Shown one piece after another: positions 1 through 64,000 of a DNA stretch of 64,000 nucleotides. Both the position numbers and the translations under genes were made by a program. The notes below the pieces were generated by a model. The model did no database searches. It was not told the DNA's origin and was given only the letters and a program-made list of their open reading frames with translations. How positions within the stretch are numbered: position 1 is the first letter of the stretch; every line of letters starts with the position of its first letter. The DNA comes from Acerihabitans arboris (GTDB lineage Bacteria; Pseudomonadota; Gammaproteobacteria; Enterobacterales; Enterobacteriaceae), in contig NZ_WUBS01000005.1 in assembly GCF_010131535.1 (NCBI RefSeq), positions 62,001 to 126,000 of the forward strand. Direction: 5' to 3'.

Positions 1-339
1 GTGCTGTCGCCGGCTAACGGCACCCTGATCAAGGTATTTGGCACCCACCACGCCTTTTGCCTGGAAACCGACACCGGCGCCGAAGTTATCGTGCATATCG
101 GCATCGATACCGTAGGGTTGCAGGGACAGGGCTTTACGTGCCTGGTGGAAGAGGGCGGCAAGGTGACCCAGGGACAGCCGATACTGGAGCTGGATCTGGA
201 CTATCTCAACGCCCACGCCCGCTCGATGATAAGCCCGGTGGTGGTCAGCAATATGGATCGGTTCGGCGCTATTTCCGCTATCGCCAGCGGCACGGTGGTG
301 GCAGGGGTTACGCCGTTGCTCGACATCACGTCGAAATAA
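1..339 (+). CDS. nagE: N-acetylglucosamine PTS permease NagE, C-terminal EIIA part (partial)
   Basis: This is the 3' end of a gene that begins upstream of the window. The 112 visible residues form a glucose-type PTS EIIA domain, with the phosphorylatable histidine in the VHIGIDTV motif near residue 32 and the usual GQPILELD strand after it. EIIA passes phosphate from HPr to the fused EIIB domain. NagE is the membrane EIICBA protein that imports and phosphorylates N-acetylglucosamine. I assign nagE rather than another EIIA-bearing permease because glnS follows directly, as in other enterobacteria. The first codon shown is simply where the window starts. A hairpin with a T-tract lies 40 bp after the stop. 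Confidence 0.88.
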   Translation: MLSPANGTLIKVFGTHHAFCLETDTGAEVIVHIGIDTVGLQGQGFTCLVEEGGKVTQGQPILELDLDYLNAHARSMISPVVVSNMDRFGAISAIASGTVVAGVTPLLDITSK

Positions 340-377
340 ACGGCGCGAAATAATCACCCGCGCTTATCACCCCGGTT

Positions 378-409
378 CCGGCGCGTCCTCCGCGCCGGAC
401 TTTTTTTTT
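378..409 (+). terminator. Rho-independent terminator after nagE
   Basis: A perfect 8-bp GC-rich stem (CCGGCGCG/CGCGCCGG) with a 5-nt loop is followed two bases later by nine Ts. It lies 39 bp after the nagE stop and ends that transcript before glnS. Confidence 0.85.
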
Positions 410-630
410 ACCCGCCATCGCCCTCGTTGCCCGTCCAGCCCCCGGTTATTCTCCGGCGCCATGGCGCCTATGGTAATATGGCGGCATAGGTTAGCCCCGC
501 CGGCCCGTCATGCCGACCGTATGGCGGCCCCGCGCCATAAGAATTTCTGCAACTAACGGTTGTGTCGGGACGTGGCTTGTTGGAACATAAGCATAATGAA
601 TGTCGTGCGTTCGCGTAGAGGAAAAGCAAT

Positions 631-2298
631 ATGAGTGAGGCAGAAGCCCGCCCAACTAATTTTATTCGTCAAATAATTGACGAAGATTTGGCAACCGGTA
701 AGCACTCTTCCGTGCATACCCGTTTTCCGCCGGAGCCTAACGGTTATCTTCACATCGGGCATGCAAAATCCATTTGCCTGAATTTCGGCATTGCCCAGGA
801 TTACCAGGGCCAGTGCAACCTGCGCTTTGACGACACCAACCCGACGAAAGAAGATATCGAATTCGTCGATTCGATCAAACAGGATGTGCAGTGGCTCGGC
901 TTTAAATGGAGCGGCAATATCCACTATTCCTCCGACTATTTCGATCAACTGCACGCATATGCCGTGGAACTGATCAATAAAGGGTTGGCCTATGTGGACG
1001 AACTCTCATCGGACGCCATCCGCGAATATCGCGGCAACCTCACCACGCCCGGCAAGAACAGTCCGTTTCGCGATCGCTCGGTGGAAGACAACCTGGCGCT
1101 GTTCACCATCATGCGCAGCGGCGGTTTTCCCGAGGGCAGCGCCTGCCTGCGGGCCAAAATAGATATGGCCTCGCCGTTTATGGTGATGCGCGATCCGGTA
1201 CTGTACCGGATTAAGTTTGCCGAACACCACCAGACCGGCTCGAAGTGGTGCATCTATCCGATGTATGACTTCACCCACTGCATCTCCGACGCCCTGGAAG
1301 GCATTACCCATTCGTTGTGTACCCTGGAGTTCCAGGATAACCGCCGTTTGTATGATTGGGTGCTGGAGAATATCAGCATCGACTGCCATCCACGGCAGTA
1401 TGAATTTTCGCGCCTGAATCTTGAATACGCCATTATGTCCAAGCGCAAGCTGACCCAACTGGTGGCGGACCATATCGTCGAGGGCTGGGACGACCCGCGC
1501 ATGCCCACCGTCTCCGGCCTGCGCCGCCGTGGTTATACCGCCGCGTCCATTCGCGAATTCTGCCGCCGCATCGGCGTCACCAAGCAGGAAAACAATGTGG
1601 AAATCGCCGCGCTGGAAGCCTGCATTCGTGAAGACCTCAATGAAAGCGCGCCGCGCGCCATGGCGGTTATCGACCCGGTAAAACTGGTGATTGAAAATTT
1701 ACCGGTCGGGCACCAGGAAACCGTGACCATGCCCACTCATCCCAATAAACCTGAAATGGGCGAGCGCCAGGTGGCCTTCAGCCGCGAAATCTATATAGAC
1801 CGGGCGGATTTTCGCGAAGAGGCCAACAAGCAGTACAAGCGCCTGGTGCTGGGCAAGGAAGTGCGCCTGCGCAACGCCTATGTGATCAAAGCCGAGCGTG
1901 TCGAAAAGGACGGGCAGGGCGAGATCACCACCATTTATTGCACCTATGATGCCGAGACCCTGAGCAAGGATCCGGCGGATGGACGCAAGGTGAAGGGCGT
2001 TATCCATTGGGTTTCGGCAACCCACGGCGTACCCGCCGAGTTCCGGTTGTACGATCGCCTGTTCAGCGTAGCCAACCCGGGCGCGGCGGAGGATTTTCTC
2101 TCCACGATTAACCCGGATTCGCTGGTCATCAAACAGGGCTTTGTGGAAGCCAGCGCGCTGGACGCCGTGCCGGAGCAACCTTATCAATTTGAACGCGAAG
2201 GGTATTTCTGCGCCGACAGCCGCTATTTCAGCACAGAGAAACCGGTGTTTAACCGCACCGTCGGCCTGCGCGATACCTGGACCAAGACCGCCGTCTGA
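631..2298 (+). CDS. glnS: Glutaminyl-tRNA synthetase
   Basis: Class I aminoacyl-tRNA synthetase that charges tRNA-Gln in the cytoplasm. The 555 residues match the usual length of about 554. The HIGH nucleotide-binding motif is at residues 41-44 and the second signature, MSKRK, is at about 269-273. The Rossmann catalytic half is followed by the two beta-barrel anticodon-binding domains. The start is supported by AGAGGA about nine bases upstream. It converges with alsK downstream, separated by a long GC hairpin. It is a single-copy housekeeping gene with no sign of damage. Confidence 0.98.
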
Positions 2299-2336
2299 CC
2301 GCGCGTCGGCCCCGCCGCATCCGCATGCCCGCACCG

Positions 2337-2364
2337 GGCGGCGCGCGCGTTTTAGCGCGCCGCC
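2337..2364. repeat. Perfect 10-bp inverted repeat between glnS and alsK
   Basis: GGCGGCGCGC and GCGCGCCGCC flank an 8-nt loop that contains the alsK stop codon. The two genes converge here, so the hairpin could slow transcription from either side. Neither strand shows a T-tract after it, so it is not a classical intrinsic terminator. Confidence 0.5.
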
Positions 2365-3269
2365 GGCACCGCTAGCCGGCGCCCCATCCTGGCGGCGCCG
2401 ATTGCGCCGTTAAACGCCGACGAAGACGCCCTGGCAAATTTTATCTCATCAAACGGCAAGGGCTTGCGAATAAAGTCGCCGGCCCGCGCTATCAGCCGGT
2501 CCAAGGGAAAATCCACCATATCCATCACGCCGCCGCCCAGCAGGATAACATCGGGGTCGAACAGATTGATGCCGGTGGCCATCGCCCTGGCCGCCCGATC
2601 GATAAAGTCGGCCAGGTAGTCGTCTTGGCCGGCTAGGCTAAATACGTCGGATAGCGCGTAATCCCGCGGCGCGCTGTGATACCAACGCGCCAGCGCCACG
2701 CCGGAACAGACGGTTTCCAGGCAGCCCGGATTGCCGCAGCCGCAGCGAATGCCGTCATCGCCTAGCGGGATGTGTCCCAGTTCGCCCGCCACGCCATGCG
2801 CCCCCACATAAGGCGCGCCGTTAAGCCAGACCGAAAAGCCAAAGCCGGTGCCCAGATAACATCCCAATACCAGCTTATCGCCCAGGTTTCGTTCGGCCAC
2901 GTCATAAAACAGCTGCAGGTTGACGTCGCGCTCGAAGGCCACCGGGCATTTCAGGCGTTGCTCCAGCAATGCCGCCAGGTCGACAAAGTCGGCGGCGGCG
3001 CAGGGCAGGTTGGGCGTGGACATAATGTTCTTACGGTCCCGCGCGATGGACGCGGGAAAACCAATCATGACGGCGACGGCCTTGGCGCCGTATTGTTGCA
3101 AAAACCGCCCGATAAAACGCGACAGGCCGGCCGCCAGGCCGTTTTCCACCACCGGCAGGGTTCGCTCTTTCGCCGTGACCAATACCTCGCCGCCGGGCGA
3201 TAATAAACAAATCCGGATATGGGTGGCGCCCATATCCACGCCCACGATCGCTCTCTGCCTGCTGCTCAT
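2352..3269 (-). CDS. alsK: D-allose kinase (ROK family)
   Basis: Sugar kinase of the ROK family, predicted to phosphorylate D-allose to allose 6-phosphate in the cytoplasm. The 305 residues fit the E. coli protein (about 309). The N-terminal phosphate-binding motif VGVDMGATH is at residues 9-17. The ROK zinc-binding signature CGCGNPGCLET lies mid-protein, preceded by the sugar-binding GELGHIPLG segment. It is the last gene of the als operon, one base after alsE, with a GAGG ribosome site inside the end of alsE. Assignment to allose rests on the operon context. From the protein alone, only a ROK hexokinase-like enzyme could be claimed. Confidence 0.88.
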   Translation of the reverse strand: MSSRQRAIVGVDMGATHIRICLLSPGGEVLVTAKERTLPVVENGLAAGLSRFIGRFLQQYGAKAVAVMIGFPASIARDRKNIMSTPNLPCAAADFVDLAALLEQRLKCPVAFERDVNLQLFYDVAERNLGDKLVLGCYLGTGFGFSVWLNGAPYVGAHGVAGELGHIPLGDDGIRCGCGNPGCLETVCSGVALARWYHSAPRDYALSDVFSLAGQDDYLADFIDRAARAMATGINLFDPDVILLGGGVMDMVDFPLDRLIARAGDFIRKPLPFDEIKFARASSSAFNGAIGAARMGRRLAVPAAR

Positions 3270-3270
3270 A

Positions 3271-3948
3271 TTAACCGGCCTCTTTCAGGGCGTCCTGGAT
3301 CTGATCGGTCATCATCTTCCAGGCCTGGTGGATATCCGGCGCGTTATTAAACAGACCGGAGGAGCCGACGATAAACACATCGGCGCCCGCCTTGATAAGC
3401 GATCGGTAGGTGCGCCGGTTACAAGAACCGTCGATTTCGATTTCATAATGTAAACCGTGGCCCTCGCGATAGGCCTTGAGCTGGCCGATTTTATCCAGCA
3501 TCTCGGTGATGAAGGGTTGCCCGGCAAAACCGGGATCGACCGTCATCACGGTAATTTTATCCGCCAGGTGAATATAATATTTCATCATCTCGACCGACGA
3601 CTCGGGATTGAGGATTAAACCCACCCCCACGCCCAGCGACCTGATTTTTTCAATCAGCCGGAAGGCCTGGCCGGAAAGCGTTTCCGGATGGAGGGTAATC
3701 ATGCCGGCCCCCGCTTTCGCCAGGGTATCGATGTAATCTTCCGGTCGGGTGACCATCAGATGGCAGTCCAGGGGTTTGCTGGCGAGCCGTTTCACCTGCG
3801 CGACAAAAAACGGCGACAGCGTCAGGTTGGGCACAAAATGCCCGTCCATAATATCGATATGGATATAATCCGCGTGATGATCGATAAATTCTATTTGCTC
3901 TTTAAACTTCAATAAATCCATGCACATCAAAGAAGGAGATATTTTCAT
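3271..3948 (-). CDS. alsE: D-allulose-6-phosphate 3-epimerase
   Basis: TIM-barrel epimerase of the ribulose-phosphate 3-epimerase family. It converts D-allulose 6-phosphate to D-fructose 6-phosphate and so feeds allose into glycolysis. The 225 residues begin MKISPSLM as in E. coli. Metal ligands are visible in HIDIMDGHF (His30, Asp32), in DCHLMV, and in the C-terminal EIDGSCN (catalytic Asp), and the loop VDPGFAGQ is intact. An in-frame GTG lies three codons upstream, directly after the alsC stop. I chose the ATG because AGGTGA lies about five bases before it. It shares the operon with alsC and alsK. Confidence 0.95.
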   Translation of the reverse strand: MKISPSLMCMDLLKFKEQIEFIDHHADYIHIDIMDGHFVPNLTLSPFFVAQVKRLASKPLDCHLMVTRPEDYIDTLAKAGAGMITLHPETLSGQAFRLIEKIRSLGVGVGLILNPESSVEMMKYYIHLADKITVMTVDPGFAGQPFITEMLDKIGQLKAYREGHGLHYEIEIDGSCNRRTYRSLIKAGADVFIVGSSGLFNNAPDIHQAWKMMTDQIQDALKEAG

Positions 3949-3957
3949 ATCGGTCAC

Positions 3958-4905
3958 CTATTTACTAATCAGCCGATCTAAAGCCACGGCGGCGATAATC
4001 AATCCCCCCATGACTACTAATTGATAATATGTCTGCACCTGAAGGATGTTAAGTCCATTATTAATAGTGCCAATAATCAAACCGCCAATTACCACCGAGA
4101 ATATCCGTCCCTTGCCGCCAAAAAAGCTGGTGCCGCCGATAATGGCGCTGGCAATGGCATAAGTTTCAAAGCCAATGCCCGCCAGAGGCTCCGCCGCGCC
4201 TAAACGTGCGGTGGATACCACGCCGGCCAGGCCGGCGCAGATACCGGAGATAATAAAAACAATAAGCATATGGAATTTCACATCGATGCCGGAGAAGAAG
4301 GCGGAGTTTTTATTTCCGCCCAAGGCATAGATATTCCTGCCAAGCCGGGTGTGCGAGGTAATAAACCAGAGAATGACCGCAATGATCAGCGCAAAAATCA
4401 CCGGTACCGGAATACCCAATATGCTGCCGGCAAAGAAATTAACAAAACCGAACGAGAAGCCGTATACCGAGTTGGCATCGGAAATCACCAGGGTAACGCC
4501 GCGGAAAATGGCATTGGTGCCGAGCGTGATAATAAAGGGATGCAGGCCGGTCCAGTTAACCAGGCAGCCGTTGATGGCGCCCAGCAGTCCGCCGACCGCC
4601 ACGCCGCCAATCAGCGCGGCCGAGACCGGGTCAAGGCCCGCCAGCATCAGCTTGGCGGTGAGCATGCCCGACAGGGCCAGGATTGCGCCCACCGACAGAT
4701 CGATGCCCGCGACCAGGATAGCAAAAAACTCGCCCATGCCGATCAATACCGTCACCGAGCTTTGCACTAAAATCTGGGTGATGTTATTGGCCTTCAAAAA
4801 ATATTCGCTGGAAATCGAGCCGAAAATAGCAACGATGATTGCCAGAATAAAAAACGTGCCGTACTGATCCCAGAATCTCTGGAAGTTAAATTTGGACTTC
4901 TCCAT
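3958..4905 (-). CDS. alsC: D-allose ABC transporter permease
   Basis: Integral membrane permease of the sugar ABC transporters of the RbsC/AraH type, forming the channel for D-allose with AlsA and AlsB. The 315 residues contain about eight to ten hydrophobic segments. The family EAA-like region reads GIDLSVGAILALSG near residue 70, and a long conserved GGTSFFGGKGR loop lies near residue 260. A GAGGTAA ribosome site precedes the ATG. It is separated from alsA by 11 bases and from alsE by nine. The neighbouring allulose-phosphate epimerase gives the substrate assignment. Confidence 0.93.
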   Translation of the reverse strand: MEKSKFNFQRFWDQYGTFFILAIIVAIFGSISSEYFLKANNITQILVQSSVTVLIGMGEFFAILVAGIDLSVGAILALSGMLTAKLMLAGLDPVSAALIGGVAVGGLLGAINGCLVNWTGLHPFIITLGTNAIFRGVTLVISDANSVYGFSFGFVNFFAGSILGIPVPVIFALIIAVILWFITSHTRLGRNIYALGGNKNSAFFSGIDVKFHMLIVFIISGICAGLAGVVSTARLGAAEPLAGIGFETYAIASAIIGGTSFFGGKGRIFSVVIGGLIIGTINNGLNILQVQTYYQLVVMGGLIIAAVALDRLISK

Positions 4906-4916
4906 TATTATTTACC

Positions 4917-6455
4917 TCAGCTTTGTGGCAGAGCCCATGTCATGATATCTTCTTCGCCGATATGCTCATTGTTATCGAGAATGTTGGCTAATGTCCCTTC
5001 ACGGAATATAGCGATCCGATCGCATACGGATATAATCTCGGGGAGTTCGGATGAAACCATTAAAATGGTTTTTCCGGTGGCGGCTAAATTACGCATCACC
5101 TTATAAATTTCCGCCTTGGCACCCACATCGATACCGCGGGTGGGCTCGTCAAAAATAATGACCTCCGGCTCGCAGCATAGCCACTTCGATATCAATACCT
5201 TTTGCTGGTTGCCACCGGATAATTCAGTGATATTCTGGTCCACCGAACTGCATTTTAATGACAGCAGCTGGCGCTGCTCCTCCGCCAGCTTTCTTTCCGC
5301 GGCCGGATCGAATAATCCCACCACGCCTTTATAGCCGCCATCCTTCAGGCTTTTACTGATGGCAATGTTTTGCGCAATGGAAAAATTATCAAAAAAACCG
5401 TTTTCACGCCGGCTCTCGGTGATATAGCCCATGCCTTTTTTTAACGCGTCCAGCGGCGATGTCGGGGTGATGTCTACGTTACGCAGCATAACCTTGCCGC
5501 TGCTTTTCGGTTCGACGCCGAAGATACAGTTCATGAATTCGGTGCGTCCCGATCCCACCAGACCGGCAAAACCCATGATTTCTCCCTTTTTCACCTGAAA
5601 GGAGACGTTCTTGACGCGGCGCTGGTCTTTGCTGGTGATATTGCTCACCTCAAACATGATTTCGGCGTGCCCGCCCTCAACGCCAACCTTCTCCTTCAGC
5701 GACCGAAAGCGGTTTTGCACTTCGCGCCCGACCATCAAACGCACGATACCATCGTTGGTCACCTGCTCAATCCGTCCGGAGGCGACGCTGCTGCCGTCCT
5801 TCATCACCGTGTAGCGGTTACAGATACGCCGGATCTCGTTGAGCTTATGCGAAATATAGACAATCGCCGTGCCGTCCCGGCGCAGCTGGTTCATGATCAG
5901 GAACAGATAATCCACTTCGTTATAGGTCAGGGAAGAGGTCGGCTCGTCCATGATAATAACCCTGGCGTCCAGCATCAGCGTTTTAGCGATTTCCAGCATT
6001 TGCTTCTGGCTGATGGAAAGGTTACCGACCTTTTCATCAAGCCGTATTTTAAGACCCACGCGCAATAGCATAATTGCCGCCCTGGTGCGCATGTCGTGCC
6101 AATCTACCGTGCTAATACCGAAGACTTTTTTTACCGGCAGCCGGCCGATGAATAAATTTTCCAGCACGGTTAATTCATCAATGACACTTAATTCCTGATA
6201 AATAATACCAATGCCCAACTTCGCCGCAATTTTATGGTCGAGCTTGGAATAATCAATATTATCGATATTAATTTTCCCCGCCGTCGGGTCATAAATACCG
6301 GAAAGTATTTTCATCAAGGTTGATTTGCCGGCGCCATTTTCACCCAATAACGCATGTATCTCATATGGGTATATTTCCAGATCAACCGATTTCAACGCCT
6401 GGACGGGACCAAAGCTTTTGGCGATCCCCTCCATCTTGATATAGGGAGTACTCAT
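4917..6455 (-). CDS. alsA: D-allose ABC transporter ATP-binding protein
   Basis: Double-cassette ATPase of the ribose/galactose importer class that energises allose uptake on the inner face of the membrane. The 512 residues contain two ABC domains. The first has Walker A GENGAGKST near residues 38-46 and Walker B VIIMDEPTS. The second has the degenerate Walker A GLVGSGRTE, as usual in RbsA-type proteins, the signature LSGGNQQKV and Walker B IIFDEPTRG. The start has GGAGAG upstream. It lies between alsB and alsC in the same order as in E. coli, and its length matches the E. coli protein (510). Confidence 0.95.
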   Translation of the reverse strand: MSTPYIKMEGIAKSFGPVQALKSVDLEIYPYEIHALLGENGAGKSTLMKILSGIYDPTAGKINIDNIDYSKLDHKIAAKLGIGIIYQELSVIDELTVLENLFIGRLPVKKVFGISTVDWHDMRTRAAIMLLRVGLKIRLDEKVGNLSISQKQMLEIAKTLMLDARVIIMDEPTSSLTYNEVDYLFLIMNQLRRDGTAIVYISHKLNEIRRICNRYTVMKDGSSVASGRIEQVTNDGIVRLMVGREVQNRFRSLKEKVGVEGGHAEIMFEVSNITSKDQRRVKNVSFQVKKGEIMGFAGLVGSGRTEFMNCIFGVEPKSSGKVMLRNVDITPTSPLDALKKGMGYITESRRENGFFDNFSIAQNIAISKSLKDGGYKGVVGLFDPAAERKLAEEQRQLLSLKCSSVDQNITELSGGNQQKVLISKWLCCEPEVIIFDEPTRGIDVGAKAEIYKVMRNLAATGKTILMVSSELPEIISVCDRIAIFREGTLANILDNNEHIGEEDIMTWALPQS

Positions 6456-6511
6456 ATCACTCTCCGGATTAAATACCAGACGGCAAGAATATTCGGCCCT
6501 GCGACCTCGGG

Positions 6512-7447
6512 TTATTTGGTTACCAGAATAGAATCGACGGTTTCTATTTTCGGCTGGGCATCAAGCGCAATCAGCTTGCCGGATTTCACCGTATCCACCA
6601 GGATGGCTAAACCGTTAGCGCCAATTTCAGCCGGATTCTGGGCCACGGTGGCGGTCATCATGCCCTGGGCGACCATTTTTCGGGCCTCGGGCACGCCGTC
6701 GGTGCCGACTACCAGGATCTTGCCGGTCTTTCCCGCGTTGGCCACCGCCTGCGCCACGCCCATCGCCATGGTGTCATTGGCGCAATAGAAGGCCTTCACC
6801 CGGGGGTTGCGCTGCATGACGTTGGTCGCCACGTCCAGGGCCTTGATGCGATCCCAGTCCGCCGGCTGGCTGGCGACCAGTTTGATATGGCTGCCAGCCT
6901 TGAATTGCGCGGTGGCGCCGTTGCGCCGCGCTTCGCCTGAGGCGTTACCGGCCTTGCCTTCGATAATGGCGACTTCGCCGCCTTCGGCGCCTAATGTATC
7001 GATAATAAATTTAGCGCCCTTCGCGCCGACCGCCACATTATCGGTGGTAATAAAGGCTTCAACATTGCCTTTGGCCTTGGCCAGGTTGGCTAAATCGATT
7101 TTTTCGTCCAGGTTAACCAGGTGGATGCCTTTCTGGTACGCCTTGGCGACCGGGATGACCAGATTGACCGCCGATAACGGGGCAAAGGCAATACCTTTAT
7201 AATTCTTATTGGTTAAATCCTCGAATAATTGTAATTGTGATTGGAAGTCGCCTTCCGAAGGCGAGGCGAAAATATCCACGGTGACGCCGAGATCCCGCGC
7301 TTTTTTCTCGATGCCCTGTTTCATCTCAACCCAGAAAGGGTTGGATAATGTTTTCAGGACAACGGCGTAATCGGCCGCCGCATGGGCGACGGTGGATAGC
7401 ATCAGTCCACAGGCGGCGCCTCCGATCAGTTTAATAAATTTATTCAT
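6512..7447 (-). CDS. alsB: D-allose-binding periplasmic protein
   Basis: Periplasmic sugar-binding protein of the ribose-binding (peripla_BP_4) class that delivers D-allose to the AlsC/AlsA permease. It is 311 residues long, the same as in E. coli. An N-terminal signal peptide (two Lys, a hydrophobic core and a THAHAA-like cleavage region around residue 23) is followed by two Rossmann-like lobes. The hinge-region motif VVGTDGVPEA is near residue 235. A GGAGATAG ribosome site precedes the ATG. It is the first structural gene after alsR, and a 56-bp gap to alsA may modulate downstream expression. Confidence 0.94.
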   Translation of the reverse strand: MNKFIKLIGGAACGLMLSTVAHAAADYAVVLKTLSNPFWVEMKQGIEKKARDLGVTVDIFASPSEGDFQSQLQLFEDLTNKNYKGIAFAPLSAVNLVIPVAKAYQKGIHLVNLDEKIDLANLAKAKGNVEAFITTDNVAVGAKGAKFIIDTLGAEGGEVAIIEGKAGNASGEARRNGATAQFKAGSHIKLVASQPADWDRIKALDVATNVMQRNPRVKAFYCANDTMAMGVAQAVANAGKTGKILVVGTDGVPEARKMVAQGMMTATVAQNPAEIGANGLAILVDTVKSGKLIALDAQPKIETVDSILVTK

Positions 7448-7468
7448 TGTTCTATCTCCAAAAGAGAA

Positions 7469-8356
7469 TTATTTATAATCACGCTTAAGGTACTTGGTAA
7501 TGGAACTTGTTTTTTCCAGGTTTTTATTCGCCAGCTCGATATCCTGCCGCGCTACCGAAACAAAAAACGCATCCAGCAGGGTAAGTTGCAGAATACGGGC
7601 CGAGGCGTTTCTGCCTAATAACGGCGTTTCCGGCGCCGGTGAACAAATATTAAAATCAGCCAGCTGCGCGATGGGGGAATTACTGCTATGGGTGATGCAA
7701 ATGATTTTTGCCCCATTATTCTTGGCGATGGACACCACCTGTTTAAGATCGCTGGTGCGGCCTGAGTGGGAGACCACCAGCGCCACATCGCCCGGTTGCA
7801 GCAGGGACGCCGACATCATCATCAAGTGGGCGTCCAGGTAAGCATTGCAGCGCAGGCCGATTTTCAGGAATTTATGCTGCACGTCGGCGCAGATGGAGTT
7901 GGAACCGCCGACGCCATACAGCTCACGCTGGTTGGCGGTAAAAAAACAGCGGGCCGCCTGCTGGATAACGTTGGCGTCGACAATCGCCTGGCCTTCGACA
8001 ATGGTGCGCACGGTCAGGTTAAACACCTTATTGACCACATCTTCCGGACTGTCGTTTGGCGACAGTTCGGCGGTAATATCATGATCGGCATGGTCGAAGT
8101 ACTCGACGATAGCGCTGCGCAACTGCCGGAAGCCGCTGAACCCCAATATTTTCGACACCTTGACGATCATGGCTTCCGACAGGCCGAGGCTCAGGGCCAC
8201 ATCTTTGATGCCCGATACGTCGCTGAGATTGCCGGGGGATAAAAACCACTCCACGATGCGGCTCTCGTTTTCAGTCATCCCTTCCTGTTTGATACGAATA
8301 TAAGGGGCAATGCCTATACCGCGCGGCATTTCGTTTTGCAGTTCCGAATCATTCAT
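7469..8356 (-). CDS. alsR: RpiR-type repressor of the als operon
   Basis: Transcription factor of the RpiR family. The N-terminal HTH (about residues 15-95, with SEAMIVKVSKILGFSGF as recognition region) is followed by a sugar isomerase (SIS) domain from about 130 that senses sugar phosphates. The SIS signatures YGVGGSNSI and LVVSHSGRTSD are present. The 295 residues match E. coli AlsR/RpiR (296). In E. coli this repressor controls both als genes and rpiB. Here it heads the als operon, and no rpiB is seen nearby. It probably represses its own promoter in the AT-rich 585-bp gap upstream. Confidence 0.92.
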   Translation of the reverse strand: MNDSELQNEMPRGIGIAPYIRIKQEGMTENESRIVEWFLSPGNLSDVSGIKDVALSLGLSEAMIVKVSKILGFSGFRQLRSAIVEYFDHADHDITAELSPNDSPEDVVNKVFNLTVRTIVEGQAIVDANVIQQAARCFFTANQRELYGVGGSNSICADVQHKFLKIGLRCNAYLDAHLMMMSASLLQPGDVALVVSHSGRTSDLKQVVSIAKNNGAKIICITHSSNSPIAQLADFNICSPAPETPLLGRNASARILQLTLLDAFFVSVARQDIELANKNLEKTSSITKYLKRDYK

Positions 8357-8941
8357 CGTTCGCGTCTCTGGTGATTAACATTGCCTGTCACTATATCACC
8401 ATGGCGGAAGTTTAAAATCTGCTGCTAACTTCACGTTTTATAAAAATTTATAAACTAAGTTTTTTAGTAAAAAAAAGCGAGATACCTAAACCCGACGTAT
8501 TTCTTAACTCGGACTGGATTAATTCATATATAATTCATGTAATTAATGATTACTTTTGTTTTTGCGCACAGGCAGGCAGCCATCGGCATTTTTACTGCCT
8601 GATATACAAGCCTTCTTTTGTTGATGAAAAGAGGTAAGATAAAACGCTGTTTTTACAAGGCATTACCGAACGGCAGAGCAATCGGGTCAAATCGTTGCCC
8701 TGGTCGGCTTTATTTATATTTACAATCTGTGAAGTTTAAGGCTTTTTGGGCTGTGGTGACGAGGGCGGGACTTTTAGCGGCAGAAAGGGCGCGGCGCGCG
8801 GGCCGGGGGCATGACAGGATGATCACCCGGGTTGACCGGAACGGGACTCCGACGGTTCGGTGGAGTCAGTACTATTGGAAAGCGGCGCGCAGTAGGAGAA
8901 GCGGCATTGATAGCCGCTTTGCACAACGCCTGAGGCCGAGG
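8357..8941. promoter_or_regulatory. AT-rich control region upstream of alsR, between the als operon and fur
   Basis: This 585-bp gap holds no convincing gene. Its alsR-proximal half is strongly AT-rich, unlike the surrounding DNA. It contains two TTTATAAA palindromes ten bases apart (8437-8444 and 8447-8454) and AATTCAT repeats near 8521-8540, suitable for the als promoter and AlsR operators. The fur-proximal part is GC-rich. It has a 7-bp hairpin (AAGCGGC/GCCGCTT, 8899-8919) just after the fur stop, without a clear T-tract. Confidence 0.5.
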
Positions 8942-9412
8942 CTACTCTTTTACCCCGTTAAGCACGTCGGCGTGATCGTGCAGCGTTTCGTCTTCACGGC
9001 AGCTGCCGACTTCACAATGTCCATAGAGATATAAACTATGGTTGGTCAACTTGATATTGTGTCTCTTGGCAATATCCCGCTGGCGCGCTTCGATAAACTC
9101 ATCGCGAAATTCGATAACCTTGCCGCAGTCGAGGCAGATCAGGTGATCGTGATGATACTGTTGCGTCAGTTCAAAAACGGATTTGCCGCCCTCAAAATTA
9201 TGGCGGGTTACGATACCGGCGTCATCGAATTGGTTAAGCACGCGATATACCGTGGCCAGGCCAATCTCTTCGCCCATATCGATCAGTTTTTTGTACAGAT
9301 CTTCCGCACTGACGTGATGGCATTCCGGATCTTGCAACACTTCCAGAATCTTCAGTCTGGGAAGGGTGACTTTCAGGCCGGCCTTCTTCAATGCAATATT
9401 ATTGTCAGTCAT
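8942..9412 (-). CDS. fur: Ferric uptake regulator Fur
   Basis: Iron-responsive dimeric repressor that binds Fur boxes when loaded with Fe(II). The N-terminal winged helix (residues 1-82, with recognition helix GLATVYRVLNQFDDAG) is followed by the dimerisation domain. The metal motif YHHDHLICLDCGK (Cys93/Cys96 pair) and the C-terminal HCEVGSCREDE are clear. The protein is 156 residues, eight longer than E. coli Fur, through an extended acidic/His tail. An AGGA element precedes the ATG at a slightly long distance. fldA lies upstream on the same strand, as in related genomes. Confidence 0.97.
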   Translation of the reverse strand: MTDNNIALKKAGLKVTLPRLKILEVLQDPECHHVSAEDLYKKLIDMGEEIGLATVYRVLNQFDDAGIVTRHNFEGGKSVFELTQQYHHDHLICLDCGKVIEFRDEFIEARQRDIAKRHNIKLTNHSLYLYGHCEVGSCREDETLHDHADVLNGVKE

Positions 9413-9758
9413 GCGGGTTTAGTCCTGTTACTTTGATAATCTGATTGTAGGCTAGCTTAGCCTATAACATCGGTCGGCCCGAAAAATGTGACGCCGTCCC
9501 ATTATAGGACTGCCTGTCCAAAATGAAAACCGCGCTTTGTTAACAACTATAGCCCGTTTCATGGGGTAAATTCTGCAACATTTTGGCAAAAAGGGTGGAA
9601 CCGCTGTGCTATTGTACCGCGTTGTGGATAAAAGTTAAAAACTTGTATCTATTAATTTGAAAGGATTTAGTTATCAGCTAGGTTGGGGCGCCGCCCCAAC
9701 GGCGCCTTTTCCCCTGTCGGGCGTGGCCCGGACTGCGGCAGTAACCGCCGCCGCGGGG
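9413..9758. promoter_or_regulatory. fur upstream region
   Basis: The 346-bp gap between fldA and fur should carry the fur promoter. No small coding frame equivalent to E. coli uof was found directly upstream of fur. Near fldA it holds an 8-bp GC hairpin (9682-9700). A palindrome-rich AT stretch around 9441-9470 could be a Fur or promoter site, but I cannot define it. Confidence 0.4.
9682..9700. repeat. 8-bp GC hairpin after fldA
   Basis: GTTGGGGC and GCCCCAAC flank a 3-nt loop. The fldA stop lies about 60 bases away on the minus strand. The minus-strand sequence after the hairpin is not T-rich, while the plus strand has CCTTTT shortly after it. It may be a weak terminator or a 3'-end stabiliser. 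Confidence 0.4.
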
Positions 9759-10274
9759 TTAACCGAGCTGTAATTCGGCGCTGATTTGCTTAACCCAGCC
9801 GTCGACGCGTTCGTTGGTCAGTTCGGGTTGACGGTCTTCATCGATGGCCAGGCCGATGAAATGGCTGTCGTCGGCCAGCCCTTTCGACGCTTCGAAATGA
9901 TAACCGGCGGTAGGCCAGTGGCCGATCAGGGTCGCGCCTTTGGGTTCGATGATATCGCGGATGGTGCCCATGGCGTCGCAGAAATACTCGGCATAATCCT
10001 CCTGATCGCCGCAACCAAAGAGTGCCACGATCTTACCGGTGAAATCAATCTCTTCCAGCGTGGGAAAAAAGTCATCCCAGTCGCACTGCGCTTCGCCGTA
10101 ATACCAGGTCGGGATCCCCAGCAGCAGGATGTCGAACCGCGCCAGGTCTTCTTTACTGCTTTTGGCAATGTCATGAACCTCGGCAACGTCCGAACCCAGT
10201 TGCTTCTGAATCATTTTGGCAATATTTTCGGTATTGCCGGTGTCACTGCCAAAAAAAATGCCTACAGTTGCCAT
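9759..10274 (-). CDS. fldA: Flavodoxin 1
   Basis: FMN-binding electron carrier of the cytoplasm that supplies electrons to radical-SAM and other reductive enzymes. The phosphate loop GSDTGNTEN is at residues 9-17. The FMN-stacking regions PTWYYGEAQCDWD and GCGDQEDYAEYFCDA are intact. I set the start at MATVGIFFG, which aligns with E. coli FldA, rather than at the upstream in-frame ATG that would add 22 residues. An AGAGG element lies 11 bases before it. At 171 residues it lacks the last five of the E. coli protein. Confidence 0.95.
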   Translation of the reverse strand: MATVGIFFGSDTGNTENIAKMIQKQLGSDVAEVHDIAKSSKEDLARFDILLLGIPTWYYGEAQCDWDDFFPTLEEIDFTGKIVALFGCGDQEDYAEYFCDAMGTIRDIIEPKGATLIGHWPTAGYHFEASKGLADDSHFIGLAIDEDRQPELTNERVDGWVKQISAELQLG

Positions 10275-10453
10275 GAGTGTGAAAACCTCTGAAAAATTAT
10301 GGATATGTTCTGTAATAGAATCAGTCATGTTCTGCGGCAATCATAGCAGACCCTCATCCGGTGAGAAACTCGTCCGCCGGGGTTTTGTCGCAAATTTACG
10401 CTGTCCGCCCCCCAATGCCTGGCACCGGATAGCGGTTTAGCCCGGCCGGGGGG

Positions 10454-10753
10454 TTATGTTCCGTGGCCGTCCGTGCCCTGCTGCCGTTCCAGCTCGGCCA
10501 GTAAAATCAGCTCAATCAACTCGCTGCGCGACAGATTTTGCCGGTAGGCCAGCTCATTTAACGCATCCACCGCCTCGGCGTTGATTTTCAGTTCCACCCT
10601 GCGCAGGCCGCGTACTTTATCCCGGCGCAACTGGTTGCGCTTGTTGATGCGCAACTGCTCATCGCGGGACAACGGGTTGGTCTTCGGTCTTCCCGGACGT
10701 CGCTCGTCAATAAATAAATCCAGGGTGGTGCGGTCCGTTTGTTCTTTTGCCAT
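10454..10753 (-). CDS. ybfE: LexA-regulated ribbon-helix-helix-like protein YbfE
   Basis: Small basic protein of 99 residues, nearly identical to E. coli YbfE over the first 70 (RPGRPKTNPLSRDEQLRINK, then VELKINAEAVDALNELA). The C-terminal half looks like a CopG/ribbon-helix-helix DNA-binding fold. In E. coli it belongs to the SOS regulon. I see no CTGT-N8-ACAG LexA box upstream here, so that control is not shown. The downstream fldA is co-directional across a gap of about 180 bp. Confidence 0.9.
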   Translation of the reverse strand: MAKEQTDRTTLDLFIDERRPGRPKTNPLSRDEQLRINKRNQLRRDKVRGLRRVELKINAEAVDALNELAYRQNLSRSELIELILLAELERQQGTDGHGT

Positions 10754-10949
10754 AGGTCATGAAGGGATTGTGCATCGGAAAGCAGGCGGGTAAACCCTGG
10801 TCGGCGGCGTTGCTTGCGCCGCCGGGCAAAGAACCCGTAACGTTGTCATTTCCGGGCGCCGTGGCAACCCGCAAAACACAGCGGGCCATGTTACCCCAGC
10901 CCGCTATTAAACGACAATATTAAACTCGCGGTAAATAAACCTGCCCGGC

Positions 10950-11714
10950 CTATTCTCCCAGGAACCGATCCAGGGCGCGCATGACCGCTTCGGGTTTTTC
11001 CGCATGCACCCAATGACCGGCGCCGGCGATCACGTGGGCGCGCGCCCGGGGGAACTGGCGCTGGATTGCCGGTCGGTAGCGGTCGTCCAGGTAGGGCGAT
11101 TTTTCACCGCGGATAAACAACACCGGGCCGGTCCAGGGCGCTGATTCCTTCCAGCCGATAATCGCCGGATAGCTATCCCACAGCGCGTCGACGTTAAATC
11201 GCCAACGGCCCTGGTGGAAGGATTTCAGCAAAAATTGGATGGTTCCCTCGTCAAGGTTATCCTGCCGCATCAGCGCCGCGGCCTCCGCGCGCTGCGTTGC
11301 GCCCACGGCCGTAACACGGCGCAGCGCGGCAAATACGTTGTCATGATGGCGGGTAGGGTAGGCCACCGGCGCCATATCGATAACCGCCAGCCGGGCAACG
11401 CGATCGGACGCCTGCGCGGCGATGGCCATGGCGACCTTGCCGCCCATGGAGTGGCCGATGAGGATACAGTCGCCGATGTGCAACGTATCAAGCAGTTCGA
11501 TCACATCCCGGCTCATGGCGGCGTAGCCGGCATCATCATCATGGGGGGACAGGCCGTGGTTGCGCAGATCAATTTGCAGGGTGGGGGAATGTTCCCCGAG
11601 CGGCCGGGCCAGTACGCCCAGGTTGTCCAGGCTGCCGAACAGCCCGTGCAGCAATATTACCGGCAGCGCGTCTCCCTGCTGCCGGGCCGGTTGCAGACGA
11701 TAGTGTAATTTCAT
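10950..11714 (-). CDS. ybfF: Alpha/beta-hydrolase (esterase) YbfF
   Basis: Serine hydrolase of the alpha/beta fold, with esterase or acyl-CoA thioesterase activity reported for the family. The nucleophile elbow is GHSMGG near residue 88 and the oxyanion HGLFGS near residue 23. The catalytic His is in GAGHWVHAEKPE near the C-terminus. The ATG at 11714 is chosen because GAGGA lies five bases before it and E. coli YbfF starts there. An in-frame ATG four codons upstream overlaps that ribosome site. The gene is divergent from seqA. The physiological substrate is unknown. Confidence 0.9.
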   Translation of the reverse strand: MKLHYRLQPARQQGDALPVILLHGLFGSLDNLGVLARPLGEHSPTLQIDLRNHGLSPHDDDAGYAAMSRDVIELLDTLHIGDCILIGHSMGGKVAMAIAAQASDRVARLAVIDMAPVAYPTRHHDNVFAALRRVTAVGATQRAEAAALMRQDNLDEGTIQFLLKSFHQGRWRFNVDALWDSYPAIIGWKESAPWTGPVLFIRGEKSPYLDDRYRPAIQRQFPRARAHVIAGAGHWVHAEKPEAVMRALDRFLGE

Positions 11715-11875
11715 CCCGATCCTCATGGCGATAACTAAGCCTGATAGCCTATCATGAGTTATCCGTCCCGCAGCCGCAAAAAAAACCTTGGCGGCGCCAT
11801 GACAGCCTACGGGGGAAATTCCGACTTTTCGCCTAAGCCGGACAGTAGCGCTATTCGCGGGGCCGGTTTAGCTTG

Positions 11876-11881
11876 TATAAT
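11876..11881 (+). promoter_or_regulatory. Candidate -10 element of the seqA promoter
   Basis: A perfect TATAAT lies 40 bases before the seqA start codon in the ybfF-seqA divergent gap. No good -35 hexamer is seen at the standard distance, so this is a single-element call. Confidence 0.4.
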
Positions 11882-11920
11882 CCTTTTGATTGATTTATGA
11901 GAAGAAAGCACCGGATAAAG

Positions 11921-12454
11921 ATGAAAACAATTGAAGTCGACGAAGACCTTTACCGTTATATCGCCAGCCATACACAACATATCGGCGAAAGCGCCACGGA
12001 TATTTTGCGCCGGATGCTGAAATTTAACGCGCAGGCCAACGGCGCCGCGCCCAGCGCGCCGCAGCCGGAACCCCCCGTCAAGGCGGCGCCGGCCTCGCCG
12101 GCCCGCGACCGCGTGCGTTCGATGCGTGAACTATTGCTTTCCGACAGCTACGCCGAGCAGCGCAAGGCGGTCGATCGCTTTATGCTGGTGCTGTCCAGCC
12201 TGTATACCCTGTCCCCAACCGAGTTTGCCCAGGCGGCCGATAGCCTGCACGGCCGTACCCGCACCTATTTTGCCGCTGATGAGCAGACATTATTGCTAAA
12301 TGGCAGCCATACTAAACCCAAGCAGGTGCCGGAAACGCCCTATTGGGTTATCACCAACACCAATACCGGTCGTAAACGGGGCATGGTGGAACACATTATG
12401 CTGGCAATGCAGTTCCCGGTGGAACTGACCGACAAAGTTTGCGGCACCATTTGA
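11921..12454 (+). CDS. seqA: Negative modulator of replication initiation SeqA
   Basis: DNA-binding protein that sequesters hemimethylated GATC sites at oriC and newly replicated DNA, delaying re-initiation. The 177 residues begin MKTIEVDEDLYRYIASHT, the N-terminal multimerisation domain. A variable Ala/Pro linker (about residues 45-65) is followed by the GATC-binding domain ending HGRTRTYFAADE and TPYWVITNTNTGRKRGM. The upstream in-frame ATG at 11897 would add eight residues and is not supported by alignment. pgm follows 27 bases later in an apparent operon, as in E. coli. Confidence 0.96.
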   Translation: MKTIEVDEDLYRYIASHTQHIGESATDILRRMLKFNAQANGAAPSAPQPEPPVKAAPASPARDRVRSMRELLLSDSYAEQRKAVDRFMLVLSSLYTLSPTEFAQAADSLHGRTRTYFAADEQTLLLNGSHTKPKQVPETPYWVITNTNTGRKRGMVEHIMLAMQFPVELTDKVCGTI

Positions 12455-12481
12455 TCATTAGCAGCCAAGGGAGAAGCACCG

Positions 12482-14125
12482 ATGGCTAATAGCCCCCGCG
12501 CCGGGCAACCCGCCCGGCAAAGCGATTTAATCAACGTCGCGCAGTTAACCTCGCAGTACTATGTGTTGCGTCCGGAACCGGGCAACAACGCCCATGCGGT
12601 AAAATTCGGTACTTCAGGCCATCGCGGCAGCGCGGGACGCCACAGTTTTAATGAGGCGCATATCCTGGCCATCAGCCAGGCCATCGCCGAGGAACGCGCC
12701 AGGCAGGGCATTACCGGGCCTTGCTACGTCGGCAAAGATACCCACGCGCTTTCCGAGCCGGCGTTTATTTCCGTGCTGGAAGTGCTCAGCGCCAACGGCG
12801 TGGAAGTCATCGTTCAGCAGGACAACGGCTTTACCCCGACCCCGGCGGTCTCCAACGCCATCCTGACGCACAATCGCGCGGGCGGCGCGCAGGCGGACGG
12901 TATCGTGATTACCCCGTCCCATAACCCACCGGAAGACGGCGGCATCAAATACAATCCGCCAAACGGCGGGCCGGCCGACACCAACCTGACCAAGGTGATC
13001 GAAGAGCGCGCCAACGCCCTGCTGGCCGACGCCCTGCGCGGCGTAAAGCGCCAGACGCTGGACGAGGCATGGAGCAGCGGCCATATCCATGCGCAGGATC
13101 TGGTGCAGGCCTATGTGGAAGGGCTGGCCGAGGTGGTGGACATGGCGGCGATTCAACAAGCCGGCCTGAAGCTCGGCGTCGATCCGCTCGGCGGTTCCGG
13201 CATTGCCTATTGGCAGCGTATCGCCGAGCACTACAAGCTCGATTTAACGCTGGTGAATGAGCAGATTGACCAGACCTTCCGGTTTATGTATCTCGACCAC
13301 GACGGCATTATCCGCATGGACTGTTCGTCCCAGTGGGCGATGACCGGCCTGCTGTCGCTGCGCGACAAGTTCGACCTGGCGCTGGCCAACGACCCGGATT
13401 ACGACCGCCACGGTATTGTTACTCCCGCCGGCCTGATGAACCCCAACCATTTCCTGGCGGTGGCGATTAACTACCTGTTCCAGCATCGCCCGCAATGGGG
13501 CGCGGACGTGGCGGTGGGCAAGACCCTGGTCTCCAGCGAGATGATAGACCGGGTGGTGGCCGATCTGGGCCGCCGGCTGGTGGAAGTGCCGGTAGGCTTT
13601 AAATGGTTCGTCGACGGCCTGTTTGACGGCAGCCTGGGTTTTGGCGGTGAAGAGAGCGCCGGCGCCTCGTTCCTGCGCTTTGACGGCAAGCCCTGGTCCA
13701 CGGATAAGGACGGCATCATTATGTGCCTGCTGGCGGCGGAAATTACCGCGGTTACCGGCAAAAACCCGCAGCAGCATTATGATGAACTGGCGCAACGCTT
13801 CGGCGCGCCCAGCTATAACCGTATCCAGGCCACGGCCACCCATGCGCAGAAAGCCATTTTGTCCAGGCTGTCGCCCGAGATGGTGGCCGCCGGCACGCTG
13901 GCCGGGGATCCCATCACCGCGCGCCTGACCGAGGCGCCCGGCAACGGCGCATCCATCGGCGGGCTGAAGGTAATGACCAAAAACGGCTGGTTTGCCGCGC
14001 GGCCGTCCGGCACCGAAGAAGCCTACAAAATCTATTGCGAGAGCTTTCTGGGGCCGAAACACCGCGAGCAAATCGAAAGGGAAGCGGTGGAAATCGTTGG
14101 CGAGGTGTTGGCCGGGGCGAAGTAA
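12482..14125 (+). CDS. pgm: Phosphoglucomutase
   Basis: Interconverts glucose 1-phosphate and glucose 6-phosphate, linking galactose use and glycogen or UDP-glucose synthesis to glycolysis. It is 547 residues, against 546 in E. coli. The active-site phosphoserine is Ser146 in [11 protein letters not shown]. The metal-binding loop DPDYDRHG and the sugar-binding GGEESAGAS follow in order, with the phosphate-binding PSGTEEAYK at the C-terminus. AAGGGAGAAG precedes the ATG. It is co-transcribed with seqA and ends at a strong terminator. Confidence 0.97.
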
Positions 14126-14194
14126 TACCCATCCGTCGGGCGCCGTTCAACGCGGCGTCGTCATAAGATAACGCAGCGGGTTCCCCTCCCAGAT

Positions 14195-14222
14195 AAGGCG
14201 CTGATATTCGGCGCCTTTTTTT
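14195..14222 (+). terminator. Rho-independent terminator after pgm
   Basis: A 7-bp stem AAGGCGC/GCGCCTT with a 9-nt loop is followed by a run of Ts. It lies 70 bp after the pgm stop and ends the seqA-pgm unit. Confidence 0.85.
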
Positions 14223-14276
14223 CTATTTCCGCTGGTATGGCCCCTCTTTTCGCCCCGCAACGGCAAAAATATCCTG

Positions 14277-14336
14277 ATTTAGATATATCTTTTATTGCAT
14301 TTTTATTTTTTAGGACTAATTTAGATATATCTAAAT
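14277..14336. promoter_or_regulatory. Twin operator upstream of the YqjI-like regulator
   Basis: A perfect 18-bp palindrome, ATTTAGATATATCTAAAT, spans 14319-14336 and ends 14 bases before the start codon. A second copy of ATTTAGATATATCT begins at 14277. The two begin exactly 42 bp apart, about four helical turns, so both would face the same side of the DNA. PadR-family repressors, including YqjI, commonly bind AT-rich dyads over their own promoters, so autoregulation is the natural reading. Confidence 0.7.
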
Positions 14337-14350
14337 GGCGGGAGAAACCC

Positions 14351-15022
14351 ATGTTATACCATCAACATTATATTTTGCGCGCCCGTGACGAGCGCGGCGA
14401 CGCGCCCGCAGGCTGTGGGCACGGCAGACGCGCTGATGCGCCCGAAGGGCGCGGCGGGCAGGAGCACGGCGGTCCCCATGGCGGCAGGGGACATGGACAT
14501 CATGAGCACCACGGCGGTGAACACAGAATGCAGCGTTTGTTCGGGCATGGCGATTTGCGCATGATCCTGCTGGCGCTGGTGGCCCGCAAACCCAGCTACG
14601 GTTATGAACTGATCAAAGATATCGAGCTGGCCTCGTCCGGGTTATATGTGCCCAGCCCCGGCGTGATTTATCCGACCCTTAGCCTGCTGGTGGACCAGGA
14701 TTTTCTCACTTCTGCAAGCGCCGAAGGGCAGAGCCGCAAGAACTACCAGATTACCCCGGCGGGCGAGGCGGAACTGGCCGGACATCAGGCGGCGATAAAC
14801 TCCCTGTTCGAGCGGCTCGCGCAGGCCGGCAAGCGCGCGCAAGGCAGCCTGATTCCGGGCATTACCGAGAGCATGGGGCAACTTAAGGGGCTGCTACGCG
14901 GCAATATGCTGCGCGCCGACCTGACGCCGGAGCAGGTAGCGCGTATCAACGCCGCCTTGCTTGGCGCGGTTAACCTTATCGAGGATGTTCTTAACGCGCC
15001 GGTCGCCGGGGAGGACAAATAA
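14351..15022 (+). CDS. His-rich PadR-family regulator, YqjI-like
   Basis: PadR-type winged-helix repressor of 223 residues. The first 65 residues are rich in Gly, His and Arg (HGGRGHGHHEHHGGEH), like the metal-sensing extension of E. coli YqjI, which responds to nickel and iron. The PadR domain follows from about residue 60, with YGYELIKDIE, the wing VYPTL-like segment (GVIYPTLSLL) and an all-alpha C-terminal dimer arm. The start at 14351 has GGGAGAA upstream, and the in-frame ATG at 14237 would read through both operator copies. No yqjH siderophore reductase lies beside it. A DUF3861 gene overlaps its stop. Confidence 0.8.
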   Translation: MLYHQHYILRARDERGDAPAGCGHGRRADAPEGRGGQEHGGPHGGRGHGHHEHHGGEHRMQRLFGHGDLRMILLALVARKPSYGYELIKDIELASSGLYVPSPGVIYPTLSLLVDQDFLTSASAEGQSRKNYQITPAGEAELAGHQAAINSLFERLAQAGKRAQGSLIPGITESMGQLKGLLRGNMLRADLTPEQVARINAALLGAVNLIEDVLNAPVAGEDK

Positions 15023-15327
15023 TGCCGGGGTATAAATACCGTATCACCGTTGCACCGATAACCGACAGGCAAGGCCAGCCGTTGGATATCCCCGCGCTGT
15101 CGTTTGACATTGAAAACCACGATGAGATCCTGGGCATAGTGGAGCGGCTGCGGGGGCGGGAAGACCTGGCCTTCGGCCCGGAGAAGACCGCCGCTTTTGC
15201 CGTGGGCCTGAAGCTGTTCTCGCAAGTGCTCGTGGAACATCGCAAGCATCCGGTGTTTGCGCCGCTGCGGGAGCCGTTTCGCGCATTTATGCAGCTGCTG
15301 AAAAAGGGATCGGGCGAGGCCGGTTAA
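15022..15327 (+). CDS. DUF3861-type small protein
   Basis: A 101-residue soluble protein starting MPGYKYRITVAPI, with FDIENHDEI in the middle and a Phe-rich C-terminal helix. I recognise it as probable DUF3861. Its function is unknown. The ATG overlaps the stop of the PadR gene by one base (TAATG), so the two are translationally coupled and presumably share the twin operator. It could be an effector or accessory of the metal-responsive regulator, but nothing in the sequence proves that. Confidence 0.65.
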   Translation: MPGYKYRITVAPITDRQGQPLDIPALSFDIENHDEILGIVERLRGREDLAFGPEKTAAFAVGLKLFSQVLVEHRKHPVFAPLREPFRAFMQLLKKGSGEAG

Positions 15328-15349
15328 TCCAACGGCGGTCTGGCCGGCC

Positions 15350-15778
15350 CTAGCCCAACGCCACCATCAGGGCGCCGGCGGTGATCAACGCCACGCCGGC
15401 GCCCGCCACCAGCGAGACTTTTTCGCCAAACAGCACCACAGCCATCACCACCGCGAACACCACGCTGAGTTTATCGATCGGGGCCACCTGCGATACATTG
15501 CCGTATTTTATCGCCATAAAATAGAACAGCCATGACAACGCCCCGGCCACGCCGCTAAGCACGATAAAACCCAGCGCTTTTTTATCCGCCAGGATGTCGC
15601 TCACTAAATTCATTTTGCCCTGGGCCGCCACCACGCCGACTAAAAACAGCGCCATCACCACCGAACGTATGGCGGTGGCGCTGTTGGCGTCCAGCTGCTG
15701 CAGGCCGATTTTACCAAAAATGGCCACCAGCGAGGCGGCCAGGGCGGAGAGGAGGGCGTAAACTAACCAGGTGCTCAT
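15350..15778 (-). CDS. One-domain EamA/DMT-superfamily membrane protein
   Basis: A 142-residue protein with about five hydrophobic segments that make a single EamA domain. Most DMT exporters carry two. The motif GVAGALSWLFYFMAIKYGNVS, then PIDKLSVVFAVV, is typical of the one-domain transporters that act as homodimers. The ATG at 15778 is preferred over an upstream TTG that would add seven residues. Substrate is unknown. It converges with the DUF3861 gene (22-bp gap) and lies downstream of kdpE on the same strand. Confidence 0.75.
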   Translation of the reverse strand: MSTWLVYALLSALAASLVAIFGKIGLQQLDANSATAIRSVVMALFLVGVVAAQGKMNLVSDILADKKALGFIVLSGVAGALSWLFYFMAIKYGNVSQVAPIDKLSVVFAVVMAVVLFGEKVSLVAGAGVALITAGALMVALG

Positions 15779-15889
15779 GGGAATGTCCGTTACCGGCAAA
15801 ACAGCGATGGTACTAAAGCGTCATCGTCAATGCTACGCTTAACGCGTTGTCATCGCCGCCGCATTTGGCGGCACGGCCGGCGTTGCCGC

Positions 15890-16579
15890 CTAGGGCATGA
15901 AGCGATAGCCGATGCCGGTCTCGGTCAGCAGATGGTTGGGCTGGGCCGGATCCAGCTCCAGCTTTTGTCGCAGATGGCCCATGTAGATTCGCAGGTAATG
16001 GCTATGCTCCACCGCGTTGGGGCCCCAGACCTCGCGCAGCAGATAGCGCTGGGTCAGCACCTTGCCCTGATGACCGATGAGGACGGCCAGCAGGCGGAAC
16101 TCGATGGGCGTCAGATGCAGCATTTCGCCGTCCCGGGTCACCTGGCGGTTGACCAGATCCACGCTCACCGCCGCAAAGGCGACCGTCGAGGGTTTCTCCT
16201 CGCCGCGCAGCGGACGCCTGAGCGCCACCCGCACCCGCGCCAGCAGTTCCCCGATGCCGAAGGGCTTGGTCAGGTAGTCATCGGCGCCGGCGTCCAGCGC
16301 GTCGATTTTGTCCTGTTCATCGCTTCTGGCCGATAGCACCACGATGTTTATCGAACTCCACCGGCGTAAATCCCGAATAAAGTCCACGCCGTTGCCGTCC
16401 GGCAGCCCCAGATCGAGCACGATCAAATCCGGTTTGCGGCTGGCCGCCTCCAGCAGGCCGCGCGCCATGGTGTCCGCTTCAAACACCCGGTAGCCTTCGC
16501 GCTCGAGCGCCTGGCGGACAAAACGGCGGATGGCGTCCTCATCTTCGATTATCAGGATATTGGCTGTCGGGGTGCTCAC
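15890..16579 (-). CDS. kdpE: Response regulator KdpE
   Basis: OmpR/PhoB-type response regulator for potassium-responsive control of kdpFABC. The receiver domain (about 1-120) carries the acidic pair Glu12/Asp13, the phosphoacceptor Asp56 in VLDLGLPDG and the Lys in YLTKPFG. The winged-helix output domain follows, with LTPIEFRLLAVL and a final GIGYRFMP. It is 229 residues, close to the E. coli length of 225. It overlaps the end of the kdpD remnant by four bases (ATGA). Its usual target operon kdpFABC is absent from this window, so its present targets are unknown. Confidence 0.93.
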   Translation of the reverse strand: MSTPTANILIIEDEDAIRRFVRQALEREGYRVFEADTMARGLLEAASRKPDLIVLDLGLPDGNGVDFIRDLRRWSSINIVVLSARSDEQDKIDALDAGADDYLTKPFGIGELLARVRVALRRPLRGEEKPSTVAFAAVSVDLVNRQVTRDGEMLHLTPIEFRLLAVLIGHQGKVLTQRYLLREVWGPNAVEHSHYLRIYMGHLRQKLELDPAQPNHLLTETGIGYRFMP

Positions 16580-18138
16580 GTTTCCTCCGGTGGCGTTATG
16601 GCGGGCGGTGCGTCAAGCGGCAGGGTAAAATGAAAACACGCCCCGCCCGCGGAGGTATTATCCGCCCAAATCCGTCCGCGGTGAATCTCTATAATCGCCC
16701 GGCAAATGGCCAGACCAAGGCCCACGCCGGGAATTGCCGACTCCTGATGGCCGCGGGAAAATTTATCAAACAGGGTGTTTTGCGCGCCGGGCGCGATGCC
16801 CGGCCCGTTATCCTCTACCTGGATCTCCAGCCAGCCGGGCCGGGTCAGGGCGCGCAGGACGATAACGGCGTCGGGACCGGCATATTTCACCGCATTTTCC
16901 AGCAGGTTGACCAACACCCGCTCCAGCAGGACGTCGTCGCAGCTGACCAGCAGCAGCGGGTCCGGCAGGTCGACGGCGACGCGATTGCCGGCCAGCGGAA
17001 TGCGCAACAGGCGCAGGGCGCCGCCGATCATCTCCTCCAGCGACTGCCAGGAGGGGTGGATGATAACACCGCCCGACTGTAGACGCGCCATATCCAGCAA
17101 ATTATTCACCAGGCGGGTGGTGGCGAGCGCCTGCTGGTGAATGCCATCGGCCCGGGCGGCAAACGGCGAGCCCGCGTCGGCAAGATCCAGGTTCAGCATC
17201 TCCGCCTGGCCGGACAGAATGGTGAGCGGCGTGCGCAGATCGTGCGACAAGGCCGACAGCAGGGCATTGCGTAGCCGTTCCCGCTCGGCCGCAAGCCGTG
17301 CCTGCTCGGCGCGATCGGCCAGTTCGAAGCGCTCCAGCGCGCCGGCAATCAGCACCGTGCAGCTTTCCAGCAGCCGCTGCTGCTCCGGGGAGGATAGTTC
17401 TTCCGCCGACATGGGTTCAACGGCCAGTACGCCCAGCCGGTGCCTGTCGACGGTTAACGGACAAAGCCGGTAGGGCAGCCCCGGCAAGGCTTCGGCGCCG
17501 GGACCCGCGGGCAGGGCGTGGTCAAAGCTCCAGCGCACGATGGCCGTATCCACCGGCCGCCCGCCGGCCCGTTCCGTCGGGGTGAGATCGATCATCTCGC
17601 CTGCTTGCCACAGGAACAAGCGCGCGTCGGCGCCAAAGGCGATACGGATGAAATGTCGCGCGATAGCCGCGATATCCCGTTGCGTCAGCGCCTGGCACAA
17701 CGCCTTCGACATAGCATATAACTGCCGTGCCCGCTGTTCGCGATAGCGGGCGATACGCGCCTGGTAACGCACGCCCGCGGTAAGATTGCCCACCGTCAGC
17801 CCGACGATCAGCATCACGGCAAAGGTTACCAGGTATTGTAAATCACTGACCGCCAGCGAACCGCGCGGCTGGACAAAAAACAGATCGAAACTGGCGACGT
17901 TTATCACCGCCGACAGCGCCGACGGCCAGCGGCCATAAAACAGCGCCACCAGCAGCACCGCCAGCAGGTAAACCATCATCAGGTTGGCCGGTCCGATGGA
18001 GGGCAACAGCCACGCCGGCAGGGTGATCAGCGCGCACAACGCCACCGCCAGCACGCAGCCGCGCAGCGCCATATTGCGGCGTTCGCCGCCGGCCCGGCTG
18101 ACCGTCGGCCCGGCGCCGGCGGGTTCCCTGTCGTCCAT
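16576..18138 (-). CDS. kdpD: N-terminally shortened sensor kinase KdpD
   Basis: Histidine kinase that matches only the C-terminal part of KdpD. Full-length KdpD is about 895 residues, and here 520 remain. Missing is the whole cytoplasmic N-terminal KdpD/Usp sensing region, including its Walker motifs. Present are four transmembrane segments (about residues 28-120, DUF4118), a GAF-like region, the phosphoacceptor His near residue 299 in SALSHDLRTPL, and the ATP-binding N box (LLENAVKYAG) and G boxes (DNGPGIAPG, GVGLGLAICR). TAAGGA just upstream supplies both an in-frame stop and a ribosome site for the second ATG, so it looks like a translatable short gene. It overlaps kdpE by four bases. Confidence 0.85.
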   Translation of the reverse strand: MDDREPAGAGPTVSRAGGERRNMALRGCVLAVALCALITLPAWLLPSIGPANLMMVYLLAVLLVALFYGRWPSALSAVINVASFDLFFVQPRGSLAVSDLQYLVTFAVMLIVGLTVGNLTAGVRYQARIARYREQRARQLYAMSKALCQALTQRDIAAIARHFIRIAFGADARLFLWQAGEMIDLTPTERAGGRPVDTAIVRWSFDHALPAGPGAEALPGLPYRLCPLTVDRHRLGVLAVEPMSAEELSSPEQQRLLESCTVLIAGALERFELADRAEQARLAAERERLRNALLSALSHDLRTPLTILSGQAEMLNLDLADAGSPFAARADGIHQQALATTRLVNNLLDMARLQSGGVIIHPSWQSLEEMIGGALRLLRIPLAGNRVAVDLPDPLLLVSCDDVLLERVLVNLLENAVKYAGPDAVIVLRALTRPGWLEIQVEDNGPGIAPGAQNTLFDKFSRGHQESAIPGVGLGLAICRAIIEIHRGRIWADNTSAGGACFHFTLPLDAPPAITPPEET

Positions 18139-18450
18139 CGGCATTCCTTATCTTGCGCTTACCCGTTAACGCCACCCAGCATGCCGGGATAGGCATAATA
18201 TAATTTCAGCTTCACTATACGCGATCAAGGACCGGACCGGGTAAATGCCGTTCATCGGAAAAGATTGCGGCGCGCCGCGTAAAAAAGCGATAAACAAGGC
18301 GATTTATGCCGCTAGATAGCGCACTCTCCCCGGTGCGCCGACGCCAGGCCGGGAACCTCTGCCAGCGCGACTTTTATGGCAAGCCGGCCGCCGCCCCGCT
18401 GATAATCGTCTACGCTTTGCTTAAGACATTATTACGCATGGGAGCAAAGC
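18139..18450. promoter_or_regulatory. Divergent gap between shortened kdpD and ybgA
   Basis: These 312 bases replace kdpFABC and the first third of kdpD found in related genomes. I could not recognise KdpC or KdpD N-terminal coding remnants on the minus strand. A TTGATC...ATTATA pair read on the minus strand (about 18196-18229) is a weak candidate promoter for kdpD. The ybgA-phr promoter should lie here too. Confidence 0.4.
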
Positions 18451-19404
18451 ATGGGCAATAAAATCCCCATCGGCATCAGTGCCTGCCTGATGGGTGAAAA
18501 TGTGCGTTTTGACGGCGGACACCGACGCTTTTCCTTTGCCATGGACGAACTGGCGCCTTATGTGCGTTTTGAACCCATCTGTCCCGAAATGGCCATCGGG
18601 CTGCCCACCCCGAGGCCGGCGCTGCGCCTGGTAAAGGACGATCAGGGCCGCATTGCCATGCGTACCGGTAAAAATCAGGACGATACCGATCTGACGCAGG
18701 CGATGCAGTCGTTTTCCGAGCGGCAGGTCCAGCGGCTGGCACATTTGTGCGGTTATATCGTTTGCGCCAAGTCGCCCAGCTGCGGCATGGAGCGCGTCAG
18801 GGTGTACGATCGCGCCGGCGCGCGCAAAAACGGCATCGGCCTGTATACCCGGGAGCTGATGCGCCAACTGCCGTGGCTGCCGGTGGAAGAGGACGGCCGG
18901 TTGCACGATCCGCAGCTGCGTGAGAATTTTGTCGCCCGGGTCTACACGCTGTTTGAGTTTAATCAACTGCTGCAACAGCCCTTGACCCGCGCGGGGTTAA
19001 TCGCGTTTCACAGCCGTTATAAACTGTTATTGCTGGCGCATTCCCAGCCGCAGTACCGCCAGATAGGGCCTTTTGTCGCGGCCATGGGACGCTTTGAATC
19101 GCTGGAGAGCTTTGCCCTGGAATACCGCAGCCGGCTGATGAGGCTGCTGTCGAATAACGCCACGCGGCCGAACCATACCAATGTCCTGATGCATGCGCAG
19201 GGATATTTCCATCGCTACCTGACGCAACAACAGCGGCTGGAGCTGACGTCGCTAATCGACAGCTACCGGCAGGGGATGCAACCCCTGCTCGCGCCGATTA
19301 CGCTGCTCAAGCACTATATGGCCGAATATCCGGACGCCTGGCTGGCGCAGCAACGTTATTTTGAGCCCTATCCGCAGGCGCTGAGGCTACGTTACGGGCA
19401 TTGA
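18451..19404 (+). CDS. ybgA: DUF523-DUF1722 protein, long form of YbgA
   Basis: A 317-residue protein made of an N-terminal DUF523 domain (about 1-160, with GISACLMGENVRFDGGH and the Cys pair in CAKSPSCGMERV) and a C-terminal DUF1722 domain (about 185-310, YKLLLLAHSQPQYRQIG, NHTNVLMHAQGYF). E. coli YbgA has only the DUF1722 half. The domain pair sits next to photolyase in many bacteria and has been suggested to take part in DNA repair or tRNA thiolation, without proof. GGGAG lies before the ATG. phr follows 30 bp later in the same operon. Confidence 0.85.
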   Translation: MGNKIPIGISACLMGENVRFDGGHRRFSFAMDELAPYVRFEPICPEMAIGLPTPRPALRLVKDDQGRIAMRTGKNQDDTDLTQAMQSFSERQVQRLAHLCGYIVCAKSPSCGMERVRVYDRAGARKNGIGLYTRELMRQLPWLPVEEDGRLHDPQLRENFVARVYTLFEFNQLLQQPLTRAGLIAFHSRYKLLLLAHSQPQYRQIGPFVAAMGRFESLESFALEYRSRLMRLLSNNATRPNHTNVLMHAQGYFHRYLTQQQRLELTSLIDSYRQGMQPLLAPITLLKHYMAEYPDAWLAQQRYFEPYPQALRLRYGH

Positions 19405-19434
19405 TTGCCCTTCATCACAATCAAGGAAGAGCCT

Positions 19435-20880
19435 ATGAAAACACATCTCGTCTGGCTGCGCGCGGACTTACGCATCCACGATAATCCGGCGCTCTATGCC
19501 GCCTGCCAGGACCCGGACGCCAGGGTGCTGGCGGTCTATATCGCCACGCCTGAGCAATGGCGGCGGCACGAAATGGCCCCGCGCCAGGCGGCCTTTTTGC
19601 TGGATAACCTGGCGGCGCTGCGCCACGCGCTGGCCGGGCGCGGCATACCGCTGCATTATCACCAATGTCCCGACTTCAGTGACTCGGTGGCCTGGCTGGC
19701 GGATTTCTGCCGCAGTCAGGGGGCGGATGCTCTGTTCTACAACTATCAGTACGAGTTTAACGAACGGCGGCGCGATCGCGCATTGGAGCAGGCCCTGGAC
19801 GGCCGGGTGACATGCCAGGGTTTTGACGATGGCGTGCTGCTGCCGCCCGGCAGCGTGCGCACCGGCGATAGCGGCATGTATAAAGTGTTTACCCCGTTTC
19901 GCAATGCCTGCCTGCGGAAACTGGCTGAGGCCGATATGCAGTGCGTGCCCGCGCCGGCGCGCCGGGTTAATCCGGCGCCGGAAAGCCGGGACGGGCTCGC
20001 CCCGTTTGATTATCCGCGCCAGGCGCCGGGAGAGGAATATCCCGCCGGCGAGGATGCCGCGCTGTCGCGGCTGCGGACCTTCTGCCATCAGCAGATGCAG
20101 GACTACCGTAAAGCCCGCGATATCCCCTCGCTGGACGCCACCAGCCGGCTTTCGGCCTATCTGGCGTTGGGCGTGCTCTCACCTCGCCAGTGCTATAACC
20201 GGCTGAGCCGGGCCTACCCGCTGGTCTTGGAACATGCCGACAGCGGCGCGTTTACCTGGCTTAACGAACTGATCTGGCGCGATTTTTATCGCCACCTGAT
20301 CGTGTCGTATCCCGCCTTGTGCCGGCATCAGCCGTTTATCGGCTGGACGCGCCACGTGGCGTGGTGCCGGGATGAAAACCTGCTTGCCGCCTGGCAGCTG
20401 GGCAAGACCGGCTATCCGATTGTCGACGCCGCCATGCGGCAGATGAACCAAACCGGCTGGATGCATAACCGGCTGCGCATGATCACCGCCAGCTTCCTGG
20501 TAAAAGATCTGCTGATCGACTGGCGCGAGGGCGAACGCTATTTTATGTCCCGGCTGATTGACGGCGACCTTGCCGCCAATAATGGCGGCTGGCAGTGGGC
20601 GGCGTCCACCGGCACCGACTCCGCCCCCTATTTTCGCATCTTTAACCCCACCACGCAGGGACGCAGGTTTGATGAACGGGGGGAATTTATCCGCCGCTGG
20701 CTGCCGGAGCTGGCGGCGGTGCCGGACACGTATCTGCACGAACCTCATCTTTGGCCCGGGGCAGGCGAAGACGGGCTGGATTATCCGCGGCCGATAGTTG
20801 ATCATGGCAGCGCGCGTCAAACGACCCTGGCGGCGTATAAAGCCGCCAAAGATCGGGGGCTTTCCTCCGGAACGGGGTAA
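19435..20880 (+). CDS. phrB: Deoxyribodipyrimidine photolyase
   Basis: Class I CPD photolyase that splits UV-induced pyrimidine dimers using light, FADH and an antenna cofactor. The N-terminal antenna domain (MKTHLVWLRADLRIHDNPAL) is followed by the all-helical FAD domain. The FAD domain carries FTWLNELIWRDFYRHL, MRQMNQTGWMHNRLRMI and DGDLAANNGGWQWAASTG, the classical photolyase signatures. It is 481 residues (E. coli 472). The ATG with AAGGAAGAG before it is preferred over an in-frame ATG ten codons upstream. It is paired with ybgA. Confidence 0.96.
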   Translation: MKTHLVWLRADLRIHDNPALYAACQDPDARVLAVYIATPEQWRRHEMAPRQAAFLLDNLAALRHALAGRGIPLHYHQCPDFSDSVAWLADFCRSQGADALFYNYQYEFNERRRDRALEQALDGRVTCQGFDDGVLLPPGSVRTGDSGMYKVFTPFRNACLRKLAEADMQCVPAPARRVNPAPESRDGLAPFDYPRQAPGEEYPAGEDAALSRLRTFCHQQMQDYRKARDIPSLDATSRLSAYLALGVLSPRQCYNRLSRAYPLVLEHADSGAFTWLNELIWRDFYRHLIVSYPALCRHQPFIGWTRHVAWCRDENLLAAWQLGKTGYPIVDAAMRQMNQTGWMHNRLRMITASFLVKDLLIDWREGERYFMSRLIDGDLAANNGGWQWAASTGTDSAPYFRIFNPTTQGRRFDERGEFIRRWLPELAAVPDTYLHEPHLWPGAGEDGLDYPRPIVDHGSARQTTLAAYKAAKDRGLSSGTG

Positions 20881-20914
20881 CGGCGGGGTTACTGCGACAG
20901 AGGGTATTAACACT

Positions 20915-21658
20915 ATGCGTAATATTGAATTAGAACAGCTTATCCATCAGCATCTCGACAGCGGGTCGTTCCAGGACTTTGCGCCCAACGGCCTGCAGGT
21001 GGAGGGGCGCGCCGAGGTGAAACGTATCGTCACCGGCGTTACCGCCTGCCAGGCGCTGCTGGACGCGGCGGTGGAGCAGGGTGCCGACGCGGTGCTGGTG
21101 CATCACGGCTACTTCTGGAAAAACGAGCCGCCGGTGGTGACCGGCATGAAGCGCCGACGCCTGAAAACGCTGCTGGCGCATGATATCAATCTCTTCGCCT
21201 GGCATTTGCCACTGGATGCCCATCCGGTGCTGGGAAACAATGCCCGGCTGGCCGCCCTGCTGGATATTAACGTCAAGGGGCAGCTTGAGCCGCTGGTGCC
21301 GTGGGGTGAATTTTCCCCCGCCGTCAGCGCGCCGGAACTGCAGCGCCGGCTGGCAATGCGCCTGGAGCGCGAGATAGTGCACTGCGGCGATAACGCCCCG
21401 GCGCAGATCGCGCGCCTGGCCTGGTGCAGCGGCGGCGGCCAGGGATTTATCGAGCAGGCGGCACGCGCCGGGATGGACGCGTTTATTACCGGCGAGGTGT
21501 CGGAACAAACCATCCATATTGCCCGGGAGATGGGGCTGCATTTTTTTGCCGCCGGCCATCACGCCACCGAACGGGGCGGCATCAAGGCATTGGGCGACTG
21601 GCTGGCGCGCGAGCATGGTTTTGACGTGACTTTTATCGACATTCCCAACCCCGCCTGA
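20915..21658 (+). CDS. ybgI: NIF3-family metal-binding protein YbgI
   Basis: Toroidal hexameric protein of the NIF3/DUF34 family with a di-metal site. The exact reaction is unsettled. It is 247 residues, the same as E. coli YbgI. Ligand motifs VLVHHGYFW (His pair near 63-64) and AGHHATERGG near the C-terminus are conserved, as is PNGLQVEG near residue 25. AGAGGG precedes the chosen ATG. E. coli has the peptide permease dtpD between phr and ybgI; it is absent here. Confidence 0.93.
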   Translation: MRNIELEQLIHQHLDSGSFQDFAPNGLQVEGRAEVKRIVTGVTACQALLDAAVEQGADAVLVHHGYFWKNEPPVVTGMKRRRLKTLLAHDINLFAWHLPLDAHPVLGNNARLAALLDINVKGQLEPLVPWGEFSPAVSAPELQRRLAMRLEREIVHCGDNAPAQIARLAWCSGGGQGFIEQAARAGMDAFITGEVSEQTIHIAREMGLHFFAAGHHATERGGIKALGDWLAREHGFDVTFIDIPNPA

Positions 21659-21794
21659 GCCGTGGCTATTACATTTCGCCCGGAAACGCATTACATTACC
21701 TGCAAATAAACCATTGGTTAACCGGCTTATAGTTTTGTTTTAGTTATATCTGGCAGCGTTAGCCGGCGCCAAAACAGGTACTCAGGAGGTCTGG

Positions 21795-22451
21795 TTGCAA
21801 CGGGCTCGATGTTATTTATTAGGCGAAAGCGCCGTGGTGCTTGAGCTGGAACCCCCCGTTACCCTGGCCAGCCAGCGGCGTATCTGGGGTCTTGCCGCCC
21901 GTCTGGAGCATCATGCCGAGGTGCGCGAAGCGATCCCCGGCATGAATAACCTGACCGTGCTGCTGAAAAATCCCCAGCAATCGGCGCTGGATGCCATCGA
22001 GCGTTTGCAGAGCTGGTGGGAAGAAAGCGACGCCATCACCCCCGAGGCGCGCGATGTGGAGATTCCGGTGGTCTACGGTGGCGAAAGCGGCCCGGATTTG
22101 CCCTGGGTGGCGGAGCACACCGGCATGACGGCGCGGCAGGTGGTCGAATGCCACGCAAGCGTTGCCTATATCGTCTATTTCCTCGGTTTTCAGCCGGGCT
22201 TCCCCTACCTGGGTGAGCTGCCGGAAATCCTTGCCGCCCCGCGTCGCGCCGAGCCTCGCCTGCGGGTACCGGCGGGTTCGGTCGGCATCGGCGGCAAACA
22301 GACCGGCGTTTACCCGCTGGCGACCCCGGGCGGCTGGCAGATTATCGGCCGCACCCCGTTGCGGCTATTCGACCCCGCCACCAACCCGCCGACGCTATTG
22401 CTGCCCGGAGATAACGTACGCTTCGTACCGCAAAAGGAGGGCCTATGTTAA
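21795..22451 (+). CDS. pxpB: 5-oxoprolinase subunit B
   Basis: Subunit of the bacterial ATP-dependent 5-oxoprolinase PxpABC, which opens 5-oxoproline to glutamate in the cytoplasm. The 218 residues form the CT_C_D (KipI-like) domain with [13 protein letters not shown] and [16 protein letters not shown]. The start codon is TTG, supported by a strong AGGAGG five bases upstream and by exact agreement with the E. coli N-terminus (MQRARCYL). It overlaps pxpC by seven bases. Confidence 0.95.
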
Positions 22452-23428
22452 AGGTCATACGCGCCGGCATGATGACCGCCGTCCAGGACGGCGGCCGTAC
22501 CGGCTACCGGGGCCTGGGCATCAGCCAGGGCGGGGTGCTCGATCTGCCGGCCATGCACATGGCCAACCTGCTGGTGGACAACGGGGCGGACGCCGCCGTG
22601 CTGGAAATCACCCTCGGCCAGTTCAGCGCCGAAATCACCGCCGCCGGCTGGCTGGCCCTGACCGGCGCGGATTGCCATGCCCAGTTGGACGGCAAACCGG
22701 TATGGACCGGCTGGCGCTTCCAGGTGCGGCCCGGACAGGTGATAAAACTGGCGACGCCCAAACACGGCATGCGCAGCTATCTGGCGGTATCCGGCGGTTT
22801 TGACGTGCCGGTGGTGCTGAATTCGCGCAGCACCGATCTGAAGGCCGGTTTTGGCGGCCACCAGGGGCGGATGATCCGCGACGGCGATACGTTGCGCGCC
22901 GGCAGTCCGCAGTCCATGCCGACCCGGCAAATGGGCATCAGGCAACTGCTGTTCGGCAACCGGGTCCGCGCCTTGCCTGGCCCGGAATATCGCGAATTCA
23001 GCGCCGATTCCCAGGAGGCCTTTTGGCGCTCCAGCTGGCAGCTCAATCCCCAGAGCAATCGCATGGGATATCGGCTGCAGGGCCGGACGCTGACGCGCAC
23101 TACCGACCGCGAGTTGTTTTCGCACGGCGTGCTGCCGGGCGTGGTACAGGTGCCGCACTCCGGCCAGCCCATCGTCCTGATGGCCGATGCCCAGACTACC
23201 GGCGGGTATCCCCGAATCGCGTGCGTTATTGCCGCCGATCTGTTTCACCTGGCGCAAATCCGCCTGGGCGAGCCGATCCATTTTGTCCAGTGCACGTTGG
23301 AAGATGCCCACGCGGCCTGGCTCGATCAGCAGCGTTACCTGGAGCAGATCGCCTGGCAACTTGCGCAATACCGGCAGCCGGTGGCAGCCACCGGATCGCC
23401 GGCCAAGACACGAAAAAAGGTGAAATAA
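22445..23428 (+). CDS. pxpC: 5-oxoprolinase subunit C
   Basis: Large subunit of 5-oxoprolinase with the CT_A_B (KipA-like, biotin-dependent carboxyltransferase-like) fold. Visible family motifs are [20 protein letters not shown] at the N-terminus and [16 protein letters not shown] near residue 240. At 327 residues it is about 17 longer than the E. coli protein, through a basic C-terminal tail. AAGGAGG lies before the ATG, inside pxpB, and its stop overlaps the pxpA start (TAATG), so the three subunits are translationally coupled. Confidence 0.95.
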
Positions 23429-24159
23429 TGGATCTGAATGCTGATTTGGGTGAAGGCTGCGTCCATGACGAGGAGCTGCTGCGGCTGGTCAGTTCGGCCA
23501 ATATTGCGTGTGGCTTCCATGCCGGCGATGCGCAGATGATGCGCCAGGCGGTAAAATGGGCGCTGCGTTATGGCGTCGCCATCGGCGCCCATCCCGCCTT
23601 TCCGGATCGGGAAAACTTCGGCCGCACCGCGATGACATTGCCGTCGGAAACCGTCTATGCCCAGGTGGTTTATCAACTGGGCGCGCTGGCGGCCATCACC
23701 CGAGCCGAGGGAGGCAGGATGGTCCATGTCAAACCGCACGGCATGCTATACAACCAGGCGGCGCGCGATCCGGCCCTGGCGGAAGCCATCGCCCGCGCGG
23801 TCAAGGCCGTGGATCCGGCCCTGTGCCTGGTGGGCCTGGCGGGCAGCGAACTGATTGCCGCGGGCGAACGCCTCGGGCTTAGGGTCAGGCATGAAGTGTT
23901 CGCCGATCGCAATTACCGCCGGGACGGCAGCCTGGTGCCGCGCGGCGAGCCCGACGCGCTGATTACCGACGAGGGTCTGGCCCTGGCGCATACGCTCGAC
24001 ATGGTGCGGCTGGGCCGGGTCAGCACGCCGGACGGGGAATGGGTCCAGGTGAGAGCCGATACCCTGTGCCTGCACGGCGACGGCGTCCATGCGCTGGCAT
24101 TTGCCCGGCGCATACACGCCTGCTTCCTTGAACAGGGCATCCCGATCGCCGCCACCTGA
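23428..24159 (+). CDS. pxpA: 5-oxoprolinase subunit A
   Basis: LamB/YcsF-family subunit of 5-oxoprolinase, with a deacetylase-like barrel that is thought to carry the hydrolytic site. It is 243 residues (E. coli 244). Motifs are [10 protein letters not shown] at the start, [22 protein letters not shown] and [10 protein letters not shown]. The start overlaps the pxpC stop by one base, with AAAGGTGA before it, which fixes the start although the frame is open far upstream. The three pxp genes make one enzyme. Confidence 0.96.
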
Positions 24160-24170
24160 TCGGCGGTTTC

Positions 24171-24202
24171 CCGCCCCGGCTGGACAGGGACCGACGGGGC
24201 GG
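24171..24202. repeat. 8-bp inverted repeat in the pxpA-DUF969 gap
   Basis: CCGCCCCG and CGGGGCGG flank a 16-nt loop just after the pxpA stop. No T-tract follows. It may reduce expression of the downstream transporter genes relative to pxpBCA or protect the pxp mRNA. Confidence 0.35.
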
Positions 24203-24324
24203 CGATTACGCTATTGTCTTGTATAGGTATTCCCTATCTCCCACACCGCTGATTTATTGCTACCCTGACCCCGACGGGTTTTATCTGCCAATCATCATAC
24301 TCTCTGGTTTTCGAGGACCACATC

Positions 24325-25056
24325 ATGCAACAGGCGGTAAATCTTTGGCCTCTATTGGGCATCCTGGCGATCATTATCGGGTTTTTGCTGCGTATGAACG
24401 CCGTGTTGGTGGTCATTATCGCGGGTATCATTACCGGCGTGGCGGCGCAAATGCCCATCGCCGCTATCCTGGAAAAACTCGGTTCGGGGTTTTTAGCCAC
24501 CCGCAACCTGGCGTTTATTTTATTGATTCCCTTGGCGGTCGTCGGTTTGCTGGAACGCCATGGCCTGAAGGAGCATGCGCAGAACTGGATTGCCAGGATT
24601 AAAAGCGCCACCGCCGGGCGGCTGCTGATTATTTATTTACTGGCGCGCGAACTGACGGCGGCCATGGGGCTGACCAGCCTGGGCGGCCATCCGCAAATGG
24701 TGCGTCCGCTGCTGGCGCCGATGGCCGAGGGAGCGTGCGAAAACCGCTACGGCGATTTGCCGCAGGACGTGCGCTATCGCCTGCGCGCCATGGCGGCCGC
24801 CACCGATAACGTTGGTTTATTCTTTGGCGAGGATATTTTTGTCGCCTTTGGCGCCATTATCTTTATGCATAATTTTATGCTGGAGTCGGCCGGTATCCAG
24901 ACCGAACCGCTGCATATCGCGCTCTATGGCATTCCCACCGCCATCTTCGCGTTCCTGATCCACGCTTTTCGTCTTAAACGCATGGACCAACGCCTGGCGG
25001 CGCAGCTGACGGCGCTGAATCAGGCCGCGTTACAGTCTGCGGGGACCCATAAATGA
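24325..25056 (+). CDS. DUF969-family membrane protein, probable oxoproline transporter subunit
   Basis: Hydrophobic protein of 243 residues with about six membrane segments. It has the DUF969 features ARELTAAMGLTSLGGHPQMVRP and AAATDNVGLFFGEDIF. DUF969 and DUF979 proteins are nearly always encoded as a pair. Their repeated association with pxp and pcp genes has led to the proposal that they import pyroglutamate; this is inference from context. The gene overlaps the following DUF979 gene by four bases (ATGA). It lies 165 bp after pxpA on the same strand and may belong to the same operon. Confidence 0.85.
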   Translation: MQQAVNLWPLLGILAIIIGFLLRMNAVLVVIIAGIITGVAAQMPIAAILEKLGSGFLATRNLAFILLIPLAVVGLLERHGLKEHAQNWIARIKSATAGRLLIIYLLARELTAAMGLTSLGGHPQMVRPLLAPMAEGACENRYGDLPQDVRYRLRAMAAATDNVGLFFGEDIFVAFGAIIFMHNFMLESAGIQTEPLHIALYGIPTAIFAFLIHAFRLKRMDQRLAAQLTALNQAALQSAGTHK

Positions 25057-26066
25057 CTTTCCAACAAAACTATCTCTACTGGCTGGCCGGCGTGGTACTG
25101 CTGATTGTTGCTGTGATGTCGCTGCGCGATAAAGCCAACCTGCGGCGCTGGCTGACCGGTTCGTTCTGGGGACTCTACGGGCTGGTGTTCCTGATGGGCG
25201 ACTGGAGCTATGCGCTGATGGCGCGGTTCCTTGGCCCAGGGGTTGATGCGCAGCGCGCGGTGCATATCGGCATCGGCGGCCTGGTGATCCTGATGGCGCT
25301 TATTGCCGGTTTCGGCGGCGTGCGGCTGGGCCGCTATCATCAACGCAGCGCGCAAGAGCGCGAGGATAGCGCCCTCCGGCTGGGCAATCGCCTGTTTATC
25401 CCGGCGCTGGCGATCCCGGTGGTCACGGTGGCGGGCGTATTGCTGTTCAATAACCTGCCCGCGTTACAGCAGGGGCTGTTCGGCACGGGCAACCATTCCA
25501 CCCTGGTGACCCTGTTTTCCATGACCTTCGGCTGCGTCATCGGCCTGCTTCTCGCCCTGAAATTCACCCATGACGGGCCGCTCCAGTCGGTACAGGAAGC
25601 CCGGCGCCTGCTCGACTCCATCGGCTGGGCGTTTATCCTGCCCCAGATCCTCGCCACCCTCGGGCTGCTGTTTACCAGCGCCGGCGTCGGCGGCGCGGTG
25701 TCCCACCTGGCTGAAACCTACCTGGCGGTGAATAATCGTTTTATCGCGGTGGCGGTGTTCGCGGTGGGCATGGCGGTACTGACCATGGTCATGGGCAATG
25801 CGTTTGCCGCGTTTCCCATCGTGGCCGCGGGCATCGGCATTCCGATCCTGGTATTGCAGCACGGCGGCAATCCGGCGGTGATGGCCGCGGTCGGTATGTT
25901 TTCCGGTTACTGCGGATCCCTGATGACGCCCATGGCGGCCAACTTTAACCTGGTGCCGGCGGCGCTGCTGGAACTGCCCGACCGCAATGCGGTAATCAAG
26001 GCGCAAATCCCCACCGGGCTGACGCTGCTGGTGGTCAATATTTTCCTGCTCTATTTTATGATGTAG
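25053..26066 (+). CDS. DUF979-family membrane protein, probable oxoproline transporter subunit
   Basis: Hydrophobic protein of 337 residues with around ten membrane segments and the DUF979 motifs GNAFAAFPIVAAGIGIP and YCGSLMTPMAANFN. The alternation of long hydrophobic stretches and the conserved Asn/Pro/Gly loops resembles two-part permeases. It overlaps the DUF969 gene by four bases, so the two are made together. Substrate is inferred from neighbours: 5-oxoprolinase upstream and pyroglutamyl peptidase downstream. No periplasmic binding protein or ATPase is encoded here. Confidence 0.85.
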   Translation: MTFQQNYLYWLAGVVLLIVAVMSLRDKANLRRWLTGSFWGLYGLVFLMGDWSYALMARFLGPGVDAQRAVHIGIGGLVILMALIAGFGGVRLGRYHQRSAQEREDSALRLGNRLFIPALAIPVVTVAGVLLFNNLPALQQGLFGTGNHSTLVTLFSMTFGCVIGLLLALKFTHDGPLQSVQEARRLLDSIGWAFILPQILATLGLLFTSAGVGGAVSHLAETYLAVNNRFIAVAVFAVGMAVLTMVMGNAFAAFPIVAAGIGIPILVLQHGGNPAVMAAVGMFSGYCGSLMTPMAANFNLVPAALLELPDRNAVIKAQIPTGLTLLVVNIFLLYFMM

Positions 26067-26176
26067 CGGCCAGGACGCAGCGGAGTGAAAAACGATATGC
26101 AAAGAAATGAGCTGAAAACCGACCGCCGGCAGCACGGCGGCGGCCCTGTCCGTTATCAATGCGTGGGGTGCCGATC

Positions 26177-26824
26177 GTGAATACCGTCTTGCTGACCGGT
26201 TTTGAGCCGTTTGGCGGCGAACGGGTCAATCCCTCATGGGAAGTGGTCAAACAATTCCACGAACGCCGCATCGACGACGCCACGGTAATTGCCTGCCGGC
26301 TGCCCTGCGTCTACGGCCGCTCGGTCCAGGTGTTAAATGGGCTGATTGACCGCCACCGGCCCGCGCTTGTCCTGGCGGTGGGGCAGGCGGGCGGCCGGGC
26401 GGGCCTGTCGGTCGAGCGCGTGTCGATTAACATCGACGATGCGCGCATTGCCGATAACCTTGGCCAGCAGCCCATCGACGTGCCGATCGTCGCCGACGGA
26501 CCGGCGGCCTATTTCGCCACCGTGCCGGTCAAGGCCATGGTCCAGGCCATGCGCGACGCGGGCATCCCGGCCGAGGTATCGCAAAGCGCCGGCACCTATG
26601 TCTGCAACCATGTGATGTACGGGCTGCTGCATTGTCTGGCGCAGCTCGGCTACGGCGCCAGGGGAGGTTTTATCCACACGCCGTATTTACCGCAGCAGGC
26701 GGCGGCGCTGCCCAATGCGCCCAGCATGGCAGCGGACACCATCGCGGCGGGATTGGATATCGCCATCCGCACCGCGCTGCAAACGGAGCATGATCTGAAC
26801 ATTAGCGGCGGCGCGCTCAGCTAA
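26177..26824 (+). CDS. pcp: Pyrrolidone-carboxylate peptidase
   Basis: Cysteine peptidase of family C15 that removes N-terminal pyroglutamate from peptides, releasing 5-oxoproline for PxpABC. With the GTG start at 26177 the protein has 215 residues, the standard length. The catalytic triad is Glu80 (GLSVERV), Cys143 ([13 protein letters not shown]) and His167 ([10 protein letters not shown]). The N-terminus then reads [14 protein letters not shown]. An in-frame ATG six codons upstream lacks a ribosome site. It closes the oxoproline island. Confidence 0.93.
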
Positions 26825-26834
26825 ACCATGAAAA

Positions 26835-26853
26835 ACGCCGCGTGAAGCGGCGT
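26835..26853 (-). terminator. Minus-strand intrinsic terminator facing pcp
   Basis: A perfect 7-bp stem ACGCCGC/GCGGCGT with a 5-nt loop is followed, on the minus strand, by five Ts. On the plus strand only a weak T content follows. It therefore stops transcription coming leftward out of the repeat region or from gltA, and also forms a hairpin at the end of the pcp mRNA. Confidence 0.6.
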
Positions 26854-26882
26854 CGGCTGTTGACAAATCCGCCTCCTTTCTT

Positions 26883-27072
26883 ATGTCGTCTTGGCGAGGG
26901 TTTCGCTTGCGGTGGGTTTTATGTCGCCCCGGAGAGGGCTTCGCTTGCGGTGGGTTTTATGTCGCCCCGGAGAGGGCTTCGCTTGCGGTGGGTTTTATGT
27001 CGCCCCGGAGAGGGCTTCGCTTGCGGTGGGTTTTATGTCGCCTCGGTGGCGGTTTCGCTTGCCATGCGTTGG
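26883..27072 (+). repeat. 38-bp tandem repeat array, left composite element
   Basis: Units begin with ATGTCG at 26883, 26921, 26959, 26997 and 27035, an exact 38-bp period. The three central units are identical, and the first and last are divergent. Because 38 is not a multiple of three, the array reads in all three frames without stops, which creates overlapping open frames of no likely meaning. A perfect TTGACA stands at 26860-26865, just before the first unit. Confidence 0.9.
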
Positions 27073-27300
27073 GTGGTTATTGGTATTGCCGGGTGCCGGC
27101 AAGCAACCAGAGGGACCGTTCGCCCGGTCCCTCTGGACTCCCATGCGTCCGGCAGGTCGTGCGCCGCTGCGCGGTCCCCGGCATCGCCCCATCCCGGCTT
27201 TTGGACCGCCCGGGATGCGCTCCCGGCGCAACCCGGGCTTTCGCCGCTCCCGGCGGCTCATCCAGCCGTGATTTGCGCCGCCGGCGCACTCTATGCCGGC
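27073..27300 (+). repeat. Structured tail of left composite element
   Basis: After the 38-bp array comes a constant stretch of about 40 bp, shared almost base for base with the right copy. It contains a hairpin TTGCCGG-GTG-CCGGCAA (27086-27102). Next is a perfect 12-bp hairpin with loop TTCGCC (27107-27136). The 164-bp tail carries further short hairpins (CCGGGA-TGCGC-TCCCGG, GCCGC-TCCCG-GCGGC) and ends CTCTATGCCGGC. The right copy has the same order and spacing in inverse orientation. Nature unknown: a structured RNA or a non-autonomous repeat. Confidence 0.75.
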
Positions 27301-27623
27301 ACAAGGTCAACACCACCGTCTGCAAGAGAAGGCGTTTTTTGTTTGTTGATAGGAGTATGCATATACCGGGAAAAAAAACGGCGGTAATTTTTGGCTAAAG
27401 GCTAAAGGCTAAAGGCTAAAGGCTAAAGGCTAAAGGCTAAAGGCTAAAGGCTAAAGGCTAAAGGCTAAAGGCTAAAGGCTAAAGGCTTATGCCGGATGAC
27501 CTGATTTTCGCTGTGCCAGTTGCATCCCATAATGATTAGCAGTATCTCAATCTATACTTCCTGCCCCTCAACACCAGCAACGCTATAGCTTAATAAAAAA
27601 GCATTGCTAACAGCGACATTTGG
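27301..27623. other. Central segment between the two inverted composite elements
   Basis: About 320 bp with no recognisable gene. It holds the GGCTAAA satellite and AT-richer DNA on either side with T-tracts (27336-27341) and A-tracts (27371-27378 and 27595-27600). No transposase, integrase or reverse-transcriptase frame is present. Confidence 0.6.
27393..27483. repeat. Heptamer satellite (GGCTAAA)13
   Basis: Thirteen exact head-to-tail copies of GGCTAAA with no mismatch, followed by a partial GGCT. It is in non-coding DNA between the two composite elements. Perfect homogeneity suggests recent slippage expansion, so the copy number is likely variable between strains. Confidence 0.97.
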
Positions 27624-27870
27624 GCCGGCATAGAGCGCGCTGACGGAGCCAGTGACCCCGGCACGAGCCGCCGGGAGCGGCTCGAGGCCCGGTTGCGCCG
27701 GGAGCGCATCCGGGCCGGTGCATAACGGGGGAACTGGCGCAGGAAGGCATCGCGCAGCGACGCGCGACCTGCCGGACGCGCGGAGGTCAAGGAGGGTGTC
27801 GCGAAACACCCTCCTTGTCGCTTGCCGGCACCCGGCAATACCAATAACCACCCAACGCAAGGCAAGCGAA
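27624..27870 (-). repeat. Structured tail of right composite element
   Basis: Read on the minus strand, this repeats the layout of the left copy: the constant stretch with the TTGCCGG/CCGGCAA hairpin, a perfect 12-bp hairpin with a 6-nt loop (27788-27817), and a tail ending CTCTATGCCGGC at 27624. The distance from the hairpin to that end motif is 152 bp in both copies. The hairpin stem differs from the left copy at seven of twelve positions, yet every pair is kept. Confidence 0.75.
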
Positions 27871-28069
27871 ACCCTCGCCGGGGTGACATAAACCTTACCG
27901 CAAACCACCCCTCGCCGGGGTGACATAAACCTTACCGCAAACCACCCCTCGCCGGGGTGACATAAACCTTACCGCAAGCCACCCCTCGCCGGGGTGACAT
28001 AAACCTTACCGCAAGCCACCCCTCGCCGGGGCGACATAAAGCTACCGCAAGCGAAACCTTCTTCTCCTT
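27871..28069 (-). repeat. 37-bp tandem repeat array, right composite element
   Basis: The motif TGACATAA or its variant recurs at 27884, 27921, 27958, 27995 and 28032, an exact 37-bp period. On the minus strand the unit reads like the left-hand 38-bp unit (ATGTCACCCCGG, GAGGGG, TTGCGGT), one base shorter. Units within the array are more alike than they are to the left array. Confidence 0.9.
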
Positions 28070-28195
28070 TATCCACAACCTCACGCCGCATAAAGCAGCC
28101 TCAGCCCATGAAAAAACTAAACTAATAGCAGGTATGCTAAAGGGATAACGTGCCCATGAGGCCGGCCCGCCGACAACGGCCTCAACGTGTCGGGC

Positions 28196-29476
28196 TTATT
28201 TGATCTGCGAGGTAAATTCGCGTTTGTCATACCCGGTGTACAACTGGCGCGGACGGGCGATCTTGACGCCGTCGTCATGCATTTCCTTCCAATGGGCAAT
28301 CCAGCCCACGGTGCGCGCCATGGCGAAGATCACGGTAAACATGGTCGACGGAATGCCCATGGCCTTCAGGATAATGCCTGAATAGAAATCCACGTTCGGG
28401 TACAGCTTCTTCTCGATAAAGTAAGGGTCGTGCAGGGCAATATGCTCAAGCTCCATGGCCACCGCCAGCAGATCGTCCGACAGCTTAAGCTCCTTAAGCA
28501 CTTCATGACAGGTCTCGCGCATCACGGTGGCGCGCGGATCGTAGTTCTTATAGACCCGATGACCAAAGCCCATCAGGCGGAAGGAATCGTTTTTGTCCTT
28601 GGCGCGTTCAATAAACGCCGGGATATGCTCGACGCTCGAAATCTCTTCCAGCATGCGCAGGGTCGCCTCGTTGGCGCCGCCATGGGCCGGCCCCCACAAC
28701 GAGGCAATGCCCGCAGCGATACAGGCAAACGGATTGGCGCCCGACGAACCGGCGGTACGCACGGTAGAGGTCGACGCGTTTTGCTCGTGATCCGCGTGCA
28801 GGATTAAAATCCGGTCCATGGCGCGTTCCAGCACCGGGTTCACCACGTACTCCTCGCACGGGGTGGAGAACATCATATGCAGGAAGTTACCGGCATAAGA
28901 AAGATCGTTACGCGGATACACAAACGGCTGGCCGATGGAATATTTGTAACACATCGCGGCAACCGTCGGCATTTTGGACAATAAACGGAACGCCGCGATT
29001 TCACGGTGGCGCTCCACGTTTACGTCCAGCGAGTCATGATAGAAGGCCGCCAGCGCGCCGGTCACGCCGCACAGTACCGCCATCGGATGCGAATCGCGGC
29101 GAAAGCCGTTGAACAGACGGGTGATCTGCTCGTGCACCATGGTATGGCGGGTCACGATATCGCGGAATTCATCATACTGCTCCCTGGTCGGCGCTTCGCC
29201 GTTCAGCAGGATATAGCAGACTTCAAGAAAGTTGGAGTGCAGGGCCAGTTGATCAATAGGAAAGCCGCGATGCAGCAAAATGCCTTCGTCACCGTCGATA
29301 TAGGTTATTTTTGATTCACAGGACGCGGTGGAGGTAAAGCCGGGATCAAAGGTAAAATAGCCCTTGCCGCCCAGGGTGCGGATATCGATTTCTTTGGCAC
29401 CCAGGGTGCCGGTCAACACATCCAGTTCGATTGGCGCTTCCCCGGGTAGGTTCAGTGTCGCTTTATTGTCTGCCAT
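28196..29476 (-). CDS. gltA: Citrate synthase
   Basis: Condenses acetyl-CoA and oxaloacetate to citrate, the entry step of the TCA cycle. It is 426 residues (E. coli 427) and of the hexameric, NADH-inhibited type found in enterobacteria. The catalytic region shows [15 protein letters not shown] and [14 protein letters not shown], with the active-site histidines in these two motifs and the aspartate further on. A GGAGAT ribosome site precedes the ATG. It is divergent from sdhCDAB across a 634-bp control region. Downstream lies the repeat region. Confidence 0.98.
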
Positions 29477-30110
29477 TACTATCTCCTTAGCGCTTTTATG
29501 ATAAATCTCCCACCATAGGGTACCGGCATGCCTGCGGGGCCTTGCGCTTTTATTGTCAGCCCGTCGCTCTGGCTTAACGTGATGCAGGGTACAGAGCTTA
29601 AGGATGGTGCAAGTTATTCCCGTCCAGGATGAAAGAACGGCTTCCTTGGTTGTTAAAGATTCACAGATATTAATTTTAGCTATTTAACAGATACCTTAAC
29701 CGCGAAGATTAAGACCCACTTCACACTGTTGCATAATCTTTGCCGTGGCGGAAGCGTCTCGACCATTACTTGAGTTGGTTATAGCATATCCACCGCGTCA
29801 TTTGTAATTGAATTGTTGCTTTTTTGTCAATGCGGTTATATAGATTTAAGGTAATTGTAAAATTCGTGACCCAGGTCACTAATCAGCCTAAATGTTACCA
29901 AACAAATTGTAGGGTAATTGTAATCATAATGTGAAAGCCATATACTTCCCGAAGGTCTCCGGAAGTCCCTGTTGTAGGAGCACCCAGCGTTATTCAACGC
30001 GTCATTTAAGCACAAGGGATTTGTTTATTGAGCACATGACGTGTCATGGTTAGCCTTAACGCTGTCTGAATCCACCCAGGACCGGAGGAAGGAAAAATAA
30101 TAATAGCTGT
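29477..30110. promoter_or_regulatory. gltA-sdhC divergent control region
   Basis: This 634-bp non-coding region must hold the promoters of gltA and sdhCDAB-sucABCD. ArcA-like repeats of the GTTAA/TTAAC type occur near 29645-29700 (TTGTTAAAG, ATTTAACAG, CCTTAACCG), which fits repression of TCA genes under low oxygen. A GTGACC-CA-GGTCAC inverted repeat spans 29866-29879; its binding protein is not known to me. A second dyad, CATGAC-GT-GTCATG, lies near 30036. The sites are read by eye. Confidence 0.55.
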
Positions 30111-30500
30111 GTGGGCAAAACCGTGAAAAAACAAAGACCTGTCAACTTGGATCTGCAAACGATCCGGTTTCCCGTTACTGCGATAGCTTCTATTCTCCAC
30201 CGTGTCAGCGGTGTCATCATGTTCGTGGCCATCGGTATCCTGCTTTGGATCCTCGGGTTGTCACTCTCCTCCTCCGACGGCTTTTCCGCGGCCGCAGCCA
30301 TGATGGACAGCTTCATCGTGAAGTTCATTATGTGGGGTATTTTAACCGCGCTGGCGTATCACGTCATCGGTGGAATTCGCCATATGCTCATGGATTTCGG
30401 CTATCTGGATGAGACGTTTGCCATGGGTAAATTGACGGCAAATGTTACATTTGTGATCACTGTCGTGCTTTCAATTCTGGCTGGAGTACTCGTATGGTAA
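30111..30500 (+). CDS. sdhC: Succinate dehydrogenase cytochrome b556 subunit
   Basis: Membrane anchor of complex II that binds heme b and ubiquinone with SdhD. It is 129 residues, like E. coli SdhC, with three transmembrane helices. The motifs [27 protein letters not shown] (quinone-site Ser/Arg) and [13 protein letters not shown], with the heme-ligand His, are present. The start is GTG. The clearest ribosome site, GGAGGAAGG, lies about 18 bases upstream, unusually far, so a start at the in-frame GTG at 30123 is also possible. Confidence 0.95.
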
Positions 30501-30841
30501 GCAATGCTTCGGCACTGGGACGTAACGGAGTTCATGAGTGGTTATTGGTTCGCGCTTCCGCCATCGTAATCTGCCTGTACATCATCTATCTGCTCGGGTT
30601 TGTCGTGTTCGCCGACGGCCTGACCTACGATGTCTGGCGCGGTTTCTTCGCTTTACCCATGACGAAAGTCTTTACCCTGCTGGCTCTGTTATCCGTCCTG
30701 GTGCATACCTGGATCGGCATGTGGCAGGTATTAACGGATTACATCAAATTATTGGCGCTGCGCCTGATGCTGCAACTGGCGATCGTCATTACCTTATTGG
30801 TGTATTTATTATATGGAACTGTCGTGGTGTGGGGTGCGTAA
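30494..30841 (+). CDS. sdhD: Succinate dehydrogenase membrane anchor subunit
   Basis: Second membrane subunit of complex II, with three helices. It provides a heme ligand and part of the quinone site. It is 115 residues, the same as in E. coli. It carries [16 protein letters not shown], the usual conserved helix, and [14 protein letters not shown] at the N-terminus. It overlaps sdhC by seven bases and abuts sdhA directly, as expected for a tightly coupled operon. Confidence 0.96.
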
Positions 30842-32608
30842 ATGAGCTTGCCAGTAAGAGAATTTGACGCCGTTGTCGTCGGGGCCGGCGGTGCCGGAAT
30901 GCGCGCCGCGCTGCAAATTTCACAAATGGGCCTGTCCTGCGCCCTGGTTTCCAAAGTATTTCCCACCCGTTCCCATACGGTGTCCGCGCAGGGCGGCATC
31001 ACCGTCGCCCTGGGCAATACCCATGAGGACGACTGGCAATGGCATATGTATGACACCGTCAAGGGCTCCGATTATATCGGCGACCAGGACGCCATTGAAT
31101 ACATGTGCAAGACCGGCCCGGAGGCGGTGCTGGAGCTTGAACATATGGGCCTGCCGTTTTCCCGCCTGGACGACGGGCGCATCTACCAGCGCCCCTTCGG
31201 CGGCCAGTCCCTCAACTACGGCGGCGGACAGGCGGCGCGTACCGCCGCCGCCGCCGACCGTACCGGCCATGCCTTATTGCATACGTTGTATCAGCAGAAC
31301 CTGAAAAACCATACCACCATCTTCTCCGAATGGTATGCGCTCGATCTGGTGAAAAACCAGGACGGCGCCTTTGTCGGCTGTACCGCGCTGTGCATTGAAA
31401 CCGGCGAAGTGGTCTATTTCAAGGCCAAGGCCACCATCCTGGCCACCGGCGGCGCCGGGCGCATCTACCAGTCCACCACCAACGCCCATATCAATACCGG
31501 CGACGGCATCGGCATGGCGCTGCGCGCCGGCGTGCCGGTGCAGGATATGGAAATGTGGCAATTCCACCCTACCGGTATCGCCGGCGCCGGGGTGCTGGTG
31601 ACCGAAGGCTGCCGCGGCGAGGGCGGCTATCTGCTGAACAAGGACGGCGAACGCTTTATGGAACGCTATGCGCCCAACGCCAAGGATTTGGCCGGCCGCG
31701 ACGTCGTCGCGCGCTCCATTATGATTGAAATCCGCGAAGGCCGCGGCTGCGACGGTCCGCTGGGGCCGCACGTCAAGCTCAAGCTTGATCACCTGGGCAA
31801 GGACGTGCTGGAATCGCGCCTGCCGGGCATCCTGGAATTATCCCGCACCTTCGCCCATGTCGACCCGATAAAAGATCCGATCCCGGTCATCCCCACCTGC
31901 CACTATATGATGGGCGGCATTCCCACCAAGGTGACCGGCCAGGCGGTGACGGTGGACGCCCAGGGCAAGGATGTGGTGATCCCCGGCCTGTTCGCGGTGG
32001 GCGAGATTGCCTGCGTGTCGGTCCATGGCGCCAACCGCCTGGGCGGTAATTCCCTGCTGGATCTGGTGGTGTTCGGCCGCTCGGCCGGGATGCATCTGCA
32101 GGAATCCCTGGCGGAGCAGGGGCCGTTGCGCGACGCCGGCGACGACGACATCGGCGCCTCCCTGGCGCGCTATAATCGCTGGAACAACAACCGTACCGGC
32201 GAAAACCCGGTGGACATTCGCAAAGATCTGCAGGCGTGCATGCAGAATAACTTTTCGGTGTTCCGCGAAGGTGACGCCATGGCCAAGGGCCTGGCCGAGT
32301 TGAAGACCATCCGCGAGCGGCTCAATGACGCCCGCCTGGACGATACCTCGACTGAATTTAATACCCAACGGGTGGAATGCCTGGAGCTGGATAACCTGAT
32401 GGAAACCGCCTATTCCACGGCGGTGGCCGCCAATTACCGCACCGAAAGCCGTGGCGCCCACAGCCGCTTCGATTTCCCGGATCGGGATGACGAGCATTGG
32501 CTATGCCACAGCCTGTATCTGCCGGAAAGCGATACCATGACCCGTCGCGAGGTTAACATGCAGCCGATATTACGCCCGGCGTTCCCGCCGAAAGTGCGTA
32601 CCTACTAA
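30842..32608 (+). CDS. sdhA: Succinate dehydrogenase flavoprotein subunit
   Basis: Catalytic subunit of complex II that oxidises succinate to fumarate with covalently bound FAD. It is 588 residues, identical in length to E. coli SdhA. The N-terminal dinucleotide fold [14 protein letters not shown] is followed by the FAD-linking His in [10 protein letters not shown]. The catalytic region [21 protein letters not shown] and the substrate-binding [18 protein letters not shown] come next. It follows sdhD without a gap. Confidence 0.98.
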
Positions 32609-32625
32609 AGGCAGAGGGCTTAGTA

Positions 32626-33342
32626 ATGAAAGTGGAATTTTCAGTTTATCGCTATAATCCTGATGTCGACGACAAGCCGCGCATGCAGGATTACCAGCTG
32701 GATGTCGGTGAAGGCCACGACATGATGCTGTTGGATGCGTTAATCCAATTGAAAGAATCGGATCCGACACTGGCGTTTCGCCGCTCATGCCGCGAAGGCG
32801 TCTGCGGCTCCGACGGCGTGAATATGAACGGCAAAAACGGCCTGGCCTGCATCACGCCGCTATCCGCCCTGCGCAAGGGCAATAACAAAGTCGTCATCCG
32901 TCCGCTGCCCGGGCTGCCGGTGGTGCGTGATTTGGTGGTGGACATGGGCCAGTTCTATGCCCAGTATGAGAAGATAAAGCCTTACCTGTTGAATAACGGC
33001 AGGAATCCACCGGCGCGGGAGCATTTGCAAAGTCCGCAGGAACGGGAAAAACTGGACGGGTTGTACGAATGCATCCTCTGCGCCTGTTGTTCAACCTCCT
33101 GCCCGTCCTACTGGTGGAATCCGGATAAATTTATCGGTCCGGCCGGCCTGTTGGCGTCTTACCGTTTCCTGATTGACAGCCGCGACACGGAAAGGGCGGC
33201 GCGGCTGGATGAGTTGAACGATGCTTTCAGCGTATTCCGCTGCCACAGCATCATGAATTGTGTCAGCGTATGTCCCAAAGGGCTGAACCCGACCAAAGCC
33301 ATCGGGCATATCAAGAGCATGCTGGTACAGCACAGCGCCTGA
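32626..33342 (+). CDS. sdhB: Succinate dehydrogenase iron-sulfur subunit
   Basis: Electron-transfer subunit of complex II with three Fe-S clusters. It is 238 residues. The 2Fe-2S ligands are in CREGVCGSDGVNMNGKNGLAC, the 4Fe-4S ligands in CILCACCSTSCP, and the 3Fe-4S ligands in CHSIMNCVSVCPKGLNP. It sits between SdhA and the SdhCD anchor on the inner face of the membrane. It is the last sdh gene, and sucA follows after 68 bp. Confidence 0.98.
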   Translation: MKVEFSVYRYNPDVDDKPRMQDYQLDVGEGHDMMLLDALIQLKESDPTLAFRRSCREGVCGSDGVNMNGKNGLACITPLSALRKGNNKVVIRPLPGLPVVRDLVVDMGQFYAQYEKIKPYLLNNGRNPPAREHLQSPQEREKLDGLYECILCACCSTSCPSYWWNPDKFIGPAGLLASYRFLIDSRDTERAARLDELNDAFSVFRCHSIMNCVSVCPKGLNPTKAIGHIKSMLVQHSA

Positions 33343-33410
33343 TAGTAAAGGCAAATACGTTACATGTTAACCACGGCGAAAACTGAAGCTATCAAGCTTA
33401 AGGGATCATA

Positions 33411-36218
33411 ATGCAGAACGGCGCAATGAAGGCCTGGCTGGATTCCTCCTACCTGGCGGGGGCGAACCAGTCCTACATAGAGCAGCTCTATGAAGACTTT
33501 TTAACGGATCCTGATTCCGTCGACGATAGCTGGGGTTCGATTTTTAAACAGCTCCCCACCGCCGGCGTCAGTCCCGATCAACTTCACTCCAAAACCCGGG
33601 ATTATTTCCGGCGCCTGGCCAAGGACGCGACCCGCTACGCGTCCACGGTTAACGACCCGGACAACGATTCCAAGCAGGTCAAAGTCCTGCAGCTTATCAA
33701 CGCGTTCCGTTTTCGCGGCCACCAGCATGCCAACCTTGACCCGCTCGGATTATGGAAGCAGGAAACGGTACCCGATTTAAACCCGGCTTTCCATAATCTT
33801 ACCGAAGCCGATTTCCAGGAAACCTTCAACGTCGGTTCCTTTGCCATCGGCAAGGAAACCATGAAGCTGGCCGACCTTTACGACGCGCTGAAACGCACCT
33901 ATTGCGGCTCCATCGGCGCCGAATATATGCATATCACCAATACCGAGGAGAAACGCTGGATTCAACAGCATATCGAATCGGTGGTGGGGCAGCCGAGCTT
34001 CGATCTCGACGAAAAGAAACGTTTCCTGGGCGAACTGACGGCGGCCGAAGGCATCGAGCGTTACCTGGGGGCGAAGTTCCCCGGCGCCAAACGGTTCTCC
34101 CTCGAAGGCGGCGACGCGCTGATCCCGATGCTGAAGGAAATGATCCGTTATGCCGGCAAGAACGGCACCCGGGAAGTGGTGCTGGGCATGGCGCACCGCG
34201 GCCGCCTGAACGTGCTGATCAACGTGCTGGGCAAAAAGCCGCAGGACCTGTTCGATGAATTCGCCGGCAAGCATAAAGAACATTTGGGCACCGGCGATGT
34301 TAAATACCACCAGGGGTTTTCCTCCGACGTGGAAACCGAGGGCGGCATTGTCCACCTGGCCCTGGCGTTCAACCCGTCGCACCTGGAGATTGTCAGCCCG
34401 GTGGTGGGCGGCTCGGTGCGCGCGCGTATCGACCGGCTCGGCGAGCAGAGCAGCAAAATGGTGTTGCCGATTACCCTGCACGGGGATGCGGCCATCAGCG
34501 GGCAGGGCGTGGTGCAGGAAACCCTGAACATGTCCAAGGCGCGCGGTTATGACGTCGGCGGCACGGTAAGGATCGTGGTCAACAACCAGGTCGGCTTTAC
34601 CACCTCCAATCCCCATGACGCCCGCTCAACCCAGTATTGCACCGACATCGCCAAGATGGTCCAGGCGCCGATTTTCCATGTCAACGCCGATGATCCGGAA
34701 GCGGTGGCGTTCGTCACCCGCGTGGCGCTGGATTTCCGCAACACCTTTAAGCGCGACGTGATGGTCGACCTGGTGTGCTACCGCCGCCACGGCCATAACG
34801 AGGCGGACGAACCCAGCGCTACCCAGCCGCTGATGTACCACAAGATCAAGAAACATCCGACGCCGCGCAAGATCTACGCCGATCGGCTGGAACGCGATCG
34901 GATCGCCACCCTGGAAGACGCGACCGAAATGGTCAATCTCTACCGCGACGCGCTGGATCGCGGCGAGTGCGTGGTGAAAGAGTGGCGGCCGATGAACATG
35001 CATTCCTTTACCTGGCAGCGGTTCCTGAATCACGATTGGGACGAGGCTTATCCCAGCGAAGTTGATCCCAAGCGCCTGCAGGAACTGGCCCGCCGCATCA
35101 GCGAAGTGCCGGAAGGCGTGGAGATGCAGCCGCGGGTGGCAAAAATCTACAACGATCGCGCACTGATGGCCGCCGGCAGCAAGCCGTTTGACTGGGGCGG
35201 CGCCGAAACCCTGGCGTATGCCACCCTGGTGGACGAAGGCGTGCCGATTCGCCTGTCCGGCGAGGATACCGCGCGCGGCACCTTTTTCCATCGCCACGCG
35301 GTGGTGCACAACCAGAAAAACGGCTCCACCTATACTCCCCTGGGCCATGTGCATAACGGCCAGGGCACGTTCCGGGTCTGGGACTCCGTGCTGTCGGAAG
35401 AGGCGGTGCTGGCGTTTGAGTACGGCTACGCCACCGCCGAGCCCCGCACCCTGGTGATCTGGGAAGCGCAGTTCGGCGATTTCGCCAACGGCGCCCAGGT
35501 GGTGATCGACCAGTTTATCAGCTCCGGCGAGCAGAAATGGGGACGGATGTGCGGGCTGGTGATGCTGCTGCCCCACGGCTACGAGGGGCAGGGACCGGAG
35601 CACTCCTCTGCCCGCCTGGAACGTTATCTGCAACTGTGCGCCGAGCAGAATATGCAGGTCTGCGTCCCATCCACGCCGGCGCAGGTTTACCATATGCTGC
35701 GGCGCCAGGCGTTGCGCAACATGCGCCGGCCGCTGATTGTGATGTCGCCGAAGTCGCTGCTGCGTCATCCGCTGGCGATTTCGTCGCTGGAGGACATGGC
35801 CAACGGCAGCTTCCTGCCGGCCATTGGCGAAATCGACGATTTGGATCCCAAGGGCGTCAAGCGTGTCGTGCTCTGTTCTGGTAAAGTTTATTATGACTTA
35901 CTGGATCAGCGGCGCAAAAACGAGCAGCGGGACGTGGCCATCGTGCGTATCGAACAGCTGTACCCGTTCCCGCACCAGGCCGTGCGGGAGGCGTTGAAAC
36001 CTTTTGCCCATGTGCAGGATTTTATCTGGTGCCAGGAAGAGCCGCTTAATCAGGGCGCCTGGTATTGTAGCCAGCATCATTTCCTTGAGGTTATTACTAG
36101 TGGAGCATCGCTACGTTACGCTGGACGCCCGGCTTCCGCCTCGCCGGCGGTTGGGTATTTGTCCGTGCACCAGACACAACAAAAAAATCTGGTCAATGAC
36201 GCGCTGAACGTTAATTAA
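33411..36218 (+). CDS. sucA: 2-oxoglutarate dehydrogenase E1 component
   Basis: Thiamine-diphosphate enzyme that decarboxylates 2-oxoglutarate and passes the succinyl group to the lipoyl arm of SucB. It is 935 residues (E. coli 933). The N-terminal segment binds E2. The central ThDP region shows GMAHRGRLNVL, GDAAISGQGVVQETLN and the GDG-N-type cofactor motif in VGGTVRIVVNNQVGFTTS. The transketolase-like C-terminal part has SGEDTARGTFFHRHA and HGYEGQGPEHSSARLER. It is co-transcribed with sdh and suc genes in enterobacteria. Confidence 0.98.
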   Translation: MQNGAMKAWLDSSYLAGANQSYIEQLYEDFLTDPDSVDDSWGSIFKQLPTAGVSPDQLHSKTRDYFRRLAKDATRYASTVNDPDNDSKQVKVLQLINAFRFRGHQHANLDPLGLWKQETVPDLNPAFHNLTEADFQETFNVGSFAIGKETMKLADLYDALKRTYCGSIGAEYMHITNTEEKRWIQQHIESVVGQPSFDLDEKKRFLGELTAAEGIERYLGAKFPGAKRFSLEGGDALIPMLKEMIRYAGKNGTREVVLGMAHRGRLNVLINVLGKKPQDLFDEFAGKHKEHLGTGDVKYHQGFSSDVETEGGIVHLALAFNPSHLEIVSPVVGGSVRARIDRLGEQSSKMVLPITLHGDAAISGQGVVQETLNMSKARGYDVGGTVRIVVNNQVGFTTSNPHDARSTQYCTDIAKMVQAPIFHVNADDPEAVAFVTRVALDFRNTFKRDVMVDLVCYRRHGHNEADEPSATQPLMYHKIKKHPTPRKIYADRLERDRIATLEDATEMVNLYRDALDRGECVVKEWRPMNMHSFTWQRFLNHDWDEAYPSEVDPKRLQELARRISEVPEGVEMQPRVAKIYNDRALMAAGSKPFDWGGAETLAYATLVDEGVPIRLSGEDTARGTFFHRHAVVHNQKNGSTYTPLGHVHNGQGTFRVWDSVLSEEAVLAFEYGYATAEPRTLVIWEAQFGDFANGAQVVIDQFISSGEQKWGRMCGLVMLLPHGYEGQGPEHSSARLERYLQLCAEQNMQVCVPSTPAQVYHMLRRQALRNMRRPLIVMSPKSLLRHPLAISSLEDMANGSFLPAIGEIDDLDPKGVKRVVLCSGKVYYDLLDQRRKNEQRDVAIVRIEQLYPFPHQAVREALKPFAHVQDFIWCQEEPLNQGAWYCSQHHFLEVITSGASLRYAGRPASASPAVGYLSVHQTQQKNLVNDALNVN

Positions 36219-36233
36219 ATATAAGGATAGATA

Positions 36234-37478
36234 ATGAGTAGCGTAGATATTCTGGTTCCCGATCTTCCTGAATCGGTTGCCGATGCAACCGTCGCCACGT
36301 GGCATAAAAAACCCGGCGATAGCGTCCAGCGTGATGAAGTGCTGGTGGAGATCGAAACCGATAAAGTGGTGCTGGAAGTCCCCGCGCCCGAGGCGGGGGT
36401 GCTGGATACCCTGCTGGAGGATGAAGGGGCGACCGTCACTTCCCGCCAGGTGCTGGGACGCCTGCGTCCCGGCGACAGTTCAGGGCAGGAAACGACGGAG
36501 AAAGCGCAAAGCAAGGAATCCACCCCGGCGCAGCGTTATACCGCCGGCCTGGAGGAAGAAAATAACGAAGCGCTCAGCCCGGCCATTCGCCGCCTGATCG
36601 CCGAGCACGACCTGAAAGCCGAAGCAATCAAAGGCAGCGGCGTCGGCGGACGCATCACCCGCGAGGATGTGGAAAAACATCTGGCTAAACCGGCCACCGC
36701 CGTTCCCGCCGCCGCACCGGTCGTGACGGCGCCCGCCGCCAAGGGGCCGGCATCGCAGCCTGCCCCGGAATTGGGCAACCGCAGCGAAAAACGCGTCCCG
36801 ATGACCCGGTTGCGCAAACGGGTTGCCGAGCGGCTGCTGGAAGCCAAGAACAGTACCGCCATGTTGACCACCTTTAACGAGGTCAATATGAAGCCCATCA
36901 TGGATCTGCGTAAACAGTACGGCGACGGCTTTGAAAAACGCCACGGCATCCGCCTTGGCTTTATGTCTTTCTATATTAAAGCGGTGGTGGAAGCCCTGAA
37001 ACGCTTCCCGGAGGTCAACGCCTCCATCGACGGCGAAGACGTGGTCTACCACAACTATTTTGACGTCAGCATCGCGGTATCCACCCCGCGCGGGTTGGTA
37101 ACGCCGGTGCTGCGCGATGTGGATGCGCTGGGCATGGGCGACGTCGAAAAGACCATCAAGGAACTGGCCATCAAGGGACGCGACGGCAAGCTGAAGGTGG
37201 AAGAGCTGACCGGCGGTAACTTTACCATTACCAACGGCGGCGTGTTTGGCTCGCTGATGTCCACGCCTATCATCAACCCGCCGCAAAGCGCCATCCTGGG
37301 CATGCACGCCATCAAGGATCGGCCGATGGCGGTGGACGGGCAGGTGGTTATCCTGCCGATGATGTATTTGGCGCTGTCGTACGATCACCGCCTGATCGAC
37401 GGCAAGGAGTCGGTCAGCTTCCTGGTCACGGTCAAGGATATGCTGGAAGACCCGACACGTTTATTGCTTGATGTATAG
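36234..37478 (+). CDS. sucB: 2-oxoglutarate dehydrogenase E2, dihydrolipoyl succinyltransferase
   Basis: Core of the 2-oxoglutarate dehydrogenase complex. It has an N-terminal lipoyl domain with the lipoylated Lys44 in [11 protein letters not shown] and a peripheral-subunit-binding domain (about 110-150, [28 protein letters not shown]). After an Ala/Pro-rich linker comes the catalytic domain, ending with the active-site His in [12 protein letters not shown]. It is 414 residues, about nine longer than in E. coli through the linkers. The start is 15 bp after sucA. Confidence 0.98.
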
Positions 37479-37485
37479 CAACTGA

Positions 37486-37519
37486 CGGATGCGGCCCGGG
37501 ACAACCGGCGCCGTATCCG
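37486..37519. repeat. REP-like hairpin between sucB and sucC
   Basis: CGGATGCGGC and GCCGTATCCG form a 10-bp stem with one G-T wobble around a 14-nt loop. The arms resemble enterobacterial REP elements (GATGCGGC ... CCTTATCCGGC). It lies in a 149-bp gap inside the suc operon and may stabilise the upstream mRNA. Confidence 0.45.
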
Positions 37520-37627
37520 GCGGGTTGCCCGCGGGACGTAGTGCTATAGCGGCTACGGAATGCACCGTTCGAGGGCGGCGTGAGCGCGTCGCCGCCGATA
37601 CTCCCTGACGAAGATGGAAACAACATC

Positions 37628-38793
<1,166 letters not shown>

Positions 38794-38794
<1 letters not shown>

Positions 38795-39663
38795 TGTCCA
38801 TTTTAATCGATAAAAATACCAAGGTTATCTGCCAGGGTTTCACCGGCAGCCAGGGCACGTTTCATTCCGAGCAGGCGCTGGCCTACGGCACCAGGATGGT
38901 CGGCGGGGTGACGCCGGGCAAGGGCGGCACCGAGCATCTCGGCCTGCCGGTGTTTAACACCGTGCGTGAAGCCGTGGAAAAAACCGGCGCCACCGCCTCG
39001 GTTATCTATGTGCCCGCGCCGTTTTGCAAAGATTCGATCCTGGAAGCGGTGGATGCCGGCATCGAGCTGATTATCTGCATCACCGAAGGCATTCCGACCC
39101 TGGATATGCTGGTGGTGAAAGCCAAGCTTGAGCAAAGCGGCTCGCGTATGATCGGCCCCAACTGCCCGGGCGTCATCACTCCCGGCGAGTGCAAGATCGG
39201 CATTATGCCCGGCCATATCCATAAACCGGGCCGCGTGGGCATTGTGTCGCGCTCCGGCACCCTGACCTATGAAGCGGTGAAACAGACCACCGATACCGGA
39301 CTGGGGCAGTCGAGCTGCGTCGGCATCGGCGGCGACCCGATCCCCGGCTCGAACTTTATTGATATCCTGAAATTGTTCGAACAGGATCCGCAGACCGAGG
39401 CGATCGTGATGATCGGTGAAATCGGCGGCAGCGCGGAAGAAGAAGCCGCGGCCTATATCAAGGATCATGTTACCAAGCCGGTGGTGGGTTATATCGCGGG
39501 TGTTACCGCGCCCAAAGGTAAACGGATGGGCCATGCCGGGGCGATTATCGCCGGCGGCAAAGGCACCGCGGACGAAAAATTCGCCGCCCTTGAAGCGGCC
39601 GGCGTCAAAACCGTGCGCAGCCTGGCGGATATCGGCGCCGCGCTGAAAACCCTTCTCCCATAA
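38794..39663 (+). CDS. sucD: Succinyl-CoA synthetase alpha subunit
   Basis: Alpha subunit, which carries the phosphorylated histidine. It is 289 residues. The CoA-binding Rossmann fold starts with [20 protein letters not shown]. The phosphohistidine is in [11 protein letters not shown] near residue 247, and [12 protein letters not shown] lies mid-protein. The start overlaps the sucC stop (TAATG). The 3' flank contains an imperfect long hairpin (GCCCGC 39669-39674 with GCGGGC 39710-39715, inner stem GGATC/GATCC) that may end the operon, although no T-tract follows. Confidence 0.98.
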
Positions 39664-39828
39664 TAGTGGCCCGCGCCCGTTAACAGGATCGCCGCTTGAT
39701 CCGGCGTTAGCGGGCATGCCGTGCCATGGGGCGCTTCGGCGGCCTGAGAAGGCCGTGTCGACCCCATCGGCACGCTCTCCCTTTGACACCTCTTGTTTAA
39801 GCTCTGCGATCGCCTGCATGGATGCTTA

Positions 39829-39857
39829 TTGAACTGGTTGGTTCAGTTAGGCATACT
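39829..39857 (+). promoter_or_regulatory. Candidate promoter and operator of the TetR-family gene
   Basis: TTGAAC (39829-39834) and CATACT (39852-39857) are 17 bp apart. A TGAAC-TGGTTG-GTTCA inverted repeat (39830-39845) covers the -35 hexamer and spacer, as expected for an autorepressor site. The predicted transcript start falls at or within a base or two of the ATG at 39864. Confidence 0.45.
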
Positions 39858-39863
39858 AGCCGG

Positions 39864-40427
39864 ATGGGCAGACAAAAAAAATTCAGCCGCGAAGGCGTGC
39901 TTGAGAAGGTGATCCCCATCTTCTGGCAGTACGGCTTTGCCGGTACCACGCTACAGCATCTCGAGCGGGCGACCGGGGTAAACAAGTCCGGGCTCTATGC
40001 CGAGTTCAGGGATAAGGGCGACCTGTTCCTGGCCAGCCTGCGCCATTATGTGCGGCAAGGCGCCGATCTAGAGGCGCTGACCGCGCAACCCCTGGGATGG
40101 GGCAATATCGGGGCTTATTTACGGCTGGCCGCCGGCACCCCGGGCCATTGCCGTATCGCCGGCTGCTTCGCGGTCAACTCCATGCGGGAGTTCACCTTGC
40201 TGCCGGCCGGCGCCCTCGACATTATTGCCCAGCGACGACAGGCGGTGCGGCCGCTGCTGGCTGACAATATCAGGGTGGCGGGCGCGGCCGCCGACCCGGA
40301 GATCCTGGCGGAAATGGTGGCGGTATTTTTCTCCGGCCTGTGCATCGAGCAGAACCTGCACAGCGGCGGCGGCGGCGCCACTGAACGTAAAATAGACCGG
40401 TTTATGCAGGCGCTGCGCGCCCTGTAG
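39864..40427 (+). CDS. TetR/AcrR-family transcriptional regulator
   Basis: DNA-binding regulator of 187 residues. The N-terminal TetR HTH (about residues 6-52) shows ILEKVIPIFWQYGFAGTTL-like sequence (VLEKVIPIFWQYGFAGTTL), with recognition helix NKSGLYAEFRDKGDLF. The C-terminal ligand domain is not assignable to a known subfamily by eye. No ribosome site is seen before the chosen ATG at 39864 or before the in-frame ATG at 39822. The candidate promoter would place the transcript start right at 39864, so the mRNA may be leaderless. The gene sits alone between sucD and cydA, where E. coli has the mng genes. Its target genes are unknown. Confidence 0.8.
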   Translation: MGRQKKFSREGVLEKVIPIFWQYGFAGTTLQHLERATGVNKSGLYAEFRDKGDLFLASLRHYVRQGADLEALTAQPLGWGNIGAYLRLAAGTPGHCRIAGCFAVNSMREFTLLPAGALDIIAQRRQAVRPLLADNIRVAGAAADPEILAEMVAVFFSGLCIEQNLHSGGGGATERKIDRFMQALRAL

Positions 40428-41258
40428 GCGCGCTGCCGGCGTGCGTTTGCGCCACTGCCCGCCGGCCCCGACGCTTTGCCCGGTCCAACCGCCCAAAGGA
40501 GGCTATCGATTCATCCTGCTTTGCGCGCAGACCCTCTGGGCCGCCCGGCCGATTCGATCCCGTGACCCCGATAAATCCTTAACGACCGCCGGTGCGTCGC
40601 CCGGCAACAAAAATGCCGCCGGTCCGATGCCTGCGCGTGAATACTTTTTTATTCTTGTCGCCATCACATTTATGGCAAATTAAATCCATCATTGTCATAG
40701 TGTGCTTCAATGGCGCGATTAGGTGATTAAATAATGGCGCTGTAACAAATAAAAAATATCATCAGCGGTTTTTTTTCTTTTAGCATAATTTCTGGATCTT
40801 ATTAATTACAGTTTTTTAACATCAGCACTTTTATAGAATAAATAAATAACAATATTTAACAATGTTTCGGAAAAATTGCGCTAAATCAATGATTTTTGAT
40901 GGCGCTTGATGCTCAAATTAGGATAACTTGCGCTGGCGCAATTTTGATATTGACGCGCATAGAAGCCTGTTTTGATCGAGATGTGATTTCACAACCTGCA
41001 TCACGAAAAAAGGTATTTATCCTGAGTAAGTTGAGGGGTACTATATGGGTTGTTTTAATCCGGTTAGCGCGTTTCATTAAAATCCGTCGTCGGTTTACCC
41101 TTTAGGCGCCAAGGCGTTGGTTTTTTGCGGGCCTAATCGATGGTCGGGAACAATTATAAACTCTTTATTATTCACCGCGGGTTGTTGTGTCGCTTTGTGA
41201 GTACACAGCGCCAGATTACCGCACGTGGGACCCATCCTGCGAGGAGCAAGGAGTCAAC
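40428..41258. promoter_or_regulatory. Long cydA upstream region
   Basis: An 831-bp gap without a convincing gene. The first 200 bp are GC-rich. From 40680 to 41000 it is AT-rich, with TTTAACA repeated at 40815-40821 and 40855-40861, the TGTTAA core of ArcA sites. In E. coli the cydAB promoters lie in a similar long AT-rich leader controlled by ArcA and FNR. A cydA ribosome site AAGGAG is at 41248-41253. Two short plus-strand frames (40441-40683, 40896-41105) look spurious. Confidence 0.5.
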
Positions 41259-42827
41259 ATGTTTGATGTCGTCGAACTGTCACGGTTACAGTTTGCCCTA
41301 ACTGCGATGTACCATTTCCTGTTTGTCCCACTCACCCTGGGCCTGGCGTTTTTATTAGCCATCATGGAAACGGTATACGTCCTGTCCGGCAAGCAAATCT
41401 ATAAAGATATGACTAAATTCTGGGGCAAATTGTTTGGTATCAACTTTGCCCTGGGTGTAGCCACCGGCCTGACCATGGAGTTCCAGTTCGGGACCAACTG
41501 GTCGTATTTTTCCCATTATGTCGGCGACATCTTCGGTGCTCCATTGGCCATCGAAGGATTAATGGCCTTCTTCCTGGAATCCACCTTTGTCGGCCTGTTC
41601 TTCTTTGGCTGGGATCGCCTGAGCAAAACCCAGCATCTGACGGTAACCTGGATGGTGGCGTTAGGCTCCAACCTGTCCGCGCTGTGGATACTGGTCGCCA
41701 ACGGCTGGATGCAAAACCCCATCGCGTCGGATTTCAATTATGAAACCATGCGCATGGAAATGGTCAGCTTCGCCGACCTGGTGCTCAACCCGGTCGCGCA
41801 GGTGAAATTCGTGCATACCGTGGCCGCGGGCTACTGTACCGGCGCCATGTTTGTGCTCGGCATCAGCTCCTACTACCTGCTGAAAGGCCGCGATATCGCC
41901 TTCGCCCGGCGTTCATACGCCATTGCGGCGGCGTTCGGCATGGCGGCGGTGCTGTCCGTTATCGTGCTGGGTGATGAATCCGGTTATGAAATGGGCGATG
42001 TGCAAAAAACCAAGCTGGCGGCCATCGAGGCGGAATGGGAAACGCAGCCCGCCCCGGCCGCGTTTACCCTGTTCGGCATCCCCGACCAGACCCTGCAGCG
42101 CAATCACTTCTCCATCCAGATTCCTTTTGCCCTCGGCATCATCGCGACCCGTTCCACGGATCGCCAGGTGACCGGCATCAAGGAACTGATGGAGCAGCAT
42201 CAAATCCGTATCCGCAACGGTATGAAAGCCTACGAACTGCTGCATGAACTGCGCGGCGGGCATGCCGATCCTGCCGTGCGCGCGCAGTTCAACGCGATAA
42301 AACAGGATTTGGGCTACGGCCTGCTGTTAAAACGCTATACGGACGATATCCCCAACGCGACCGAAGAGCAGATCCAACGCGCCACCAACGATTCAATCCC
42401 GCGCGTGGCGCCGCTGTACTTCTCTTTCCGTATCATGGTGCTGGGCGGGGTGCTGATGCTCATCATCATCACCATGTCCTTCTGGAGCGTGGTACGTAAC
42501 CGCATCGGCCAAAAACGCTGGCTGCACCGCGCGGCGCTGTACGGCATCCCCATTCCGTGGATTGCCATCGAAGCCGGCTGGTTTGTCGCGGAGTATGGTC
42601 GCCAGCCCTGGGCCATTGGTGAAATCCTGCCGACCGCGGTGGCTAATTCCAGCCTGACCGCCGGCGATATCCTGTTCTCCATGGGGCTTATCTGCGGGCT
42701 GTATACCCTGTTCCTGGTGGCCGAAATGTTTTTGATGTTTAAATATGCGCGCCTGGGGCCGAGCAGCCTGCATACCGGCCGTTATCATTTCGAGCAGCCG
42801 ACGCTCGCCATGCAGAAAGCACATTAA
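41259..42827 (+). CDS. cydA: Cytochrome bd-I ubiquinol oxidase subunit I
   Basis: Catalytic subunit of the high-affinity quinol oxidase cytochrome bd in the inner membrane, used at low oxygen. It is 522 residues with about nine transmembrane helices. Heme-ligand His19 is in [12 protein letters not shown], and His186 lies in [11 protein letters not shown]. The Q-loop is of the long type, with [20 protein letters not shown] and [18 protein letters not shown]. The start with AAGGAG five bases upstream aligns with E. coli CydA. A longer in-frame start is not supported. cydB follows 14 bp later. Confidence 0.98.
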
Positions 42828-42841
42828 CAGGAGCCTAAGCC

Positions 42842-43981
42842 ATGTTTGACTATGAAGTATTACGCTTAATCTGGTGGGTGCTGATCGGTGTCCTGCTGAT
42901 AGGCTTTGCGGTAACCGACGGCTTTGATATGGGCGTCGGCATGTTGGTGCGCATTCTTGGCCGTAACGATACCGAACGCCGGGTGATGATCAATACCATC
43001 GCCCCGCACTGGGAAGGCAACCAGGTTTGGCTGGTCACCGCCGGGGGCGCGCTGTTCGCCGCCTGGCCGATGGTTTACGCCGCGGCGTTTTCCGGGTTTT
43101 ATATCGCCATGATCCTGGTGCTGGCCTCGCTGTTCTTCCGTCCGGTGGGGTTTGATTACCGGTCCAAGATCGAAGACCCGCGCTGGCGCGGCATGTGGGA
43201 CTGGGGCATCTTTATCGGTAGTTTTGTGCCGCCGGTAGTGATTGGCGTCGCCTTCGGCAACCTGCTGCAGGGCGTCCCCTTCCACGTGGACGAATACCTG
43301 CGTCTGTTCTACACCGGGACCTTCTTCCAACTGCTGAACCCGTTTGGCTTATTAGCGGGGGTGGTCAGCCTGGCCATGTTTATCACCATGGGCGGGACCT
43401 ACCTGGAAATGCGCACCACCGGCGATCTGCTGGTGCGGGTGCGCACCGTGACGCAAATCAGCAGCCTGGTGACGATGGTGGCGTTCCTGCTGGGCGGCGT
43501 TTGGGTGGTTAACGGCATCGACGGATTTACCATTACGTCGGTTATCGATACCAACGCCGTATCCAATCCGCTGAATAAAACCGTGGCGCACCAGGCCGGC
43601 GCATGGCTGGCGAATTATCACAGCTATCCGCTGATCTGGGCGATACCGGCGCTGGGCGTCGTGCTACCGTTGCTGACCCTGCTGTGTTCACGGTTCGGCA
43701 AAGGGGCCTGGGCGTTTATTTTCTCTTCGCTCACCGTGGCGTGCATCATCCTGACGGCGGGAGTAACGCTATTCCCGTTCATCATGCCGTCGATTACCAT
43801 GCCTGAAGCCAGCCTGACGGTATGGGATGCCACCTCGAGCCTGCTGACCCTGAAGGTCATGACCATTGTCGCCGTCATCTTCGTGCCGATTGTGCTGCTC
43901 TATACCATCTGGTGTTACTACAAGATGTATGGCCGCATCACCAAAGAGCACATTGAACAAAACGCGCACTCGCTGTATTAA
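42842..43981 (+). CDS. cydB: Cytochrome bd-I ubiquinol oxidase subunit II
   Basis: Second large subunit of cytochrome bd, a polytopic membrane protein homologous to CydA in fold but without heme ligands. It is 379 residues, identical to E. coli CydB. The N-terminus reads YEVLRLIWWVLIGVLLIGFAV. The conserved GFDMGVGMLVRILGRND, WEGNQVWLVTAGGALFAAWP and FRPVGFDYRSK segments are present. It lies between cydA and the small cydX. Confidence 0.98.
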   Translation: MFDYEVLRLIWWVLIGVLLIGFAVTDGFDMGVGMLVRILGRNDTERRVMINTIAPHWEGNQVWLVTAGGALFAAWPMVYAAAFSGFYIAMILVLASLFFRPVGFDYRSKIEDPRWRGMWDWGIFIGSFVPPVVIGVAFGNLLQGVPFHVDEYLRLFYTGTFFQLLNPFGLLAGVVSLAMFITMGGTYLEMRTTGDLLVRVRTVTQISSLVTMVAFLLGGVWVVNGIDGFTITSVIDTNAVSNPLNKTVAHQAGAWLANYHSYPLIWAIPALGVVLPLLTLLCSRFGKGAWAFIFSSLTVACIILTAGVTLFPFIMPSITMPEASLTVWDATSSLLTLKVMTIVAVIFVPIVLLYTIWCYYKMYGRITKEHIEQNAHSLY

Positions 43982-43996
43982 GAAAGGAGCTGAATA

Positions 43997-44140
43997 ATGT
44001 GGTATTTTGCCTGGATACTTGGAACGCTTCTTGCGTGCGCCTTCGGCATCATCACCGCCCTGGCGCTGGAGCATCATGAAGACAGCCAGCCGAGCGGCGG
44101 CGGGCTTGACGGCGAAAGAGCAGAGAACGAGCTGAAGTGA
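43997..44140 (+). CDS. cydX: Cytochrome bd accessory subunit CydX
   Basis: Single-helix small subunit that stabilises the hemes of cytochrome bd. The frame encodes 47 residues beginning MWYFAWILGTLLACAFGII, almost identical to E. coli CydX over the first 26. E. coli CydX has 37 residues. Here a longer polar tail (Ser/Gly/Glu-rich) is added. AAAGGAG lies before the ATG. The stop overlaps the GTG of ybgE in GTGA. It is easily missed because of its size. Confidence 0.95.
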   Translation: MWYFAWILGTLLACAFGIITALALEHHEDSQPSGGGLDGERAENELK

Positions 44141-44433
44141 TAAGGCTGGCGACCGACACACTCTATCGCCTGACCGACAGCAGCCCGTTGCGACTGCTGT
44201 CGCTTATCATGGCGCTGGTGCTTGCCGGCTGCGTCTTCTGGATGCCGGCGCGTTTTGCCTCCACCACCAGTTCGCTGACCGCCTGGCATAATCTGCTGAT
44301 TGTCTGGGCGGTATGCGCCGGCGTTATCCACGGCGTGGGTTTTCGCCCGCGTCGCTGGGGCTGGCGGCTGGCATTTTTGCCGCTGGCGGCGATGGTGGTG
44401 CTGGCCGTCGCCCTGGGTTATTCATTTCTATAG
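44137..44433 (+). CDS. ybgE: Cyd operon membrane protein YbgE
   Basis: Small inner-membrane protein of 98 residues with three hydrophobic helices, conserved in the cyd operon of enterobacteria (E. coli YbgE 97). It has HNLLIVWAVCAGVIHGVGFRPRRW mid-protein, with the start at a GTG that overlaps the cydX stop by four bases. Its precise role in cytochrome bd biogenesis is not established. Confidence 0.9.
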   Translation: MIRLATDTLYRLTDSSPLRLLSLIMALVLAGCVFWMPARFASTTSSLTAWHNLLIVWAVCAGVIHGVGFRPRRWGWRLAFLPLAAMVVLAVALGYSFL

Positions 44434-44656
44434 GCATCACAGCGAAACAACGCTATTTCGTCATTTCATCACCACCCCGGGAAAATGCCGGGGCTTTCCG
44501 CCAGCACTTCCGCCATATTGTTAACATCACCGGCCGCGCGGCACCCGGACGCCTGCTTTATCCATAATTATTTTCATTCGCCCGAGGTAATCCATTCCAA
44601 ACGTGGTTGGTCTTGCGTATAGTAAGCACCGTTGTTTTGCGTTGCTGGGATGTACA

Positions 44657-45744
<1,088 letters not shown>

Positions 45745-45758
45745 AAGGAGGGGAGAAC

Positions 45759-46181
45759 ATGGCCCGCAGACGTGGTCGAAATCAAATCAAGTCGGAAATC
45801 AACATCGTTCCACTGCTCGACGTGCTGCTGGTGCTGGTGTTAATTTTCATGGCGACGGCGCCCATCATTACCCAGAGCGTCGAGGTGGATTTGCCTGACG
45901 CGACGGATTCCAAAGCGGTCAGCAGCGATGATAATCCGCCGGTGATCGTTGAAGTATCGGGTGTCGGCCAGTACAGTCTGGTGGTGGATCATAACCGTAT
46001 GGAACAGCTGCCGCCGGAGCAGGTGGTGGCCGAGGCGCGCACGCGTATTACGGCCAATCCTAAAGCGGTATTTCTGATCGGCGGCGCAAAAGACGTGCCC
46101 TATGATGAAATCATCAAGGCGCTGAATTTGCTGCATCAGGCCGGCGTAAAGTCGGTGGGCCTGATGACCCAGCCCATTTAA
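45759..46181 (+). CDS. tolR: Tol-Pal system protein TolR
   Basis: Single-helix inner-membrane protein of the ExbD family that forms the proton-driven stator with TolQ. It is 140 residues (E. coli 142). The N-terminal helix carries the essential Asp in [21 protein letters not shown] periplasmic peptidoglycan-binding domain follows. GAAGGAGGGGAG precedes the ATG, 14 bp after tolQ. Confidence 0.97.
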
Positions 46182-46235
46182 CGGCATGCTGATCATGCGC
46201 GATCTATCTGGCAAACCTGTTTTTGGGAATCGATT

Positions 46236-47531
46236 GTGGTAAAGGCAACCGAACAGAACGATAAGCTCAAACGTGCCATTATTATTTCGATTGTTCTGCA
46301 TATTCTCCTGATCGGTTTATTGGTCTGGAGTTCCTACACGCAGACTCTCGAATCGAGCGGCGGCGGAGGCGGCGGCTCGTCCATCGACGCGGTTATGGTC
46401 GATCCCGGTGCCGTGGTGCAGCAATATAACCGTCAACAGCAGCAGCAGACGGACGCCCAGCGCGCGTCGCAACTGCGTGAAAAGCAGGCGCAACAGCAGG
46501 CGGAAGAGTTGCAGCAAAAGCAGGCCGCCGAGCAGCAGCGCCTGAAGGAACTGGAAAAAGATCGGCTGGCGGCGCAGGAAGCGGCGCAGCAGCAGAAAGA
46601 ACAGCAGGCCGAGCAGCAAAAAGAGGCGGCCGAAGCCGCAAAACAAGCGGCGGAGCAAAAGCAGCAGGCTGAAGCCGCTACCCAGCAGGCCAAAGAACAG
46701 CAGAAACAGGCGGAAGCCGCCGCGGCACAGGCGAAAGCAGAGGCCGCGCAGCAGGCCAAAGCCGCCGCGGAGGCGAAAAAGCAGGCTGAAGCGGAGGCCA
46801 GTAAACAGGCCGCCGCCGCTAAAAAGCAGGCTGATGCCGCCGCGCAAGCCAAGGCCAAAGCCGTAGAAGACGCGAAAAAAGAAGCGGCGGCAGAAGCGGC
46901 AGCCGCCAAAGCCGAGGCGACGAAAGCCGCCGCCGCGGAAAAAGCCGAGGCAGCCGCCAAGGCCGACGCGGCTAAAGCGGCCGCCGCCAAAGCCGAGGCG
47001 GCCAAGGAAAAAGCCGCCGCCGCCAGCGCCGCCAAGGCTGAGCAGGCCGCTAAGGATAAAGCGGCCGCCGCCGCCGAAGCCAAGGCCGCCGCCGCGGCAG
47101 CCAAAAAAGCCGCGGCCGCGGCCGCCGCCAAACAGTCCAGTGACGTGGATGATTTGCTGGGCGGGCTGACCGATTCGAAAAACGCGCCGAAAGCGGGCGG
47201 CGGGCCGAGCGGGGGCAGTAAGCCTAAAGGCACCGGCACCAGCAAGGAGAGCGGGGCGTCCGGCGCGGATATCAATAGTTATGGCAGCCAGGTCAAAGCA
47301 GCCATAGAAGCGAAGTTTTACAAAGATGAGTCATTCAATGGCAAGACCTGTTCGCTGCGCCTGAAGCTGGCCCCGGACGGTATGTTAATTTCGGTCACTT
47401 CGGAAGGCGGCGATCCGGCCCTTTGCCAGGCGGCCATCTCTGCGGCTAAACTGGCTAAAATCCCTAAACCGCCGAGCCAGGCAGTCTATGAGGTCTTTAA
47501 AAATGCGCCAATTGATTTTAAACCGCAATAA
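46236..47531 (+). CDS. tolA: Tol-Pal system protein TolA
   Basis: Energised periplasm-spanning protein that connects TolQR with Pal and TolB. It is 431 residues (E. coli 421). One N-terminal transmembrane helix (about 14-34, with the SHLS-like IVLHILLIGLL) is followed by GGGGGSS. Domain II, about 280 residues long, is an Ala/Lys/Gln/Glu-rich helix with KAAAEAKKQAEAEA-type repeats. The globular C-terminal domain III has KTCSLRLKLAPDGML and KIPKPPSQAVYEVFKNAP. The start codon is GTG. Domain II is Gln-rich toward its N-terminal side, unlike the E. coli protein. Confidence 0.96.
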   Translation: MVKATEQNDKLKRAIIISIVLHILLIGLLVWSSYTQTLESSGGGGGGSSIDAVMVDPGAVVQQYNRQQQQQTDAQRASQLREKQAQQQAEELQQKQAAEQQRLKELEKDRLAAQEAAQQQKEQQAEQQKEAAEAAKQAAEQKQQAEAATQQAKEQQKQAEAAAAQAKAEAAQQAKAAAEAKKQAEAEASKQAAAAKKQADAAAQAKAKAVEDAKKEAAAEAAAAKAEATKAAAAEKAEAAAKADAAKAAAAKAEAAKEKAAAASAAKAEQAAKDKAAAAAEAKAAAAAAKKAAAAAAAKQSSDVDDLLGGLTDSKNAPKAGGGPSGGSKPKGTGTSKESGASGADINSYGSQVKAAIEAKFYKDESFNGKTCSLRLKLAPDGMLISVTSEGGDPALCQAAISAAKLAKIPKPPSQAVYEVFKNAPIDFKPQ

Positions 47532-47672
47532 TTAGTAAAGAAGTCAAAATATAACGGTGGGGGTTTAAGATTTAGACTATGTTGTCTACCGGGCAACTAT
47601 GGTTTTGTTCAAGTGGTTTAGTTAAAATTCTGCTAATTTATCGTGGCGTATCGCCTCGGTATGGGAGATGAA

Positions 47673-48965
47673 ATGAAGCAGGCATTTCGAGTAGCGCTAG
47701 GTTTAATGATTTTATGGGCGTCCGTGCTGCATGCGGAAGTGCGAATTGAGATCACTCAAGGGGTCGACTCGGCGCGTCCGATTGGCGTGGTACCGTTTAA
47801 ATGGGCGGGTCCAGGCGCTGCGCCCGCGGATGTCGGCGGTATTGTCGGCGCTGATTTGCGCAACAGCGGCAAATTTAATCCTATCGATGTGGCGCGCATG
47901 CCGCAGCAGCCGACCACCGCTGCCGAAGTGACGCCTGCGGCATGGACTGCGCTGGGCATCGACGCGGTAGTGATCGGGCAGGTTCAGCCCAGCGCCGACG
48001 GCGGATACGTCGTGTCGTACCAGTTGGTCGACACCTCCGGCAATCCCGGCGCGGTACTGGCGCAAAATCAGTTTAAAGTGACCAAGCAGTGGCTGCGCTA
48101 CGCCGCGCATACCGCCAGCGACGAAACCTTTGAAAAATTGACCGGGATCAAAGGCGCGTTCCGCACGCGTATAGCTTATGTGGTGCAAACTAATGGCGGG
48201 CAGTATCCTTATGAGCTGCGCGTAGCCGACTACGACGGGTTTAACCAGTTCGTGGTCCATCGCTCGCCTCAGCCGCTGATGTCGCCGGCCTGGTCGCCGG
48301 ACGGCAGCAAAGTCGCGTATGTGACGTTTGAAAGCGGCCGCTCGGCCCTGGTGGTGCAAACCCTGGCTAACGGCAGCATTCGGCAGATTGCCAGCTTCCC
48401 GCAGCATAACGGCGCGCCGGCATTCTCTCCGGACGGCTCCAAATTGGCTTTCGCTTTGTCGAAATCCGGCAGTTTGAATATCTATGTGATGAATTTAGGC
48501 TCCGGCCAGATCACCCAGGTGACCGACGGTCGCAGCAATAACACGGAGCCGACCTGGTTCCCGGATAGCCAGACCTTGGCCTATACCTCGGATCAGGGCG
48601 GTCGTCCGCAAGTGTATAAAGTTGGTATTAACGGCGGTAGCCCGCAGCGCCTGACCTGGGAAGGCTCCCAGAACCAGGATGCGGACGTGAGCGCGGACGG
48701 TAAGTTCCTGGTCATGGTCAGCAGCAACGGCGGCGCTCAGCATATCGCTAAACAAGATCTGGCAACGGGAGCCGTGCAAGTCTTAACGGCCACGTTCCTG
48801 GATGAAACACCTAGCATCGCGCCCAATGGCACCATGGTTATCTACAGCTCTACACAAGGGATGGGTTCCGTGCTACAGCTGGTTTCGATTGATGGGCGTT
48901 TCAAAGCGCGTCTTCCGGCGACTGATGGACAGGTCAAATTTCCTGCCTGGTCTCCGTATCTGTGA
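47673..48965 (+). CDS. tolB: Tol-Pal system protein TolB
   Basis: Periplasmic protein with an N-terminal alpha/beta domain and a six-bladed beta-propeller that binds Pal and TolA. It is 430 residues, equal to E. coli TolB. A signal peptide of about 21 residues ([21 protein letters not shown]) precedes EVRIEI. Propeller signatures such as [19 protein letters not shown] and [16 protein letters not shown] repeat through the C-terminal half. The ATG at 47673 has GGGAGATG upstream. A 141-bp gap from tolA may hold a promoter. Confidence 0.97.
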
Positions 48966-49008
48966 TGCATGTGTAAATATGTATGGCAAACTATAAAAGG
49001 AAAATGAG

Positions 49009-49524
49009 ATGCAACTGAACAAAGTGCTAAAAGGGCTGATGCTGGCCGTGCCTGTACTGGCTATCGCCGCGTGTAGTTCCCACAAAAGCGCTAACAATGG
49101 CGCGGATTCTGCCATGGGCGCTGGCACTGGCATGGACAATGCAAGCGGCGCCAACTCTTCATCTGAAGAACAGGCTCGCCTGCAGATGCAAGAACTGCAA
49201 AGGAACAATATCGTTTACTTCGATCTTGATAAGTACGATATCCGTTCTGATTTTGCCCAGATGCTGGATGCACATGCTAACTTCCTGCGCAGCAACCCAT
49301 CCTATAAAGTGACCGTTGAAGGCCATGCGGATGAACGCGGTACGCCGGAATATAACATCGCCCTGGGCGAACGTCGCGCCAACGCCGTGAAGATGTATCT
49401 TCAGGGTAAAGGCGTGTCTGCCGATCAAATCTCTATCGTATCTTACGGTAAAGAGAAACCGGCTGTACTGGGACATGACGAATCGGCTTACGCTAAAAAC
49501 CGTCGTGCCGTACTGGTATACTAA
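49009..49524 (+). CDS. pal: Peptidoglycan-associated lipoprotein Pal
   Basis: Outer-membrane lipoprotein that binds peptidoglycan through an OmpA-like domain and TolB/TolA on the periplasmic side. It is 171 residues. The lipobox is AIAAC with the acylated Cys22. A Ser/Gly/Ala-rich linker follows, then the OmpA domain from about residue 65, with [22 protein letters not shown] as the diaminopimelate-binding motif. It lies 43 bp after tolB. Confidence 0.97.
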
Positions 49525-49533
49525 GAGAATTGC

Positions 49534-50340
49534 ATGAGCGGTAACTTCAGACATTATCTGTTAAGTCTGTCGTTACTGGTTGGCGTAGCGGCCCCCTGGG
49601 CCGCTACTGCCCAAGCGCCAATCAGTAATGTCGGCTCCGGCTCGGTGGAAGATCGGGTCACTCAACTTGAGCGTATTTCCAACGCTCACGGCCAGCTATT
49701 AACTCAACTTCAGCAACAGCTTTCCGACACCCAGCGTGATATCGACTCTTTACGGGGGCAAATCCAGGAAAACCAGTACCAGCTTTCCCAGGTAGTGGAA
49801 CGCCAGAAGCAAATCTATCAGCAAATGGACAGCCTCAGCAGCAAGGGCGGTCAGGATGCGGCTTTACCCGACAGCGGTGCCGGTAACAGCGGCGCGGCAA
49901 CCTCGTCCACCGGCGGCAGCCAGGATGCGGCGGCGCCTGCGGCAACGTCGGCCGGCAGCAGCACCGGTGACGCCAATACCGATTACAACGCGGCGGTGGC
50001 TTTGGTGCTGGAGAAAAAACAGTACGATCAGGGCATCACGGCGTTTCAGAATTTTGTTAAACGTTATCCGGATTCAACCTACCAGCCCAATGCCAATTAT
50101 TGGCTCGGTCAGTTGAACTACAACAAAGGTAAAAAAGACGATGCGGCTTACTACTTTGCCCTGGTCGTCAAAAATTACCCCAAGTCGCCAAAAAGCTCCG
50201 AAGCCCTGTTTAAAGTTGGGGTAATCATGCAGGAAAAAGGCCAGACCGACAAAGCCAAGGCCGTTTACCAGCAGGTTATCAAACTTTATCCAACTACCGA
50301 TTCTGCCAAACAAGCGCAAAAACGGCTGGCCAGTCTTTAA
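49534..50340 (+). CDS. cpoB: Cell division coordinator CpoB
   Basis: Periplasmic protein (formerly YbgF) that links Tol-Pal with PBP1B at the division site. It is 268 residues. The signal peptide ends near AATAQA. A trimeric coiled coil (about 35-105, VEDRVTQLERISNAHGQL) is followed by a low-complexity Ser/Gly/Ala linker and three TPR repeats (YQPNANYWLGQLNYNKGKKDDA, YPKSPKSSEALFKVG). It starts nine bases after pal and ends the operon. Confidence 0.95.
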   Translation: MSGNFRHYLLSLSLLVGVAAPWAATAQAPISNVGSGSVEDRVTQLERISNAHGQLLTQLQQQLSDTQRDIDSLRGQIQENQYQLSQVVERQKQIYQQMDSLSSKGGQDAALPDSGAGNSGAATSSTGGSQDAAAPAATSAGSSTGDANTDYNAAVALVLEKKQYDQGITAFQNFVKRYPDSTYQPNANYWLGQLNYNKGKKDDAAYYFALVVKNYPKSPKSSEALFKVGVIMQEKGQTDKAKAVYQQVIKLYPTTDSAKQAQKRLASL

Positions 50341-50345
50341 ACCAT

Positions 50346-50387
50346 TCAGGCCTCATATGAGGTTTAAATCGCCGAATTAAGGCCTGA
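50346..50387. repeat. Nested dyad after cpoB
   Basis: TCAGGCCT and AGGCCTGA (8 bp) enclose the 12-bp palindrome CCTCATATGAGG. The structure starts 6 bp after the cpoB stop and could mark the end of the tol-pal transcript. No strong T-tract follows. Confidence 0.4.
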
Positions 50388-50520
50388 GTGCTCGAAGATC
50401 AAGCAGTTGAACGCTATTGCGCAAATTTAGGTTGCGCAGAAAATTTTAGTTAGTAATATATGCCGCCGTTGCCAAGGGAAAGCGTTCAACCCAGGGCGCC
50501 GGTAAAAAAACGGATATCGC

Positions 50521-50596
50521 GGGTCGTTAGCTCAGTTGGTAGAGCAGTTGACTTTTAATCAATTGGTCGCAGGTTCGAATCCTGCACGACCCACCA
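50521..50596 (+). tRNA. tRNA-Lys (UUU), first copy
   Basis: A 76-base tRNA with encoded CCA. The acceptor stem is GGGTCGT/ACGACCC, the D-arm has GCTCAGTTGGTAGAGC, the anticodon TTT sits in CTTTTAA, and the T-loop is GGTTCGAATCC. It follows cpoB as in other enterobacteria, where a larger lysine/valine tRNA cluster occurs. Confidence 0.98.
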
Positions 50597-50690
50597 ATGC
50601 CAAAGATATTAAGCTTGATGAATGTCGTCACACGTTATTTATAGTGCAACACCCGCCACCATCGTTATCAAGCAGTGAAATCCCGTCAAA

Positions 50691-50766
50691 GGGTCGTTAG
50701 CTCAGTTGGTAGAGCAGTTGACTTTTAATCAATTGGTCGCAGGTTCGAATCCTGCACGACCCACCA
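50691..50766 (+). tRNA. tRNA-Lys (UUU), second copy
   Basis: Base-for-base identical to the first copy 94 bp upstream, including CCA. The flanking sequences differ, so the pair probably shares one transcript and has been kept uniform by gene conversion. No valine tRNA lies between or after them. Confidence 0.98.
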
Positions 50767-51249
50767 TCGTCAAAGAACATCACTTGCTAAAAAATCAAAT
50801 CAGAGCTGGTATAACGCACGCATCGTGCGGATTTGAACCTGCGCAGGTTCGAGTCGAGCGCAGCGAGCCAGCGTTGCCGGAACGGCAACGACCCGAAGGG
50901 CGAGGCCAACGGCCGAGTCATCCTGTACGTGCGCGGTCAGTGACTACAGCGATCCGCACTCTCACTATTTCTGCCTTACTATTTACTCCTCACTCCTAAT
51001 ATTTTGCGACTTTGCGCTCCATATCGCACTTATCGGCTAGTGTGTCGCCGTAAAATCCATTATCGTTTCGCCATTAATCCCCGCCAATCTGCCCAAAGTC
51101 ATATTAACTAAACAAAAACATAAAAAATCACAAAATTAACAGGACTTTTTGTTCAAAATTGATTATTTTGTTTAGTATATAAAACATGCGCCATCTTGAC
51201 CGTCTGGCTGCCGTTGTCGGCGCCCGGCCCATGCGCGGGGACCTACACA
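50767..51249. other. Structured gap between tRNA-Lys and nadA
   Basis: The first part (50835-50945) is dense in dyads: GAACCTGCGCAGGTTC, a perfect 16-bp palindrome (50835-50850); CGTTGCCG-GAA-CGGCAACG (50872-50890); and GGCC-AAC-GGCC. The GGTTCGAGTC next to the palindrome resembles a tRNA T-arm. No intact gene is present. The second half is AT-rich and holds the nadA control sites. Confidence 0.55.
51107..51185 (+). promoter_or_regulatory. Candidate NadR operator sites upstream of nadA
   Basis: TGTTTA (51169-51174) and TAAACA (51180-51185) form a dyad five bases apart, the half-site pattern of the NAD repressor NadR. An extra half-site, TAAACA (51109-51114), lies further upstream. ACTAAACAAAA (51107-51117) and TTTTGTTTAGT (51166-51176) are perfect 11-bp inverted copies. 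The dyad is 65 bp before nadA and overlaps a possible -10 (TAGTAT). Confidence 0.6.
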
Positions 51250-52323
51250 ATGATACAAGCCATGAGCGAAGCGTTGGATGTCAATGCGGCAATCTATCCT
51301 TTTCCACCCAAGCCGCGCGCCCTGAATGCGGATGAAAAACAATTCTATTACGACAAGATCGCGCGCCTGTTAACACAGCGTAACGCGGTCATGGTCGCCC
51401 ATTATTATACCGATCCGGAAATCCAGGCGCTGGCGGAGGCCACCGGCGGCTGCGTGGCGGATTCCCTCGAGATGGCGCGCTTCGGCAGCACCCATCCGGC
51501 CACCACGCTACTGGTGGCCGGCGTGCGTTTCATGGGTGAAACGGCGAAAATCCTCAGCCCGGAGAAAACCGTGCTGATGCCGACCCTGAAGGCCGAATGC
51601 TCGCTGGACCTGGGATGCCCGGTGGACGAGTTCAGCGCCTTTTGCGATGCCCATCCGGACCGGACCGTGGTGGTCTACGCCAATACCTCGGCGGCGGTTA
51701 AGGCGCGCGCCGATTGGGTCGTCACCTCCAGCATCGCCGTCGATCTTATCGAGCATCTCGATAGCCTGGGTGAAAAAATTATCTGGGCGCCGGACCGGCA
51801 TCTCGGACGCTATGTCCAGAACCAAACCGGCGCGGATATTTTATGCTGGCAGAGCGCCTGCATCGTGCATGACGAGTTCAAGACCCAGGCGCTGACGCGC
51901 ATGAAGAAGCTCTACCCCAGCGCGGCGGTGCTGGTGCATCCTGAGTCGCCCCAGGCGATTGTCGATATGGCCGATGCGGTCGGTTCGACCAGCCAACTGA
52001 TCCAGGCGGCAAAAAACCTGCCGCAGCAGCAGATGATTGTCGCCACCGACCGCGGTATTTTTTATAAAATGCAGCAGGCCTGCCCGGATAAAACCTTGTT
52101 GGAAGCGCCCACCGCCGGTGAAGGCGCAACCTGCCGCAGCTGCGCCCATTGCCCCTGGATGGCTATGAACGGCCTGAAAGCCGTCGCTGACGGCCTCGAA
52201 CAGGGTGGGGAAAGGCATGAAGTCCATGTGCCGGATGAATTGCGTGTCAAGGCGCTGGTGCCGCTAAATCGCATGCTGGCCTTTGCCGCCGAGCTTAAGG
52301 TCCGGGTTACCGGCAACGCCTAG
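51250..52323 (+). CDS. nadA: Quinolinate synthase
   Basis: Fe-S enzyme that condenses iminoaspartate with dihydroxyacetone phosphate to quinolinate in NAD synthesis. It is 357 residues (E. coli 347). The three 4Fe-4S ligands are in AECSLDLGC, in [13 protein letters not shown] and in [13 protein letters not shown]. The start at 51250 has GGGGACC upstream, and an in-frame ATG four codons later is an alternative. The neighbouring pnuC of E. coli is missing. Its end overlaps the end of the convergent zitB by four bases. Confidence 0.96.
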
Positions 52324-53270
52324 TGGTGATGATGGGCGTGGGCCAGGCCGCTGCCTTCAGTGATGCCGCAGTCGTCTTCGGGGCAGGTCTGGTATTCCAT
52401 CTGCACCGTGGCATGGCTGATGTTGTAGTGGTCCAGCAGATAATGCTGGATCTGGCGCAGCAGGGCGTCGTGGTCGTAGGGCGGGATAACCTGCGCATGT
52501 AGCGTCATCACGGGTTTTTCGCCCACCAGCCAGATGTGGACGTGATGGATATTGCGAACCTCGGGAATATTAAGGCACAGCTCGCGTTTAAGTTTCTCGA
52601 TATCAATCTGGCTGGGCGTGCCTTCCAGCAGTTCATGCAAACTTTCCCGCAATAGCCGCCAGCCGCTGCGCAGCACCAGGCATGATACCAGGATGGATAA
52701 AATCGGATCGATAGGCATCCAGCCGGTCATCAATATGATCACGGCGGCGATAATCGCCCCGACGGAGCCCAATAAATCCCCCAGCACATGCAGCGCGGCC
52801 GCGCGCAGGTTAATATTTTTTTCACCTTCGCCCCCGTGCAGCAGCCAAAATGACAGCAGGTTGGCCAGCAGGCCCGCCACGGCTATCACCATCATGATCC
52901 AGCCTGCCACCGGGTGGGGCTGGTAAAAACGGCGTATCGCCTCCCAGACAATCATCAGGGTAATGACCAGCAACGCCAGGGCGTTCAGGAACGCCGCCAG
53001 GGTGGTCAGCCGCAGGTAGCCGAAGGTGTGGCGGCTATTGGGTTTACGCTGGGCAAATCGCACCGCCAGCAGGGCCATCAGCAATGCGGCGGCGTCGGTC
53101 AGCATATGTCCCGCATCGGCCAGCAGCGCCAGCGATCCCGACAGCAGTCCGCCCGCCACTTCCACCGCCATAAAAATGGCGGTAACGGCAAAGGCCGCCA
53201 TCAGGCGCTTATTATTGCCGGTTTCCGTCGTGCCGTGCTCATGATGGTGGTGATCATGTGTCGATGCCAT
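52320..53270 (-). CDS. zitB: Zinc efflux transporter ZitB
   Basis: Cation diffusion facilitator that exports Zn(II) across the inner membrane in exchange for protons. It is 316 residues with six transmembrane helices. The HxxxD metal sites appear in [18 protein letters not shown] and [15 protein letters not shown]. His-rich ends (HDHHHHEHG at the N-terminus, HAHHHH at the C-terminus) flank the core, and the cytoplasmic C-terminal domain has HHVHIWLVG. It lies convergent with nadA. Confidence 0.95.
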
Positions 53271-53532
53271 AAATTTTCCTGTAATCAGCCAAGCGTATCT
53301 ACCAGGATAGTACCGGAATAATAGCGGAGAAACGAAGAGTTGCCGTATGGATTTCTGCGGTTATTATAGTTGCAGGGACGGGATGTAAACGCCGGCGGGC
53401 AAAATGCGGGCCGGCGGTTGCGCTGGGGTGCTATGCTTTAATACAATAGGCGCAGCCGCCCAAGTGGCGTATAAAAGCCACAAAAAAAAGAAACCAGGCC
53501 AAGACCTGATTCCTCCTGATAAGCAGAATAAA

Positions 53533-53547
53533 GCAGGCATTGCCTGC
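53533..53547 (-). terminator. Hairpin after ybgS
   Basis: On the minus strand GCAGGC-AAT-GCCTGC is followed by TTTATTCT, 22 bases after the ybgS stop. The stem is six pairs and the T-tract imperfect, so this is a moderate terminator. Confidence 0.5.
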
Positions 53548-53568
53548 CTGGTTTACGCTTTTCAGTTT

Positions 53569-53946
53569 TTAATTTGTGGTACCGTCGGTTTTAGTCGCTT
53601 CGGTAGTGCCACTTTTGCCGGTTTCCACTTTGGAATTGGTATCCGGGCAACGGCCGTCTTTACACATGGTATTTTTATGTACTTCCGACGCGTTCAAATT
53701 AGCGTTCGCATCGGTGCTGCCGGTTTTGGACGTATCGGTGCCGCCGGTGTTGATCTTATCGTTGCTGACGCCGTTAGGCGCGGTATTTTCTTTGGAGCCC
53801 GCGCCGCCGGACTGGTTTTGCTGGCCGTTACTTGAGTCGGTGCTGCCGGCTGCCGAGGTGTCGGCCGCCAGGACCGCGCCGCTGCCCAACGTCATTACAG
53901 CGGTAATAAACAGCATTGCCATTTTTTTGGTGGTAGTGGTTTGCAT
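53569..53946 (-). CDS. ybgS: Secreted small protein YbgS
   Basis: A 125-residue exported protein of unknown function. A signal peptide of about 28 residues (KKMAMLFITAVMTLGSGAVLA|ADT) precedes a Ser/Thr/Asn/Gly-rich disordered body. The conserved core HKNTMCKDGRCPDTNSKV near residue 90 and the ending KTDGTTN match E. coli YbgS, which also lies between zitB and aroG. The Cys pair could form a disulfide or bind metal. The name homeobox protein sometimes attached to it is not supported by its sequence. Confidence 0.88.
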   Translation of the reverse strand: MQTTTTKKMAMLFITAVMTLGSGAVLAADTSAAGSTDSSNGQQNQSGGAGSKENTAPNGVSNDKINTGGTDTSKTGSTDANANLNASEVHKNTMCKDGRCPDTNSKVETGKSGTTEATKTDGTTN

Positions 53947-54269
53947 ATTATTTTCCCTCTTTCGTGCCAGGGGTGTCTATCAAACCCGCATTTTCACATG
54001 TTTGCGGGCGCAAAACCCCTCCGAGGCGCACCCAATGGCCCCGTAAGGAAATGTTAAGCCAGAATGGCCAGGCGGTTAAGTTCCCGTTATCGTTGGCTTA
54101 TCACTATTTTAAGAATAGCTAAGAATCGGCAGTTATCAAATTTGCAGTAAAATTACTGATGAAAGCCTTAAAAGCACATTTACAGCATAAACCGAGCCGG
54201 CTGGATTAAACGGCTGATTTCAAGATGTTACGGATAAGCGCTGCAGCGTGGAGACAAAACGGACCTACT
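53947..54269. promoter_or_regulatory. ybgS-aroG divergent gap
   Basis: These 323 bp contain the promoters of both genes. The aroG-proximal half is AT-rich. I looked for a TyrR box of the form TGTAAA-N6-TTTACA, as controls aroG in E. coli, and found only a lone TTTACA half near 54179-54184. Confidence 0.4.
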
Positions 54270-55352
54270 ATGAATTACCTTAACGACGATTTAAGAATTA
54301 AAGATATTAAAGAGTTACTCCCGCCGGTGGCGCTGCTGGAAAAATTTCCGGCCACCGCCCAGGCCGCCAGGACGGTGTCGGGCGCGCGCTCGGCTATCCA
54401 TAAAATCCTCAAGGGCAGCGACGATCGGCTGCTGGTGGTCATAGGTCCGTGCTCAATCCACGATATCGTGGCGGCCAAAGACTATGCCGCGCGTTTGCTT
54501 GAGCTGCGCAAGCAATTAAGCGGCGAGCTGGAAATAGTGATGCGGGTGTATTTTGAAAAACCGCGCACCACCGTGGGCTGGAAAGGGCTTATCAACGATC
54601 CGTTAATGGACAATAGTTTCCAGATTAACGAAGGCCTGCGCATTGCCCGTAAACTCCTGCTGGATATCAACGATACCGGCCTGCCGGCGGCGGGCGAGTT
54701 CCTGGATATGATTACCCCGCAATATGTCGCGGACCTGATGAGCTGGGGCGCCATCGGCGCGCGCACCACCGAATCCCAGGTGCATCGCGAACTGGCGTCC
54801 GGTCTTTCATGCCCGGTGGGATTTAAAAATGGTACCGACGGCACCATCAAGGTCGCCATTGACGCCATCAACGCCGCGGGCGCCGCCCATTGTTTCCTGT
54901 CGGTGACCAAATGGGGCCATTCCGCCATCGTCAACACCAGCGGCAATAGTGATTGCCATATCATCCTGCGCGGGGGCAGGGAGCCGAATTACAGCGCCCA
55001 CCACGTTAACGCGGTGAAAGTGGGATTGGCCAAGGCTAGCCTGCCCGCCCAGGTCATGATTGATTTCAGCCATGCCAACAGCAGCAAGCAATATAAAAAG
55101 CAACTGGATGTCGCTCAGGATGTCTGCGCACAGCTGGCGGGGGGCGAAAAGGGCATTATCGGCGTAATGGTTGAAAGTCATCTGGAGGAAGGCAACCAAA
55201 GCCTTGAGCACGGCGAACCCCTGGCGTATGGCAAAAGCATCACCGATGCCTGCATCGGCTGGCCGGATACCGAAGTGATGTTACAGCAGTTGGCCCAGGC
55301 GGTACGGACGCGCCGGGAGCTGTTAGGCGGCAAGACCGTTCATTCGGCCTGA
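54270..55352 (+). CDS. aroG: Phe-sensitive DAHP synthase
   Basis: First enzyme of the shikimate pathway, joining phosphoenolpyruvate and erythrose 4-phosphate. It is 360 residues, ten more than E. coli AroG through the C-terminus. Signatures are LLVVIGPCSIHD, YFEKPRTTVGWKGLINDP, GARTTESQVHRELASG and the metal-binding MIDFSHANSSKQ. Its N-terminus MNYLNDDLRIKDIKELLPP and GKSITDACIGW identify the phenylalanine-inhibited isoenzyme rather than AroF or AroH. The ATG at 54270 matches the family; a longer frame is not used. Confidence 0.95.
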   Translation: MNYLNDDLRIKDIKELLPPVALLEKFPATAQAARTVSGARSAIHKILKGSDDRLLVVIGPCSIHDIVAAKDYAARLLELRKQLSGELEIVMRVYFEKPRTTVGWKGLINDPLMDNSFQINEGLRIARKLLLDINDTGLPAAGEFLDMITPQYVADLMSWGAIGARTTESQVHRELASGLSCPVGFKNGTDGTIKVAIDAINAAGAAHCFLSVTKWGHSAIVNTSGNSDCHIILRGGREPNYSAHHVNAVKVGLAKASLPAQVMIDFSHANSSKQYKKQLDVAQDVCAQLAGGEKGIIGVMVESHLEEGNQSLEHGEPLAYGKSITDACIGWPDTEVMLQQLAQAVRTRRELLGGKTVHSA

Positions 55353-55362
55353 GGGGAAATTA

Positions 55363-55383
55363 GCCGGATAAGATTTATCCGGC
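55363..55383. repeat. Perfect 9-bp hairpin between aroG and gpmA
   Basis: GCCGGATAA-GAT-TTATCCGGC lies in the convergent gap, 10 bp after the aroG stop. The arms resemble a REP unit. No clean T-tract follows on either strand, yet it is placed to separate the two transcripts. Confidence 0.55.
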
Positions 55384-55441
55384 AATCAACCAACGCTATT
55401 CCGCTGGTTTGTCCCTCCCGGCGCGGGGAGGGGGAAAATCA

Positions 55442-56194
55442 TTATTTGGCTTTACCCTGGTTAGCTACTGCGGCGGCCTTGGCGGCGATTTCCGCGGCGT
55501 TGCCCAGATAATAATGCTTCACAGGTTTCATGTTTTCGTCGAATTCATAGACCAAGGGCACGCCGGTCGGGATATTCAGCTCAAGAATTTCTTCTTCGCT
55601 CATATTATCCAGGAATTTTACCAGTGCGCGGATAGAGTTGCCATGCGCGGCAATAATGACGCGCTCGCCTTTTTTCATGCGCGGTAAAATGGTTTCGTTC
55701 CAGTAAGGGGTCACACGCTCGATGGTCAGCGCCAGGCTTTCGGTGGTCGGCAGTTCTTCAGCGGTCAGTTTTGCGTAACGGGCATCATTGCCGGGGAAAC
55801 GTTCGTCATCACGGGTCAACTCCGGCGGAGTGACGGCAAAGCCGCGGCGCCATTGCTTAACCTGCTCGTCGCCATATTTTTCAGCGGTTTCCGATTTGTT
55901 CAGACCTTGCAGGGCGCCGTAATGACGCTCGTTCAGGCGCCAGGATTTTTCCACCGGCAGCCAGGCCTGATCCAGTTCGTCCAGGATATTCCACAGGGTA
56001 TGGATGGCGCGTTTTAACACGGACGTATAGGCAAAATCGAAGATGAAACCTTCTTCTTTCAGCTGTTTACCCGCTTGTTTCGCTTCAGTACGGCCTTTGT
56101 CGGACAAATCGACGTCCGTCCAGCCGGTGAAACGATTTTCATTGTTCCACTGGCTTTCACCGTGTCGTACCAGAACCAGTTTAGTTACAGCCAT
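55442..56194 (-). CDS. gpmA: 2,3-bisphosphoglycerate-dependent phosphoglycerate mutase
   Basis: Glycolytic enzyme interconverting 3- and 2-phosphoglycerate through a phosphohistidine. It is 250 residues, identical to E. coli GpmA. The phosphorylated His is in [10 protein letters not shown] near residue 11, and the second catalytic His is in [12 protein letters not shown] near residue 184. AAGGAG lies seven bases before the ATG at 56194. The open frame upstream of that is not translated. It is directly downstream of galM on the same strand. Confidence 0.97.
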
Positions 56195-56316
56195 CGCTTG
56201 ACTCCTTAAAGTCTTAAGATTTTTTATGAATACTATGAGTATTATATTGCCTGGCCGGGTTGGGCGGCAACCGCATAAGGTCAAACATAGCGAAATAAAT
56301 GGCTCAGCGATAGCGC

Positions 56317-57363
56317 CTAGAGCGCGACAAACTGGTAACGGGTCGATGAATGATAGGTTTCGCCGGGTTTTAGCCAGCAATCCGGCTGCGGCCACTCCGG
56401 ATGGTTCGGGCTGTCGGGCAGAAATTCACTTTCCAGCGCCACGCCGCTGTAGTTTTGATAATCGCCGCCCTGGCGCGCCGGCGTGCCGGCCAGGAAATTG
56501 CCGGTGTAAAGCTGTAACGCCGGCGCGGTGGTGTACACCTTAAGCAAGACTTGATTATCGGCCGACCAGAGTTGCGCGGCGGGCGTCTCCCCATCCCCGC
56601 AGGCGGGGTAGAGCAGATAGGCATGATCATAGCCTTTCATGCGCTGCTGATCGCGATCGCGCAGGAAATCCTGGCTTATGGTCTTGGGCTGGCGAAAATC
56701 CATGCCGGTGTTTTCCACATCGGCCAACGGCGCGCAGGGGATGCCTTCGCTGTCCACCGGCAGGTACTGGGTGGCGTACAGCTGCAATTTTTGCTGGCGG
56801 ACATCGGTGTTGGCGCCGTCGAGGTGGAAGTAGGCGTGGTTGGTCAGGTTGACCGGGCAGTCTTTATCCACCGTGGCCCGATATTCGATGGCCACCTGGT
56901 TGTCGGCGGTAACGGTATAACGCACCTCGGCAATCAGATTGCCGGGAAAACCCTGATCGCCGTCGGCGGAATGCAGTCGGAACAGGACGGTGGCCTGGGT
57001 ATGCTCGACGCATAACCAGCGACGGGCGTGGAAGCCCCCGGGACCACCGTGCAGCTGATGTTCGTCCTGGTTGGCGCTGAGCTGCCAGCTACGGCCGCCG
57101 CGGGCCAGGGCGGCCTTGGCGATGCGATTGGCATAACGGCCCACCGTGGCGCCCAGATAAGCCGCCTGCCGGGTGTACTCCTCGGGCGACGGGCAGCCCA
57201 GCAGCACTTCACGCTTGTTGCCGCTTTTCAGCGGCAGCTGGCAGGACAGCCAGGTAGCGCCCCAGTCCATCAGGGTAATCTGCATACCCTGTTCCGTGCC
57301 CAGGGTAACGCACTGGAATGGTTGTCCGTCAGGGGCGATGCCCGATTCATACTCTTTTAGCAT
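56317..57363 (-). CDS. galM: Aldose 1-epimerase (galactose mutarotase)
   Basis: Converts beta-D-galactose to the alpha anomer for galactokinase. It is 348 residues (E. coli 346). The catalytic His/His/Glu set appears in ANRIAKA with downstream [19 protein letters not shown], in [12 protein letters not shown], and in the C-terminal [19 protein letters not shown]. It overlaps galK by seven bases and is the last gene of the galETKM operon. Confidence 0.95.
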
Positions 57364-58505
57364 ATGGCAGTTCCTTCACTCGCATGGCACACATAAAACG
57401 TCTCCTTGAGGCCGGTTTCCCGCTGATACTGACTGGCAACCGCCTGACGTACCGCATCCACGCGATCCGTCGGCATCAATGCCACGATGCAACCGCCAAA
57501 ACCACCGCCGGTCATGCGTACGCCGCCCTTATCGCCGATTTCCCGCTTCACGATGTCCACCAGGGCATCGATGGGCGGCACGGTAATTTCGAAGTCGTCG
57601 CGCATCGAGGCGTGGGACTGCGCCATCAGGGTGCCCATCAGGGCCAGATCCCCGGCCGCCAGCGCATCCGCCGCCGCCAGGGTACGGGCGTTTTCCGTCA
57701 GGACATGGCGCACGCGTTTGGCGACAATCGGGTCCAGTTCATGCTCGACGGCGGCAAACTGGCTTAATTCCACGTCCCGCAGCTTATCGGCGGTAAAGAA
57801 CCGCGCGCCGGTTTCGCACTGTTCGCGGCGGGCGTTGTATTCACTGTCCACCAGGCCGCGCTTGACGTTGGAGTTGATAATCACCACCGCCACGTTATCC
57901 GGCATCGGCACCGCGCGCGTGCCCAGCGTCCGGCAATCGATCAGCAGCGCGTGGTTATCCTTGCCCAACGCGGAGATCAACTGATCCATGATGCCGCAGT
58001 TACAGCCGACAAACTGATTTTCCGCTTCCTGGCCGTTCAGCGCCAGGGCGACATTGTCCAGCGTCAGGTGATAAAGCGTTTGTATCGCCTTGCCCACCGC
58101 CACTTCCAACGACGCCGATGAACTCAAACCGGCGCCTTGCGGGACATTGCCGCTCAACACCAGGTCGGCGCCGCCGAAGTGCGGATCGCGCTGCTGCAAA
58201 TGCTTCATCACGCCGCGCACGTAATTAGACCATTGCTGGGTCGGATGTGACAAAATTGGCTCATCCAGTGAAAAAATATCTTGCTCGCCGTCACAATCCA
58301 CCGCAATAATTCTTATTTGCCGATCGTCACGTTTCGCACAGCTCACCACCGTCGCATAGTCAATGGCGCAGGGCAGCACAAAACCATCATTATAGTCGGT
58401 ATGCTCGCCAATCAGGTTGACGCGGCCGGGGGCCTGGACCGTCAGGGCGGCATCGTAGCCAAAAGATTGGCGGAATACCGCTTCAGTCGTGTTTTTTAAG
58501 CTCAT
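57357..58505 (-). CDS. galK: Galactokinase
   Basis: GHMP-family kinase that phosphorylates alpha-D-galactose at C1. It is 382 residues, the same as E. coli GalK. It has the galactokinase signature [19 protein letters not shown], the ATP-binding loop [16 protein letters not shown], and a C-terminal motif [16 protein letters not shown]-like sequence ([15 protein letters not shown]). It overlaps galT by four bases and galM by seven, so the three are translationally coupled. Confidence 0.97.
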
Positions 58506-59554
58506 AGGGATGCTCCGGATGCCCGAAAATGGATATCGCCGACCGCACGCAGGCGTTCGCTGGCTTGTTCAGCGGTCAGGTCACGCTGGGTTTCCGCCAG
58601 CATTTCGTAACCAACCATGAATTTCCGCACCGTTGCCGAACGCAACAGCGGCGGATAGAAGTGGGCATGCAGCTGCCAGTGGCTATTGTCCTGCTCAAGA
58701 TAGGGCGCGCCGTGCCAGCCCATGGAATAAGGGAATGAGCAGTTGAACAAATTGTCGTAACGGCTGGTCAGCTTTTTGATCGCCAGCGCCAGGTCGGCGC
58801 TTTGCGCGCTGTTCAAATTGTCTAAACGCAATACATGGGTCTTTGGCAGCAGCAGAGTTTCAAACGGCCATGCCGCCCAATAAGGCACCACCGCCAGCCA
58901 GTGTTCGGTTTCCACCACCGTGCGCGCGCCGTCGGCCAGCTCCAGCTTCAGGTAATCCATCAACAGCGGGGAATGCCGCTGCAAGAAGTAGTCGCGCTGC
59001 AGCCGGTCTTCACGCTCTGCCTCGTTGGGCAAAAAGCTATTGGCCCAGATCTGGCCGTGGGGATGGGGATTGGAGCACCCCATGGCCGCGCCCTTGTTTT
59101 CAAATACCTGCACCCAGGGGTAGCGTTGCCCCAGATCGGCGCTTTGCTCCTGCCAGGTCTTGACCACGGCCTCTAACGCCGGCAGCGGCAGTTCGGGCAG
59201 GGTCTTGCTGTGATCGGGCGAAAAGCAGATGACGCGGCTGGTGCCGCGCGCGCTTTCACAGCGCATCAGCGGATTGCGGCTGGCCGGCGCGTCCGGGGTA
59301 TCGGTCATCAGCGCGGCAAAGTCATTGGTAAACACATAGGTGGTGGCGTAATCGGGATTCTTATCGCCCGATACGCGGGTATTGCCCGGGCAGAGAAAAC
59401 AGTCGGGATCGTGTTGAGGCAGCGTTTGTACCGCCGGGGTTTCCTGCTGGCCCTGCCAGGGGCGCTTGGCGCGGTGCGGCGATACCAGCACCCATTGTCC
59501 GCTGAGCGGATTGTAGCGGCGATGGGGATGATCGACGGGGTTGAACTGCTGCAT
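58502..59554 (-). CDS. galT: Galactose-1-phosphate uridylyltransferase
   Basis: Transfers UMP from UDP-glucose to galactose 1-phosphate. It is 350 residues (E. coli 348). The active-site HPH motif with the uridylylated His is in [14 protein letters not shown] near residue 160. Zinc ligands are present in DCFLCPGN and nearby. Enzyme family I, HIT-like. It is the second gene of galETKM, 10 bp from galE. Confidence 0.97.
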
Positions 59555-59564
59555 GCTTTCTCCT

Positions 59565-60581
59565 TTAATCCGGGTAACCGTTCGGGTGGCGCGACTGCCA
59601 ACGCCAGGTATCTTCGGCCATCTCTTCCAATGAACGACTTACCCGCCAGTGCAGGTCGCGGGCGGCTTTTTCCGGCGCCGCCCAATAGGCGGCCAGATCG
59701 CCGTCGCGGCGCGGGGCAAAATGATAAGGCACCGGCTTGCCGGAGGCTTTACCGAAGGCCTTGACCACGTCCAGCACGCTGTGGCCGACCCCGGCGCCAA
59801 GGTTATAAATGTGGGTGCCGGGCCTGTTCCGCAGCGCTTTCAGCGCCGCAACATGGCCATCGGCCAGATCCATTACATGAATATAGTCGCGTACGCCGGT
59901 GCCGTCAGGGGTGGGAAAATCATTGCCAAAGATCGCAAGCGTTGGACGACGTCCCACCGCGACCTGGGCGATAAACGGCATCAGGTTGTTGGGGATGCCC
60001 TGCGGGTCCTCCCCCATATCGCCCGACGGATGGGCGCCCGCCGGGTTAAAATAGCGTAATAACGTCATGTTCCATTCAGGCTCGGCGCGCTGCACATCCT
60101 CCAGGATCTGCTCAACCATCAGCTTGCTGCGTCCATAAGGGCTGGAGGGCCGGCCGGTGGGCAGGCTTTCGTCATAAGGGATGACGGGCCGATCGCCGTA
60201 CACCGTGGCGGATGAACTGAAAATCAGCTGTCTGACGCCGGCCTCGCGCATAGCTTGCACCAGCGCCAGGGTGCCATAGACATTATTATCGTAGTATTCG
60301 ACCGGTTTTTTCACCGATTCGCCCACCGCCTTCAGGCCGGCAAAATGGATAACGGCCTCGATGGCATGCTCGGCAAAAATCCTGGCCAATAACAGCTTGT
60401 CACGGATATCGCCGTGGTAAAACACGGGCTTAACCTGTCCCAGCCGGGTGAGGGTATCCACTACGCTGGCTTTGCTGTTGCTCAGGTTATCCAAAATGAC
60501 CGGATTGAAACCGGCGGCGCCAAGCTGCAGGCAGGTATGGCTACCAATGTAACCGCTACCACCTGTGACCAATATAGACAT
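59565..60581 (-). CDS. galE: UDP-glucose 4-epimerase
   Basis: NAD-dependent short-chain dehydrogenase-type epimerase of the Leloir pathway that also supplies UDP-galactose for surface polysaccharides. It is 338 residues, identical to E. coli GalE. The NAD-binding GGSGYIGSH is at residues 7-15, and the catalytic Ser/Tyr/Lys set is in SSATVYGD and [17 protein letters not shown] lies before the ATG. It is the first gene of the operon, downstream of a GalR-like operator. Confidence 0.97.
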
Positions 60582-60917
60582 TTGTGACTCCTGTATTGTT
60601 CCCTAGCATAAATTAGCATGGCTGAAACCTGAAAAAGGTGATCTTGTCGATAAAAAATGAAATCGATTACACTCAATATTAGCGTATTTTTTGCCGCAGC
60701 GCGCCCGGAAAAACCAGGAAAAACGGGTGAGGGCCGGGTAATGGAAAAGATCGGGCGGCAGCAAGAGAGGTAACGTTCTCATGGGGCATCGAGCTTGGGG
60801 GCCTGATAACGGTGCATAAATCGCCGGGCATGGGCGCCAGGAATCACCGCACCGCCGTCGGAAACTACCGCCGTCGGAAACTACCGGCATTACGGAGAGG
60901 GTGACCCTACCCGGCGG
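60582..60917. promoter_or_regulatory. gal operon control region
   Basis: The 336-bp gap between modF and galE carries the gal promoter. On the minus strand, TATGCT (60605-60610) resembles the -10 of the E. coli gal promoter P2. The modF-proximal part is GC-rich and contains a 16-bp tandem duplication (60851-60886). No gene is seen. Confidence 0.5.
60657..60672 (-). promoter_or_regulatory. Candidate GalR/GalS operator
   Basis: On the minus strand the sequence reads GTGTAATCGATTTCAT. It agrees with the GalR consensus GTGKAANCGNTTNCAC at all but the last position. It lies 76 bp before the galE start and 47 bp upstream of the candidate -10, comparable to the external operator in E. coli. Confidence 0.7.
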
Positions 60918-62390
60918 TTAAGCGGTCAGATCATCAAACTGATAACGGTAACGGTCATCCTGCGGTACAAATGTCAACCGGTGCGTAATACAGCGCGGGG
61001 CATCTTCCGCATGGTGGGAAACAAACAGTAGCTGGGTTTCGCCTTCGCCGATCAGTACATCTATCCAGCGGCGCACCAGCTGGCGGTTGAGAGGGTCCAG
61101 TCCCTGCAATGGCTCGTCGAGGATCAACAACGGAGGGTGCTTGACCAGCGCCCGGGCGATAAGCGTCAGGCGCTGCTGTCCCCAGGATAAACTATGGAAA
61201 GGCGCATCCGCCGCCGTCTCCAGGCCAAGCAGTCGCAGCCATTGGCGGGTCAGCAACCGCTGGCGGTCCGATACCGCCTGGTAGACGCCGATGGAGTCGA
61301 AAAATCCGGAAAGTATCACGCTGCGCGCGCTGGCGCTGACCCGATAATCCAGATGCAGGCTGCTGCTGACATAACCAATATGCCGTTTAATATCCCAGAT
61401 GGTTTCACCGCTGCCGCGGCGACGGCCAAACAAGGTGAGATTGTTACTATAGCCCTGCGGCTGATCGCCGGTGATCAGGCTGAGCAGCGTGGATTTGCCG
61501 GCGCCGTTCGGCCCGACGATTTGCCAGTGCTGGCCCGGCAGCACCTCCCAGTCAAGGTGATGCAGGATCGGCCGGTCCTGGTAGGACACCACGCCGTTGC
61601 GCAGGGTGATCAGCGGCCGATCGGCGGGCAGGGTGATTTTTTGTCCGGGAATCTCGGTATCCGGCAGGCTGATGCCGGCAAGGGATTCCGCATGCGCCAG
61701 CTGCGCCACCAGCGCCTCGGCCAGCAGCGTGGCGCTATCGCCGGTGCAGGTTAAGGCGCAGTCCGCCAGGATGCCGACGTTATCGATGTAGTCGGGAATA
61801 TCATCGAACCGGTTAAGCACCAGCACCAGGGTCATGGACAGATCCGCCAGGGCGCGCAGCATATCGCCAAGCTGCGCCCTCGAGGCCACATCCAGTCCGT
61901 CGAAGGGCTCATCCAGGATAAGCAGGTCCGGGCGGGCCATCAACGCCTGGCACAGCAGGGTTTTACGGGTTTCGCCGGTTGACAGGTATTTAAAGCGGCG
62001 GGAAAGCAGATGCGTGATGCCAAACCGTTCGGCAAGCTCCCGGCATAAGTCTTCATCCTCGTTGTCCTGCTGGACGATCTGCGCGGTGGTGCGACCGGTA
62101 TCATCCTCGCCATCGCTCAGCAGGTCGGTATTGCTGCGCCGCCATTCCTGTTCGACCAGTTTTTGCAGTTGTTCCAGCGAGAGCCGCGATATGCGCAGGT
62201 AATCGCTTTGCCGCGTCCCGGACAAGAGCGGCAGCTCACCGGAGAGCGCGCGGGCCAGCGCGGACTTGCCGCTGCCGTTGGCGCCGACAAAGGCCCAACG
62301 CTCGCCGTCGCGCAGTGTTAATTCCCCGACGCTGAGCCGGCGGGTATCGCTAAGACGAAACGATCCTTGCGAAATATGCAATAACGACAT
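60918..62390 (-). CDS. modF: ABC-type ATPase ModF
   Basis: Soluble tandem ABC ATPase of the molybdate locus with no dedicated membrane partner known. It is 490 residues (E. coli 490). The first domain has Walker A GANGSGKSALA near residue 36 and Walker B LLILDEPFDGLD. The second has GPNGAGKSTLLSL near residue 297 and LLILDEPLQGLDPL. The signature in the first domain is YLSTGETRKTLL. Its role in molybdenum handling is not settled. It is downstream of modE across a 76-bp gap. Confidence 0.94.
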   Translation of the reverse strand: MSLLHISQGSFRLSDTRRLSVGELTLRDGERWAFVGANGSGKSALARALSGELPLLSGTRQSDYLRISRLSLEQLQKLVEQEWRRSNTDLLSDGEDDTGRTTAQIVQQDNEDEDLCRELAERFGITHLLSRRFKYLSTGETRKTLLCQALMARPDLLILDEPFDGLDVASRAQLGDMLRALADLSMTLVLVLNRFDDIPDYIDNVGILADCALTCTGDSATLLAEALVAQLAHAESLAGISLPDTEIPGQKITLPADRPLITLRNGVVSYQDRPILHHLDWEVLPGQHWQIVGPNGAGKSTLLSLITGDQPQGYSNNLTLFGRRRGSGETIWDIKRHIGYVSSSLHLDYRVSASARSVILSGFFDSIGVYQAVSDRQRLLTRQWLRLLGLETAADAPFHSLSWGQQRLTLIARALVKHPPLLILDEPLQGLDPLNRQLVRRWIDVLIGEGETQLLFVSHHAEDAPRCITHRLTFVPQDDRYRYQFDDLTA

Positions 62391-62466
62391 TGATTATTCC
62401 TTTATATGCAACTTATGTCGCCAGCATCGATATTTTGCCGACCAAAGTCAATCTGCTTACGCGCTT

Positions 62467-63258
62467 TCAGCACAGCGTGGCGATGATCACCTGGTCGGCG
62501 TTAAAATATGCTGTGATTGGCTGGCCCGGCGACAAATGTTGCTCGGCCACCGCGGCTTTGGACAGGGTGGCGCAGACGATTTCCCCGCCGGTGAGGGTCA
62601 ATAGCGCCTCGTCGTTATCGTCGCCTTGCTGCAAATGGGTCAGGGTGCCGTGCAGGACATTATCGGCGTCGGTGATATCGACGTGGCCCGCGCGTACCGA
62701 AACCCAGGGCGCCTTGATCAGCAGCAGCACTTCCTTGCCCGGCGTCAACAGCAGCCGGTCGGCGCTTTGCTGCGTCAGGGCCACCACCAGGCGCGTCCGT
62801 CCGTCGGCGAGCAGGATCTCCACCTGTTGCTGCACCTGCTGGTGGCTGCGCGTCAGCACGGTACCGAAAAACTGGTTGCGGGCGCTGGTCTGGAGCGAAA
62901 AGCGCGAAATGGCCGCCAGCAGGCTGTCCAGCGGCAGCTGGTCGTCCTGCAATACATCAAACGCCTTTTGCTGGATTTGGCCCAACAGGTCGTAAAGCTG
63001 CAGCAACCGCTCCGCATAGCGGGTAAGGGTGGCGCCGCCGCCGCCTTTGCCGCCGGTGGCCCGTTCCACCAGGGTTTGCTCCGCCAGCTCGTTCATGGCG
63101 CTGATGGCATCCCATGCGCTTTTATAGCTGATGCCCGCCAGTTTCGCTCCCTGGCTGATGGAGCCGGTGTGCTTGATCTGCTTGAGTAAGGCTATCCGCC
63201 GTGGATCGGCAAAAAGGCGTTGCTGGAGTTTCATGGTTAACAGAATTTCGGCCTGCAT
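62467..63258 (-). CDS. modE: Molybdate-responsive regulator ModE
   Basis: Dimeric regulator that binds molybdate and represses molybdate transport genes. It is 263 residues (E. coli 262). The N-terminal winged helix (SISQGAKLAGISYKSAWDAI as recognition region) is followed by the Gly-rich loop ATGGKGGGGATLT. Two TOBE/Mop domains from about residue 125 (SARNQFFGTV, TLTGGEIVCATLSKAAV) hold the oxyanion site. In E. coli its main target modABC lies beyond acrZ. That operon is not seen here. Confidence 0.95.
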   Translation of the reverse strand: MQAEILLTMKLQQRLFADPRRIALLKQIKHTGSISQGAKLAGISYKSAWDAISAMNELAEQTLVERATGGKGGGGATLTRYAERLLQLYDLLGQIQQKAFDVLQDDQLPLDSLLAAISRFSLQTSARNQFFGTVLTRSHQQVQQQVEILLADGRTRLVVALTQQSADRLLLTPGKEVLLLIKAPWVSVRAGHVDITDADNVLHGTLTHLQQGDDNDEALLTLTGGEIVCATLSKAAVAEQHLSPGQPITAYFNADQVIIATLC

Positions 63259-63477
63259 GCCTGTCTGCCCTGTATGAGATTAACGTTGCGCATCGTGCAA
63301 CATGATGATGGAAACAAATTGTCGCCGAAATCAAGGCTAGGGGCAAATAACCGCTACCCTGAATGCGCTTTCTGCGAGGTATAACATAAAAAGCCTAAGC
63401 GGCGGTGCCATAAACTGGTATAAAGAGGGATAAGCATAGCAAAACCGCCGGCGGCAACGGCATGATACGAGGTAAAG
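63259..63477. promoter_or_regulatory. modE-acrZ divergent gap
   Basis: 219 bp with the promoters of modE (minus) and acrZ (plus). No clear ModE dyad (TATATAA half-sites in inverted repeat) was recognised by eye. A GAGGT ribosome site precedes acrZ. Confidence 0.35.
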
Positions 63478-63657
63478 ATGATCGAATTATTGGAAAGCTT
63501 GATAATGGTAGTGCTGATGGTCCCCATCGTGATGGTGATCATCCTCGGGTCGATCTATGGTCTGGGCGGATTATTTAACGTCATCTCGAAAATCGGCAAG
63601 CCAAAACAGCGCCGCGAACAGAAACATGACGGCAAGTCCGGCCTGGACGCAGGCTGA
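63478..63657 (+). CDS. acrZ: AcrB-associated small membrane protein AcrZ
   Basis: Single-helix inner-membrane protein that binds AcrB and alters drug specificity of the AcrAB-TolC pump. The frame encodes 59 residues. The first part, [20 protein letters not shown] then [17 protein letters not shown], closely matches E. coli AcrZ (49 residues), including the bent helix with the internal Pro and the Tyr-Gly-Leu-Gly segment. A basic tail of about ten extra residues is added. GAGGTAA lies before the ATG. The position beside modE, divergent, is the same as in E. coli. Confidence 0.93.
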
Positions 63658-63688
63658 TTCATAAGATTGAATTGGCCGATGGCGATAG

Positions 63689-63715
63689 AAAACCTCCGGA
63701 GCGAGGTTTTTTTTT
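63689..63715 (+). terminator. Rho-independent terminator after acrZ
   Basis: An 8-bp stem AAAACCTC/GAGGTTTT with a 6-nt loop runs into nine consecutive Ts. It lies 31 bp after acrZ and ends a one-gene transcript. Confidence 0.88.
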
Positions 63716-63808
63716 GCCTGAGAGCCGCCGCGAAGAATGGTCGCCCGCGTATTTATTACCACGGCAGTAAATATATATATTTTTAATATATACTCGGTTA
63801 GCTCCTTA

Positions 63809-64000
63809 TTACGGGGCCGCCTGCGGTTCTAACCTGGCATGCATCAGCGCGATAAACAGCGCGTATTTTTCACCGTGCTTAAGATAGCGGGTGTCGAGTA
63901 TTTGCTCGAAACGCTGGAAATCGTCAGGCGAAATATGGCCGCCGGCATGCTGTAACGCGGCATAATGCCGCAGGATCCGGTCATCAAGCGCCGATATCTT
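63809..64000 (-). CDS. C-terminal part of an unrecognised protein
   Basis: The reading frame is open from the window edge to TAA at 63809-63811 and encodes the last 63 residues of a protein that begins outside. It is helix-rich and charged (DDRILRHYAALQHAGG, FEQILDTRYLKHGEKYAL) and ends in a short Pro/Ala tail. I do not recognise a family. Codon use looks like that of its neighbours. In E. coli the molybdate transporter modABC lies at this place in the other orientation. Confidence 0.55.
   Translation of the reverse strand, partial: KISALDDRILRHYAALQHAGGHISPDDFQRFEQILDTRYLKHGEKYALFIALMHARLEPQAAP

Follow-up and report, generated by a model that had tools for sequence, protein, structure and literature searches.

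The window, i.e., the whole analysed stretch of 64 kb, carries two inverted copies of a structured repeat of around 226 bp, whose 3′ ends face each other and which are flanked by what we take to be pcp-like and gltA-like reading frames, named by reading of their translations. The variable hairpin singled out in an initial annotation of this DNA (hairpin B) is one domain of this repeat; the other parts are listed in Table 1. The units of the 37- and 38-bp tandem arrays resemble the start of the element, and similar arrays occur on the same side of several other copies in the same genome. Microsatellite-like runs likewise adjoin several copies (the array at 27393-27487; loci L014, L018, L039 and L049), with a unit that differs each time (GGCTAAA, CCCAAAT, GGTCAT, GGATTT and AAATTC). 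Elsewhere in the window, Rfam matches to CpoB_ybgF_thermometer and RtT RNA are found at 49425-49563 and 50811-50937. The genome as a whole comprises eight full copies and one internally deleted copy (E below 1e-28), followed by five weaker matches.

Table 1. Parts of the two repeat copies and adjoining arrays, in window coordinates.
Feature	Position	Strand	Basis
Left copy of the ~226-bp repeat	27085..27310	+	model R1, 236.6 bits, E 2.8e-67; copy itself in model
Right copy of the ~226-bp repeat	27618..27839	-	model R1, 201.7 bits, E 6.9e-57; copy itself in model
Hairpin A left, TTGCCGG-GTG-CCGGCAA	27086..27102	+	sequence, fold
Hairpin A right	27822..27838	-	sequence
Hairpin B left, purine-rich 5′ arm R	27107..27118	+	sequence
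Hairpin B left, loop	27119-27124	+	sequence
Hairpin B left, pyrimidine-rich 3′ arm Y	27125..27136	+	sequence
Third-strand segment D left, CTCCC, mirrors Y positions 4-8	27138..27142	+	sequence; mirror rule tests
Hairpin B right, 12 bp, loop TTCGCG	27788..27817	-	sequence
Third-strand segment D right, CCTCC, mirrors its own Y positions 4-8	27782..27786	-	sequence
Closing stem, 5′ side CCGGCA, partner 27294-27299	27149..27154	+	alignment A2 fold; single-strand DNA fold
First inner hairpin, loop TCCCG (complement strand CGGGA)	27209..27237	+	alignment fold, A5 covariation
Second inner hairpin, loop TCCCG	27243..27257	+	alignment fold, A5 covariation
38-bp tandem array, 5′ edge of left copy	26881..27062		unit carries GGTTTCGCTTGC-like element start
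37-bp tandem array, 5′ edge of right copy	27872..28050		sequence
(GGCTAAA)13.6 array between the facing 3′ ends	27393..27487		sequence

As the initial annotation had described, both hairpins B combine a 12-bp stem with a 6-nt loop starting with TTCGC. The left one (27107-27136) has the stem CCAGAGGGACCG/CGGTCCCTCTGG and the loop TTCGCC, and the right one, read on the minus strand, has the stem CAAGGAGGGTGT/ACACCCTCCTTG and the loop TTCGCG. Seven of the 12 stem positions differ between the copies (2, 5, 6, 9, 10, 11 and 12), and pairing is indeed preserved, with 12/12 Watson-Crick pairs on either side. The reported near-identity of the 40 or so bases 5′ of the hairpin was reproduced (39/40 match), and the constant hairpin A is present in both copies, inverted in the right one. 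On the 3′ side, the copies agree at only 28/34 bases, a poorer match that is itself informative with regard to the third strand discussed below. Across the 64-kb window, the two hairpins B are the only perfect hairpins of at least 12 bp (loop 3-10), and none occurs in 10 dinucleotide shuffles of the window.

The check proposed at the time, i.e., gathering further copies and building a covariance model, was carried out, and covariation exceeds that of shuffled controls. In alignment A5 (76 distinct rows), 90.4% of the cells pair and 47 of the 54 pairs show double changes, with a covariation score of 0.405 compared to 0.128 when shuffled and at most 0.072 when slid. Alignment A4 (121 distinct rows) gives 87.0% paired cells, double changes at 52 of 54 pairs and a score of 0.464, versus 0.153 (shuffled) and at most 0.068 (slid). 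Most of the ~226-bp element covaries, beyond hairpin B. For hairpin B itself, 95.9% of the cells are paired in A5, with double changes at 9/9 pairs; in A4, the seven outer pairs are 96.2% paired and the two inner ones 82.9%, every pair having double changes, where both alignments were fitted to the R1 structure that includes the hairpin B stem. A separate finder, which selects the best-pairing stretch of every copy and therefore leans to pairing, gave 1109 Watson-Crick pairs out of 1171 in 102 distinct equal-armed hairpins B; the copies are related, and neither these pairing counts nor the mirror counts below are independent events. Broken pairing in additional copies, named beforehand as an observation that would speak against structure, was encountered in part: 55 of the 102 hairpins are perfect and 62 of the 1171 pairs are not Watson-Crick.

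A mutational effect could leave a similar trace. If template switching within hairpins rewrites one arm from its partner, perfect palindromes are maintained in the absence of selection, in keeping with a perfect stem in just over half of the distinct hairpins and with the rarity of both kinds of wobble mismatch (G.T 26 and A.C 16 of 1171 pairs). The long-range closing stems with double changes are not readily explained in this manner. The original argument for selection on structure holds insofar as compensation extends beyond two copies, with covariation in A4 and A5 and double changes at every hairpin B pair. It falls short in that a duplex alone leaves unexplained both the covariation across most of the ~226 bp and a 3′ segment that mirrors the 3′ arm.

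This segment, D, was numbered d1 onwards from the end of the stem, the purine arm r1 onwards from its base and the partner arm y1 onwards. The mutual information of r and d peaks along r = d+2 (r4-d2 0.61, r5-d3 0.51, r8-d6 0.50), with a maximum of 0.31 off this line; one of 210 copies was left out in parsing, and three parses with fewer than 8 pairs were left out of this measure. G in the arm goes with C in D, and A goes with T; at d2, A faces A instead (r4-d2 pairs in 114 copies: G/C 51, A/A 40, others 23). In the window, GAGGG is thus matched by CTCCC in the left copy and GGAGG by CCTCC in the right copy. Across 114 distinct parsed copies, segment D mirrors the 3′ arm in its variation, with the register staying the same throughout; two of these copies are from locus L184, and the others are from named Enterobacterales or the own family. 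The mirror matches 434 of 570 positions, compared to a mean of 324 (sd 7.3; highest of 5000, 349) when D is shuffled among all copies, with the register rule found on the same copies and three copies with fewer than three purines in the arm left out of the register tests. Within 21 one-genome copy groups, 378 matches are observed versus 327 (sd 6.6) on shuffling, and 0/5000 shuffles reach the observed value; only G000 (the own genome), G008, G024 and G025 reach 0.05 alone, and no mirror signal is seen within G027 (47 vs. 46.8) or G032 (15 vs. 15.2). With the rule already fixed, later-fetched copies match at 51/70 positions (shuffles 46.2, sd 1.4; 2/5000 reach), in a set of 21 copies of which 14 are distinct, 13 of these from Pectobacterium and the lone Klebsiella variant already seen in L231. 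Part of the mirror signal reflects C runs whose length follows that of the G runs, most of all in these later-fetched copies. An A in the stem has its matching T at the predicted place in D in 39 of 50 cases, elsewhere in two and not at all in nine.

The direction of this correspondence is parallel. At their best registers, D and the arm match at 412/570 positions in parallel, and antiparallel pairing of D with the purine arm was discarded, reaching at most 325/570; in the 90 asymmetric copies, the mirror matches 320/450 positions and the antiparallel reading at most 233. Taken singly with free registers, 41 of these 90 copies fit better in parallel, 18 in antiparallel and 31 tie. Such a mirror amounts to parallel complementarity, which antiparallel Watson-Crick pairing cannot read but a triple helix can. 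Template switching cannot yield a mirror repeat, because copying needs antiparallel pairing; it is already disfavoured as a source of D, and we regard it as very unlikely for the element. At positions where the two arms conflict, D agrees with Y in 28 cases, with R in six and with neither in 13, as expected if the complement of D meets the purine opposite Y in a purine-motif triplex on the G-rich strand; alternatively, R may simply mutate more often.

We infer from these sequence patterns that the two arms and D may form an intrastrand triple helix, of the purine motif on the G-rich strand, and that the other strand of the element could adopt a pyrimidine-motif triplex. Under such a fold, selection would keep three matching blocks rather than a sequence. 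The A at d2 corresponds to T.A-T on the G-rich strand, a triad described as allowed in the purine motif (PMC4666352). The third strand matches five triads in each window copy and eight in L110 as well as in L330. Window copies stay below the six or more triads per block asked for in the ITxF definition of intrastrand triplexes, and below the 6-nt minimum given for a published triplex finder (PMC4666352), while their third block does mirror the neighbouring arm as in that definition.

In the distant copies found through model R2, the 5′ arm is of the pyrimidine type, and both the 3′ arm and D are of the purine type. The mirror in these copies, at a register of +4 chosen on the same copies as tested, matches 121/141 positions in 18 distinct copies from nine genomes, compared to at most 74/144 for other mirror registers, at most 90/144 for a direct-repeat reading and 0/5000 shuffles. 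These 18 remain after 13 of 31 distant loci were left out for lacking a pyrimidine-rich 5′ arm, for having fewer than 9 pairs or as duplicates; among the 13, L333 belongs to another family of the order and retains the enterobacterial arm order. If swapped and enterobacterial copies are one family, the mirror outlived an exchange of arm chemistry.

Model R1 has matches in 14 of 60 genomes. All 14, the own genome among them, belong to the own family, which contributes 36 genomes, and the 24 genomes of other families have none; this is a lower bound, since filtering was strict and no more than 37 candidates were scored in any one genome. R1 finds no copy in the congeners G002 and G005, in which the same neighbours, judged by eye, are separated by just a short gap that lacks the element. 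A named scan yielded at least 120 stretches, 80 of which were listed; matches among those listed come from Enterobacter, Citrobacter, Kluyvera, Klebsiella, Leclercia, Lelliottia and Silvania, and also from Pantoea, Pectobacterium, Rahnella, Escherichia and others, with six of the 80 loci left out of model scoring. Seven of the 80 lie outside Enterobacterales, of which only L184 matched the model, weakly: this facing pair of weak matches (3415-3853) lies on an Ectothiorhodospiraceae metagenome contig, far from Enterobacterales. Copy numbers per genome vary from 43 in Pantoea Mb-10, 23 in Pectobacterium polonicum and 21 in Enterobacter hormaechei to 11 in Citrobacter freundii, 10 in Klebsiella pneumoniae, six (weak) in Rahnella and two in E. 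coli E69. Across the class, R2 matched 12 of 274 genomes, own genome included, with only eight candidates scored per genome. With an E. coli copy as the blastn query, matches were obtained in 5375 of 5426 complete E. coli genomes, at a median of three places; in 5335 genomes, at least 80% of the query is covered, and no annotated feature lies beneath the 15 E. coli matches listed. The window copy is absent from the plasmid and phage collections. For the E. coli copy, phage carriage was dismissed, with no match in the phage collection, and so was plasmid carriage: its 34 'plasmid' records are all non-mobilizable and several are chromosome-sized.

Neighbouring copies mostly face each other. With all positions transcribed by hand, enterobacterial neighbours up to 1.5 kb apart comprise 32 convergent, 15 tandem and no divergent pairs, apart from four further tandem pairs in the L194 genome that were set aside as possible repeats. 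Distant neighbours within 1.5 kb comprise three convergent pairs and one divergent pair (G223, 178 bp apart). A strict absence of back-to-back pairs was rejected, given this pair and an enterobacterial divergent pair just past the cut (G065, 1502 bp). For one pair of facing copies (G025 3065575+/3070203-), a transposase in between was considered and rejected, as the two long reading frames there look like ordinary genes by reading. Strain-dependent orientation is seen at the same E. coli intergenic sites (L295 1034-1250 and L192; L325 and L326). In dusC-yohP and lysO-aqpZ, the element points in opposite directions in K-12 versus HH97 or E69, with flanks that are 99.8-100% identical between strains for the former and 98.1% and 95.4% for the latter and elements that are 94.5% and 91.6% identical. 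Short stretches between the conserved flank and the element also differ, which speaks against a simple in-place inversion; that a facing pair has lost one of its members seems the more likely cause.

Of 77 flanking-gene contexts, in a crude count from the longest reading frames only, 38 are convergent, 34 co-oriented and five divergent. These contexts, the extragenic position and the many copies would suit an ordinary REP/BIME-like palindrome or a transcription terminator without any triplex. We nonetheless consider this account highly improbable, as the element is a covarying structure of 226 bp instead of a palindrome of 20-40 bp, hairpin B is not followed by a T run, and terminator-like sites in 26800-28200 number three versus 2.7 in shuffles. 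The Y1_Tnp profile (PF01797) that marks REP/BIME repeats with a RAYT was not found in the own genome, and a RAYT partner was accordingly rejected.

A more serious alternative is a structured RNA read from the complementary strand, either a free small RNA or part of message 3′ ends, with GGA loops that bind CsrA/RsmA; only loops and pairing would then matter, hence the variable stems. Such an RNA would be a relative of the TwoAYGGAY motif (Rfam RF01731), for which CsrA binding has been proposed (PMC4333381), and in 7 of 11 distant loci the complement strand of the element exceeds the gathering threshold of RF01731. On that strand, CA-N-GGA-TG occurs in 146 of 177 distinct full copies, only 22 of them with two, and in none on the element strand; A.GGA occurs 394 times compared to 193.7 in shuffles, with 215 of the 394 in loops of stems of at least 5 bp. 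The preference of copies for gene 3′ sides, from the crude count above, fits as well. The wobble pairs give no RNA-only reading, their signs differing between helices: hairpin B has an excess of A.C, i.e., G.U on the complement (20 vs. 2 of 629; 25 vs. 6 of 994), whereas the closing stem shows the opposite bias (11 vs. 1 in A5, 29 vs. 8 in A4). Moreover, RF01731 misses the window copies both at gathering (43 bits) and at E 1, their loops reading CGGGA instead of AYGGAY, and 26800-28200 contains no promoter-like sites, with 0.6 expected in shuffles. The RNA account also leaves the mirrored third strand unexplained; purine-motif triplexes are said not to form in RNA (PMC4666352). On balance, we deem the RNA account unlikely.

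The purine/pyrimidine swap leans towards DNA; the conserved GGA loops of the complement strand lean towards RNA and, together with the A.C excess in hairpin B, speak against a DNA-level fold. Given that purine-motif triplexes are said not to form in RNA and that, through the swap, the purines change strands, a fold at the DNA level is the simpler reading. Our main reading, with a probability of roughly 0.5, is that hairpin B is the triplex domain of an extragenic interspersed repeat of ~226 bp that is able to fold along its whole length once a strand is released. The change of D in step with the stem suggests that evolution preserves a three-stranded fold. The element would then work at the level of DNA and fold downstream of genes, wherever replication or transcription leaves DNA single-stranded. 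Such a fold might be the handle by which copies stall replication, recombine, get lost or spread, and could explain why copies persist in gaps away from promoters. A wider reading, which we put forward tentatively and with the odds leaning against it, is a Gammaproteobacteria-wide DNA family selected for a three-stranded fold, with the DNA fold rather than an RNA as the heritable function and with BoxC and TwoAYGGAY as pieces of one superfamily. If true, three blocks co-vary in nature, and arms are exchanged while the triplex geometry is kept.

No title or abstract on the longer ~226-bp element was found in the literature searched, with most subscription papers outside reach. The 152-bp RSA repeat of E. 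coli is possibly its E. coli form. Among known families, TwoAYGGAY (covered in PMC2864571, PMC4333381, PMC11701678, PMC7657543 and PMC11661157) resembles the element in its adjacent pair of GGA-loop inner hairpins, its outer helices and its copies in Gammaproteobacteria, and the 3′ half of the element appears to be related to it on the opposite strand. In the L328 alignment, which ends just after the closing helices and before hairpin B and D, the first and second inner hairpins presumably take the positions of its two AYGGAY-type loops. RF01731 gives sub-cut-off matches, not all at the element, in four of six enterobacterial loci and none in the other two, and A[CT]GGA[CT] occurs on the complement strand in 74/177 copies, only one of which has two. 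ERIC, YPAL/RU-2, RU-3 and REP/BIME are likewise extragenic enterobacterial repeats with hairpins, but differ in length and have long stem-loops, with no third-strand block, in the passages on them in PMC2229807 and PMC2267715.

BoxC (PIT, TM_ECO) is similar in being extragenic, G/C-rich and enterobacterial, with a hairpin plus third block and 10 of 23 K-12 copies in inverted pairs (PMC4666352). It differs in its 37-nt consensus of high identity and its block order, Y-R-third R on the G-rich strand compared to third R-R-Y in the element. The BoxC pattern CCCTCNCCC-N3-6-GGGNGAGGG-N3-GGGNGAGGG has no match in the window and 45 occurrences in 296 partly overlapping loci. In eight loci, it shares the strand of the element and lies around 90 bp to its 5′ side (L171 7180-7214, with the element at 7270; L178, L181, L209, L219, L225, L230 and L241). 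With its swapped-copy block order, BoxC might be a stray hairpin B. Its in vitro triplex has been tied to genomic variability, and in vivo DMS footprinting gave no protection (PMC4666352). The case for bacterial intrastrand triplexes rests, in the same source, on sequence potential and test-tube folding, and covariation or compensation is not mentioned in its available text. Compared to this, a third strand that co-varies with the stem at a constant register, and still does so after the arms have exchanged their chemistry, would provide evolutionary evidence for a fold kept in cells, and the relative present in nearly all complete E. coli genomes makes the question directly testable in laboratory strains.
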